A stretch of 42,468 bases of DNA, taken from IMG/VR virus record IMGVR_UViG_3300009605_000039, positions 1 to 42,468 of that record. The stretch is one strand, 5' to 3'. Under the pieces are notes generated by a model. That model worked only from the letters and a program-made list of their open reading frames with translations. It did no database searches and was not told the origin of the DNA. Source of the DNA: a virus. Of the stretch, positions 1 through 42,468 are shown one piece after another. The position numbers and the translations under genes are program-made. Numbering within the stretch: position 1 is the stretch's first letter; the number at the start of each line of letters is the position of its first letter.

Positions 1-1508
1 GTTGCCTGACCGACAGGTGAGGACACATTAGCTGTGTCGTTTTGTGCAGCGGCAGCACCAGTGGGATTAGTCGCAGCCGTCGCGCTCGTTGTGGTCTGTG
101 TGTTTGAGGAACTGTCGGAGCCATAAGACTGGCTTGATCCGCTAAAAGCCACATACTCATCGGTTCCATATACAAAGCCACCTACCATGCCCCCGCCGTC
201 ACCGCCGGAAATTCCTGACGAACCAAAAGTCTGTGACCAGTTCCCACCGCTAGAAACACTCACTGACGGCACCAGCGCAGCTACCTCGTCAGGCGAGAGT
301 AACTCGATGTTTAAACGCTCTTCGGCAACCTCTTCTTTTTCTTCTTCGAGCAGTTCCGCAGCGGCTTCCTCGACTACCAATTCAACGACCTCCGCCTCCA
401 GCTCTATAATGAAGGTAGCTGTCTCTTCCAGAAAGACCTCCTCCTCTTCAACGAACTCCTCAAACAGCTCCTCGAAAATATCCTCACGGGCTTCCTCACG
501 CAAATCGGCCTCTTCGAGCATCTCAACTTGTTCCTCGAAGAATACCTCAAGCGTAAAATCGTCTGTAAAATCCTCTGTAAAATCTTCAGTGAAGTCCTCT
601 TCGAAGAACATCATCGTTTCCATATTTTCTTCGTCAGAGAAATCACCCGCAATCATCACAAAATCAGTCTCGTCACTGAAGCTGTCCTCGCCCGTAAAGG
701 TGTCGAACTGCCCGTCATCTGACCCGTCAAACTGTCCGTCATCAGAACCGTCACTGTAAAAGTCAAAGGTGTCATCAGACTCATAATTGAAGTCGTCTTC
801 ATAGATGGGATCAGGCACCGACTCGCAACCAGGACTGCTTGGGAATATCATGCAATCTATAGCGCTAGGCGTTGCAGCGCGAAAGCTGCTGTTACTCAAC
901 GATGACATGTCGTGACCGTACAAAATAAGTTCGTTATCCGAAGACGTTGGGCCGGTATAGCCGGATAACCAAAAACGGTTCCGAGCGAACTGGTAGTCAG
1001 TTGATTGGTAGGTGTCCACATCGCCATACCGAAACTCAAACGAGTTGTCTGCATTAAGCACAATCTGGAAAGTGAAGTAGTTTTGGGTGGAGTATTCGGG
1101 AACACCGTACCAACCAGTGACAAAAGCCGAAACGCCTCCTGTTCCTGTCGTTGTCATAGTGTAGGGATTGCCAGTTAGTGTCTCACCGTAGCGGGTATCA
1201 GGGTCGCCCCAGAGGCCGAACAGGGTGTTTCTAGGCGTATTTGAGCTATCAATCTCATAAGCGTTGCAGCAGAGATTAGAACTGGTACTGAACGAAAGAA
1301 AGCCATTGGAGCTTACCCACGCATCATCATAATCATTTCCAAAATAATTAAACGTAAATGGCAAATCGACGTTCACACTCTGATCGTCGCCTAAATTCAA
1401 AGCGGTGCCTGTACCCGGTAGCAAGCCAGACGTAATCTCATTGACCTCGTAATCCGCCGCGAAAGCAAAGGACGGCAAGCACAAAAAAAGAGTGGCCCAG
1501 CGCATCAT
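1..1508 (-). CDS. Secreted phage protein with NIDO-like domain and acidic repeats (partial, runs off left edge)
   Basis: At least 502 codons are open with no stop before the window edge. The N-terminus is a Sec signal peptide (MMRWATLFLCLPSFAFA, then ADYE). Residues about 30 to 190 read as a nidogen-like beta domain, with the typical run LPFTFNYFGNDYDDAWVSSN followed by an aromatic/Gly-rich stretch ending in a WLSGYTG-like strand. A very acidic segment follows (DDGQFDGSDDGQFD, then EDFTEDFTEDFTDDF), then a long Glu-rich putative helix or coiled coil, then a Ser/Gly/Thr-rich tail. The start ATG overlaps the stop of the preceding gene (ATGA). It is the most distal gene of the late operon, after lysis genes. 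Function is unknown; export to the periplasm or outer surface is inferred from the signal peptide. Many spurious reading frames lie opposite this low-complexity sequence. Confidence 0.75.
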   Translation of the reverse strand, partial: MMRWATLFLCLPSFAFAADYEVNEITSGLLPGTGTALNLGDDQSVNVDLPFTFNYFGNDYDDAWVSSNGFLSFSTSSNLCCNAYEIDSSNTPRNTLFGLWGDPDTRYGETLTGNPYTMTTTGTGGVSAFVTGWYGVPEYSTQNYFTFQIVLNADNSFEFRYGDVDTYQSTDYQFARNRFWLSGYTGPTSSDNELILYGHDMSSLSNSSFRAATPSAIDCMIFPSSPGCESVPDPIYEDDFNYESDDTFDFYSDGSDDGQFDGSDDGQFDTFTGEDSFSDETDFVMIAGDFSDEENMETMMFFEEDFTEDFTEDFTDDFTLEVFFEEQVEMLEEADLREEAREDIFEELFEEFVEEEEVFLEETATFIIELEAEVVELVVEEAAAELLEEEKEEVAEERLNIELLSPDEVAALVPSVSVSSGGNWSQTFGSSGISGGDGGGMVGGFVYGTDEYVAFSGSSQSYGSDSSSNTQTTTSATAATNPTGAAAAQNDTANVSSPVGQA

Positions 1509-2434
1509 CTACGTCGCCTGCTGACTGGCCGGATGAATGGTTGTGGGGGAGCTTTATATCCTGGCACCGCTTCTGGGTTCGCTTCCCATCCCGCAGCAGC
1601 TTCTTCGCCAATCAAACCGTTGAAGGGACAGGGAGTTCCCGCCATTGCCATTGACTCAAACACGCGCTCGTCCTGGCATAAAAGCGATACAGCAGCGACT
1701 CTCATGCCCATGTCAAAAAGAGTTTTGCCGAGTTTCATTCTTTCGCAATTCATGTCGCGCACACCCTTACCTCCAGCCAGCCCGAAAAATTGCGTCTGAA
1801 GAGCACCGGACGCGGAGGTCATACAAACATCCTGAGAATAAGAAGACATGACGGTAGGGGCCATAGCGGTAGGCGGTGGTGAAACAATGCGCTGCGTCAC
1901 ATCTTGGGTGCTGTTTGAAGTGGAATTGTTCGTGTTCGTATTTTCAGTTGTCGTGTCTGAGGTGACGTTCTGAGTTGCGGTGGAAACGGAAGTTGACGAG
2001 TCGGTATTGACGTTATTTGTCGTCGAATTACTTGTCACCGCCGAGTTTGTGGTTGAGGTGTTTACATTGGTGTTGGCCGACGTCGATTGGTTAACGTTCG
2101 TATTAGAATTTGTGTTGGCCGAAGTGCTGGAAGAACTGTTAGTCCCAATGTTTCGTATCGTTTGATCGCCGGAATTTATGACGTTATTTGTATTAACATT
2201 CGTGTTGGAATTGGTGTTTACATTGGTATTTTGATTAATTCCCCGAATGGTCTGATCGCCACTGGAAATGTTGTTATTGGTATTCACGTTGGTATTAGAA
2301 TTGGTATTGGTGTTTGTCGTCGTCACATCGCTCGTAGCATCAGTGTTGTAATTGACCGTGCTGGTTTGCGCTGACGCACCATAGGAGGCCAGAAAGCTAA
2401 GAGCAGTAATCGTTGCGGCAATTCTCCATCTCAT
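1505..2434 (-). CDS. Secreted Asn/Thr-repeat protein with conserved C-terminal domain
   Basis: The 309-residue product starts with a Sec signal peptide (MRWRIAATITALSFLASYGASAQ). Residues about 25 to 185 are almost only N, T, S, V and D, in TNTN, NVNT and TSNS runs, with two copies of an SGDQTIR(G/N)I module about 40 residues apart. The C-terminal 120 residues are ordinary sequence: SYSQDVCMTSASG, then MNCERMKLGKTLFDMGM and SLLCQDERVFESM, with several cysteines that could pair in the periplasm, and a basic end. It shares the MRW start and export signal with the next gene and overlaps it by four bases. I do not recognise a function. The low-complexity arm could be a surface spacer; that is inference. 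Confidence 0.8.
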   Translation of the reverse strand: MRWRIAATITALSFLASYGASAQTSTVNYNTDATSDVTTTNTNTNSNTNVNTNNNISSGDQTIRGINQNTNVNTNSNTNVNTNNVINSGDQTIRNIGTNSSSSTSANTNSNTNVNQSTSANTNVNTSTTNSAVTSNSTTNNVNTDSSTSVSTATQNVTSDTTTENTNTNNSTSNSTQDVTQRIVSPPPTAMAPTVMSSYSQDVCMTSASGALQTQFFGLAGGKGVRDMNCERMKLGKTLFDMGMRVAAVSLLCQDERVFESMAMAGTPCPFNGLIGEEAAAGWEANPEAVPGYKAPPQPFIRPVSRRRR

Positions 2435-2448
2435 CTTACTCTAGCTCC

Positions 2449-2862
2449 TTAACTCTCAGCTAACCCTTCTAAAATCTTGCGATTTTCCAAATGCTCTTTT
2501 TCAATATCATCCTTGGACTGACCAAAATACGCCACGCCGTTATGTGTATCAATAAGCAGTTGGTTGACCGTGCTATCTTCGCAAACAAACTCTCCCAAAA
2601 TGCGCCCAAACTTTCCACGGGAGTCGTCCAGCTTCGTTCTCAAAACTTGATCGCTACGAAGCGGTAATCTTTCCTGCACAAACGCCTTCGCTTTGCGGCC
2701 ATATATCTTCTCAACCTTATCGCTCGTCCGGCTCTCCGGCGTATCTACACCGTACAGCCTAATGCGCTGCTTTTTCAGCCAGACGGAGAAGCCAAGATCA
2801 ATATCAACGTCAACTGTATCGCCGTCTACTATCTTGGTAATGACGCACTTGTACTCGAACAT
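2449..2862 (-). CDS. Staphylococcal-nuclease-like (SNase/TNase) nuclease
   Basis: The 137-residue protein is a single SNase OB-fold domain. The family signature is complete: VDGDTVDVDID near residues 12 to 22 (calcium-binding aspartates), R35 and D40-x-x-E43 in RLYGVDTPES, and R87 in KFGRILGE, matching the known catalytic Arg, Asp, Glu and Arg. Known members cleave DNA or RNA with calcium. There is no signal peptide, so it would act in the cytoplasm or after lysis. It sits five bases after the holin gene, in the lysis block. Possible roles are host nucleic-acid degradation or debris clearance at lysis; the sequence cannot tell which. Confidence 0.9.
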   Translation of the reverse strand: MFEYKCVITKIVDGDTVDVDIDLGFSVWLKKQRIRLYGVDTPESRTSDKVEKIYGRKAKAFVQERLPLRSDQVLRTKLDDSRGKFGRILGEFVCEDSTVNQLLIDTHNGVAYFGQSKDDIEKEHLENRKILEGLAES

Positions 2863-2867
2863 AATGC

Positions 2868-3281
2868 CTATTTAGCTCTCTCAGTCAGCACACCGCTTTT
2901 CAAAGATGCGGATTTTGTCTTTTCAAAAGTGCGAAGTGTCCCCAGCCCCAACATTCCCGCCAAAACAGGCAACATCACACCCATGTCGGCTTGTGGGATC
3001 ATAAACCCAAAACCTGACGCAATAGGGGAGACAAGAAAATTCACGGCGAGGCCGCTCACACAAACGTATCCGCAGAGTGGACGCCAGCTCGATTGAAACC
3101 AGTTTCCTTTAGCGTCTGCGGTGTTCAATTCGATTTGAGCGAGAGCATTTTTAGCTGCCTCTTTGTCGGCCATCGTCGCAATCTCATGTGCGAGCTTGTT
3201 CTTCTGATCCTTGTCTTCGATGACTTTATCAAGCAAGCCCGTTACAGGGCCAACCAAAGTTCCTACGATTGAGCCTAGCAT
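2868..3281 (-). CDS. Holin of the GTA 3TM type
   Basis: The 137-residue protein matches the layout of the gene-transfer-agent holin family (GTA_holin_3TM). It has an N-terminal hydrophobic or amphipathic helix (GSIVGTLVGPVTGLLDKVIE), a charged helix with KLAHEIA, the family-typical WFQSSWRPLCGY block, and two C-terminal membrane segments (about residues 70 to 95 and 98 to 115), ending in a basic tail. It would permeabilise the inner membrane to release the endolysin. Neighbours are the one-TM protein two bases upstream and the M15 endolysin. The same family is best known from alphaproteobacterial gene transfer agents and related phages. Confidence 0.85.
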   Translation of the reverse strand: MLGSIVGTLVGPVTGLLDKVIEDKDQKNKLAHEIATMADKEAAKNALAQIELNTADAKGNWFQSSWRPLCGYVCVSGLAVNFLVSPIASGFGFMIPQADMGVMLPVLAGMLGLGTLRTFEKTKSASLKSGVLTERAK

Positions 3282-3282
3282 T

Positions 3283-3444
3283 TTACATTATCCAGATTGC
3301 GAACGCGCCGATAACGGCACCGACACCCATCGAAATCCACGAACCCGTCAAAGGGTTACGCCGAAGAAAACCGCGCCATCCCGACCACGCTTCTTCTGCA
3401 TCTTCACGAGCATCCTGTATTGTTTCTTTTGCCTTCTTAGCCAT
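3283..3444 (-). CDS. Small one-TM protein of the lysis cluster
   Basis: This is a 53-residue protein: a charged amphipathic N-terminal half (MAKKAKETIQDAREDAEEAW), then RRNPLTGSW and one C-terminal membrane helix (ISMGVGAVIGAFAIWIM). A strong GGAGG site lies six bases before the ATG. The shape resembles the C-terminal anchor of ElaB/DUF883 proteins, but that is only a resemblance. Its place between endolysin and holin suggests a holin modulator, antiholin or second holin; this is inferred from context only. Confidence 0.75.
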   Translation of the reverse strand: MAKKAKETIQDAREDAEEAWSGWRGFLRRNPLTGSWISMGVGAVIGAFAIWIM

Positions 3445-3468
3445 AACGACCTCCTAAGTGTTACTGTT

Positions 3469-3921
3469 TCACTCTACTAAGTCTGTCCAATCTGAACCTG
3501 AAAATACCCGTGCGGAGCCACGATTTGTACCTGTAGCCTTGTAACTGCAATGGACCCAGCCGGACGCAGGCTGGCCTTCCTTGTAAAACTCCAAGATCAA
3601 CTGGTCGAACACAAGATTGTCTTTGACCCAAAGCGCGACCTCCTTGTTGGAAACACCAGGAACCTCGAAATCCACCGCCTGTCCTGTGATATGCTGCGAT
3701 CTGCTTGATGAACCAATCGCCGTGTTTAGCTCAGGGCAGCGAAACGCGCTATTTGGGACAAATGGTATCCCATAATTAACTCTGACAGGCTCCAAAATCT
3801 TCTCGCAGAGGATGGTTAGATTTTCGATCTCTTCCTCTCCAGGCACGTTCTCAATGCCTTTGCGCTCTGCGGTGGAGGATTTTGTCAGCTCCTCAAGCGT
3901 AAAATGCGGCGAGAGTTTCAT
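3469..3921 (-). CDS. Endolysin, peptidase M15 family (D-Ala-D-Ala / L-Ala-D-Glu type)
   Basis: The 150-residue protein has the M15A zinc-peptidase signature: SAFRCPELN near 58 to 66, SQHITGQAVDFEV with H77 and D84 as zinc ligands, and GWVHCSY with H124 as the third. Members cleave peptide cross-links of peptidoglycan. It has no signal peptide, so release would depend on the holin encoded downstream. The start overlaps the end of the upstream small gene by four bases (ATGA). The length is normal for phage single-domain M15 endolysins. Confidence 0.9.
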   Translation of the reverse strand: MKLSPHFTLEELTKSSTAERKGIENVPGEEEIENLTILCEKILEPVRVNYGIPFVPNSAFRCPELNTAIGSSSRSQHITGQAVDFEVPGVSNKEVALWVKDNLVFDQLILEFYKEGQPASGWVHCSYKATGTNRGSARVFSGSDWTDLVE

Positions 3922-4100
3922 TGCTCTGCTGCCTCAATTTCGCCTTCTTCTTCCTCGACAGGCCCAGCGCCATTTAAGTTTAATTGCGGCTGGACTTGCG
4001 AACGAATTTCTCTAATCAGACCTTCAACTTGATTGTATGGGCCTAGTCCCAAGCAATGCAAAACAATGTTAACTTGGTCGAGTGTAAGGTTTAATTGCAT
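3918..4100 (-). CDS. Small conserved phage protein, function unknown
   Basis: The 60-residue protein reads MQLNLTLDQVNIVLHCLG, then LIREIRSQVQPQL, and an acidic C-terminus (EEEEGEIEAAEQ). The pattern of LTL-x-QVN followed by a short amphipathic LIREI helix is typical of a small helical protein often found beside tail and lysis genes in marine phages. No enzyme motif is visible. It overlaps the endolysin gene by four bases and is probably co-translated with it. Confidence 0.7.
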   Translation of the reverse strand: MQLNLTLDQVNIVLHCLGLGPYNQVEGLIREIRSQVQPQLNLNGAGPVEEEEGEIEAAEQ

Positions 4101-4120
4101 TAACCGCGCTCCGTTTTAAG

Positions 4121-4444
4121 TTACCAGGGTAAATCCGGCCTTCTTGCTGCCGGAGTAGCTATGTCATCTGTTTGCGCTTGGACATCCGCCTGAACCTCGT
4201 TTCTGTTCACGCCTGCTGCCCAAATCCAGCCCAAGACTTGATTAAGTGTTAAACTGTCATACGCGGTGAAGGCGTCGCCCCGTGTGTATTGCACAGAACA
4301 ACTGCCATATTTTGATCCGGTACGCCCAGATTCAACACCAGTGCATCTCCAATGAACGTCACAAACTACATTAGATTGGCCTTCAGCGCTGGCATGGCAG
4401 ACCAGTCCATTCTCAGGTATGGACCAAGTGAAAGTAGCGGCCAT
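4121..4444 (-). CDS. Small tail-associated protein (DUF7936-like)
   Basis: The 107-residue protein begins MAATFTWSIPENGLVCHAS and contains VVCDVHWRCTGVE, YGSCSVQY, TLNQVLGWIWAAGVN and a terminal DLPW. This order matches a small family usually encoded directly after phage tail-fibre genes (DUF7936, recalled from memory). Its start overlaps the stop of the tail-fibre gene (TAATG), so it is likely made together with it. It may be a fibre-associated or tip protein; the role is not known. Confidence 0.7.
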   Translation of the reverse strand: MAATFTWSIPENGLVCHASAEGQSNVVCDVHWRCTGVESGRTGSKYGSCSVQYTRGDAFTAYDSLTLNQVLGWIWAAGVNRNEVQADVQAQTDDIATPAARRPDLPW

Positions 4445-7380
4445 TATGAATTTCCTTTCTCTACCGCGCTTACGCGGGCTTTAAGTTCGTCGATCTCCCC
4501 CAAGGCTTCCTGCAAAGATTTCGTAAGTATAGGAATTAATGTCTGATATGCGACACTTAAATATTTCTCACCTTTAACAATGCCCTCTGCGTAAATTTTT
4601 CCAGCTAGAGCTTGCTGTAATTCCTGAGCAATAAATCCTGGCTGAATGGAGGTGTCTTTTGAGTAATTGCTTTTGTAGCTGAATGTTACAGGACGCAGAT
4701 TTGCTACGACTTTTGAAGCATCATTCAAATCAGCTATGTTTTCTTTTAGTCTCTCGTCGGAACCATTTACATATGCCCCTTGGCCCCAAACTCCCGTGCC
4801 ATTGCATTGGAGATTGTAGGCACCTTGGTCAGATGACCCGGCAATCATAACCTCTCCAGCTTGGGTAATCCGCATCCTCTCTGAAGGGCCTGATCCTGGG
4901 CCTACGCCATTAGCCTTGGTGTAAAATCGCATGTTCGCGCCAGCCGCAGAGCCGCTGTGATTTTCCGAGGCATAAGCTGAAATCATCGCGCTGGATGCAA
5001 ACAAATTATTGGCGCTATCCTCACCCCTCATTCCAAAAGAACCCAAGCCTTCACCAGAACTGGGCTGAGAACCATCTTCTTTGACCAGAAGAACGCCGCC
5101 ACCTGCGCCAGCGCTTAGAACCGCAATTCCTAGATTAGTGACTGTTGGTTCAGCGTTATACCCAACAGCCACATGGTTTACCCCGCCATTAACGTACAGA
5201 GCGAATTGCTGTGAATTAGATTCAACACGGAAATCTGCGTCTGCTCCGGCTTCGTTGATTGTTGTCTTACCATCGAAGGACGACACGCCTGTTACAATTA
5301 AGGTATCGTCCGATTCATCCCAGAGCATGTATTTGCCGGAAGTAGCACCAAAGAACTTTACGTCCTTTCCTGTATCATTCACGCCAACGGACAAAGTGCC
5401 ATCAAGCTGAACATTGCCGTCAATATCAACAGCGTCGAGGTTAGTAGTACCTGCTATGTCGGCATCGCCGCTAATATCTAAACTGCCGCTATCAAGAACA
5501 CCTGTCAGCGTTATATTGCGAAAACTTGCTATGTCTTTGTTGCCATCAACTACAACAGTCTTAGAGGCAACTACCGTGCCAGCCGACGCTGTATCGTTAA
5601 AATTTAGCTCCGCTGCGGTGGTGGTAACGGCTGTGCCGCCAATAAGCAGCTTATCTTTGACAATATCGACAAGCGCACCACCCGCCGTTAGTAATTTGTC
5701 AGCGGATTCATCCCATTCAATGTAAGCACCGCTTGTGTCACCGAAAAACTTTACGTCTTTGCCTGTGCCATCCACACCGACTGTAATCGTTCCGTCAACC
5801 TGCACATTTCCATCAATGTCCACCGCATCAAGATTTGTTGTGCCAACCAAGGTGGTTGTTCCGGTGACGGTAAGAGTGTCTTCACTCTGATCCCATACGA
5901 GTGATTTTCCAGTAGTTGCGCCGAAAAATGTGACATCGTGACCCGTATCATCAACACCAACACTAACTGCTCCAGTAAATAGGCTTGTTCCAGTAACAGC
6001 TATGTTGTGCGAGCCAATGGTTGCGCCGCCTAGTGCCAGGGATGTGGCTGTAGGCGTACTTAGAGCGGGGGAGCCGCTGAATGTCGGACCAGCCGACAAA
6101 ACCATGTTTCCTGTGCCTGTAACGGCATTACTGAGCGTCACTCCGCCATAGGTAAGGGCCGCAGACATTGTAGTTGCGCGGGTGAGCGTAATAGCGCCGG
6201 TTGAAGTCCCGGCCAAAGTAATTGTGCCGGACCCTTTGGCATCAACAGTTAAGTTTTCATTTGTGCCGCTTGATAGGACAGATAGCGCCACGCCTGCCGT
6301 AGCAGCAGCAGATGCGATGTTAATGCCCGTGGCTGATGATCCGGTGGACGCATCGACGTTAAATGCCGGGTTTGTTGCTCCATTAAGACCGACAGATAAA
6401 GCGGTTGCCGCAGATGAGGCAATTAGTAACGAGTCAGCCGACTCATCCCACAAGCAAGACATGCTGGCGGTTGCACCAAAAAATTTAACATCCTTACCCG
6501 TGTCGTTTACGCCAACCGTAACCGTGCCGTCTATTTGGACATTACCATCAATATCAGTGGCATCTAAATTTGTAGTACCGACCAGAGTGGTCGTACCCGT
6601 TACTATTAAGGTGTCCTCAGATTGATCCCACAGCAAAGATTTCCCAGTGGAAGCGCCGAAAAGAGTAACATCATATCCGGTGTCATCCACGCCTACCGTA
6701 ACGGTATTGCTGATCTGTGTTGCACCACTAATATCAACAGCGCCGTTAATATCCAGCGTAGTCGTTGTGATTTCGACTTCTGTATCAGCATCTATATCTA
6801 GCTGACCATCAGCCGACGAGTATATTTTAAGAGCGTTATCTCTGAACTGAACTTCGTCCGTTGTCGATAAAACAACATCTGTCCCGCCGCTTGTATTCCC
6901 AATGGCAAGAACTTCTGCAAGCGTGTCAGCCGTATCTATCTGGTCATCTACATATTTTTTAATTGATTGTTGGGTGCAAAGCAGAGTGGCGCTGTCACTC
7001 GCCATATTATCTTCGTCTACAATGTTTGTAACGGAAACGGACCCCGTTCCAGATAGATTGTCAAATTCAAAGGTGGTGGCATCAACAGTCCCAACAACTA
7101 TTAGACTGTCTGCGCTTTCGTCCCACAGCATATACTTGCTGGCAGTCGCGCCAAAGAATTTAACATCGTGTCCGGTGTCATCTACACCGACAATAACAGG
7201 GCCAGTAAAAGTGTAACCGCTGCTCGCCCCAGCAAAGGCAAGGGCATTTGAGCTATGGGTAATTGTTACGTCGCTAGAGTTCCAATTAATTACGCCCCCA
7301 CTATCTAAGATGAGGTCGGGGTCTACCCTATCGAAGATATAATTGAGCTTTCTGACCTCTTTGTCATCAAATCGGGCCAC
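4444..7380 (-). CDS. Long tail-fibre protein with six repeats and S74 chaperone domain
   Basis: The 978-residue protein opens with a short N-terminal region. About six copies of a 35-residue unit follow, built on VGVDDTGHDVKFFGA, a K/S-x-LLWDES core and ADSLIVTG, alternating with TTNLDAxDIDGNVQxDG linkers. These are typical trimeric beta-fibre repeats. Residues about 690 to 830 form a block also present in the neighbouring fibre gene. The C-terminus has the peptidase_S74 intramolecular chaperone: SDERLKENIADL, NLRPVTFSYK, PGFIAQELQQAL and a final coiled coil, which in the family trimerises and then cleaves itself off. The start is GTG directly after the previous stop, with GGAGG upstream. It most likely binds the host surface. 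Confidence 0.9.
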   Translation of the reverse strand: MARFDDKEVRKLNYIFDRVDPDLILDSGGVINWNSSDVTITHSSNALAFAGASSGYTFTGPVIVGVDDTGHDVKFFGATASKYMLWDESADSLIVVGTVDATTFEFDNLSGTGSVSVTNIVDEDNMASDSATLLCTQQSIKKYVDDQIDTADTLAEVLAIGNTSGGTDVVLSTTDEVQFRDNALKIYSSADGQLDIDADTEVEITTTTLDINGAVDISGATQISNTVTVGVDDTGYDVTLFGASTGKSLLWDQSEDTLIVTGTTTLVGTTNLDATDIDGNVQIDGTVTVGVNDTGKDVKFFGATASMSCLWDESADSLLIASSAATALSVGLNGATNPAFNVDASTGSSATGINIASAAATAGVALSVLSSGTNENLTVDAKGSGTITLAGTSTGAITLTRATTMSAALTYGGVTLSNAVTGTGNMVLSAGPTFSGSPALSTPTATSLALGGATIGSHNIAVTGTSLFTGAVSVGVDDTGHDVTFFGATTGKSLVWDQSEDTLTVTGTTTLVGTTNLDAVDIDGNVQVDGTITVGVDGTGKDVKFFGDTSGAYIEWDESADKLLTAGGALVDIVKDKLLIGGTAVTTTAAELNFNDTASAGTVVASKTVVVDGNKDIASFRNITLTGVLDSGSLDISGDADIAGTTNLDAVDIDGNVQLDGTLSVGVNDTGKDVKFFGATSGKYMLWDESDDTLIVTGVSSFDGKTTINEAGADADFRVESNSQQFALYVNGGVNHVAVGYNAEPTVTNLGIAVLSAGAGGGVLLVKEDGSQPSSGEGLGSFGMRGEDSANNLFASSAMISAYASENHSGSAAGANMRFYTKANGVGPGSGPSERMRITQAGEVMIAGSSDQGAYNLQCNGTGVWGQGAYVNGSDERLKENIADLNDASKVVANLRPVTFSYKSNYSKDTSIQPGFIAQELQQALAGKIYAEGIVKGEKYLSVAYQTLIPILTKSLQEALGEIDELKARVSAVEKGNS

Positions 7381-8232
7381 TTAGCCTCCGTCCATCTCTT
7401 CCATAATTGCATCAAGACCGTATTTGTCGTTGATAAAGCGAAGGATCTTCTCAACATCAATCCGAAGGCGCTTGCCAGTAACGCTGTGAACAGAATCAAA
7501 TACCCACTCATTTGTTTCGCTGTCATGCGGAGAAAGAAGCGTTGCATTGCCCGCAGCGTCCATTACGCGCATTTCGCCGGAGGTTGAATAAAGGCTACAG
7601 CCATCTGCCAGTGTCCCCACAGGAGCGGTGCCGTTAAAAATTTGTAAAGCGTTGGTTCCTACGGTTGTTCCTCTAACTGCCGTACCGCCAATAGAAACAT
7701 TGCCTACGGAATCCATACGCATTCTCTCTGCGGGAGCCGAGCCAGGGCCAACACCGACAGCTTTAGTATAGAACCGCAAATCGGCTCCGGCAGCAGAGCC
7801 ACTGTGATTAACCGTAGCATAAGAGGAAATTGATGCGCTGGCCGCAGCAAGCGTGTTGGCGCTGTCTTCACCCCTAAAGCCGACAGTACCTAAGCCTTCT
7901 CCTGAGCTTGGGAGACTTCCATCCTCCTTTACAATTACGAGCCCGCCAGTTTCATCGCCACTTAGGATCGTGATCCCTTTGCTCGTAATTAGATTTTCTA
8001 CGCTATACCCAACACCAACATTGTCTAATCCGCCATTCACATAAAAAGCGTATTCCTGACCATTGCTCTCGATGCGAAAATTTACGTCTGCGGAGGCGTC
8101 GTTAAAGCTAATGTCGCCGTCGAAACTCTTGGTGCTTGTATTCAAATAGGTCAGAATACCGTCAAACTCAGCATTGAGATCACTGGCGGTGAGGATTTCT
8201 GAAATCCAGGTTTTTGTTCTTGATAGGGCCAT
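7381..8232 (-). CDS. Second tail-fibre protein, shares a block with the long fibre
   Basis: The 283-residue protein begins MALSRTKTWISEILTASDLN, a common phage fibre start. Residues about 45 to 175 are clearly homologous to the part of the long fibre before its S74 domain: shared strings include KEDGS-PSSGEGLG, RGEDSAN, NHSGSAAGA and RFYTKA-GVGPGS. It lacks an S74 domain and ends with EWVFDSVHSVTGKRLRIDVEKILRFINDKYGL, a C-terminus seen on marine phage fibre proteins. It abuts the long-fibre gene with no spacer. It is likely a shorter fibre or adapter that carries the long fibre. Confidence 0.8.
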   Translation of the reverse strand: MALSRTKTWISEILTASDLNAEFDGILTYLNTSTKSFDGDISFNDASADVNFRIESNGQEYAFYVNGGLDNVGVGYSVENLITSKGITILSGDETGGLVIVKEDGSLPSSGEGLGTVGFRGEDSANTLAAASASISSYATVNHSGSAAGADLRFYTKAVGVGPGSAPAERMRMDSVGNVSIGGTAVRGTTVGTNALQIFNGTAPVGTLADGCSLYSTSGEMRVMDAAGNATLLSPHDSETNEWVFDSVHSVTGKRLRIDVEKILRFINDKYGLDAIMEEMDGG

Positions 8233-10989
8233 TTACGGCACTCCTCTTGGAGGCAGCGGCGGGGGAGTTTCCCCCTGGTCAAGCCCACGAAGTTGAGCAG
8301 GCGTTTGCAAAAGTTCTTGCCATTCCATGCCCCCCACAGGCTGATTAGACACTGACAGCGCCCGCTCATCATACAAGTCTAGCTCAGACATACCCCTACC
8401 CGCAGGAACTGTTGCCCTCCCAGCAATTTCTGAAATTGCAGCAGGTATATTTTGCGACGCTCTTGATGGAAGTGTTGGCGCACCGGGTTCCCTAAAGGGT
8501 ATATTAGGGTCTATTACCCCAGGATACCGTTGGCGTGGTAATGGTCCCGGTGCTTCAAGAGCAAGAGTAGCAGGGTTATACATATTAAAAAGACGAGAGT
8601 CGCTTCTGGCTAATGCCTGTAGCGCAGCACCTCTCCATACATGCCCCTTAACAAATGCCTCTCTTTGCCCAAAGCGGCGAAAGGTATATCGAGCAGCGTT
8701 CTCAAATCCTGGATCACCAGCCCTTTTTGGGAGCGCCGTAAGAGTGGCCGTATCAAATGCCGTTGCAAGCCGTTCCATTTGAGCAATCTCTCTAGGGTTA
8801 TAAAGAATCTCCATAATAGATTTGTCTCTATGCAGAGCCGTATAAAGGTTTTCGCTAAATTTATCTGCCCCAACAAAATCACCTCTCTTAGTCAAAGCAA
8901 GGCGCATAAGCCCAGCCTCTTTAAGCCCATTCCAGACGGGGCTGTTTTCACCCGCCGTACTTTTAATGTGCATTAATCCACTAATAGACTTTGTTTTAAA
9001 ACCCGCCGCAGATGCACCAAAAATATATTGAAGACCTGCCTCTGGCGAATCAGCATTTAAAACATTAAACGTAACAGCAGCGCCACTTGATCGGCTTTGC
9101 TTTGTTGAACCAAATTTTTGAAAATAATCTTCAGCCGTCTTTCTTGAGTTTTTTAGTAGACTAAGCACGGTTTCATCTCCCGTAAAAAGCCCTTGCGTAA
9201 TCGTGTCATCTATCCAGTTGTCGTAAGCCTTTATAAGCGCCCCTATTGCCAAATGCTCTTCGCCGCCCAATTTTGACTCCTGCTGAAGTTTTCGTAGTCC
9301 TACTCTTGTTTGGGTTAATGAACTGTCTAGTTGGTTAGCTTGTGCCGTTAATGATATTGGCCCCCTTTTGGTTTGAAGCGCATCAAGCCACGCCTGCCCT
9401 AAAGGGACGTTATCATCCATAAGCTGTTGATATATGCCTTTAAAATCTACAGGCTTGTCGTCCAAATAGCCTGTTATTAAATTTTTAGCCCGAATGTAAT
9501 TTCCCGCTCCAGGCATTCCTGAAATAAGTAACGCTGCGGTATCTTCTTCTTCCACTTGCCTAATTATGCTGGGAAGTCTGTCCACAGCCTCTGGACTTAC
9601 ACCAAGGTATCTGCCGTGCAGTTTTAAATATGAGTCATTTACAGCTTCTTTGGCTTCATCTGCCAATTCTCTATACGGAACAGTTACACGCTGCCCTACT
9701 TCTTGCCATTCTCGCGCCGCTGGAAGTCCCGTATATTGTCTTTGCAGCTGATGAATGGCTGCAAGACTTTCTTTAACAGTATCACTCTCAGTTTGTTTGG
9801 CTAGTTTTTGAGCCGTTATTCCTGTGCGGCCTCTATAAGCCGCCTCCATAGCTTGCAACCCTTTTTCTTCATATATAACTTGTGGCGCGGTGCCTGTAAT
9901 ATTGAACTCCGCTAAACCAGCAGCCCTGGCAGCTATTTCTGGACTATCGCCACGTTCCGCATAGTTTGCAAAGACCCTTTTTGCGCTAACGTCCATTGTT
10001 TCAATGTCGATTGGTGTAAAGCCCCCTTGTTCAGCGGCCTTCTTTCCTGCTGGTGTAAATCCACCAGTTTTGGGGTCGATGTAGCGCGGATTATGAAAAA
10101 GTTTTTTTACCATCTCTGGCTTTCCCACTAGGGGTGCGAGCGCGTCAAAAGTAGGCCCCATAATAGAGGTCATAGCAGCTTTCCAAAGATCGGGACTTTG
10201 CTTTCCACCAGCAGTCATATTTACGAAATCTATAGCAAGACTAGTGCCGCCATATTTCAGCATAGACTTAAAAAACGAACCAACTGTTATAACCGCCCTT
10301 GCTGCTCTTACTTGAGGCAAAAATGCCAATGCTTCTGCGCCCAGAACAGCAATGTCTGCCTTAGTAAGGCCGGGAATGTTTGGAAGGAATTTTTTCACGC
10401 CCCCGGTTTCAGGATCAGGCATTGTACCAACAATGTATGGTTTAAAAGTTGGGTCTTGAATACTTGGTTTTAATGGCGCTCCTTTTTTTTGAGGCCTAAA
10501 CGCGGGTGGCATAAATGTTTCAAATGTCGCTTCAGGAAAGGCCTGTTGAATAACCCCTGCCCTATCAGCCGGGTCTGCTGATGTGGCAAGACCTAATTCA
10601 AACATCACATTTTTACCAGTAAAAGTGCGTGATGGATCAGGTCTATCTGTGTAACTAATTTCTGGAAGGTCACGATGCTCTTCCCGAAGGGCTAACGGAC
10701 CCTGGGCTGCCATTGCAACGGCTTTAGGCAGCCCGGCTGCCTTTCGCCCAAACCTTCTCCAAGATTCCCCAACGTCTGACAAACTAGTCAAAGTCGGCTG
10801 AGCTTCCAGTCGATTCAAAGTTGCGATATAACGATCAGCTGCGTCATCCGCCTGTCTTTTTAAATTGGTTATTTTAGCAGGGTCTGCGTTGGCAGCTACT
10901 GCTGAATTATACTGTTTTCTTGCGTTCTTAAATATTAACCCCTGGTCTTCTAACATTTGTGAAGTGGCGCTAATTCTAGGTACTGCCAT
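8233..10989 (-). CDS. Large internal-virion-like protein
   Basis: The 918-residue protein starts ISATSQMLEDQGLIFKNARK and is mostly helical, with coiled-coil stretches near the N-terminus and in the middle (ELADEAKEAVNDSYLKL). A hydrophobic segment lies around residues 210 to 270 (ADIAVLGAEALAFLPQ through ITVGSFFKSMLKYGG). The C-terminal 100 residues are proline-rich. No enzyme motif is visible. Position between two other large virion-type genes and the fibres, size and helical composition fit the ejected internal proteins of podoviruses. It shares one base with the upstream gene (TAATG). Function is inferred from context. Confidence 0.6.
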   Translation of the reverse strand: MAVPRISATSQMLEDQGLIFKNARKQYNSAVAANADPAKITNLKRQADDAADRYIATLNRLEAQPTLTSLSDVGESWRRFGRKAAGLPKAVAMAAQGPLALREEHRDLPEISYTDRPDPSRTFTGKNVMFELGLATSADPADRAGVIQQAFPEATFETFMPPAFRPQKKGAPLKPSIQDPTFKPYIVGTMPDPETGGVKKFLPNIPGLTKADIAVLGAEALAFLPQVRAARAVITVGSFFKSMLKYGGTSLAIDFVNMTAGGKQSPDLWKAAMTSIMGPTFDALAPLVGKPEMVKKLFHNPRYIDPKTGGFTPAGKKAAEQGGFTPIDIETMDVSAKRVFANYAERGDSPEIAARAAGLAEFNITGTAPQVIYEEKGLQAMEAAYRGRTGITAQKLAKQTESDTVKESLAAIHQLQRQYTGLPAAREWQEVGQRVTVPYRELADEAKEAVNDSYLKLHGRYLGVSPEAVDRLPSIIRQVEEEDTAALLISGMPGAGNYIRAKNLITGYLDDKPVDFKGIYQQLMDDNVPLGQAWLDALQTKRGPISLTAQANQLDSSLTQTRVGLRKLQQESKLGGEEHLAIGALIKAYDNWIDDTITQGLFTGDETVLSLLKNSRKTAEDYFQKFGSTKQSRSSGAAVTFNVLNADSPEAGLQYIFGASAAGFKTKSISGLMHIKSTAGENSPVWNGLKEAGLMRLALTKRGDFVGADKFSENLYTALHRDKSIMEILYNPREIAQMERLATAFDTATLTALPKRAGDPGFENAARYTFRRFGQREAFVKGHVWRGAALQALARSDSRLFNMYNPATLALEAPGPLPRQRYPGVIDPNIPFREPGAPTLPSRASQNIPAAISEIAGRATVPAGRGMSELDLYDERALSVSNQPVGGMEWQELLQTPAQLRGLDQGETPPPLPPRGVP

Positions 10990-12665
10990 TACTGCCCCCC
11001 TCCAGGCCCCGAACCAAAGCCGGGGATTTCTCCGCCGATTACCTCTATGTCGTCCTCATTTCCGTTCTCCGGGCGATTGGGATTAAAAGGTGTACCAGCA
11101 AAAGGTGTAGGAGCCCCTTCTGTTGTTTTTTCAGCATAACCGCTTATTTCGTTAAATTCTTCTACCGTCATTACAGAGCCAAGTCTTTGCCTCTCATCCA
11201 CCCAATCCGTATGAAAGTCTAAGGCGTCAAGTTTGCCAGCATTAAGGTCTGCTCTGTTTTCCTTTCTCCATGCATTAGCAAATGAAAGAAAATCGCGTTC
11301 CCGTTGTATTTTTTTCCTAAATATAGCAACAATTAGCTTGTTCGCAGCAGGCGTATTAGTCAGGTTTGCTGGCAGTTGTGTAAACCATCTGCGCTCCGCT
11401 TCAGTTAGTTGAACGTCAGAAATGTCTTCTCTTAGCATAATTCCCAGCCTGTTGGCGGTGTTCTGAGCAACTTCTGCTTCTTCGACTCCCTCGACCTCAA
11501 TTCCAAATAAGGTTTGTGCCGCTTTCTTAATGGTGAGCATAAATTCCGCACCCGTTCCCGTATATGTATTCTCAAGCGAAGCAGAAAGGATGTTGAGCAT
11601 TTCCTCTCTGTCGGCCATTGCAGGCCCTTTCAAAATCAAAGGCTCAATAAGTTTTTTCCATGTGTCGTCGACACTCGCTTCACCGAAATACTCAAAAGTT
11701 ATATTCTGATCGCCTTCTCTCGAAACCCCGAGTACATTAGCGTTTGGATTTTTCCTTTTGTAAGCCGCAATTTCTCTGTTTGTCATCAGTTGCGTAGGAC
11801 CGCCGTTAATGCTGACATTGGTTTGTGACGCATCTGGATCAATTTCGCTTGGCTGACCAAAAAGTTCTACCGTCGCGTCGTGATAAGCCTCTGCTTTGTT
11901 AAAATCACCCATTGCGATTGCGGTAAGCATAGCTTGTGCTACAACGGGGTGGGCAACTTGACCGACAAGATTAAACATAGCCTCCATTTTATCTTGGTCC
12001 TGCTCTGCACCAATATTTATAATACGCTCCACTTCCTCTACAGGAACATCAAATATAGGAGCCAGTTGCTCTGCTTGACTTCGTGCTACCGCAGCCCTTT
12101 GGTCTGGAGCCGCTTGAGCAACTATGCGGGAAGCCGCCGGAAACAATTTTGCTGACGCTTCGGTTCTTTTTAAATTATGATCGAACGCCGCATAATCATC
12201 CTGCGTTTTTTGCCTTGCTGCCGCATCCTTTTTATCTCTAGGCGTGGGCAATCCAAGTCCTGCCGCGACAACATTTCCAACAAGATCGCGCATTCCACCG
12301 GCATAATCCTGATTTATATCCCTTGGGTTTTCTACATAACCTTCAGAAACCGGCCTTTCCAGAGGATTTTCTGGCGTCGCCTCTTCTACACGCATACGAT
12401 TAAATAAATCTCGCGCCTGCGATCCTACGTTAGCGGGTGTAGTGTCCATTGCTGCTACGCCCGTATCCCTCCAGGATGGCTGTCCTGGTGGCGGTGGTGC
12501 CGCTGGCGGCTGGGCCTCCATTAACGCCAAAGGCGAAAGCTGTTGTGGTGTTTGAGCCGCCATATTAAGGCCAGAACCATTTACCGGCACCCCTGGACCT
12601 CCGACACTTCTAGCCATTTCATCGGCATTTAAGATCGGGTTGCCTTGTGAATCTCTTATAGCCAT
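10989..12665 (-). CDS. Internal-virion-like protein, function unknown
   Basis: The 558-residue protein has a Pro/Ala-rich N-terminus (about residues 30 to 70, with AAPPPPGQPSW), a long helical middle (residues about 130 to 480) and an acidic, Gly/Pro-rich C-terminus. No signal peptide, membrane segment or catalytic motif is evident. It lies between the Pro-rich virion protein and the 918-residue protein, so it probably belongs to the same ejected or core-protein set. It is translationally coupled to the next gene by a one-base TAATG overlap. I do not recognise a family. Confidence 0.6.
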   Translation of the reverse strand: MAIRDSQGNPILNADEMARSVGGPGVPVNGSGLNMAAQTPQQLSPLALMEAQPPAAPPPPGQPSWRDTGVAAMDTTPANVGSQARDLFNRMRVEEATPENPLERPVSEGYVENPRDINQDYAGGMRDLVGNVVAAGLGLPTPRDKKDAAARQKTQDDYAAFDHNLKRTEASAKLFPAASRIVAQAAPDQRAAVARSQAEQLAPIFDVPVEEVERIINIGAEQDQDKMEAMFNLVGQVAHPVVAQAMLTAIAMGDFNKAEAYHDATVELFGQPSEIDPDASQTNVSINGGPTQLMTNREIAAYKRKNPNANVLGVSREGDQNITFEYFGEASVDDTWKKLIEPLILKGPAMADREEMLNILSASLENTYTGTGAEFMLTIKKAAQTLFGIEVEGVEEAEVAQNTANRLGIMLREDISDVQLTEAERRWFTQLPANLTNTPAANKLIVAIFRKKIQRERDFLSFANAWRKENRADLNAGKLDALDFHTDWVDERQRLGSVMTVEEFNEISGYAEKTTEGAPTPFAGTPFNPNRPENGNEDDIEVIGGEIPGFGSGPGGGQ

Positions 12666-12708
12666 GACCTACTCCTGAATTCCAATATGTATCTACGCAA
12701 CCCAAGCC

Positions 12709-14934
12709 CTAAAGCGTAACACGGCTATAAGGACCTATGCCTAATGCTTGTGTCTGATCTCTTGGCCCACCAATAGTCGGCAGCGGTTGTAAATTAACTG
12801 GAATGTTAAGATTTCTGGGAATGCCAAGGTCTATGGGGCTACTTGTACGTACATCGTATGGTCTATCTCGATAATCTTTAATCGCCTCGCCTAATTCAAG
12901 GCCAGCCGCTCCATAATTAATTGTGCGCGGATCAAAAGTAGGAAGCGCCGTGCCGCCAGTTGGAAACGACGGAGCGCTACCGCCTGCCGCCCTGGCAAGA
13001 TCAAGTCGTTGAGTTTGTAGGTTTTGCCCCAAAGTTGTTAAGCCCCCAAGAATCCCTAATCTTCTTTGCCTTGCCTGTTCCTCAATATTGGCTTGTGTTG
13101 TCCCAAGTTGTGTTAATGCTTGCACTTGTGGATACCTTGCCTGTGCTGCGGCTTGACCATATGACAAAGGAATGTTGAGCTTTAGCTGTGCTTCTTGTCC
13201 GGCAAGCTCTCTGCTTACATCTCCCATCTGCCGCTGATATTCTGCAACAATACGCCCCGCCCTATCTAAATTCGCTGTATCTCCAGGGCGAAGTCCAAGG
13301 GAGGGAGCTATTTCGTCAAAAACGGCCCTCAAGCCTTCTGCGCGATCCCTTTCAGCGCTTGTCTGAGCCCTAGCTCTTGCGGAATCAATGGCAGCTTCAA
13401 TCTGTTGATTTTGCTGCGGAGTTAGCTGAAAGCCACGCTCAAGTTGAGTAAGGCCCGTTGTAATAAACCCTATAGCGTTATTTAGCGTCTGCGTTGATGT
13501 TCCTGGACCAGCCCCCGCCCTGGGAAGCGTTGGAACGCCTGCCGGTGCTGCATAAGCAGGTCTTGCAAACTGAGGCTGCTCAAAGCCCGTGATACCAGCC
13601 GTATCCATTGGCGGTTGCATTGGCGGTCCCATTTCCTGACCCATTCTTTCTCGGAAAGCCCCTGCGGTTTCTCCAGGAGCAGGAGCTTGTGATGGGTATT
13701 GCCTGCCAATCTCATCAAATTCCATGCGCCGCTGGACTGAAGCTCTTTCCACCTCGGCGGAGTAATCCTCCGCTTCCAACGCCTCACGCCGCCTTTGGCG
13801 AAATTCTGCCGGGGATTCATCTGGGTCACGAACAAGCCCAAGCCGCTCATCTTGCCTGCGTCTACGCTCTGCGGGAGATAATGCAGGCTCAATTACAGGT
13901 GTAGGCTCTATCGGAGCCATAGGAGCATCTTGAGAAGGAGCAAGGCCAATAGGCGAAGGCGCTGGTTGAGGCATTGGTGCTGCTTGAGGGGGGCTACCTC
14001 TTACCCAACCAGGAGGGGGTGCATAACCGCCACTAGGAGCCGTCCAGCTTTCCCCGGTCGTTGGATTGTAAAACGGCACTTGGGCCATAGTAGCCATACC
14101 GGAAGGAGGGGTAAATCCAGGGGGCGGCGGTGGCGGCATACCCCTTGACGGTGCTGGTGGAGCAAGGCCAATGGGTGAGGGAGCTGGTGCAGGTACAGGT
14201 GCAGCTACAGGCTGAGTGGCTGCCAAATCAAGTGGGGTAGGTGCCACTTGAGGGGGTGATGGCGGTAATGGAGGTCTTCCGCCAAAAGGAGCGCCCGGCT
14301 GTCTTATCGGTGGTGGGCGGCGTAACTGACCTGCTTCAAATGCCCGCTGCCGGGCCATAATGTCTTCTTGTGTAAGCGTTCCATCACGCTGACGCCGCAT
14401 GAAGTCCCCAATGCCAATTTCCCTCTCTTCTGGCGGGGGTGGCGGTGGTGGTCGCTGCCCAGGTAAAGGCGCTGCGGTTCTTTGAAATTGGGAAAGGCTT
14501 GGTGTTTGGCCGGGACCAGCCTGGGTCATTCCTGAAACATTTAATTGCGGGTAATTTGTTTTAAGCTCCTGGAGCCACATATCACCTACATAAGCAAGTG
14601 GTTCTTGTATGCCTGTAGCATAATCCGCTTGAGTAGCCGCCCCCCTGCTTAAAACATCATATTGAAGGTCAGCCAGCTTCATTTGTTGATTAAAATAGAG
14701 CCTTTGCTCCGGCGTCATCGTTCTGGCTTTTTCGTTTTCTCTAATCTGAGCCTGCTGCATAGACTTAGCGGTTTTCGAGGCACCTTTTTGCGCTAGCAAA
14801 GCACCGCCCGCTGTTGCTGCGCCAGCAGCGCCAGAAAGAAGAGCCCCAGTAGTGCCTAGAGCCGCAAGGCCCCCTGCCGCTGCCGCACCTGAAGCGACGC
14901 CAGCTAATGCTCCTGCTGCAACTGCGAAAGGCAT
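12709..14934 (-). CDS. Proline-rich internal virion / DNA-ejection-like protein
   Basis: I chose the ATG that overlaps the cupin stop (TGATG) and has GGGAGA upstream; an earlier in-frame start would only extend it into the cupin gene. The 741-residue protein starts with an Ala/Gly-rich hydrophobic region (about 5 to 48: AVAAGALAGVASGAAAAGGL onward) able to enter a membrane, then a helical stretch. Residues about 140 to 350 are extremely proline-rich (PPPPPPP runs and two copies of PAPSPIGLAP), followed by charged helices and glutamine-rich coils. A membrane-active start plus long helices fits an ejection protein. The upstream dioxygenase and cupin genes raise the question of modified residues in the Pro-rich part. 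Confidence 0.65.
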   Translation of the reverse strand: MPFAVAAGALAGVASGAAAAGGLAALGTTGALLSGAAGAATAGGALLAQKGASKTAKSMQQAQIRENEKARTMTPEQRLYFNQQMKLADLQYDVLSRGAATQADYATGIQEPLAYVGDMWLQELKTNYPQLNVSGMTQAGPGQTPSLSQFQRTAAPLPGQRPPPPPPPEEREIGIGDFMRRQRDGTLTQEDIMARQRAFEAGQLRRPPPIRQPGAPFGGRPPLPPSPPQVAPTPLDLAATQPVAAPVPAPAPSPIGLAPPAPSRGMPPPPPPGFTPPSGMATMAQVPFYNPTTGESWTAPSGGYAPPPGWVRGSPPQAAPMPQPAPSPIGLAPSQDAPMAPIEPTPVIEPALSPAERRRRQDERLGLVRDPDESPAEFRQRRREALEAEDYSAEVERASVQRRMEFDEIGRQYPSQAPAPGETAGAFRERMGQEMGPPMQPPMDTAGITGFEQPQFARPAYAAPAGVPTLPRAGAGPGTSTQTLNNAIGFITTGLTQLERGFQLTPQQNQQIEAAIDSARARAQTSAERDRAEGLRAVFDEIAPSLGLRPGDTANLDRAGRIVAEYQRQMGDVSRELAGQEAQLKLNIPLSYGQAAAQARYPQVQALTQLGTTQANIEEQARQRRLGILGGLTTLGQNLQTQRLDLARAAGGSAPSFPTGGTALPTFDPRTINYGAAGLELGEAIKDYRDRPYDVRTSSPIDLGIPRNLNIPVNLQPLPTIGGPRDQTQALGIGPYSRVTL

Positions 14935-15332
14935 CAGACTTCTCCCTTTACAATGTGGTGTTCTTCCAAAATTTGAACATCTCCCTGCCGAGCAACATTG
15001 TGAATGCAATATATCACAGTCTCGTCCTCAAGGGATAGGAAGGTGTGTTTTACACCTGCTTTAATCTCTATGCCCTTTGGGGCAACGTAATCACCTATTT
15101 CCACGCCATCTGCCCACGCTCTTACTGATCCGGTGGCAAGTAAAGAAACGTGGTCGTATTGGTGTGAGTGCTGTGGAACGACAGTTCCCGCATCAGGAAT
15201 GTGCATTTCCTTAATAAACACGCCGTCAGAGGTGTAAACCTCTATTCCATAAGGCTGATTAGGATGAGCCACAGGGTCGTCCCCACAAAGCCCGCACCCG
15301 TTTTCTACACATGGGTTTCGTGGGTCTGTCAT
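14934..15332 (-). CDS. Cupin-domain protein
   Basis: The 132-residue protein is one small cupin barrel. Motif 1 is G49 followed by H55-x-H57 and H61 before G68; motif 2 has AGVKH with H96. H55, H57, H61 and H96 could bind a metal, with His replacing the usual Glu. The N-terminus carries a cysteine cluster (C8, C13, C16) that could hold a metal or Fe-S site. Its ATG overlaps the stop of the dioxygenase gene (ATGA), and its own stop overlaps the next start. A small-molecule-binding or dioxygenase-type role is possible; no substrate can be named. It is unusual inside a virion-gene operon. Confidence 0.75.
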   Translation of the reverse strand: MTDPRNPCVENGCGLCGDDPVAHPNQPYGIEVYTSDGVFIKEMHIPDAGTVVPQHSHQYDHVSLLATGSVRAWADGVEIGDYVAPKGIEIKAGVKHTFLSLEDETVIYCIHNVARQGDVQILEEHHIVKGEV

Positions 15333-15919
15333 TGCGGCCTCCGCTCAATCATATCAGTACGAATACAGATAATAAGCGTCGTTTTGTTAGAGTCGCTATT
15401 ATTTTCTACCCAATGAAGTTTTCTATTATCGAAAAGATACAAGTCTCCAGGCTTGGGCTCTATTTTTTGTTCTACACCCTCATGCTCACATCCAAACACC
15501 GCTCCAGGAGAATTTTCTAAAGAAACATAAAACTTTTCATAATAGTCAACATGCCAAGAATCATCTTTATGCGCTTTTATCTTTCCGCCAGGAGGGATGC
15601 GGGTAATTAAAACCGCACCTATCATTTCGCCGCGAACAGCAGCCATAATGTTAAAAACGATTGGCTTTAATTCAGTAAGAATATCCCAAGAATTATACCA
15701 AATAGGAACGTGCCTATCATTAAAGGTGGAATAGTCTCCGCTTTCTTCGTGAGGGGCTACATTATTATATCTTACCCATATATCTGACATTTCCCCATGC
15801 GCTGTTTGAGGAGCCGTTTTGCGCCTAGTGTGGGCGTCCCACAATTCAGGGTGCTGGGCAATTTGCTCCAGCAAGGGGGCTACATTTATATCTTCATAGA
15901 GTTTTTGAAAGTGTTCCAT
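15329..15919 (-). CDS. 2-oxoglutarate/Fe(II) dioxygenase, aspartyl/asparaginyl beta-hydroxylase-like
   Basis: The 196-residue protein has the AspH-type double-stranded beta-helix core: ITRIPPGGKIKAHKDD gives H117-x-D119, and FDNRKLHWVENNSD gives the distal H169, the Fe(II) triad. K179 or R187 (TLIICIRTD) could bind the 2-oxoglutarate carboxylate. Known relatives hydroxylate Asp, Asn or Pro side chains in proteins. The ATG overlaps the tail-protein stop (TGATG), and its stop overlaps the cupin start, so it belongs to the structural operon. The target is not shown; a virion protein encoded alongside is the simplest guess. Confidence 0.82.
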   Translation of the reverse strand: MEHFQKLYEDINVAPLLEQIAQHPELWDAHTRRKTAPQTAHGEMSDIWVRYNNVAPHEESGDYSTFNDRHVPIWYNSWDILTELKPIVFNIMAAVRGEMIGAVLITRIPPGGKIKAHKDDSWHVDYYEKFYVSLENSPGAVFGCEHEGVEQKIEPKPGDLYLFDNRKLHWVENNSDSNKTTLIICIRTDMIERRPQ

Positions 15920-17493
15920 CACGCCTCAAAACTTTCTCCGCCTGGAGTAATTAGGGCGTTAATAGAATGAATCTCGACATCTTCATTAAAAATATTATTC
16001 GCAATATCGAACTGAATAGCTCTGAACTCCCCGCCTGTCTCAGCACGGAAAAAATTATCGCCATAGCCGGGAACACCAAGAGTATCTGTTCCGAGAATAA
16101 AAGTTCCCAATTTTACGCCCGGAGATGTCGTTGAAACATTCTCTGTTTGTCTTGTGGCTCCATCGCGCCGCCAGCCAAAAACAACAGTCCCGTCAGTTCT
16201 GGGGTTAAAAACCAACGCGCCCCCGCTAAACTGCTTCATCATTTCTGGGAGTTCGTACTGGAGAAACGGCGTGGCGACTGACATAGAAATGCTTTCTGTG
16301 CCGTCCACATTTCTATTCTCCTGCCCAAGAGTGCGGAGAAAGCCATCATCACATCCAGCAAGAATATTCGTTAGCCCTGTACTAGCGTTATACCCTTCAG
16401 CTAACGAGTGAACATTATCGAGCTTGCTCCATTGCGCCCAACGTCCTGGTTGAAAACGATAATCATACATTAGAACCATATTAGGTGTTGAACTGGCTCC
16501 TGTTGGAATAGCAAATAGGAGTAGGCTGTGTTTTTGCCAATTTACGGTTCTAGCAACATTCATTTTATCAAGGTTGGCGTTTTCTCTCAGCCAATTAGCA
16601 ATTGGGTTTGTAAGAGCTGAGTGTTCAAAATCCCCATATTTCTCAGTAGCCGAGAGCGTATGAACTTCTCCTCCCTGCCAAGTAAAAGCGACATCATTCA
16701 TATAATGAGTGATTGTATTGTGCGCTACGCAGCCTATTCCCTTAGCAAAAGGGCGACGGGCAAAGGCGTCTGATCCTGTAGGGGCAGAGCCTTCGATAAA
16801 ATGAATGGAGCCTTTATAGGGGCCTTTGAATACATATAGCCTATCTTGGAACGACACAATTCCAGTAATCCTGTCACCATCATCAGGATCAATCGTAATG
16901 CTCCCACTTCCGGCACTAGCCCAATCGGCAGGATCGTTATTTACAGAATAGTAGAGGGTGGAAGGATTGGCTTTAACTCCAGCAGCCCAACACTTTTGTC
17001 TGTGAACTGTAGAAAAGGCAAACCTCGGAGGCGATCCCGCAAGGTTTTGCGCTGTGCTTCCATCCCAAGACTTCGGCACTTCGTTTTCGTTTGACATGAT
17101 GAGAAGGTCTTCAAAGACCGTATAATCAGGGGTCGAGCCAGCGGTCATGCTGGTAAAAAGGTCGCTGAAGCTATCGTCTGCATCGTCTTTTTTAATCTTC
17201 GTTCCAACGTGCATAACCCTGTGTTGAGCAGGAGTTCCGCTTGTGCCGGTAAGCCAAAGATCATAAATCCCTGTAATAGCGGCACTACTTTCTAATGCGC
17301 TCGCAAAGTTCTTCGTCATTCCTTCTATCTTGTGAGGCCCGCCATCAAGTTCGTAATAGCAATTCTCCGCCGCATTGAGCCACGGAAGCTCAACCCTGTT
17401 TCCTTGAATGGGAACATAAGCCGTAAAGCCAAAATCAGTGGCCCACCCTCCCCCAAAGGTGTGTACGAGGAATTTGCTACTACGCTTTGCCAC
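15919..17493 (-). CDS. Tail protein, P22 gp10-like beta-propeller / nozzle
   Basis: The 524-residue protein opens MAKRSSKFLVHTFGGGWATD and has repeated beta-propeller-like strands: YTVFEDLLIMSNENEVPKSW, GIVSFQDRLYVFKG, NDVAFTWQGGEVHTL and RWAQWSKLDNVHSLAEG. This order resembles phage stabilisation or nozzle proteins of P22-like and T7-like podoviruses, which plug the tail below the adaptor ring. It directly follows the adaptor gene with a one-base overlap (TAATG). Assignment rests on fold-like repeats, size and context, not on a short signature. Confidence 0.65.
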   Translation of the reverse strand: MAKRSSKFLVHTFGGGWATDFGFTAYVPIQGNRVELPWLNAAENCYYELDGGPHKIEGMTKNFASALESSAAITGIYDLWLTGTSGTPAQHRVMHVGTKIKKDDADDSFSDLFTSMTAGSTPDYTVFEDLLIMSNENEVPKSWDGSTAQNLAGSPPRFAFSTVHRQKCWAAGVKANPSTLYYSVNNDPADWASAGSGSITIDPDDGDRITGIVSFQDRLYVFKGPYKGSIHFIEGSAPTGSDAFARRPFAKGIGCVAHNTITHYMNDVAFTWQGGEVHTLSATEKYGDFEHSALTNPIANWLRENANLDKMNVARTVNWQKHSLLLFAIPTGASSTPNMVLMYDYRFQPGRWAQWSKLDNVHSLAEGYNASTGLTNILAGCDDGFLRTLGQENRNVDGTESISMSVATPFLQYELPEMMKQFSGGALVFNPRTDGTVVFGWRRDGATRQTENVSTTSPGVKLGTFILGTDTLGVPGYGDNFFRAETGGEFRAIQFDIANNIFNEDVEIHSINALITPGGESFEA

Positions 17494-18521
17494 TATCTAT
17501 TCCTTAATTGATCAAAGGCGTCACCTGCCGTATAGCGGCCACGTCTACCAGAGCGGTAAGGGCTTCTAGCCATTCTGCGATAGGGCGTCATTCGAGGCTC
17601 TATGCGTGGGCGGCGCTCACCGATCTCCGTAGAAGACGCAATACGAGCCATTATTTGTTCATATTCTGCCTTTGCCTCTCTTGTTCTGTCATCGTCCTTT
17701 TTGTCTCTATACCAATGGTATAAAGCGTGAAATACGATGGCATGGCGATAAGAAAATGGGACGATTGGCTCATCAGTGTCATTAACAAGGGACTGAGAGG
17801 CCGTGCCAGAGGCATTTACCGCTAACTTATTCGTGACAAAGCTGTATGGAATATCATAGGCATCATCAGGTGGTTTGTAGAACTGGACTCTTCTGACAGG
17901 AGAAGTGCTGCTTACAAACGCCCTATCCACAATCGTCGCTACACTGGGCTTGCCTGTGGTGTTTACCCTTACATATTCACGGCGAAACCGAGTTCGGTCT
18001 AAAAGCCTAATAGAGCGGTCATCATCAAAGGAATGAATATCTATAGGCCGTAGGAAGTCAGCGTGAAGATCATATTCATCTTCATAATAGAGATATGTTC
18101 CGCCGCTTACTGTAGCTCCTACATATTTTTCATTCAGGGTAATCTGTGTGGCAGAATCTACTGAAGCGATGGTGTAAACAGGAGCAGTGCCGCTAATTAT
18201 AAGTTTGCCTGTAGTGCGAGCATTATCATCTCCCCAGGCATTGTCGGTGGTAAAAGCAGTTCCAGAGCCGGTGAGAGTTGTTGAACCCTGGCTAATAGAC
18301 ACAGTGCCGGTAGTATATTTTGGATGCGTGATAAGACTTGTATTACGCTCTGACCAAGGAAAACGCTCCTCGAAGCCAATGTGCATGTCTTGGAGAGCTA
18401 CATTGATATAGCGCTGTGCCTGAGTGACAGTCGCACTACCTGAAGTGGTTTGCTCACGGGTAGCATTAAGCAATCCGGTATATAAGTCCGAAAAGTCTTT
18501 ATATTGTGTTGCACTGCCCAT
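17493..18521 (-). CDS. Head-to-tail adaptor protein
   Basis: I chose ATG (MGSATQYKDFSDLY) because an ideal GGAGGAG site sits eight bases before it; a further-upstream TTG would overlap that site. The 342-residue product has a helical N-terminus (YTGLLNATREQ, QRYINVALQDMHIGFEERFPW), an inserted beta domain (about 70 to 145: TGTVSISQGSTTLTGSGTAF) and a helical C-terminus (YRHAIVFHALYHWYRDKKDD) followed by a basic tail. This is the usual design of podoviral adaptors (gp4 / Phage_adapt class) that sit under the portal. It precedes the nozzle-like gene. Confidence 0.7.
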   Translation of the reverse strand: MGSATQYKDFSDLYTGLLNATREQTTSGSATVTQAQRYINVALQDMHIGFEERFPWSERNTSLITHPKYTTGTVSISQGSTTLTGSGTAFTTDNAWGDDNARTTGKLIISGTAPVYTIASVDSATQITLNEKYVGATVSGGTYLYYEDEYDLHADFLRPIDIHSFDDDRSIRLLDRTRFRREYVRVNTTGKPSVATIVDRAFVSSTSPVRRVQFYKPPDDAYDIPYSFVTNKLAVNASGTASQSLVNDTDEPIVPFSYRHAIVFHALYHWYRDKKDDDRTREAKAEYEQIMARIASSTEIGERRPRIEPRMTPYRRMARSPYRSGRRGRYTAGDAFDQLRNR

Positions 18522-18592
18522 AAAAGGCTCCTCCAAAAACTATAAGCTCCACGGAGGAACTAGGGCCTAGTACGCCTCCACAATCTTTGCCA

Positions 18593-19639
18593 TTAGGCTT
18601 TACGCCTCGCATGGTGCCGTACCATTGCATCATTACTGGCCCGTGGACCCATAACTCCTGGCAAATTTGATGACTCTGTAATGTTGATCGAGCCTCTGGG
18701 AGCCGTTCCGCCAAGCTCTACATAACAGCCTTTTTCAAACCGTAGCTCACCGCTAAAAGAGGTTTGGTTTTCTGCATCAAAGAAAAGAAGCTGCTTTGTA
18801 ACGCCACCATTGGTATTTGCAGTATCGGTGTCATAGACAGCCATTGTCTGTGTGCCTTCATCAGCAACCTGCGAGGCACCGCTGATCCATCCAGGGCCTA
18901 CAAAGACGTGTCCTGAAGCATCCATAATGGGATTTTTCGCATAGCGATCCTTCACATAAAGCTGCGCGTCATCCATTACAAACTCACCAATAAGGATAAG
19001 TCCGGTAGTGGTGGCGAGATGGTCTTGCAGCCCAAGAACTCCGTCTGTTACCGCAATATTAGTTATAGACGATACTGCGGCATCGGCCACAGTCTCTTGT
19101 GTTCCACCATCTTCTGTAATGAAAAGGTCAACGGTTCCAGAGCCATCGGTTTTAATAACGGTCTTTAGTTCTACAGTGTACCAAGTGTCCCTTTTGATAG
19201 CCCTGCCAAAATTATTCGGGACCGCGCTCGCATTTGCAGCACCAACGCCTAATTGTATTACGTCTGTAGCAGCGGTGATTTTAAAACCAAAGGCCACTGT
19301 GACTGCTGCACCCGACCCCTTTAGTTCAAAAAGGGCGCAAACATCATCTGCCGTAGCCGTAAAATTATCTCCAAAATAAAGCGGAAAGCGAAAAAAGCTC
19401 GTACCGTCATCAGCAATATTCATGTCGGCTTCAGTTAGTGTTGCGACATTGGTCCCGCCACTAGGCTCTATACGAAGGGCATAAGCACCTTCATAGGGAG
19501 CGCAATGATTAAAGGGGTACTTCGCTAATGTTGTATAATGGGCAAGATCTAAAATGCCGTCAGTGTCAGCTTCAGAATCAAACCCAAAGGGAGTAGACCC
19601 GCCGTCAAACCGGGCTTGAAAAGTCCAAGCATATGCCAT
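18593..19639 (-). CDS. Lectin-like (LamG/ConA-fold-like) structural protein
   Basis: The 348-residue protein has the strand pattern of a concanavalin-like jelly roll between about residues 40 and 230: HCAPYEGAYALRIEPS, ICALFEL-like strands, AFGFKITAATDVIQLGV and WYTVELKTVIKTDGSGTVDL. The C-terminus (about 240 to 345) contains GHVFVGPGWISGAS and KGCYVELGG. It has no signal peptide and lies among capsid and adaptor genes, so it is probably a virion surface or decoration protein that may bind glycans. A 71-base spacer with no clear element separates it from the adaptor gene. Confidence 0.55.
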   Translation of the reverse strand: MAYAWTFQARFDGGSTPFGFDSEADTDGILDLAHYTTLAKYPFNHCAPYEGAYALRIEPSGGTNVATLTEADMNIADDGTSFFRFPLYFGDNFTATADDVCALFELKGSGAAVTVAFGFKITAATDVIQLGVGAANASAVPNNFGRAIKRDTWYTVELKTVIKTDGSGTVDLFITEDGGTQETVADAAVSSITNIAVTDGVLGLQDHLATTTGLILIGEFVMDDAQLYVKDRYAKNPIMDASGHVFVGPGWISGASQVADEGTQTMAVYDTDTANTNGGVTKQLLFFDAENQTSFSGELRFEKGCYVELGGTAPRGSINITESSNLPGVMGPRASNDAMVRHHARRKA

Positions 19640-19645
19640 TTGTTA

Positions 19646-20473
19646 TCACTCCCTAACTAAACCTTTCGAGATAAGCTCTTCCCGAAGGTTATCTTTTGTA
19701 CGTTGAAATGACTTTATACCGTTAGAGGAAGCGATAGAGCGAAGTTCGTTAATTTTCATATTCGCAGATGTTGGTAGGGGATTAATGTCAGTAGAGGAAA
19801 CCTCTACTTCTTTTTCCTCCTCAACCACTCCGAGAACACGGGAAAGCATTTCCTTTACAGCAAAGCGCTGATCGCCTGAAAGAAGTGCGAGCTGGCTCGC
19901 CAATTCAGGATCAATTTCTGTGAGAGTTTCTACCTGCTCTTCCGAAAAGGTAACGGAGTTGACCTCGTTAAGGTGCATCTCCTGCTCTTTAGGAATTTGC
20001 GCTCCATCCATAGCCATGTCATGCGAAGTCGTATGAGGCCGAAGCATCTCAATGTTAACCGCCGCATCACCAACTGAAGGATCAAGAACTTCGTCTCCGC
20101 CTGCTAAAAGGCGAAGAGCCATGTTCTTATACTCAGGAATGGTTTCCTTGTTTTTCTTATGCCACCAAAGATTTCGCTGTACCGCCCCAGGAGGATTACG
20201 CCGCATCACCTCAGAGGAAGGCATTCCCTCTTTGATGTTTTCTGCCAACTTCTTGAACCGCCTTACAGCTTGGTCACGCTCATTGGGAGCGTAAGGACGA
20301 GGAGTTTCCGCCTCTAGCTGGGCTGCAATTCTATCACGCCGCCTTTTCATCCCCCCGATGTCGGTAATGTGCCGACGTTCGTGAGGAGCAGAGTTTAACA
20401 TTCCATCAAGTTGAGAAAGCTCACGCTTAGTCTCTTCAACTTGATTTGGTCGAAGAAGGTTTTTAGCAGGCAT
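19646..20473 (-). CDS. Structural-region protein with SAP/HeH-like C-terminus
   Basis: The 275-residue protein has a charged helical N-terminus (LRPNQVEETKRELSQLDGML), a region with LWWHKKNKETIPEYKNMAL and MDGAQIPKEQEMHLNEVNSV, and a C-terminal 35-residue helix-extension-helix motif (MKINELRSIASSNGIKSF onward to LREELISKGL) like SAP/HeH nucleic-acid-binding domains. The middle recalls head-completion or head-associated proteins of phages with similar gene order. Function is unknown; a role in the capsid is inferred from position between the beta-helix and lectin-like genes. Confidence 0.55.
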   Translation of the reverse strand: MPAKNLLRPNQVEETKRELSQLDGMLNSAPHERRHITDIGGMKRRRDRIAAQLEAETPRPYAPNERDQAVRRFKKLAENIKEGMPSSEVMRRNPPGAVQRNLWWHKKNKETIPEYKNMALRLLAGGDEVLDPSVGDAAVNIEMLRPHTTSHDMAMDGAQIPKEQEMHLNEVNSVTFSEEQVETLTEIDPELASQLALLSGDQRFAVKEMLSRVLGVVEEEKEVEVSSTDINPLPTSANMKINELRSIASSNGIKSFQRTKDNLREELISKGLVRE

Positions 20474-20493
20474 AGGAACTCCCGTTATTAGCC

Positions 20494-21402
20494 TTATGCG
20501 TCAGTTGAAGCTGTAATGTTTGTTTCGAGCGCAACTTCACCAGCCAAGTTACAAATTCTAATAGGTTGGAAGAAGTGAGCTGCGTCACACGCAACAGCTT
20601 CAGTGACGTTTGCGGCATTATCAGTAAGCATAATGTCGATGTTTGGACCGATCTTCCCTGTCGATCCAGTAAGAAGGCTGATAGCTAAATCTTCGCCACC
20701 TTGATTCCAAATATACCCATCATTTATTCTTACCTGTGTCTGAGCAGTAGTGATGGACTCGATGCCTCCGGTGTCAAAGTTTCCGACGATATGGAAGTTT
20801 TCAATATGAACATCCGTACCGCCGACAAGAAGAATTGCACTGTCTCCACCATCAGCAGCCGCGCCTTCGTGGCGAAAGTCTGTAATGTGAAGACGATCAG
20901 CAGCGGCAGTAGTTAGGATAGAATCTGTCATCTGCCCTGTAACATCGCGGATGGTTAAGCCTTTTAAGGTGCAATCCGCAGCAGAAATAACAACAGTATT
21001 CACTATCGCATCAATCCCACCTGTGATGAGAATATTCTCAACCCAATTGCTTGCCGCAGAAATAGTAATAGTTGAGTCTGTGGCAGTAAAATTGAAGGAC
21101 GGGCGAGCTGCCCCGTGTCCAACGCCGATGCTTGTAATGCCAGCTACATCAAGAGCTACACCAGCGGCCCCTGAGATAGTTTCAGAGTGGCCTGGAAGCA
21201 GAATAATGTGGTCGCCATTATTGGCGGTACATTTACCAATAGCGCCATCCCAGGTTGCACATGCGGTTTGAGGGCTAAGGCCATCATTACCGTCTGAAGC
21301 ATTACTTGCGCCTGAGTCTACAAAAACGACCTTGCCAAGAACGACTCGTCCAGCAAGATCATAGGACCAGAAATTATTGCGAAAACTATTGCCTTTGGGC
21401 AT
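20494..21402 (-). CDS. Right-handed beta-helix virion protein
   Basis: The 302-residue protein begins with VVFVDSGASNASDGNDGLSP, then ACATWDGAIGKCTANNGDHI and HSETISGAAGVALDVAG, the standard start of pectate-lyase-like beta-helices. Repeating short strands follow (WVENILITGGIDAI, CTLKGLTIRDVTG, VHIENFHIVG). Such proteins appear as capsid-decorating or tail-spike proteins in marine phages. No obvious catalytic acid cluster is visible. AAGGAG lies upstream of the ATG. Its place just after the capsid genes favours a capsid decoration role. Confidence 0.65.
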   Translation of the reverse strand: MPKGNSFRNNFWSYDLAGRVVLGKVVFVDSGASNASDGNDGLSPQTACATWDGAIGKCTANNGDHIILLPGHSETISGAAGVALDVAGITSIGVGHGAARPSFNFTATDSTITISAASNWVENILITGGIDAIVNTVVISAADCTLKGLTIRDVTGQMTDSILTTAAADRLHITDFRHEGAAADGGDSAILLVGGTDVHIENFHIVGNFDTGGIESITTAQTQVRINDGYIWNQGGEDLAISLLTGSTGKIGPNIDIMLTDNAANVTEAVACDAAHFFQPIRICNLAGEVALETNITASTDA

Positions 21403-21423
21403 CTCAATTCTCCTTAAAGGTTC

Positions 21424-21627
21424 TTATAACCCCTCGGATGAGGAATACACCTTTGCTTTCTTAACACCTCCTGAACGATCAGGTCCGGCCTTGCCGGGGA
21501 GGCCGTCAGACCACCCCTGCTTGACCTTAAACTCTGTCGTACCAGAACCACTTTGCAACCCAGGGCTCGGCCCAGAACCAGTCTTGGCCTTGCCATGAAT
21601 CTGCTCACTGTAGAATTTGTTCGCCAT
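21424..21627 (-). CDS. Small conserved structural protein after the capsid gene
   Basis: I chose the ATG that overlaps the capsid stop (TAATG). The 67-residue product (MANKFYSEQIHGKAKTGSG at the start, FKVKQGWSDGLPGKAG later) is basic, rich in Gly, Ser and Lys, with little predicted structure. Such small proteins commonly follow the capsid gene in podoviruses. It could be a minor head protein or cement; no motif decides this. A longer in-frame version would extend back into the capsid gene and is not needed. Confidence 0.6.
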   Translation of the reverse strand: MANKFYSEQIHGKAKTGSGPSPGLQSGSGTTEFKVKQGWSDGLPGKAGPDRSGGVKKAKVYSSSEGL

Positions 21628-22547
21628 TAGCTCACCTGTGAGCCAAGGATGAACCTCCACTGATCCCACATCCACATATAGCGCATATACGCCCGCCACT
21701 TAGCAACCATCGTGTCGATGTCTTCCGCCATCGCAAACTCAAGCGGAATACGATCAACCCAAGAAGCATGTTGCTTTTGAGCAGATGAGTCAGTGAGGAA
21801 CCAGTTATTAGAGTCGGTCAAATAGATCCACTCTTTTACCTGATACGCACCCTCATGAACGTTAGCGTTATTCTCTGCCGTGTCCGGCTTTCCACGCGAC
21901 TTCACGATTTCGTATGCGGTATCGTAAAGGTCTGGCGGAATAACAATGGTGTCAGGAACACTATTGAAAAAGTTCCCTCTATCATCACGGAAATTCACGA
22001 ACTGAATACGCGCTGTCGCCAACTGTGTCGCACTCAACGCCGAGGTAAGAAGGTTGTCGAACCCATCAGAGGTATCGACACCAGACGCCGTAGTCGTGTG
22101 CGAGTTGGTGCATAACGCTACGCCTTCAGAGTGGCTTTGGAAGAAAGTATCCACACTAAATGCGTTGTTGAAAAGACGTGCTGCATGTTTTTGCCGTGTG
22201 CGGGTAGCCGCTTGAGCAAGACCAGCAGGACGCTTGTCCATGATGTTGTACTGGTCATCATCAAAGAGTTTACGTTCGACTTGGAAGCCGCTCGTAAATT
22301 CAATGTGCGTTCCAGTAACATCGTATCCCTGGGAAACGTCATCATAGTCCACCGAGCCGGAGAACTGTGAGAAGTCACCAAAGGCACCGACTGAGGACAT
22401 ACGCACATCTGCGCGTCCGTTGTCGGCAGGTGAACCAAAGAACATCGGGATCATGTCTTTGACTTGTTCCCGGTCTTTTGACTCATTGAAGATTTTCTCG
22501 AATCTTGGATCAAGTAAATCTGCAAAATTCGTACTAACAGCAGCCAT
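21627..22547 (-). CDS. Major capsid protein (Mu gpT / HK97-fold-like)
   Basis: The 306-residue protein begins VSTNFADLLDPRFEKIFNES, followed by MIPMFFGSPADNGR and GYDVTGTHIEFTSGFQVERK, the N-arm and E-loop-like part of Mu gpT-class capsids. LAQAATRTRQKHAARLFNNA is the long spine helix, and PDTIVIPPDLYDTAYEIVKS is the P-domain strand/helix usual in these proteins. The C-terminus RYMWMWDQWRFILGSQVS is a final beta strand. GGGAG lies upstream. Position after scaffold and decoration-like genes agrees. The order of genes around it is like that of marine podoviruses. Confidence 0.8.
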   Translation of the reverse strand: MAAVSTNFADLLDPRFEKIFNESKDREQVKDMIPMFFGSPADNGRADVRMSSVGAFGDFSQFSGSVDYDDVSQGYDVTGTHIEFTSGFQVERKLFDDDQYNIMDKRPAGLAQAATRTRQKHAARLFNNAFSVDTFFQSHSEGVALCTNSHTTTASGVDTSDGFDNLLTSALSATQLATARIQFVNFRDDRGNFFNSVPDTIVIPPDLYDTAYEIVKSRGKPDTAENNANVHEGAYQVKEWIYLTDSNNWFLTDSSAQKQHASWVDRIPLEFAMAEDIDTMVAKWRAYMRYMWMWDQWRFILGSQVS

Positions 22548-22569
22548 ATTCCTTACTCCCTAAAGGTTA

Positions 22570-23316
22570 CTAAGCGACCTGACCACCGTACAGGTGATCG
22601 TAGTGGAGAAGGTCAATCTGAAGATCAGTTAGAACCTTCGAGAAGTCTGCCGGGGTAATCAGTTTAAACGGCAGAAAGTTTACGTTGTCGGTATCTACAG
22701 CAACGGACATATTAACCTGATCGAATGTGCCGGTAAGTTGGACATACTGATTGTCCATTGCGCTGTATCCAGTAGCTTCGTCCCCGTGGAATCCGTAAGG
22801 AAGCCCAATTACCGTATCAGAAGTTGTGGAATCTTTAGGAAACGCAGCAATGAAAACTGCGTCTGCGCCCGACAATGATGTAATCTTGCGGCAAAACCCA
22901 GCATTCGGGCCGGTAGCTGCAAGAATAGAACCTTCATCAAGGCTCGGAGAGGAAAAACTAACATCAGTAGAACAAGCAAGACCGTCTGTGTTGGCTGTGT
23001 CCACCGTTCCAGCAGTAATCGCAGTATCGTTGGTAGCGCTACCAGAAAGTTTTGAACGCAAAATTGCGTCAGGATTCACAACAACACTAAGAAGACGGGA
23101 AGTAGTTGACCCATCAGAGGCTTGAGCATTTGATATTGTAGCGGAGTCAAGTGCTAAACCGATAACTTGTAGCGCGGTATTTGTTTCGACCATTTGAAGG
23201 CCGGAACCACCCCCGCCTGCTACTTCAGCAGGAATTCCGTTAGAGGGAAAAGTTTCACCTGCCTGATATTTTATAATGGTGGGGGTGCCTCCACCTAAGC
23301 GTCCAGCGTATCTCAT
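22570..23316 (-). CDS. Capsid decoration-like protein
   Basis: The 248-residue protein has a Gly-rich N-terminus (MRYAGRLGGGTPTIIKYQAG, then EVAGGGGSGL) and a small beta-barrel-like middle with IGLALDSATIS, LLSVVVNPDAILRSKLSG, CRKITSLSGADAVFIAAFP and YVQLTGTFDQVNMSV. It lies between the scaffold-like pair and the capsid gene, where many phages place a head decoration protein. AGGAG is present before the ATG. No enzymatic motif is visible. Confidence 0.6.
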   Translation of the reverse strand: MRYAGRLGGGTPTIIKYQAGETFPSNGIPAEVAGGGGSGLQMVETNTALQVIGLALDSATISNAQASDGSTTSRLLSVVVNPDAILRSKLSGSATNDTAITAGTVDTANTDGLACSTDVSFSSPSLDEGSILAATGPNAGFCRKITSLSGADAVFIAAFPKDSTTSDTVIGLPYGFHGDEATGYSAMDNQYVQLTGTFDQVNMSVAVDTDNVNFLPFKLITPADFSKVLTDLQIDLLHYDHLYGGQVA

Positions 23317-23319
23317 CTT

Positions 23320-23619
23320 TCAGTTCTCCTTTGGAAGAAACAGAATGCCGTTCCGATTACACCTTTCGCCAGAGGCATCGGAATATCCAGTTACGTAACA
23401 AAAATCATCACTCTCTCGCGGGACTGCGTATCCCACGGATTCCGCATTGAACTTCTTGGCCTCGTCAGGAGTGAGTAATATTGCTTTACGGAGTGCGGCG
23501 AGGTCATCAATGTAAGAGCCAGCGACAGAGCGCCGTGGCCTTCCAGGGGTAGCGCGAGAAAGCTCCTCGCGGCCCTTGGGGGTTTTTTCCTTCTCTACCA
23601 ATTTGAGAAGTGCTGCCAT
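23320..23619 (-). CDS. Small head-region protein, function unknown
   Basis: The ATG overlaps the stop of the scaffold-like gene (TGATG), giving 99 residues. It has a charged N-terminus (MAALLKLVEKEKTPKGREEL), a basic linker (RPRRSV), a helical centre (IDDLAALRKAILLTPDEAKKF) and a C-terminal strand region with two cysteines (CYVTGYSDASGERC). No family is recognised. Its coupling to scaffold and decoration genes suggests a role in head assembly. Confidence 0.6.
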   Translation of the reverse strand: MAALLKLVEKEKTPKGREELSRATPGRPRRSVAGSYIDDLAALRKAILLTPDEAKKFNAESVGYAVPRESDDFCYVTGYSDASGERCNRNGILFLPKEN

Positions 23620-24386
23620 CAAGCGGCCTTCTTTCGTGCGATCTCTATTTCTGCTTTAAAATTAGGATCGTCAGAGCCCTTAAAAAGCCCCTTGGTAAGC
23701 ATTGTTTTGTAATAGTCACGCTGTCCCGCGTTTAAACCCTTTGCCCAACCTGAATCAGACTCATCTGAACGCTCTGCGCTGCCTGAACCTCCAGTATCCT
23801 CAAAGGTGTCCGGCTCTTTTCTTTTGCCTTGCATGGGAGCGTTAGAGCCTAAAGCAATTTTAAGGGCTTTAAGCTCAGTAGTCATTGAGCTTGCGTCGTC
23901 CCCCAATTCTACCAACTCGTTAAAGGCCTTTTTAACCCTTTGATATATAGGAGAAGATTTGTCTTTGAGCTTTGGATTACGCTCCATATAGGAGTCGATT
24001 TGCCCCAAAACCTTACCTTGAATTGTTGCTTTCTGAAGTTTCGCATCGGTCTGAGCTTCTGCGTTGGCTGTAATGGATTCTCGAAGCTGTATCTCTAGCT
24101 GCTCATCCATTTGATCTTCTGTAATGGTTCCTGCGTTGACCATTTCGCGAAGTTGACTGCGCGTATAAGCCTGTTTCTGGGGGGTCGCCGAAGCAGAAGT
24201 CGTGGGGTTTGACTTTACAACCTCGGCGATCCCTTCCAGCTTGCCGGAGAGGCGAGCTAGTTCGTCCTGGAAAGTAGAAAAAGCCTGTTGCTGGCGGTCT
24301 TCTGACTCTTTTTTAGAGTCATCGCCTGCGACGGCAACAGGAGCTTCAGTTGAAGAATTTGTAGTTTCTACTTGTGTTTCCGACAC
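23619..24386 (-). CDS. Scaffolding-like protein
   Basis: I start it at GTG (MSETQVETTNSSTEAPVAVA), five bases after GGGGGA. An earlier GTG would place the start inside the intrinsic terminator, which is unlikely. The 255-residue product is acidic, helical and rich in Q, E and K, with long coils (QQQAFSTFQDELARLSGKLE; IQLRESITANAEAQTDAKLQ) and a basic C-terminal helix (GLFKGSDDPNFKAEIEIARK). This composition, without domains, is usual for capsid scaffolds located before the capsid gene. No protease motif is seen. Confidence 0.65.
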   Translation of the reverse strand: MSETQVETTNSSTEAPVAVAGDDSKKESEDRQQQAFSTFQDELARLSGKLEGIAEVVKSNPTTSASATPQKQAYTRSQLREMVNAGTITEDQMDEQLEIQLRESITANAEAQTDAKLQKATIQGKVLGQIDSYMERNPKLKDKSSPIYQRVKKAFNELVELGDDASSMTTELKALKIALGSNAPMQGKRKEPDTFEDTGGSGSAERSDESDSGWAKGLNAGQRDYYKTMLTKGLFKGSDDPNFKAEIEIARKKAA

Positions 24387-24396
24387 ACTATCCCCC

Positions 24397-24434
24397 AAAA
24401 AGAAAGCCCGCACCAGGATCGCTGGGGCAGGCTT
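24397..24434 (-). terminator. Intrinsic terminator between packaging and capsid genes
   Basis: On the minus strand AAGCCTGCCCCAG (24434 to 24422) pairs with CTGGTGCGGGCTT (24416 to 24404) in 12 of 13 positions, one of them a G-T pair, around a five-base loop, followed by TCTTTTT. It lies just before the scaffold gene, inside the late operon. It would lower or control read-through from terminase and portal into the capsid genes unless an internal promoter or antitermination acts. Confidence 0.8.
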
Positions 24435-24462
24435 GGGTTGTCCAATGACCTACTTTAATACT

Positions 24463-24651
24463 CTATTTAGTTCTATCCGAAGGGCGTAATACTACAATTT
24501 CCTCTAAATGAAAACCCACTATCACCCCATCCTTTATGTTGAGTTGAAAACTACCACTAAAGTTAGACTCGCACATGCGCCGTATCTTCTGCTCAACCTC
24601 GATTGGCAGCAACCTTTCAGCGGGGCGTAAGATGCGAGTTTCAATTCTCAC
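24463..24651 (-). CDS. Small protein, function unknown
   Basis: This 62-residue protein begins with GTG overlapping the previous stop (GTGA). It contains RILRPAERLLPIEVEQKIRR, then CESNFSGSFQLNIKDGVIVG and FHLEEIVVLR. The alternating strand pattern in the second half suggests a small alpha-beta fold. No motif is recognised. It is the last gene before the terminator and ends 28 bases ahead of its stem. Confidence 0.55.
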   Translation of the reverse strand: MRIETRILRPAERLLPIEVEQKIRRMCESNFSGSFQLNIKDGVIVGFHLEEIVVLRPSDRTK

Positions 24652-25046
24652 GCAGCAACATCTTTCTCTTCAAGATCGCCAAGTTTTTCCAAATCTTTAC
24701 TAGCTTCTTTTCCGCCCTCTTTTAACTCTTTTGGAATATTCATAACGGCTTGAAGGGTGGCAATGCGCTCATTCAGTCTGATAATAGCTATCTGCTTTAA
24801 ACGCATTTCATTACCATCCACCAAAAGCGGTGAGGCTATTTCGTTCATGTAGCGATCACGCGCTTCGGCTGCATTTCTAGTTGTAGCCTGTAGATATGAA
24901 AGAAAGTTATCCCAATTCTCATCACCCGTGAGAATTTCAGCTTTTACCGCTGCCTGTTGGATGGCCTGAAGCGTTCGCCCCTTCTCCCTAATTGTTTGAG
25001 GGATAAGACGTTTAGAATCAATAAATTGAGACTTAGAGTAAGTCAT
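24648..25046 (-). CDS. Helical protein, function unknown
   Basis: The 132-residue protein is helical throughout (SKRLIPQTIREKGRTLQAIQ; NEMRLKQIAIIRLNERIATL) and ends in a charged tail with ELKEGGKEASKDLEKLGD. It has no Cys and no enzyme motif. It lies between the basic-protein row and a small coupled gene, so it may be a small head or packaging protein. I do not recognise a family. Confidence 0.55.
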   Translation of the reverse strand: MTYSKSQFIDSKRLIPQTIREKGRTLQAIQQAAVKAEILTGDENWDNFLSYLQATTRNAAEARDRYMNEIASPLLVDGNEMRLKQIAIIRLNERIATLQAVMNIPKELKEGGKEASKDLEKLGDLEEKDVAA

Positions 25047-25049
25047 AAA

Positions 25050-25295
25050 TTAATTTCCAGGCCAATTAGATTTTTTACCCCTTTTGGGAAGTCCTTGATT
25101 AGGAGTTGTGGGAGCCTGATCAGCGTCGGCATCATTTCTATAAGTCGGAGAATAAGGCTTTCCATCCTTCGTTATTGATGTCCCCGCAGTAGTCTCCCTA
25201 TTCATCGGGTTCTTTGGATCACTGCTATTCTTACGTGGCCTTCTCTTACGTGGCCTTCCTACTTGAGAGCCGTAAGTCCCTGGTCCTTCTGGCAT
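25050..25295 (-). CDS. Small basic protein with AT-hook-like motif (basic-array member 1)
   Basis: The 81-residue protein starts MPEGPGTYGSQVGRPRKRRP. The GRPRKRRPRK stretch resembles an AT-hook core (GRP with flanking basic residues), which in known proteins binds the minor groove of AT-rich DNA. The remainder is hydrophilic and appears disordered. Its first 16 residues are nearly the same as those of the next upstream small gene, showing duplication. AAGGAGGAATAA stands before the ATG in both. It probably binds DNA or packs with it; this is inference. Confidence 0.65.
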   Translation of the reverse strand: MPEGPGTYGSQVGRPRKRRPRKNSSDPKNPMNRETTAGTSITKDGKPYSPTYRNDADADQAPTTPNQGLPKRGKKSNWPGN

Positions 25296-25305
25296 TTATT
25301 CCTCC

Positions 25306-25446
25306 TTAATATTTCATTGGGTTTCTGCGAGAAGTGCTTCTAGCGCTATTGTTTATTCGCGGCCTAGGCTTACGAATGCGAGATGGCTTAGGCTTACGAG
25401 GGGGCCGTCCAACTTTAGACCCATAGGTTCCTGGTCCTTTAGGCAT
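25306..25446 (-). CDS. Short basic protein, paralogue of its neighbour (basic-array member 2)
   Basis: This 46-residue protein starts MPKGPGTYGSKVGRPPRKPK and continues with SRIRKPRPRINNSARS and a basic end (RRNPMKY). About one third of residues are Arg or Lys. Its N-terminus matches the neighbour (MP-x-GPGTYGS-x-VGRP-x-RK). The ribosome site AAGGAGGAATAA is identical, and its stop codon lies inside the ribosome site of the next gene. The size and composition recall protamine-like peptides, but no function is proven. Confidence 0.6.
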   Translation of the reverse strand: MPKGPGTYGSKVGRPPRKPKPSRIRKPRPRINNSARSTSRRNPMKY

Positions 25447-25456
25447 TTATTCCTCC

Positions 25457-25684
25457 TTAAAATGTCCACCTAAACCTGACTCCGCCAGTATAATTAGGCT
25501 TCCTATACTCTTTAATTTCTGCACCCGCATAAGGCTCAACAGTCGTTCGCTTGGTAGGCTTTATAGTCTTACTAATTTCAACACGGCCTCTTGTTTGCTC
25601 TCCTGTTGCTGCTGAAAAGCCGCCCCTTACGTTCAGAGCGGGGGTGCCTTTTTTTCGTTTAATTTTTAACTTTGGCCCAGGCAT
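25457..25684 (-). CDS. Small basic beta-rich protein (basic-array member 3)
   Basis: The ATG (MPGPKLKIKRKKGTPALNVR) is preferred over an adjoining GTG because it mirrors the coupled start of member 5. The 75-residue product has a Lys/Arg-rich start and then alternating polar and hydrophobic residues in short strands (VEISKTIKPTKRTTVEPYAG; YTGGVRFRWTF). Ending in an aromatic-rich strand, it resembles a fragment of an outer-membrane barrel, though this may be chance. No family recognised. Confidence 0.6.
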   Translation of the reverse strand: MPGPKLKIKRKKGTPALNVRGGFSAATGEQTRGRVEISKTIKPTKRTTVEPYAGAEIKEYRKPNYTGGVRFRWTF

Positions 25685-25708
25685 CACATTGCTCCTTAAA
25701 ATCTATTA
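25682..25708. repeat. 27-bp junction repeat, copy 1
   Basis: This stretch spans the stop of basic-array member 4 (TTA end of the plus-strand copy), the ribosome site and the start of member 3. It is identical over 27 bases to the copy at 25991. It reflects duplication of a gene plus its leader. Confidence 0.85.
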
Positions 25709-25993
25709 CTTTTTGGAGTTACCGCGCTGCATTCTCCCCAGCCTGCGAAGACTTGAAGCTCTTTGCGTTCCCAGCCGCGGCTTTCTTACTCCTTTGCCCG
25801 CTTGCTTTGCTAACATTTTACCAGCTTTCAGCGCAGGGCCTCCAGTAACAGCACCTGCAATCTCTGCTATTGTTTTTGCCGATAAATTCGACAGTGCTTT
25901 TCTAACCTCAGATTCGGTAACGGCGGCCCCGCTATCTTTAACTAGACCAGCCCCTTTCCTTGGGGTATTTGATTTCCGTTTAGCCTTAGCCAT
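25706..25993 (-). CDS. Small basic protein (basic-array member 4)
   Basis: The 95-residue protein begins MAKAKRKSNTPRKGAGLVKD, has a helical centre (ALSNLSAKTIAEIAGAVTGG) and a strongly basic C-terminus (GVRKPRLGTQRASSLRRLGR). The composition, with basic ends and an Ala-rich helix, resembles histone-H1-like or nucleoid-binding peptides. The 27 bases spanning its start region are identical to those ahead of member 3, so the genes are likely duplicated together with their leaders. Function unknown. Confidence 0.62.
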   Translation of the reverse strand: MAKAKRKSNTPRKGAGLVKDSGAAVTESEVRKALSNLSAKTIAEIAGAVTGGPALKAGKMLAKQAGKGVRKPRLGTQRASSLRRLGRMQRGNSKK

Positions 25994-26017
25994 CACATTG
26001 CTCCTTAAAATCTATTA
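25991..26017. repeat. 27-bp junction repeat, copy 2
   Basis: This is identical to the copy at 25682 and spans the stop of member 5, ribosome site and start of member 4. A third partial copy (first 15 bases) lies at the start of member 5, inside the portal 3-prime end. Confidence 0.85.
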
Positions 26018-26194
26018 TTTTTTGGGTCTGCTGCCGCGTTTTCTAGCTGCCCCAGCAGCCTTTGCGGCTATTCTTGGTTTTCTAAGAGCTTTTCCTGCTA
26101 AGTTTTTTAGCATATTAAGCTCACGTTCGGTAAGTTGGGCGGACTGAAGTTCTTTTCTTAATCGTAAAGACGCTTTAGGTTTTGCTTTAGGCAT
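26015..26194 (-). CDS. Small basic protein coupled to the portal gene (basic-array member 5)
   Basis: The ATG overlaps the portal stop (TGATG), giving 59 residues: MPKAKPKASLRLRKELQSAQ, TERELNMLKNLAGKALRKPR and a C-terminus of KAAGAARKRGSRPKK. It is highly basic and helical. Part of its leader (CATCACATTGCTCCT on the plus strand) is the same as for members 3 and 4. A histone- or protamine-like DNA contact is plausible, but direct evidence is lacking. Confidence 0.62.
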   Translation of the reverse strand: MPKAKPKASLRLRKELQSAQLTERELNMLKNLAGKALRKPRIAAKAAGAARKRGSRPKK

Positions 26195-28599
26195 CACATT
26201 GCTCCTGTGTTTGCTCCGCCGCCTGCTCCCGGCAAAGTTTCATCAATCATTTCATTCGGGCCACTAACAGGTGGTGGCTGCGTTGGTGGTGCTTGTGGGT
26301 TTGTCACTGGCGCTCCAGGCTGTCCTTGTTGACCCTGCTGACCTTGCTGGAATTGTTGCGCCGCTGCAAGCATTTGTTGCTCCTGCTGCTCTGCTTGTGC
26401 GCCTTGCTGCGCTCTTTGCATATACGCTTGGAGAAGTTGTTGCTGTAATTGAGGAACAGCAAGGCCACCTTTTTGCAGTTCAGCTTGGTATTGACCAAAA
26501 AGTTCAGCCATTTTTGGCAAATGTTCTGCGTATCCGTTCTGCTCTGCTGGTTCACCAATAGGTAGCTGCCCCCGGAAGATTTGCGTCATAGCCTCTTCAG
26601 CAAAAAGTGTTGGGCCTTTTAGTTTGGGATTGGGCGCGTTCATGTAGCGATTAGCGTCCTGCCCTTGAGCCATCGTAAAATCACGCAAAAGATTATAAAT
26701 TGTATCTGGCGTAGAAATGCCTGTTTGTAGTGCAATTCCAGATACAAGAGATTGCATTACCGCGCCTAAACTATCCTGCAAAGACCTTTTTGATGTATTA
26801 AAAACATTGGCCGCAAACTCAAACTGAAAGCGCCCAGAAATAAAATTTCTCGAAGGTATGCTGATGTAAGGATCGCTTCCGCTTGGGGGTGTTCCGGTAA
26901 CACGAAACTGCTTGTCTTTTGAAAGATACGACTGGTTCATCCTGTGGATATGCTCCCAGATAGATGTAAGAAGCATAAAAAAGCGACGAAGGATGCGCTC
27001 CGGGCGGGATTCACCCTGTCCTTGCAAAAGGGACATTCCTCCGATTGTACGAAGGGCCGATGACCCGCCGGACGGAACCTGCCCGAAGCTCATGTCGGAT
27101 ACCATTGTCGATTTATCTTGCCAAGCACCAAGCATCGACATCAGGTTAAACCCTTGAGAAACTGCCTGTGGATTACCGATGTTAGGAAAGGTGATGTCTT
27201 GGTCTGGGTTTTGCAAAGGAACAAGCGAATAAGGCTCTATTTGTAATTGCTCCGGGTTTGCACCTCCTGCGGGGCGATAAAAGCCTGGGCTTGCTATGGA
27301 TAAATCATTGGCATTAACAACCTGATCGAGCAACACCTTAACGGCATCGTGAACGCCTTCCATAGATTCCAACAGGGAGATACCGGCATAGCGGCCCTGC
27401 ACGGGGTAAAAAGATTCACCGAAGATCGGGCGACGCGGTGGTATGCCGGGGTTTATGTCTGAAAGAAGCCGCGCTCTTACCAAAGAGTTTGTTTCTTTGA
27501 TAACCCAAAACACAACGTCTTCTTCTACGCCATCGCCGTCAATGTCATATTTGTCAAAGCAAAGAAGGCGCGTAAGACGCCCGTGCGTTTTGTCTTTGAT
27601 AAGCCCGATGTCTTCTTGTTTACCAGCAAAGACATCCTTTTGCTGCTCTGTGTCGCTTTCTTCTGAGCTAACTTGTGCAGCGCCTCTAATCTTTTCCTCA
27701 ATGTCATCATCTTTAAGATCATAATAACCGGAACGAAGAAGTTCGAGTATTTCGTGTTTGGTCGGAAAGTCCCGCAAAATAACGTAAGGCGCACCGCCTG
27801 GGTTTGAAGGCGAAGGCGGTTGTAGGTTTGCAGAACGCGCTGGATAAATTACGTCATTATAATCTTTTACAATTAACTTTGGTCCGTCATAAACAATAAC
27901 TGTTTTTTCTACGACCATTTCCACTCTGTCATCTTCGCTCGTATAAAAAGCAGCCTTTAGCTTTACCGTTTCTTCACCTTCCTCTTCGGAAGCAAGCTCT
28001 AAATCCCAATCCCATCCCGCACCCTGCATTGTAGAAAGTGCTTCAGGAAAATTCTGCATGATGATGTCGGTAAAATAATCAGAAGGGTCCATGTCTTTAG
28101 GAATGGGCGAAAAAATTTGCACATTGGCGACAGGCTTGCGCTCCCTTACCCACGGAACAAACACAGTAACAGCGGGATCGTTGACAAAAGATTCAATCGT
28201 TTCACCCATGACGCGCTCACCAGGTTGCTCCTTAAAAACCTGATGCATAATAAGTTCGTCAATAAACTTTTCCTTATCCTTATCACTTCGCGAAGTTGCG
28301 CGTGATCCGACAGGAGGTATTTGACTCATTACTGCATTGTGCAAGGTATCTTGTACGCGCACGGAGTCTTGAAACATATCAGGAACTATTGCGTTAGAGG
28401 CGTTATCCCACGGCCAGTCAGTTGGCGCTTGCCACATCCGATATTTTGCATAGCGTTGAATGCGAGCATCTACATCGTCGCTAGAATTTGTTTCTTCTGA
28501 AACGTAAAAATTATTTACGCGGTCAGCAATTTTTTTGCCTTCTTTGGAATCAACGGAGTGACGACGACGGCGGCGCTTGGGGCCTCTTTGTTCAGCCAT
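26194..28599 (-). CDS. Portal protein (P22-like)
   Basis: The 801-residue protein starts with a basic tail (RGPKRRRRRH) and the usual portal opening: RVNNFYVSEETNSSDDVDAR, then MWQAPTDWPWDNASNAIVPD. Later come HEILELLRSGYYDLKDDDIE, CFDKYDIDGDGVEEDVVFWV and ISLLESMEGVHDAVKVLLDQ, the wing and stem region of P22-type portals. The C-terminal 80 residues are Gln-rich (QQGQQGQQGQPG) and Pro-rich, comparable with the barrel or tail of long portals. The stop of the terminase gene precedes its ATG by one base. It forms the ring for DNA entry. Confidence 0.88.
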   Translation of the reverse strand: MAEQRGPKRRRRRHSVDSKEGKKIADRVNNFYVSEETNSSDDVDARIQRYAKYRMWQAPTDWPWDNASNAIVPDMFQDSVRVQDTLHNAVMSQIPPVGSRATSRSDKDKEKFIDELIMHQVFKEQPGERVMGETIESFVNDPAVTVFVPWVRERKPVANVQIFSPIPKDMDPSDYFTDIIMQNFPEALSTMQGAGWDWDLELASEEEGEETVKLKAAFYTSEDDRVEMVVEKTVIVYDGPKLIVKDYNDVIYPARSANLQPPSPSNPGGAPYVILRDFPTKHEILELLRSGYYDLKDDDIEEKIRGAAQVSSEESDTEQQKDVFAGKQEDIGLIKDKTHGRLTRLLCFDKYDIDGDGVEEDVVFWVIKETNSLVRARLLSDINPGIPPRRPIFGESFYPVQGRYAGISLLESMEGVHDAVKVLLDQVVNANDLSIASPGFYRPAGGANPEQLQIEPYSLVPLQNPDQDITFPNIGNPQAVSQGFNLMSMLGAWQDKSTMVSDMSFGQVPSGGSSALRTIGGMSLLQGQGESRPERILRRFFMLLTSIWEHIHRMNQSYLSKDKQFRVTGTPPSGSDPYISIPSRNFISGRFQFEFAANVFNTSKRSLQDSLGAVMQSLVSGIALQTGISTPDTIYNLLRDFTMAQGQDANRYMNAPNPKLKGPTLFAEEAMTQIFRGQLPIGEPAEQNGYAEHLPKMAELFGQYQAELQKGGLAVPQLQQQLLQAYMQRAQQGAQAEQQEQQMLAAAQQFQQGQQGQQGQPGAPVTNPQAPPTQPPPVSGPNEMIDETLPGAGGGANTGAM

Positions 28600-28600
28600 G

Positions 28601-30289
28601 TTAATGCGTCCTTACGGAAGTGCGGCTTTGATAACCGCGATTGGAACGAATGATCGGTGCGCCCTGCTGTAATACAGAAAAGCATGGTGCGGAATTAAGA
28701 AGATATTTAAGCATTGTCGGGTAGTCGTCGTTTTTTGCTTTTGGTTTTTCTTTCAGCGCCTTCTCATCTTGACGCCTAAAGTTATCCCAGACGTAACGCT
28801 TCATTTGTGAAACGGTACGAAAGCAATGTTCGCTAAGTACGATGCGAGGGCGCATGGTACTTGGATCAGGTCTTAAATATTCATTGATGCGCGAGCGCCC
28901 GACATCAGAGTCCGAAGCAAGCGCACAGTTAAGTCCCACTTGTGAAAATTCTTCCTGCCAAGTCATTCTTCTTTGCGTCGCAGAAGAAGGTGAGCGTCCC
29001 ATGTTAGGATCAATCATTCTATCAACTATGCGAAGATTGTAGGTGCTTTCAAAGTCAAACACATAAGAGCGCAAATCTTCTGGTGAAGCGTCAAGCTCTC
29101 CGTCTGCAATAATTGTTATATCGTCATTGCCGTCTATTTGCGCCCACATAAACATATGGGGTTTTCGCGGGTGCGGATCCAACAAAAAGATGGTCGGGAA
29201 GGTAGTAGAGACTTCTACTTGCTGTACATGGCAGAACTCAACAATGTCTGGGCTTCCTGTTTCTGGACAACGTAGGTCACCAGAAGGAAAAACAACCTTC
29301 CCTGCTGGAAACGACCACCAAGTTGGTACGTCTGTAAACAAGGGGTGTATCCGGTGGGAAAATCTGAGGTTTCTTCCAAATATTCTGACCTGTTTTGTTT
29401 GCTCATCCCATTGCTCCATCTGTCTTGCGATAGCTTCTTGGTTGAGGTTGGTATTTTCGATTGTCCATAATTCAAACCAGTCAATGTCGTGGACTTTGTT
29501 TGGTCCCTCCTGTCCCTTCTCGTAGACTTCATCAAAAATCCATTCAACAGGGATTGTCGGGTCATCAGGCCATGTCATTGCAAGATATAACCGTCCACCG
29601 ACACGCATAGTTCTTGCTTCACATTCTCTCCAGATTGCAAAGCGCGGAGGCTCATCCATCATTACATGGTGGTAGTCGCCGGAAGCAAAGTCGGAGGCGT
29701 CTTGTTCATGCGACATGAATTGGATGGAGGACTCGCCAAGAATACGGTCAGGATCTTCAGGGTCCCTGCAAAGAACGGTGAGTGTGCGTAGCTTTGCGTG
29801 GTAGGATTTTTCCCATGAGCCGTCTTTCAGGCAGGATTTGGGGACCCACCCCCAATGGCCTCTTTCGCCGCCTTGTTCGTCAACTCCGGTCCATTTCCAA
29901 TATTGGAGCTTGGGGAGGATAATGTTTTCAAGTGTAGTGGTAATAGATTCGACCACAATTCGGCAATTGACTGGTCCTCTGAACTTAGGAAGGAGATGAT
30001 CTCGTTGAGAACGAGGGAGTATTCCGGTGGCGAGGGCGATAATTTCAACAAGGCAAGTCTCTGTTTTACTAGAGCCGTTTCCTCCACCAACGCCGATAAT
30101 TCTGGCTGTTGATGTGTGGATTTTAGCGGCTCTTGGGGAGGCTGGCTGATAGAGTTCAAGCTGGTTCTCCTGTCTATCAATTTGATTGATCTTTAACGTA
30201 GAGCGAACCATCTCCTCGATCTGGCTATCACTAAGCTGATCGAGGGTGTTACCTTCGTTGATAATGCGATCTACGGAGAGGTCGGTCAT
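28601..30289 (-). CDS. terL: Terminase large subunit
   Basis: The 562-residue protein has the packaging ATPase motifs: GGGNGSSKTETCL near 68 to 80 (Walker A) and HHVMMDEPPRF near 207 to 217 (Walker B D212 and catalytic E213). The nuclease half has IFLLDPHPRKPHMFMWAQID as the first aspartate strand, and VDRMIDPNMG with a further acidic site. It pumps and cuts DNA at the portal. The ATG overlaps the stop of the zinc-ribbon gene (ATGA). The length is standard for the family. Confidence 0.93.
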   Translation of the reverse strand: MTDLSVDRIINEGNTLDQLSDSQIEEMVRSTLKINQIDRQENQLELYQPASPRAAKIHTSTARIIGVGGGNGSSKTETCLVEIIALATGILPRSQRDHLLPKFRGPVNCRIVVESITTTLENIILPKLQYWKWTGVDEQGGERGHWGWVPKSCLKDGSWEKSYHAKLRTLTVLCRDPEDPDRILGESSIQFMSHEQDASDFASGDYHHVMMDEPPRFAIWRECEARTMRVGGRLYLAMTWPDDPTIPVEWIFDEVYEKGQEGPNKVHDIDWFELWTIENTNLNQEAIARQMEQWDEQTKQVRIFGRNLRFSHRIHPLFTDVPTWWSFPAGKVVFPSGDLRCPETGSPDIVEFCHVQQVEVSTTFPTIFLLDPHPRKPHMFMWAQIDGNDDITIIADGELDASPEDLRSYVFDFESTYNLRIVDRMIDPNMGRSPSSATQRRMTWQEEFSQVGLNCALASDSDVGRSRINEYLRPDPSTMRPRIVLSEHCFRTVSQMKRYVWDNFRRQDEKALKEKPKAKNDDYPTMLKYLLNSAPCFSVLQQGAPIIRSNRGYQSRTSVRTH

Positions 30290-30435
30290 GCTTCTGCGAC
30301 CTCAAGGGTGTCAAAAAGGGGTGCTTCGCACCGGGGACAAAGCAGCGAGGGGTCTATAAAAAGCGGCTCACCCGGCATAAGAGAAAACCACACCGTTTTG
30401 CAGTTGTCGCAAATAATGTCGATTTCTTCATCCAT
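30286..30435 (-). CDS. Zinc-ribbon mini-protein between terminase genes
   Basis: This 49-residue protein has two CxxC knuckles: ICDNCKTVWF and LLCPRCEAPLF, separated by about 24 residues, as in a zinc ribbon. It overlaps the small-subunit gene by eight bases and the large-subunit start by four. It is short, so it is easily missed. It may assist terminase or act as a small regulator; only its position supports this. Confidence 0.7.
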   Translation of the reverse strand: MDEEIDIICDNCKTVWFSLMPGEPLFIDPSLLCPRCEAPLFDTLEVAEA

Positions 30436-31129
30436 CAATAAGCTCTGGCTTGGGGGTGACATCCTTCATTTTGCCTTCAATAGTAATTCCTCTGCGTTTG
30501 GCCTCTTTAATAAGTTCAGGGAGAAGGTCATTGAGCTTTTGTCTTTGCTCATGCGTGACGATTTGTGTCGGCTCACCGCGAAGCAGTGCTCGTTTTTCAA
30601 CAAAGGCTGATATTGCCGTAACGCGCTCTCTTACGGAGGATTTCTTAATTTCCGCTTCCGTAAGGCTCTCAAGTGTCAGGGCGAGCTTTTCTTCGAGTTG
30701 ATCTAGGAAGTATTTGGTATCAAGCGTTATCTTTGCAAAGGGTTTTTCAGGAGCGCCGCTCTTTATCAGCTCGACTTCGCGCACTCTCTCCTCAACCGCC
30801 TTTTTTTCCTTTTTTGCTAAAGCGCTGTGTTTTTCAAGGACTTCGCTGGGGGCAATACCTGTTTCGGGGTCTATTTTCGTCCCCACTTTATCATTAAACT
30901 GGCGCACCCGTTTTGGGTTTTGCTGCCAGTGGTTACCGTCTATCAGGGTAGTAGCGGTTCCTCTGGATACTGATAGCGCCTCTGCGATCTTCCTGCGGGA
31001 CATATTGAGGGCAACAAGGCGCTTAAATTCCTCAATATCGACCACATTCCAGTTCTGAATAGCGAAGTCTAGCGGTTCACCAGGACCAGTAGTCGGTTTT
31101 TTGGTTTTATTATCTTTCGATATAGCCAA
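30428..31129 (-). CDS. Terminase small subunit-like protein
   Basis: The 233-residue protein contains a helix-turn-helix (LVALNMSRRKIAEALSVSRG, with TATTLIDGNHW) near 38 to 66, a coiled middle (EKKAVEERVREVELIKSGAP) and an oligomerisation-like helical region (LTLESLTEAEIKKSSVRERV). HTH plus coiled coil, located just before the large subunit, is the usual small-subunit design that recognises the packaging site. The start is TTG, with AGGTG five bases upstream. There is no strong sequence signature, so it remains putative. Confidence 0.65.
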   Translation of the reverse strand: MAISKDNKTKKPTTGPGEPLDFAIQNWNVVDIEEFKRLVALNMSRRKIAEALSVSRGTATTLIDGNHWQQNPKRVRQFNDKVGTKIDPETGIAPSEVLEKHSALAKKEKKAVEERVREVELIKSGAPEKPFAKITLDTKYFLDQLEEKLALTLESLTEAEIKKSSVRERVTAISAFVEKRALLRGEPTQIVTHEQRQKLNDLLPELIKEAKRRGITIEGKMKDVTPKPELIDG

Positions 31130-31194
31130 ATCGACACCTGAAAAGGTTTTTTAGCGTTATTTACGATCACAATATATCAAATCTTAGAAATTAG

Positions 31195-31234
31195 CTAATA
31201 AAAAGGCCCCGAACGCGATAGCACGCGCCGGGGC
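31195..31234 (-). terminator. Intrinsic terminator, minus strand
   Basis: GCCCCG (31206) pairs with CGGGGC (31229), with an inner CGCG/CGCG stem and a TTTTTATTAG tail on the minus strand. It would stop minus transcription from the HNH block before the terminase operon, insulating early from late genes. Confidence 0.75.
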
Positions 31235-31313
31235 TAGAGGGTATTCAGATGAGTATTATTGCATAGAACTTTTAAAACCTCAACACATACTAATTGTTTA
31301 ACCGTACAGAAGG

Positions 31314-31369
31314 CGGCTGAGAAAGGGGTCCTGGAGCCCTCTCTTCAGCCGTTTGTTTCTTTTCTTTCT
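31314..31369 (+). terminator. Terminator-like hairpin, plus strand
   Basis: CGGCTGA (31314) pairs with TCAGCCG (31345), with an inner AGGG/CCCT, followed by a T-rich run GTTTGTTTCTTTTCTTTC. No protein gene on the plus strand ends here, so it would end an unseen plus transcript or read-through from leftward antisense transcription. Confidence 0.5.
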
Positions 31370-31770
31370 CTAGGGGGTGGAACGTAGAACGATATTGGAG
31401 GAAACGCGCCATATAGGTGACGAAATGCGCCGTCCAGATGCGCCGTTCACTTAAACGGCGTATTTAAACTCTTTTGAACGCTTCAAGGCTCTACCACTTA
31501 AATGAATGGTAGAAGTGTTTGGTAGAACCTACTCTGTTGTAACCTGGTGCCCCGCCTACTGCCCGAAGCACTTTTTTGACCATTTTGTAACTCAGGTTCG
31601 CCAAAAGATGTTCGGCGAAGTAGGCGGCGAACCTCAATGCAATAATCGCCGCACCAATTTATTTAATCGTGGCCCCTATTAACTGCCGCCGGGCGTAACT
31701 ACTTGGCGAGAGCAAGACGTACTAGCACTGACAGAGCGTCAAAATTCCGATTAACAAAAAATTGCTGTCA

Positions 31771-31794
31771 ACCCTGCCCGTTACCCTGCCCGTT
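31771..31794. repeat. Perfect tandem 12-mer
   Basis: ACCCTGCCCGTT occurs twice without spacing, followed by ATTTTTTGGGCA. It sits 16 bases beyond the HNH stop and about 640 bases from the small-terminase start, so a binding site for terminase or a regulator is possible. Confidence 0.6.
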
Positions 31795-31810
31795 ATTTTT
31801 TGGGCACCCT

Positions 31811-32179
31811 TTATCGTTCTATTACCTCTCCTGACATTTTACGCTTCCATCTGGAGGCTTTAGAGCCGGGCATGGGTCTTTTAGCCTTTTTGATCCCCCA
31901 GTGCTTCATGGCGATCCGTGCGACTTTTGATTTTTCGTCCACATCCTTGACGGTTTCATTCAAATGGCAGTTACGGCAGAGGCACCGAAGGTTGGTTTCG
32001 GCGTTTTCTCCGCCATTTATAAGCGCGATTGTATGGTCGCACTCCCACCTGCCGCCTCTAATGACGGATTTACACAGCTCACATTTGCCATCAGCACGGA
32101 TAAAAATCCTTAGCCGGACCCTAGGCGGGACACGGCTATCATCGGTTTTTCCTACCCAGGGGGTTACTTTTCTAGCCAT
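31811..32179 (-). CDS. HNH endonuclease
   Basis: The 122-residue protein has the full HNH finger: C33-x2-C36 (GKCELCKS), W-E-C-D48-H49, N63 in ETNLRCLCR and C68-x2-C71-H. Such nucleases nick or cut DNA using a metal held by the DH residue. Free-standing HNH genes near terminase often help packaging cleavage, whereas others are homing enzymes. Here a non-coding region separates it from terminase, so the role is open. The C-terminus is strongly basic. Confidence 0.88.
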   Translation of the reverse strand: MARKVTPWVGKTDDSRVPPRVRLRIFIRADGKCELCKSVIRGGRWECDHTIALINGGENAETNLRCLCRNCHLNETVKDVDEKSKVARIAMKHWGIKKAKRPMPGSKASRWKRKMSGEVIER

Positions 32180-32182
32180 ATC

Positions 32183-32443
32183 TTATTTTCTGATGCTGAG
32201 TGGGCAAAATTCCAAGGATCCAACCGTAATAGCTACCGTTGATCCCAAGCAGTTATAGTAGCAAATCTTATACCTGCCATCGCTGCTTTCGCCTGTCTTA
32301 AAGCATGTAGTTTGTGCTGTAGGGGGTCTGGCGTCGTTAAGCATTGGCCTTGAGGCGGCGCTATAGGGAAGAAACACGACGAGAGAAATACAAAGGGCCA
32401 CAAATAACGTCAGAATTACCAGCTGCGTTGGTGTACTTTTCAT
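32183..32443 (-). CDS. Small membrane-anchored Cys protein
   Basis: The 86-residue protein has an N-terminal membrane or signal segment (QLVILTLFVALCISLVVFLP) and a short periplasmic part with four cysteines (TTCFKTGESSDGRYKICYYN, then CLGSTVAI and FCPLSI). It overlaps the upstream HNH gene by one base (TAATG). It may be a lipoprotein-like, superinfection-exclusion or host-envelope protein; this is inferred from topology. No family recognised. Confidence 0.65.
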   Translation of the reverse strand: MKSTPTQLVILTLFVALCISLVVFLPYSAASRPMLNDARPPTAQTTCFKTGESSDGRYKICYYNCLGSTVAITVGSLEFCPLSIRK

Positions 32444-33036
32444 TATGATTTTTCCTTCCTTCTACGCGCTTTCCACGCTTCGTGCTTTTTCTTTCGACGC
32501 ATATAGCCGAGATGTTTGGCACGCGCTGCGTCCTCCTCAGAGGCTTTCGGGCCAGGGGGTATATGCGTCCATGTTTCCCCAACCCTAGCTTGACGTATTG
32601 TCTTCTCGTTTACGCCAAATATTTTTCCAAGTTCTGAGTTAGAACGTGAGTCTTGTCGGATAAGAATAATATCAGCCTCAGTTAACTTTGATTTCCCATT
32701 ACGCTGCCCCCGTGCGACCCTGCCTTTTTTTAGACAGTCATTCATGTTGTCTTGCGCCGTACCCATAAATAGATGGTCGGGATTAACGCAGGACGGCGTA
32801 TCGCACTTGTGGCAAACAAAAATATCAGACGGCATATCCGCATCCGCAATCTTATGGACAATTTGATAAACAAGCCTGTGCGCCAGAAAGACTTTATTGT
32901 CTTTTCCAATTTGTCCGTAACCACCTCGATGTGTGTATGATTTTCGTGAAACAAAGCCTTGCCAGAGCCAGCAACCGCTATTGGGGTCTTGGAAAGATTT
33001 TTCACGAAAATGCTCAATGGATAAGGTTTTAGCCAT
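32443..33036 (-). CDS. HNH homing-type endonuclease
   Basis: The 197-residue protein opens with SGCWLWQGFVSRKSYTHRGG and has the HNH_3 core near 52 to 95 (AHRLVY, then VCHKCDTPSCVNPDHLFMG and T-x2-DN). Next comes a NUMOD/HTH-like segment (GKSKLTEADIILIRQD; ELGKIFGVNEKTIRQ) that binds DNA in homing enzymes, and a basic tail. This pattern is typical of free-standing phage homing endonucleases. It lies beside a divergent control region, and no disrupted host gene is evident. Confidence 0.85.
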   Translation of the reverse strand: MAKTLSIEHFREKSFQDPNSGCWLWQGFVSRKSYTHRGGYGQIGKDNKVFLAHRLVYQIVHKIADADMPSDIFVCHKCDTPSCVNPDHLFMGTAQDNMNDCLKKGRVARGQRNGKSKLTEADIILIRQDSRSNSELGKIFGVNEKTIRQARVGETWTHIPPGPKASEEDAARAKHLGYMRRKKKHEAWKARRRKEKS

Positions 33037-33319
33037 TCCTAACCCCTTGTTTCTTAGAGGCTCTGTAGCGCCTCATGTAGAGCCTGCGGTATTCCCGATA
33101 ACCCTCCAGTGCCTTGTCCGAAATAATCTCTGAGACAGGCTCAGTTTTTTCAGACTTTAAATTTTTTTTTGGGTCCCCACTAATTTTTTTAGGGGGCGGG
33201 GGTGACTTCTTCTTCCCTGCTTTCTTCTTAGCCTTCTTCTCCGCAACCACAGGACAGGGAACAGCAGGGTCATGCAAAAAATTGCACGGCGGCGAACGAC
33301 GGCACTTCTGTAAGCTCAT
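33029..33319 (-). CDS. Lys-rich small protein, function unknown
   Basis: The 96-residue protein has an N-terminal Cys cluster (MSLQKCRRSPPCNFLHDPAV, then PCPVV), a Lys/Pro-rich stretch (KKAKKKAGKKKSPPPPKK) and a basic C-terminus with YREYRRLYMRRYRASK. This last motif recurs in small phage proteins next to HNH genes. It overlaps the homing endonuclease by eight bases. Its upstream region carries the triple GTAACTCAC repeats, so it is the first gene of that operon. Confidence 0.6.
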   Translation of the reverse strand: MSLQKCRRSPPCNFLHDPAVPCPVVAEKKAKKKAGKKKSPPPPKKISGDPKKNLKSEKTEPVSEIISDKALEGYREYRRLYMRRYRASKKQGVRNG

Positions 33320-33324
33320 AGGGC

Positions 33325-33365
33325 GTAACTCACTAATGTGTAACTCACAGTAGCTTGTAACTCAC
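33325..33365. repeat. Three direct repeats GTAACTCAC
   Basis: Copies start at 33325, 33340 and 33357, spaced 15 and 17 bases, all in the same orientation and within 50 bases of the minus-operon start. The second and third are preceded by T (TGTAACTCAC). Single related sites occur at 31587 and 31691. They look like operators or iterons. Confidence 0.7.
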
Positions 33366-33967
33366 ATACAACCCAAGGTCAAGCAAAGGGGGGCCATGTT
33401 TTTCAACCCAATGGGGAGTGGGTGGGACCATATATAATAATTAATGCCCAGGCGGGTTTGCCCATCGCCAGACGGAATCAATCGGTCAATCGGGCGGGCG
33501 GAAAAACGTAGCAATCATATAGCTATAGGTACTGCAAGCACAGCGCACGGCCGGGACCAGGTAAGGCTAGCATAGGCAGTGCCAGGACACGCTCGCGGCG
33601 TGGGGACAGGCGAGAGTGAATTAATGTTGCGTACCCGTTACCCTTGGAAGAAGGCGAGCTACTGGCCTTTGCTATAGATAGGCTTAGGAGGAAGTAAGTG
33701 TGCGCCGCGATTTATATTTAGCTTAACCGTTCTATGATCACCAGAGTGACCGGCTTGGCTGTGATGGCTTTGACGGAGTGGTGAAAGGTTACGCCGCACC
33801 TGAAAAAATAGCACCTAAACCCCTTCGACCACGCGCTCATCTAACGCCGCCTATATATAAAGCGTATCAGAAGCCCTGATTATACAGAAAACCATAGCAA
33901 TATCAAGGCGATGGTCAAATATCAGTCACGCATTAAAATAAATTACACGCAAATCATCGTTTGCGGG

Positions 33968-33996
33968 TTGCAAAGCATTGCGGGGTGTGGTTTATA
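33968..33996 (+). promoter_or_regulatory. Sigma70-like promoter for the plus-strand genes
   Basis: TTGCAA (33968) and TTTATA (33991) are separated by 17 bases, 28 bases before the ATG of the next gene. The match to consensus is good at the -35 and fair at the -10. It is predicted from sequence only. Confidence 0.5.
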
Positions 33997-34023
33997 GGGT
34001 TGCGAAACCAATGGGATATTAAA

Positions 34024-34236
34024 ATGACCATCGAGGAAACTTGCGAAAAATATGGCACGACACGGCTGGTGATGGTATCCGGCGATTTTGGTGAGTTTGA
34101 GGGGTTTATGCGGCCTGATGCCGATGAGGAAGATATTTTTCTGCTGGTCGAATTGGAGACCGGTGAGCGGCTTCGAATCAACGGTTGGATGGTGGTCGTC
34201 TGGGAGATTAAAAAGCCTAATTCGATGGAGGAATAA
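34024..34236 (+). CDS. Small protein, function unknown
   Basis: I start at ATG 34024 (MTIEETCEKYGTTRLVMVSG) because the shared leader (CAATGGGATATTAAAATG) precedes it. The 70-residue product has an acidic middle (RPDADEEDIFLLVELETGER) and a C-terminal strand (GWMVVVWEI). It looks like a small alpha-beta protein; no family recognised. It is the first of the plus-strand set behind the predicted promoter and abuts the next gene directly. Confidence 0.6.
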   Translation: MTIEETCEKYGTTRLVMVSGDFGEFEGFMRPDADEEDIFLLVELETGERLRINGWMVVVWEIKKPNSMEE

Positions 34237-34515
34237 ATGCATTATAGAAAAGTCTTTGATAGCGATGCCGGATACCATTCTTGGCACGCACCACCGCTTG
34301 AAAGTGGTGAAACTAGTGGTGAAACTTACGGCTGCTTTGAAGTCTATTGGGAAGAAGGTGGCGCGTTTAAGCCCGGCTGGTATTGGGCCGGAGTGCGATC
34401 GTCAAAAGATAACACTTCACTAGAAGAAGACCCCAACAGCGCCGGGCCTTTTACCACGTCTGGCGCTGCCATGCTCGATGCCGACGAATTTCACCCGGAC
34501 AATCTTGACGATTGA
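34237..34515 (+). CDS. Small protein, function unknown
   Basis: This 92-residue protein (MHYRKVFDSDAGYHSWHAPP at its start, then WEEGGAFKPGWYWAGVR and DPNSAGPFTTSGAAMLDADE) starts directly after the previous stop, with GGAGGAATAA upstream. The aromatic-rich central part and acidic end resemble hypothetical phage or plasmid proteins that carry a short PF-x-SS/TSG-x-AA motif. No enzyme motif is visible. Confidence 0.65.
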   Translation: MHYRKVFDSDAGYHSWHAPPLESGETSGETYGCFEVYWEEGGAFKPGWYWAGVRSSKDNTSLEEDPNSAGPFTTSGAAMLDADEFHPDNLDD

Positions 34516-34527
34516 GCTTATCGGTTA

Positions 34528-34550
34528 GGGCTAGGCGCATTGTCTAGCCC
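34528..34550 (+). terminator. Hairpin after the first plus-strand gene pair
   Basis: GGGCTAG (34528) and CTAGCCC (34544) pair perfectly around a nine-base loop, without a good T run. It could be a weak terminator or an RNA-processing or stability hairpin between separately translated genes. Confidence 0.4.
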
Positions 34551-34589
34551 ATTCCAATAGCCTTGAAACTAAACCAATGGAGAATGACA

Positions 34590-35195
34590 ATGTCGCAAAG
34601 CATTATTACAAAGTATCTGGGTCCAACTAATACCCTGGGATCGCGCATTAAAGCACACACGTCTTACAGTAGAAATAGTATTACCTTGGGTTACGATCAC
34701 GCCCTCAATGGCAGAGAAAACCACGCAGCAGCAGCTAAAACCCTAGCCACAAAATTAAATTTGACAATGGGAATGGGTTGGTCGGGCCGCTGGATCGAAG
34801 GCGGTGGAGATAAAGGGCAAGGGAATATCTACGTTTTAGACAGCGGAGATAGCTTTACGGTGAAAGATTTGAGCCAGAACGCAAATTATAAAGAAGAATT
34901 TTGTGATTTTGACAATGGGGAAGCCTTTGAAAAAATATTAAACGCTCTGTCCAAATATGGCTGGCGTGATAATTCCTGGAACGACAATCCCATGCCTTGC
35001 ATTATAAACAAAAGCCGTAATCTAATTATTTGGGTAGATTATAAAGACCCTAAAAAGGGTGAATTTGCAGAAGAACGCAAAGCGGGAAGCACTAAACAGT
35101 TTATGTTTGGTACGTGCTACCCAGGCGATTACATTGAACCATCGCACCATGACGATATTAGCGCTTTAGTCAAACAAGTCTTAGCTGAAAACTGA
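34590..35195 (+). CDS. Conserved hypothetical protein
   Basis: The 201-residue product is started at MSQSIITKYLGPTNTLGSRI, after the conserved ATGGAGAATGACA leader. The N-terminal block (KYLGPTNTLGSRIKAHTSYS, then LGYDHALNGRENHAAAAKTL) resembles a family of short hypothetical proteins carried by accessory DNA. The rest includes WSGRWIEGGGDKGQGNIYVL and acidic stretches. No catalytic motif is seen. It may be an early accessory gene. An in-frame ATG two codons earlier is possible. Confidence 0.65.
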   Translation: MSQSIITKYLGPTNTLGSRIKAHTSYSRNSITLGYDHALNGRENHAAAAKTLATKLNLTMGMGWSGRWIEGGGDKGQGNIYVLDSGDSFTVKDLSQNANYKEEFCDFDNGEAFEKILNALSKYGWRDNSWNDNPMPCIINKSRNLIIWVDYKDPKKGEFAEERKAGSTKQFMFGTCYPGDYIEPSHHDDISALVKQVLAEN

Positions 35196-35276
35196 CCAGC
35201 CTATGAGCGGTCAAAATGCCGCCGCTCCTTCACGGGTTAGGCCCGATAATGAAGCAAAACGATGGAGAATTACACG

Positions 35277-35876
35277 ATGACCAAGAAACGCTCAAGAATT
35301 ACTCGCGAGGCGTACATTCCGAAGGATGCCGTCTTGATAGATAATCAAGGGACCGATGCGACGGTTTATTATTTTATGGACGTAAGCAACCGCAAAAGTA
35401 AACGCGACGGAATGCCTAGGCCGGCAATGCTCGCCTTTCATGGGAAGGCGCAAAAACCAGATTTATATTGCGTTTATGGCGATAAAACACGCAGAGATGA
35501 GGAGCTTAAAGGGTTTTTAAGCCGCCGGAAAAAAGACGCCGAAGAAAAGGCGCAATATGTAGGCGACGGGCAAATGAGAAAATGGTATTTAATTTTTAAA
35601 CAGCACTATTCTGAAAATACTGCAAAGTATGGGTTTGGCGATTATCCTGAACAAATTTCTTATGTCGCATTAATTGTCGAAGCCGCAACGCTTCGCAAGG
35701 CGCAAAACGCAGCAAAAAAGCAACTGCCGGAACTTAATGTGAAATTTGGCCGCTTTGCCGCCCGCATTATTCCCGATAACTACGAACACTTATCCACTTA
35801 CATTAGCAGGCCTGCCGACAGTCGCTTGAGTCCGGCTGCACAAGATCGTCACAACCGCGCACTTGGGTACGTTTGA
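35277..35876 (+). CDS. Conserved hypothetical protein
   Basis: I choose the ATG after ATGGAGAATTACACG. The 199-residue product has MTKKRSRITREAYIPKDAVL, a strand with TDATVYYFMDVSNRKSK, PAMLAFHGKAQKPDLYCVYG and KTRRDEELKGFLSRRKKDAE. This set (aromatic strand, FHGKAQKP, then a helical RRDEEL part) is typical of a plasmid/phage hypothetical family. Function unknown. It is rich in Lys and Arg and could bind nucleic acid. Confidence 0.65.
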   Translation: MTKKRSRITREAYIPKDAVLIDNQGTDATVYYFMDVSNRKSKRDGMPRPAMLAFHGKAQKPDLYCVYGDKTRRDEELKGFLSRRKKDAEEKAQYVGDGQMRKWYLIFKQHYSENTAKYGFGDYPEQISYVALIVEAATLRKAQNAAKKQLPELNVKFGRFAARIIPDNYEHLSTYISRPADSRLSPAAQDRHNRALGYV

Positions 35877-35946
35877 TTTACATTGTCAAAGAACAAAAAC
35901 ACAGTAAAAGCCTAACCTTTATAACCTAAATCAATGGAGAATCAAA

Positions 35947-36159
35947 ATGTCAATTATTCAGGTTTTCAATATCTTGTTGGCGAATATATGCGTAGGAATT
36001 GGGGCAGCCACTTTAGCGATTGCAGGTTATTTGCATCCAGAGATTATCTCTGCGGCACGCCTTGTAGGTTCACTGGTTTTGACGGTTGGGATTCTTGGAA
36101 CAGCTTCAGCCATGCTCAATTTAGCCAGGCGTCTACGGTGCTGCTACCACAGGCACTAA
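35947..36159 (+). CDS. Small two-TM membrane protein
   Basis: The ATG follows the shared leader (CAATGGAGAATCAAAATG). The 70-residue product has two hydrophobic helices (FNILLANICVGIGAATLAIA and RLVGSLVLTVGILGTASAML) and a basic, Cys-containing tail (RRLRCCYHRH). An overlapping frame starting at the leader ATG is less likely. Small two-TM proteins among early genes can affect host membranes; no evidence is seen for a specific role. Confidence 0.6.
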   Translation: MSIIQVFNILLANICVGIGAATLAIAGYLHPEIISAARLVGSLVLTVGILGTASAMLNLARRLRCCYHRH

Positions 36160-36198
36160 AAAACGCGGCAAGGTTTCCATTGGCCTTTTGCTGCGCTG

Positions 36199-36280
36199 GG
36201 CGGCTTCACCCGTTTCCATAGGCGGGTGGAGTCGCCGTCTTAATGGAAGCCCCCTTCGGCCAATGGAAAAACCGAAGGGG
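36199..36280. terminator. Two tandem hairpins between convergent genes
   Basis: The first pairs GGCGGCTTCACCCG (36199) with CGGGTGGAGTCGCC (36223), all 14 positions with two G-T. The second pairs CCCCTTCGG (36251) with CCGAAGGGG (36272). Neither has a strong T run, but their place between convergent genes supports bidirectional termination or RNA 3-prime protection. Confidence 0.5.
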
Positions 36281-36319
36281 ACAACCAGACGCGCTAACAG
36301 CCTTGAGACGCGCGTCGAT

Positions 36320-36790
36320 TCATTGCCTCTCTCGTTCGTCCCTCTCCGCGTCCTGAGCCTTCACGCGCCTCACCAGCGCCTTTGCTTTTTCGACCAGTTC
36401 CGGCGGGCTTGGAACGTATGCCGTCCTGCTTTTCGTGCTATCCCATAACCTCCCGCTCGAAATTTCCTTCATCGTCTTAGATGGTGATAGTTTGGTTTGG
36501 TTTTTCTTCTCCCCTTTGAACACGCTAGGGTATTTGGCGCGGGCATCGGCTATAACCTTTTCAACTCTTTTAGCTGGGATCAACTCACCCCTTTCTTCTT
36601 TCCAACCCGGCTTCTCCGGCGGAGGTGAAATGTCGCGAATGATCGCCAACAAAGCACCAGGAGAGGCCATTGATTTGTTCTTTCCGTCCCGGCGATAGCG
36701 AGCGCAAGCCTCAATTATATCAGCAATTTCCTTGGTTTTTAAATCGTCGATGTACTGTTGCAACCAAACCTTCAACTGTCCTTCAGTCAT
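36320..36790 (-). CDS. Replication-region protein, helicase-loader-like
   Basis: The start with an eight-base overlap of the upstream gene gives 156 residues, starting MTEGQLKVWLQQYIDDLKTK. The helical stretch EIADIIEACARYRRDGKNKS, then ASPGALLAIIRDI, fits the helical N-terminal part of phage helicase-loader-type proteins. The C-terminus is charged (KAKALVRRVKAQDAERDERE). In-frame starts further up (near 36856 or 36916) would add residues like NMRKKLEITAHINALSLTFY, which also look plausible; the true start is not certain. It follows the replisome organiser. Confidence 0.5.
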   Translation of the reverse strand: MTEGQLKVWLQQYIDDLKTKEIADIIEACARYRRDGKNKSMASPGALLAIIRDISPPPEKPGWKEERGELIPAKRVEKVIADARAKYPSVFKGEKKNQTKLSPSKTMKEISSGRLWDSTKSRTAYVPSPPELVEKAKALVRRVKAQDAERDERERQ

Positions 36791-37541
36791 TGCTGGCCGG
36801 TAAAATGTCAACGAGAGGGCGTTGATGTGCGCCGTGATCTCCAGTTTCTTCCTCATATTCTCTGATAATATCTCTTGAGACTCTATCAAGTTTTTCAAAG
36901 GGAGATTCCTTTCCATTTCCGTTTTGCTTTTGCCTAAAAACCCCAACCCAATTTGAGACAATCGAATGTTCGAGTATTTCCTCGACGCTCTCACCCGCAG
37001 CCCGCGCTTCGGATAAAAGTTTAACAGCGCGGCTAAGAGCCGCTTGCGTTGGCGGTGCCTTCTTTGAGCGTCGTACCTCCAACCAACTTTCCCAAGCCTC
37101 TTTCGGCACCCAACTGGGAAGTATAAATTCTTTTTCGGAAATAGCGCCGCCGTTTGGTGGTGTTTCTTTCTTCTCTGCTCTGCTTTTCTCTGTCTCTACT
37201 CTACTCTGGGGAGCATTTGTACGCAGCCGCTTGCCTTTGCTATCATCCGCTTGCAAAATTTCAAAAAAACCACAATCAACCAATGGGTTAAGGTTCGGCA
37301 ATTTATCTAAATAGGCGACTTTTTGTATGTAATGGGGGTCGTCCGAAATAACACCGTTGCGCTTACTCGCGAGCAACATACAGACACACATTAGAAGTTT
37401 ATCTTTATCGCTTACGGTAATCCAATCTTCAGAGGTGAAGATATCGAAATGCAATTTTATCCAAGGTGGGGAGCGGTGCTTGTAGTGTTGAAACTCGGCC
37501 CAGTTTTTAATTTTCAACTGGCGGTGTCTTGGCGCTCTCAT
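36783..37541 (-). CDS. Replisome organiser / replication initiator-like protein
   Basis: The 252-residue protein has the phage replisome-organiser N-terminal winged-helix block: KIKNWAEFQHYKHRSPPWIK, LHFDIFTSEDW, and DKDKLLMCVCMLLASKRNGV. A low-complexity linker (ETEKSRAEKKETPPNG) follows. The C-terminal domain (LPSWVPKEAWESWLEVRRSK, then VEEILEHSIVSNWVGVF) is found on phage replication proteins that recruit host helicase. It would bind the phage origin. It is the first gene of its small operon, 54 bases after a 14-base palindrome. Confidence 0.8.
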   Translation of the reverse strand: MRAPRHRQLKIKNWAEFQHYKHRSPPWIKLHFDIFTSEDWITVSDKDKLLMCVCMLLASKRNGVISDDPHYIQKVAYLDKLPNLNPLVDCGFFEILQADDSKGKRLRTNAPQSRVETEKSRAEKKETPPNGGAISEKEFILPSWVPKEAWESWLEVRRSKKAPPTQAALSRAVKLLSEARAAGESVEEILEHSIVSNWVGVFRQKQNGNGKESPFEKLDRVSRDIIREYEEETGDHGAHQRPLVDILPASND

Positions 37542-37594
37542 CTAATGGCCCCTCTAAGGCTTTATGTGTGGCGGCCCTGTTAGAGGCAGGCGAG

Positions 37595-37608
37595 GGTGTT
37601 GCAACACC
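37595..37608. promoter_or_regulatory. Perfect palindrome, operator candidate
   Basis: GGTGTTGCAACACC is a perfect 14-base palindrome 54 bases upstream of the replication-initiator start, in a 137-base gap without genes. It is suited to a dimeric repressor such as the Cro-like regulator encoded upstream; the link is a guess. Confidence 0.5.
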
Positions 37609-37678
37609 GCCGCCATCACATTGTTAGGTTAATCAAAAATCACTTGTTTCTCAAGCATTATCCAACTTTGCCAATTAG

Positions 37679-38071
37679 TTATCGGGAAATATGCTCACTC
37701 GTTTCTAAGCCCGCTGCTGGTATTTTTCGCAAATACTTCGGTGGGTCCAATGCGCCCGTCCTTGGTACAAACATATTTGTTTGGCCGCGCAAATGCTGTC
37801 GAAAATAAAGCATTGTTTCGCCGACCCACAAAAATTCCTGCTCTCGCTGTTGAATCACCCTGTGTGCGTACAACACAGTCGTATGGTCTCGTTGGAAATA
37901 TCGGCCTATGCCAGGCAAACTTTGGCGGGTGAATTCGTGGCACAGAGCCATTGCCATCTGGCGAGGCCAAGCAAGTTTGCGTTTTCGACAAGGACCAAGG
38001 AGGTCGCTTCGGCTTATTTGAAAATGCTGGCAGACGAGCTTTTGAATTGCCCTGATCGACGAATTTTTCAT
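37679..38071 (-). CDS. Stand-alone DnaA domain IV-like DNA-binding protein
   Basis: The 130-residue protein is the DnaA C-terminal DNA-binding fold alone: IRAIQKLVCQHFQISRSDLL, RKRKLAWPRQMAMALCHEFT and the signature LPGIGRYFQRDHTTVLYAHR, with D62-H-T-T-V66, which in DnaA contacts the DnaA box. No AAA+ domain is present. Its C-terminal 50 residues (WVGETMLYFRQHLRGQTNMF onward) are not from the DnaA family as I know it. It lies with replication genes. It could guide phage initiation or compete with host DnaA. The ATG overlaps the stop of the upstream DUF1064 gene (ATGA). Confidence 0.85.
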   Translation of the reverse strand: MKNSSIRAIQKLVCQHFQISRSDLLGPCRKRKLAWPRQMAMALCHEFTRQSLPGIGRYFQRDHTTVLYAHRVIQQREQEFLWVGETMLYFRQHLRGQTNMFVPRTGALDPPKYLRKIPAAGLETSEHISR

Positions 38072-38379
38072 GTTTCGATGATCTCCACCCCATAAAGCGC
38101 CTCAACAAGCCTCTTTTTAAGCCTGTAGACGGGCGTTTTGAAGCCCTTGACATCCTCGATCACGCGCCTGTCGTCCTCGTAATAAGCAAAATCAGCTTTG
38201 TACTTGCATATCTTCTTGCCTTCGATCACCACTGGAAATTCAGGCTGTAACTCGAGGCTGTTTATAACTTTAGCTCTTTCCAACAACTTTAACTCAGAAT
38301 ATCGACGCGCCTCTTTTGCTGAGTCGAATTCAATATTGTCAACGCAAGTCTTGACCGATCTGTATTTACTTTGTTTCAT
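38068..38379 (-). CDS. DUF1064-type phage endonuclease-like protein
   Basis: The chosen ATG (MKQSKYRSVKTCVDNIEFDS) overlaps the regulator gene by 14 bases. The 103-residue product matches DUF1064: FDSAKEARRYSELKLLERAK, KYKADFAYYE and VIEDVKGFKTPVYRLKKRL. E23, D63 and the E75/D76-x-K78 site are laid out as in PD-(D/E)XK nucleases (RecU/Hjc-like). The family is common near phage replication genes and may cut branched DNA. It is shorter by a basic extension if the upstream start is used. Confidence 0.8.
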   Translation of the reverse strand: MKQSKYRSVKTCVDNIEFDSAKEARRYSELKLLERAKVINSLELQPEFPVVIEGKKICKYKADFAYYEDDRRVIEDVKGFKTPVYRLKKRLVEALYGVEIIET

Positions 38380-38602
38380 AGAGAAGCCGCGCCGCCTTCT
38401 TGAGCGTGCCAATTTGCACCGCCGTTCGGCCCTTCAATGGCCCCAGCTTTACGTCTAGTTCATCCCAAATTTCTATCGCAAGCGGCAAACTTGGGGGTCG
38501 CTTTTCTTGTGCAACCTGCCAGGCGTAAGGGGCAGACAAGCCCATCGCTCTGAGCCGCGCACACAATATTTTGCGCTCAAGCGCATCTCCTGTTATTGCC
38601 AT
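38366..38602 (-). CDS. Cro/YdaS-like HTH transcriptional regulator
   Basis: The 78-residue protein carries the pattern LRAMGLSAPYAWQVAQEKRP, then PSLPLAIEIWDELDVKLGPL, typical of small lambda-repressor-like or YdaS/Cro proteins (helix 2 SAPYAWQVA and the PSLPLA turn). GAGG stands seven bases before the ATG. It is the first gene of the minus replication operon and faces the plus recombination operon across a 100-base gap, so it may control both. Confidence 0.75.
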   Translation of the reverse strand: MAITGDALERKILCARLRAMGLSAPYAWQVAQEKRPPSLPLAIEIWDELDVKLGPLKGRTAVQIGTLKKAARLLYETK

Positions 38603-38702
38603 TAAGATACCTCATAGATATTTCCTTAGTGTGCAAACTATCCGTTGACACCCGCAAATGCAATGGCTAAAACTGATTTGTTTTAAAAAAGCTAAATGGA
38701 AA
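38603..38702. promoter_or_regulatory. Divergent promoter region with plus-strand sigma70 site
   Basis: On the plus strand TTGACA (38645) and TAAAAC (38668) are spaced by 17 bases. A near-inverted repeat GTGTGCAA / TTGACAC (38630 to 38651) overlaps the -35, as an operator would. The minus side has TTGCAC near 38636 but only weak -10 options. This serves the regulator gene on one side and the zinc-finger gene on the other. Confidence 0.5.
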
Positions 38703-38942
38703 ATGAAATTCGACATTACTTTTTGGTGCGACAGGTGCGATGGACTCGGAACTCACGACGAAGTGAGAACCGGCGTCCACGATTTCAGCCCGTTTGTGGA
38801 CTACTACGAGGTTCGCTGTGAAGAATGCGGCGGCTCTGGCGAAAGCTATCACGAGGAAGTCTTTGATAGTTTCGATGATGCAAAAAACCAATATCCCGAA
38901 GCCACACTGATTGAGTATTGCGAAGAAGGAGATAGAAATTGA
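38703..38942 (+). CDS. DnaJ-type zinc-finger-like small protein
   Basis: I start at ATG 38703, since the earlier ATG lies in the -10 region. The 79-residue protein has WCDRCDGLG and VRCEECGGSGES, two CxxCxGxG knuckles as in DnaJ zinc fingers, spaced by an acidic loop, and a C-terminal acidic part. Such mini-proteins are frequent in phage early operons. Role unknown; it could be a protein-protein adapter. Its stop overlaps the next start (TTGA). Confidence 0.65.
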   Translation: MKFDITFWCDRCDGLGTHDEVRTGVHDFSPFVDYYEVRCEECGGSGESYHEEVFDSFDDAKNQYPEATLIEYCEEGDRN

Positions 38943-39271
38943 AAAGTGAGAAAACTGAAAAGCTGATTTCTGACGCGCTATATAAGCTGTCAGGCTCCAG
39001 CACACCAGAGTATGATGATTTGGGCAGTGGCATGGAGGAAGACGAACTTTGCGCCTTCATGACGGTCGCACAAGTCACGGCAAACATCCACCAGGCTGGC
39101 GAGAGTGCTGCGATCATTGCAGAATATGACAAAGATGGCGATTACGTCAAAGGCCTTACAGAGGCAGCGACTCAACTGGCCGAACTGATTGAAGAAGTTG
39201 AGGTGCGGAAAAAGAAGAATAAAGCTGGCCTTTATACCCCGTGGGTTGTCAAGCCTTGGAGTCCCGAATGA
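38939..39271 (+). CDS. Acidic small protein, function unknown
   Basis: The start is TTG, with GAAGGAG seven bases before it and a four-base overlap with the preceding stop. The 110-residue protein is acidic and helical (EDELCAFMTVAQVTANIHQA; EYDKDGDYVKGLTEAATQLA; IEEVEVRKKKNKAG). No family recognised. It directly precedes the exonuclease (ATGA overlap), so a link to recombination is possible. Confidence 0.6.
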   Translation: MKSEKTEKLISDALYKLSGSSTPEYDDLGSGMEEDELCAFMTVAQVTANIHQAGESAAIIAEYDKDGDYVKGLTEAATQLAELIEEVEVRKKKNKAGLYTPWVVKPWSPE

Positions 39272-40089
39272 AAAACCCACCACAACTGGGGTTGACCCCC
39301 GCACAAGTTAAGGCGCGGGCAGAGGGTGTTGGAGGCTCGGACGCCAAGATCATAGCCGAAGGCGATCCTGCAAAACTTATTAAGCTCTGGAAAATAAAGC
39401 GCGGCGAGGCAGAGGGCGACAATCTGGACGATGTTCTCGCAGTCCAAATGGGCAGCTTTACCGAGCGTTTAAACACCTTTTGGTTTCAAAAGCAGACCAG
39501 TTTAGAAGTCAGCAGGGAGGGCGAAAGTGTCGCTTCGGAAAAATATCCATTCATGTTGTGTACCTTGGACGGCTTCGTCGAGTCCCAAAATGCAGTTTGG
39601 GAAGCGAAGCATGTGGGTGGATTTGAACCTTTTGAAAAGGTAACGGAACGCTATATTCCACAATTGACACATAATATGGTGGTTTGCGGAGTAACCAAAG
39701 CCTATTTGAGCGTTTTCATGGGCAGCGGCAAGTGGCAAATGGCAGAAATAACCCTGGATAATGAGTTTGCTACACGTTTAGTGCAAGCCGAGAGACTTTT
39801 CTGGAACTGCGTCAAGTCTGGCGAGGAACCAGCAACAGTACCTTTGGAAGTTCCAAAAACAGACTCTTTTCGTGTAATCGACATGACCGGACATAACGAG
39901 TGGGCTTCCCAGGCCCATGAGTGGTTGGAAAATAAGACCGCCTCAACGCTGTTCAATAATGCTGCCAAAGCATTGAAGGGTCTAATGGAAAATGACGTGA
40001 AGGAGGCCCACGGACACGGGATTGTTGGGAAGAGAAGCAAAACTGGCTCAGTAACCATTAAAGAAGCAAAAAAGGAGACAGCCAAATGA
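39268..40089 (+). CDS. YqaJ-type viral recombinase / exonuclease
   Basis: I start at the ATG that overlaps the previous stop. The 273-residue product has the YqaJ / lambda-exonuclease fold markers: VGGSDAKIIAEGD near 21 to 33, VQMGSFTERLNTFWFQKQ (E66), LCTLDGFVE (D101) and AVWEAKHVGG (E112-x-K114), the PD-(D/E)XK site, and a helix with IPQLTHNMVVCGVTKAYL. It would digest one strand of duplex ends for annealing-type recombination. A coupled OB-like gene follows, like the usual exonuclease-annealase pair. Confidence 0.9.
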   Translation: MKNPPQLGLTPAQVKARAEGVGGSDAKIIAEGDPAKLIKLWKIKRGEAEGDNLDDVLAVQMGSFTERLNTFWFQKQTSLEVSREGESVASEKYPFMLCTLDGFVESQNAVWEAKHVGGFEPFEKVTERYIPQLTHNMVVCGVTKAYLSVFMGSGKWQMAEITLDNEFATRLVQAERLFWNCVKSGEEPATVPLEVPKTDSFRVIDMTGHNEWASQAHEWLENKTASTLFNNAAKALKGLMENDVKEAHGHGIVGKRSKTGSVTIKEAKKETAK

Positions 40090-40628
40090 GCGGTAAAAGT
40101 AAGAAAATAAAAGAGACTGAAGAAATTATAGAAATTAAAGAAAAATTTCCTCCTAAAGGCAAACAAGTAATGCACAGCCTTTTCACGACAAAGGGCGACA
40201 AAATTAAATTTTTTGCAAAGGACAATGACCAGTTAAAAGTCGGCAAGGTTTACGAGGTGAAGCTCGATTACAGCATTTTTACAGCCGACGACACCGGAAT
40301 AGAATATCCTACTACTAAGCTCGAAAAAATCATTAAAACAATTGAGCCTGATTCGGCCTCAGATGTGCCGTCAGGGGCCGACACAGCCTCGTCAGCGGCT
40401 TCCGCACCCCAATCTGGACCAGCGGGCGTTCCTCTGTCTACAGGGGCATCTGAGGCCGATTTGACCCCCATGCGTATTTTTTGCTGCGGGGTGGTTCAAA
40501 ACGCCATGGCGTCTGGCGACTTCACACCTGCCTCCATTGACCCACTCACAAGAGCTGCAAAGGCAGCTTTTCTAAATCACCTCGAAGGAAAAGAGCTTAA
40601 AAACGAAACAAGAGAGCTTAAAAACTAA
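40086..40628 (+). CDS. OB-fold-like protein paired with the exonuclease
   Basis: The 180-residue protein starts with a Lys/Glu-rich segment and then a beta-rich part (VMHSLFTTKGDKIKFFAKDN; KVGKVYEVKLDYSIF; YPTTKLEKIIKTIE) resembling a small OB barrel that could bind single-stranded DNA. A Ser/Ala/Pro linker (SSAASAPQSGPAGVP) and a helical C-terminus follow. The ATG overlaps the exonuclease stop. A role as SSB or annealing partner is inferred from fold impression and position; it lacks a recognisable Erf, Redbeta or RecT signature. Confidence 0.55.
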   Translation: MSGKSKKIKETEEIIEIKEKFPPKGKQVMHSLFTTKGDKIKFFAKDNDQLKVGKVYEVKLDYSIFTADDTGIEYPTTKLEKIIKTIEPDSASDVPSGADTASSAASAPQSGPAGVPLSTGASEADLTPMRIFCCGVVQNAMASGDFTPASIDPLTRAAKAAFLNHLEGKELKNETRELKN

Positions 40629-40633
40629 GCATA

Positions 40634-41068
40634 ATGACCCGTTTTTTTGTCAAACGCGTTCACAATGAACTCGTCCCCGCCGACGAGGAGTCCGTCGAGG
40701 AGATGGACAAGCTCCCGCACGGCAAATTGCTGGAGGTTACGGTCAAATATCGGCGCTCCAACCCGCACTCATCACTTTATTGGATGCTGTGTAAACGCCT
40801 CGCAAGGTCGATGGGCATGAACCACGAACGTGTGTCCGACAGATTCAAAATTGAAACCGGGCGTTACACCCAGGAACACATCCACGACATCGACAGCGAG
40901 GCCGGTCATTGGGTGCTGCACCTTGATTCGATAGCATTTAGCAAAATGGACCAGTCAGAATTTAATGATTTTTTTAGAAATTGCGTAGAGATAGCAACGA
41001 CCAAGTGGGAGATACCCTATGAGTCACTGGCAGACCTTCTGGAGGAAAATCATGGGCCGAATGAGTGA
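40634..41068 (+). CDS. DUF1367-like phage protein
   Basis: The 144-residue protein has RFFVKRVHNELVPADEESVE, KLPHGKLLEVTVKYRRSNPH, then SLYWMLCKRLARSMGM, and SIAFSKMDQSEFNDFFRNCV. These match the order seen in DUF1367 (a phage family near recombination genes; relation to NinB is sometimes noted). No catalytic site is known. It lies six bases after the OB-like gene and overlaps the next gene by 17 bases. Confidence 0.7.
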   Translation: MTRFFVKRVHNELVPADEESVEEMDKLPHGKLLEVTVKYRRSNPHSSLYWMLCKRLARSMGMNHERVSDRFKIETGRYTQEHIHDIDSEAGHWVLHLDSIAFSKMDQSEFNDFFRNCVEIATTKWEIPYESLADLLEENHGPNE

Positions 41069-41432
41069 CTGGCATTTGGAAATTCAGGAAAAACGACACT
41101 GGCAACAACCCCTTGCCCGCAGGACCGATCCTGAAACCTCACACGCAGCGGCGCGTAACGCCACGGCAACGGCCTCAAAGGGCTGCATGAACGCCTTAAA
41201 ACACCTCTGCACAGGGGCAAAGACTGACCATGAATTGTCAGCAAAGTCGGGTGTTCAGATCAATTCGATTGGAAAGAGGCGAGCTGATTGTGCCGCCGCT
41301 GGTTTGGTCAAGGCCGCGACAGACGCCGAGGGTAATAAAATGAGACGAAAGACGCCCAGCGGTTCCACAGCGATAGTTTGGGAAATAACCGACGAAGGGC
41401 GAATTTTTTACGATAAAAACTGTGGCGATTGA
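41052..41432 (+). CDS. Winged-helix-like small protein
   Basis: The ATG used (MGRMSDWHLEIQEKRHWQQP) has GGAGG nine bases upstream. The 126-residue product has RRTDPETSHAAARNA, a motif common on phage HTH proteins, then LKHLCTGAKTDHELSAKSGV and KRRADCAAAGLVKAATD, arranged as a winged helix. It probably binds DNA. It overlaps the GcrA-like start by 11 bases. Confidence 0.65.
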   Translation: MGRMSDWHLEIQEKRHWQQPLARRTDPETSHAAARNATATASKGCMNALKHLCTGAKTDHELSAKSGVQINSIGKRRADCAAAGLVKAATDAEGNKMRRKTPSGSTAIVWEITDEGRIFYDKNCGD

Positions 41433-41838
41433 GTGGACCAAAGAAAAAATAGACAAACTCCGAGCCATGTGGGCGGCGGGTTGCACCGCCATGACCATTG
41501 CCAAAGCCCTTGGAACAACGAAAAACAGCATAATCGGGAAGAAAACACGTCTGGGCTTTGTCCGTGCGGGTCAACCTCAACCTCAGCCTCCTCCTCCCCC
41601 ACCAATAGTGAAAGCACCTCCAAAGCGCAAAAAAAGATCATTTAAAGTCGTCTACAAAAGACCGCCACAGCCAAAGCCTTTAGTTAAATTAAAATTGAGG
41701 GAGTGCCGGTATGCGGTCAACCAGGCAGAGTTAGGGGGCGTTCATCTCTTTTGCGCGAAACCGACGGAGATTAACAAAAAGTACTGTAAAGTACATTACG
41801 CTATTGTCACGCGACCATTTCCCAAGAGGGCGAGATGA
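41422..41838 (+). CDS. GcrA-like cell-cycle regulator
   Basis: The 138-residue protein starts at GTG and has the GcrA N-terminal helix-turn-helix: EWTKEKIDKLRAMWAAGCTA, MTIAKALGTTKNSIIGKKTR and LGF. A Pro-rich linker (QPQPQPPPPPP) and a basic stretch follow. The C-terminus has C95, C111, C122 and H125 (ECRYAV, FCAKPT, YCKVH), as in the GcrA C-terminal region. In Caulobacter GcrA acts with sigma70 at CcrM-methylated sites. A phage copy could redirect host or phage transcription; no CcrM-like gene is in the window. Confidence 0.85.
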   Translation: MAIEWTKEKIDKLRAMWAAGCTAMTIAKALGTTKNSIIGKKTRLGFVRAGQPQPQPPPPPPIVKAPPKRKKRSFKVVYKRPPQPKPLVKLKLRECRYAVNQAELGGVHLFCAKPTEINKKYCKVHYAIVTRPFPKRAR

Positions 41839-42011
41839 TAAAATCTTCGTTTAGAAATTACTTTCATACGATACTCATATTTGTATGCAGGACCGGCGGG
41901 ATGGCTGGGTTTGCGATGGCCGTCTGGGCAGCCCAGAAGGACATGCTCCTAGCTTTAGGTTTGTGTGCTGCGGCAGCAGCTTTGTTTATGATCGCCGACT
42001 GGTTCCGTTGA
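41835..42011 (+). CDS. Small two-TM membrane protein
   Basis: The ATG overlaps the GcrA-like stop (ATGA). The 58-residue product reads MIKSSFRNYFHTILIFVCRT, then GMAGFAMAVWAAQKDMLLAL and a second hydrophobic helix ending in IADWFR. Two membrane helices with a basic N-terminus suggest an inner-membrane protein. No family recognised; coupled to both neighbours, it seems to be a real gene despite its small size. Confidence 0.6.
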   Translation: MIKSSFRNYFHTILIFVCRTGGMAGFAMAVWAAQKDMLLALGLCAAAAALFMIADWFR

Positions 42012-42226
42012 TGCGCGACCTCTCCATTACCGAGAAAATTCCACGCGAGAAAACGGGGCTGAGAACAAACCTTTACGCGCACATTCGCTTTGATGAACTT
42101 GGCCGGATAGCTGAGATTCGCATTAGCGAACAAGGCAAAGATGGTTCAACTTTGGACAGAATCTTAAATGCAATTGGCGACACGCTGACCAACATTTGTT
42201 CTGATGTGAACGCCGAAAAGAAATGA
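42011..42226 (+). CDS. Small conserved phage protein
   Basis: The ATG shares one base with the previous stop (TGATG). The 71-residue product (MRDLSITEKIPREKTGLRTN, then FDELGRIAEIRISEQGKDGS and LDRILNAIGDTLTNI) has the beta-strand plus helix pattern of TSCPD-like small proteins that phages often carry. Function unknown. It does not look like an enzyme. It overlaps the following mini-ORF. Confidence 0.6.
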   Translation: MRDLSITEKIPREKTGLRTNLYAHIRFDELGRIAEIRISEQGKDGSTLDRILNAIGDTLTNICSDVNAEKK

Positions 42227-42291
42227 GCGATCCCTTTGCCGATCTGCCGAAGGGCCACAGGGAAACCAAACCGATAAATTTGGCGAGGTGA
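42223..42291 (+). CDS. Mini-ORF, 22 codons
   Basis: The reading frame MSDPFADLPKGHRETKPINL-AR starts with an ATGA overlap. It is so short that it could be chance, yet it ends the operon with the same coupling. I give it low confidence. Confidence 0.3.
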   Translation: MSDPFADLPKGHRETKPINLAR

Positions 42292-42468
42292 AGTAATTTC
42301 GCCGTATCACAAATTATTACTCAGTGAATCCGTGGCTTTTTTAGTGCTAACTCGACACGTGCGTTCAAAAAAAATCAATCGCATCAATGTCAAGAATTAT
42401 TAAATCCTGATTTTTTTCGCGGAAACGCTGGGGTTTTTCAGCGAAGATCGTCAAAAACCGGCCAAAAC
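42292..42468. other. Right-end non-coding stretch
   Basis: I see no gene here. It has AT-rich runs (TTTTTTT near 42410), and a hairpin CGCTG / CAGCG (42427 to 42444) with a GGGTTTTT loop. It might hold a weak terminator. No long repeat shared with the left edge of the window was seen. Confidence 0.4.

Follow-up and report, generated by a model that had tools for sequence, protein, structure and literature searches.

The window, by which we mean the whole 42,468-nucleotide stretch of viral DNA analyzed here, carries on its minus strand a chain of genes that leads from a tail gene to three candidate ejection proteins. In the direction of the minus strand the genes are the following:

15919..17493, minus strand: P22 gp10-like tail/head-closure protein, 524 aa, upstream of the cassette (phrog_3287, 3e-16; tblastn matches to 'phage stabilization protein' records)
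15329..15919, minus strand: predicted 2OG/Fe(II) oxygenase, 196 aa, with H117-x-D119...H169 and K179 (PF05118, 5.7e-7; AlphaFold2 pLDDT 96; Foldseek matches to 2OG oxygenases; conserved ligands)
14934..15332, minus strand: predicted cupin, 132 aa, with H55, H57, H61, H96 and the conserved C109 and H111 (phrog_12032, 2.9e-11; alignment; AlphaFold2 pLDDT 79; Foldseek matches to cupins)
12709..14934, minus strand: putative ejection-slot protein, 741 aa, starting MPFAVAAGALAG, Pro-rich at residues 155-354 (position and N-terminal pattern)
10989..12665, minus strand: 558 aa protein in the slot of a second ejection/internal virion protein (gene order)
8233..10989, minus strand: 918 aa protein in the slot of a third ejection/internal virion protein (gene order)

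The tail gene, which resembles the P22 gp10 'stabilization' proteins, overlaps the oxygenase gene at TGATG, the oxygenase gene overlaps the cupin gene at ATGA, and the cupin gene overlaps the gene of the 741 aa protein at TGATG. The initial annotation of this DNA had described just such an overlapping chain from the gp10-like gene to the Pro-rich protein, and its coordinates and overlaps are accurate. Comparison of the 558 aa and 918 aa proteins with Pfam and PHROG gave no match.

The window oxygenase scores above the cut-off of PF05118, Asp_Arg_Hydrox (30 versus 22.6 bits), and the copy in one relative (L053) reaches 59.6 bits. The metal ligands were named correctly from the start: none of the 159 non-redundant relatives differs at H117 or D119, and all 158 rows that cover H169 retain it. 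A point that had been missed is position 179, which is Arg in 156 of the 159 relatives and Lys in the window copy; we presume that this basic residue after the last His could hold 2-oxoglutarate. The AlphaFold2 model is confident (pLDDT 96), and its Foldseek matches are 2OG oxygenases with TM-scores of ~0.5-0.65, including a nucleoside-antibiotic beta-hydroxylase, proline cis-4- and 3-hydroxylases, and AspH. In profile comparisons, the top matches of solved structure are L-proline cis-4-hydroxylase (2.8e-7) and proline 3-hydroxylase (6e-6), with the similarity to these free L-proline hydroxylases spanning only ~80 residues. The conserved HxD...H site and the confidently predicted fold strongly suggest that the oxygenase is active.

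The label 'AspH-type' is right as far as the PF05118 family name goes, but the enzyme's metal site reads HxD...H, and hydroxylases of free L-proline are its closest solved profile matches. AspH proper has a two-His iron site without an Asp ligand and is a long, TPR-bearing protein. We rejected it as the identity of the window oxygenase, in which Asp119 is present and the length is only 196 aa; the phage oxygenases of this family are 185-200 aa. With the PF05118 enzymes (the free L-proline hydroxylases and AspH) the window oxygenase shares the HxD...H region, a score above the Pfam cut-off and the predicted fold, but it is phage-borne, tied to a virion gene, and without the human AspH architecture.

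In the cupin, the four histidines pointed out previously, H55, H57, H61 and H96, are invariant in 27 aligned relatives, as are C109 and H111. The window cupin misses the Cupin_2 (PF07883) cut-off, 16.1 versus 27.2, and the cupin of one relative (L016) falls just above it at 27.7. The AlphaFold2 model is fair (pLDDT 79) and its Foldseek matches are small metal cupins, so that sequence and model together indicate a cupin fold with a metal site (a beta-barrel with HxH...H...H). Bacterial KdgF, the MarH epimerase, quercetinase and other small metal cupins are the best structural and profile matches, although the likeness is at the level of the fold (~12-26% identity) and activity cannot be transferred from them. 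The N-terminus of the window cupin is Cys-rich (C8, C13, C16).

The oxygenase was found in three phages in GenBank, in 533 confirmed stretches in one IMG/VR scan (two other scans, overlapping that one, gave 351 and 420), and in 17 further loci in GTDB genomes, mostly from Burkholderiales; sampling of prophages via phrog_598 in two bacterial groups added few loci. We worked with a set of 260 loci, 159 of them non-redundant at 90% identity. Within 900 nt downstream of the oxygenase, an automatic search recovered a gene starting with MP[WFYL] and an Ala/Gly/Val-rich stretch in 136 of the 146 non-redundant loci with enough downstream sequence, whereas the same search after the stops of other ORFs gave 32/1178. 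In most of the ten exceptions the gene is also present but starts with MPAGW, uses an ATT/ATC start, or has a broken frame; one locus (L041) has no recognizable MP[WFYL]-type gene downstream of the oxygenase. Counted from the oxygenase stop, this gene usually starts at about +2 to +4, or ~280-390 nt later when a cupin is between them.

Twelve of 26 downstream proteins of the relatives match phrog_598, 'DNA ejection' (best 4e-50), and other matches are to phrog_418, 'internal virion protein', phrog_21132, phrog_4287, T7_gp14 (1.5e-7), and P22_gp7 (7e-7). By these profile matches, most of the recognizable relatives of the downstream protein are DNA-ejection proteins of the slot held by gp14 in T7 and gp7 in P22. 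Across many phages the oxygenase gene adjoins an ejection-protein gene, usually overlapping or abutting it. Whether related phages keep the trio together had been set as a check by the initial annotation; they do so in hundreds of loci, in which the constant neighbor is the adjoining virion gene, encoding a DNA-ejection protein in the relatives. The 741 aa protein of the window itself had no match to Pfam, PHROG or the ejection families (phrog_598, phrog_418, phrog_21132, T7_gp14, P22_gp7), and a profile built from the N-termini of the downstream proteins in the relatives failed on it with a score of -7.5, which 14 of 300 shuffled sequences equaled or bettered. The basis for calling it a putative ejection protein consists of its position and its MPFAVAAG start.

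The other partner of the oxygenase is more variable. A cupin gene is adjacent in 196/260 loci, after the oxygenase gene in 116 and before it in 80 (one locus in each group has, in addition, a gene resembling an acetyltransferase or gp13). In another 38 the adjacent gene encodes a P-loop, sulfotransferase-like protein. The cupin and the sulfotransferase-like gene never occur together (0/260), in two loci the only partner is an acetyltransferase-like gene, and the remaining 24, several of them cut by contig ends, lack all of these partners. Since the sulfotransferase-like protein can replace the cupin, we discarded the idea that the cupin is an obligatory partner. Parsimony on the oxygenase tree (155 rows) requires 18 changes of arrangement, several of them forced by supported branches, and because of these repeated changes we conclude that the neighborhood has been reshuffled without loss of its link to the ejection gene. 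An independent-pairs comparison of cupin and sulfotransferase found too few pairs on the tree. The sulfotransferase label is a call at the level of a motif: the conserved P-loop-like GLxRSxTxW is clear, while the best score against PF13469 was 15.7 for a cut-off of 27, no Pfam cut-off was reached, and a PDB profile comparison gave no match.

A small protein encoded directly before an ejection protein is also the arrangement in T7, where gene 13 precedes gene 14, and in P22, where gene 14 precedes gene 7. The same place is taken by cupins of the same family in cultured phages that have no oxygenase, including VPMS1, Amaethon, BA3, Vibrio 36E38.1, X14, VvAW1, the T7-like Sphaerotilus phage SnaP-R1, and others. 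Given that this slot next to the ejection protein is known from T7, P22 and the cupin phages, the oxygenase cassette fills a known slot. The proteins belong to unrelated families, and those of the cassette, unlike T7 gp13 and P22 gp14, have conserved metal sites; the window oxygenase and cupin do not match phrog_308 (T7 gp13). A true gp13 homologue (phrog_308, 5.8e-30) stands beside the cassette in a single relative, L035, where it is followed by the oxygenase, the cupin and a T7-gp14-like protein. An acetyltransferase-like gene lies between the oxygenase and the ejection gene in Pseudomonas phage PfAn1, whose ejection protein has no Pro2, in DC33 and in two Cupriavidus loci.

The fate of the cupin metal site differs with the company that the cupin keeps. 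Positions 55/57/61/96/109/111 read HHHHC[HW] in all 112 complete non-redundant oxygenase-linked cupins and in none of the ~90 ejection-linked cupins from oxygenase-free phages, in which KHHRTH is the usual state and whose GenBank members were collected with a metal-intact query and IMG/VR members with a metal-less one. Linked and unlinked cupins form separate clades on the cupin tree with a single change between them, so we count this as one evolutionary contrast and not as repeated evidence. Four siphophages have kept the cupin metal residues with no oxygenase and away from any recognized ejection gene.

Based on these neighborhoods, we lean toward the view that the oxygenase and its partner would form a cassette whose dedicated task is to modify the DNA-ejection protein encoded by the next gene. 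The cassette would be made from the same mRNA as the adjoining ejection gene, and the oxygenase, predicted from its site and fold to be catalytically active, would act on the ejection protein, the leading substrate candidate because of gene adjacency and, with modest confidence, the probable one. The likely purpose would be to tune the assembly of the internal core or the insertion of the ejection protein into the membrane at infection.

Another reading is that the slot protein, as may be the case for T7 gp13 and P22 gp14, helps the ejection protein to assemble or chaperones it in a non-catalytic way, the oxygenase and cupin folds having been recruited for binding and showing little or no catalysis. 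That the same slot holds T7 gene 13, P22 gene 14, acetyltransferase-like proteins and metal-less cupins in other phages speaks for this, the metal-less cupins in particular indicating that the fold can serve there without a metal site. However, pure binding would not need the ligands, which are near-invariant (H117/D119 in 159/159 oxygenases, the full set in 112/112 linked cupins), and we consider a purely structural role unlikely. It is distinctly unlikely that the enzymes, made late or injected, act on the host during infection by modifying components of its envelope or host proteins. Enzymes injected together with the ejection proteins could reach the envelope, which those proteins cross; gene adjacency is compatible with such a target; and NCBIfam gives the oxygenase a weak similarity to the lipid A hydroxylase LpxO (2.9e-4, far under the cut-off). 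Against a host target, the linkage is tight, has been rebuilt repeatedly, and is to one virion gene and not to lysis or early genes.

For a cassette that modifies the ejection protein, the beginning of that protein is of particular interest. An automatic rule finds Pro as the second residue in at least 133 of 147 oxygenase-linked ejection proteins, and misread starts account for most of the others; the background is 109/1013 other gene starts in the same loci. In the oxygenase-free comparison set, which consists mostly of cupin-bearing phages, Pro2 occurs in 0/78 and the residue is Ser, Thr or Ala in 74/78. The same contrast is seen inside each of three ejection families: phrog_418 (L035 and L014 versus T7), phrog_598 (L019 and L050 versus BA3, 1.036.O and MW202674), and phrog_21132 (L001 versus VPMS1). 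In four exceptions with an acetyltransferase-like gene in between (L002, L003, L278, L279) the ejection proteins start MV or MG, and those of the oxygenase-free PAE2 and P26218 start MG and MS. Removal of Met before Pro leaves Pro at the N-terminus.

The Pro2 contrast and the kinship to free-proline hydroxylases are the reasons why the N-terminus of the ejection protein is indicated. Once exposed, Pro2 would resemble the free proline used by the nearest solved relatives and might be modified, although stability, membrane insertion or some other factor may instead explain why Pro2 is conserved, and as the actual target it is possible but doubtful. As a weaker step, the metal cupin might act on or assist the hydroxylated product and, where there is no cupin, the sulfotransferase-like protein could use the new hydroxyl group. 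Taken as a whole, a post-translational pathway for the ejection apparatus, in which the N-terminal Pro would be hydroxylated by the 2OG oxygenase and the hydroxyproline then converted by a metal cupin or a sulfotransferase, is a tentative and rather unlikely proposal.

The same kinship could be read as a sign of metabolic genes that work on free small molecules, for example by hydroxylating free proline, as the closest solved relatives do with L-proline. This is very unlikely, with a sequence match that covers only ~80 residues and, in nearly every locus, a place next to one structural gene within the virion-assembly operon. The initial annotation had supposed that the pair modifies a virion protein from the same mRNA, with the Pro-rich protein as first candidate, and the first part has fared well in that the adjoining virion gene persists in the relatives. 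The Ala-rich start and the Pro-rich stretch of 200 residues in the third protein are real, with 59 Pro within residues 155-354 and 97/741 (13%) overall. In other phages the proteins neighboring the oxygenase have 1-10% Pro, with a median of 2.9%, so the window is an outlier, and because its Pro-richness is special to this phage we rejected the stretch as a shared substrate. Hydroxylation of the long Pro-rich stretch, real and adjacent as it is, is hardly probable as the reason for the pairing, since the cassette persists where the neighbor is mostly 1-4% Pro and has no such stretch. We propose that the Pro-rich region is a local elaboration of this putative ejection protein.

In the open-licence literature we found no paper on enzymatic modification of ejection proteins and, in searches of which several were narrow, no description of the oxygenase-cassette combination, its breadth or the residue-level contrasts. 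The enzyme families and the slot were already known, and as far as we found, the combination, breadth and contrasts seen in these sequences appear to be new. During infection by short-tailed phages, the ejection proteins pass through the envelope of the host and undergo a change of shape (T7 gp14: PMC11784390). If the cassette modifies the ejection protein, short-tailed phages would chemically mature their DNA-delivery machine, and a checkable role is offered for the small, poorly understood genes before the ejection proteins of T7, P22, and many others.

The slot cupins of oxygenase-free cultured phages are often annotated as tail fiber proteins. Those labeled 'short tail fiber protein/adhesin' (phrog_12032, phrog_24280; VPMS1, BA3, VvAW1, X14) are of the same cupin family as the window protein and occupy the same place before a DNA-ejection gene but, unlike it, they have no oxygenase and have lost the metal ligands. 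We rejected the PHROG name 'tail fiber adhesin' for the cupin, as such records are cupins directly before DNA-ejection genes, and what the widespread 'short tail fiber' annotation designates is in fact a cupin.

The oxygenase of the window (15329-15919) carries a lysine at residue 179, whereas 156 of its 159 relatives (non-redundant loci at 90% identity) have an arginine there. In 2-oxoglutarate oxygenases, the 2-oxoglutarate is often held at a position C-terminal to the last iron histidine, and because Lys179 falls at this position, the window copy may differ from its relatives in cofactor binding.

The cupin gene (14934-15332) encodes a Cys-rich N-terminus, CVENGCGLC at residues 8-16, and these three cysteines could possibly form an additional metal or disulfide site. 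We also noted a similar Cys-rich start in the cupin of L009, a relative's locus. The members of phrog_12032 and phrog_24280 that we examined are cupins, encoded by genes before DNA-ejection genes, and the PHROG labels of these families are short tail fiber protein and tail fiber adhesin, so the tail fiber name looks like a propagated mis-annotation.

Among the relatives, two like cassettes (L038 and L039) lie ~33 kb apart on the same contig, IMGVR_UViG_3300026519_000012, which is probably one phage genome duplicated in assembly. Genome G001 is home to two cassette types, a cupin type (L087) and one in which the oxygenase is found with an acetyltransferase-like protein and an ejection protein with an MVAAAV start (L278 and L279). 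At two further loci, the apparent start codon of the ejection gene 3' of the oxygenase gene is ATT or ATC (L026 near 8640 and L257 near 5590), and the Pro-Trp start is retained in both (IPWGF, IPWAA).

Other genes of the window with domain or family matches
2449-2862, staphylococcal-nuclease-like protein (PF00565, 8e-11)
3469-3921, M15 peptidase (PF08291, 1.6e-19)
4444-7380, 978-aa tail protein, residues 874-926 of which form a Peptidase_S74 endosialidase-chaperone domain
17493-18536, SU10-adaptor-like protein, residues 71-152 matching numerous tail fiber PHROGs (phrog_1980 among them) in their N-terminal part

The M15 peptidase is likely an endolysin. Judging by its matches, the SU10-adaptor-like protein looks like an adaptor that has acquired an inserted tail-fiber domain.
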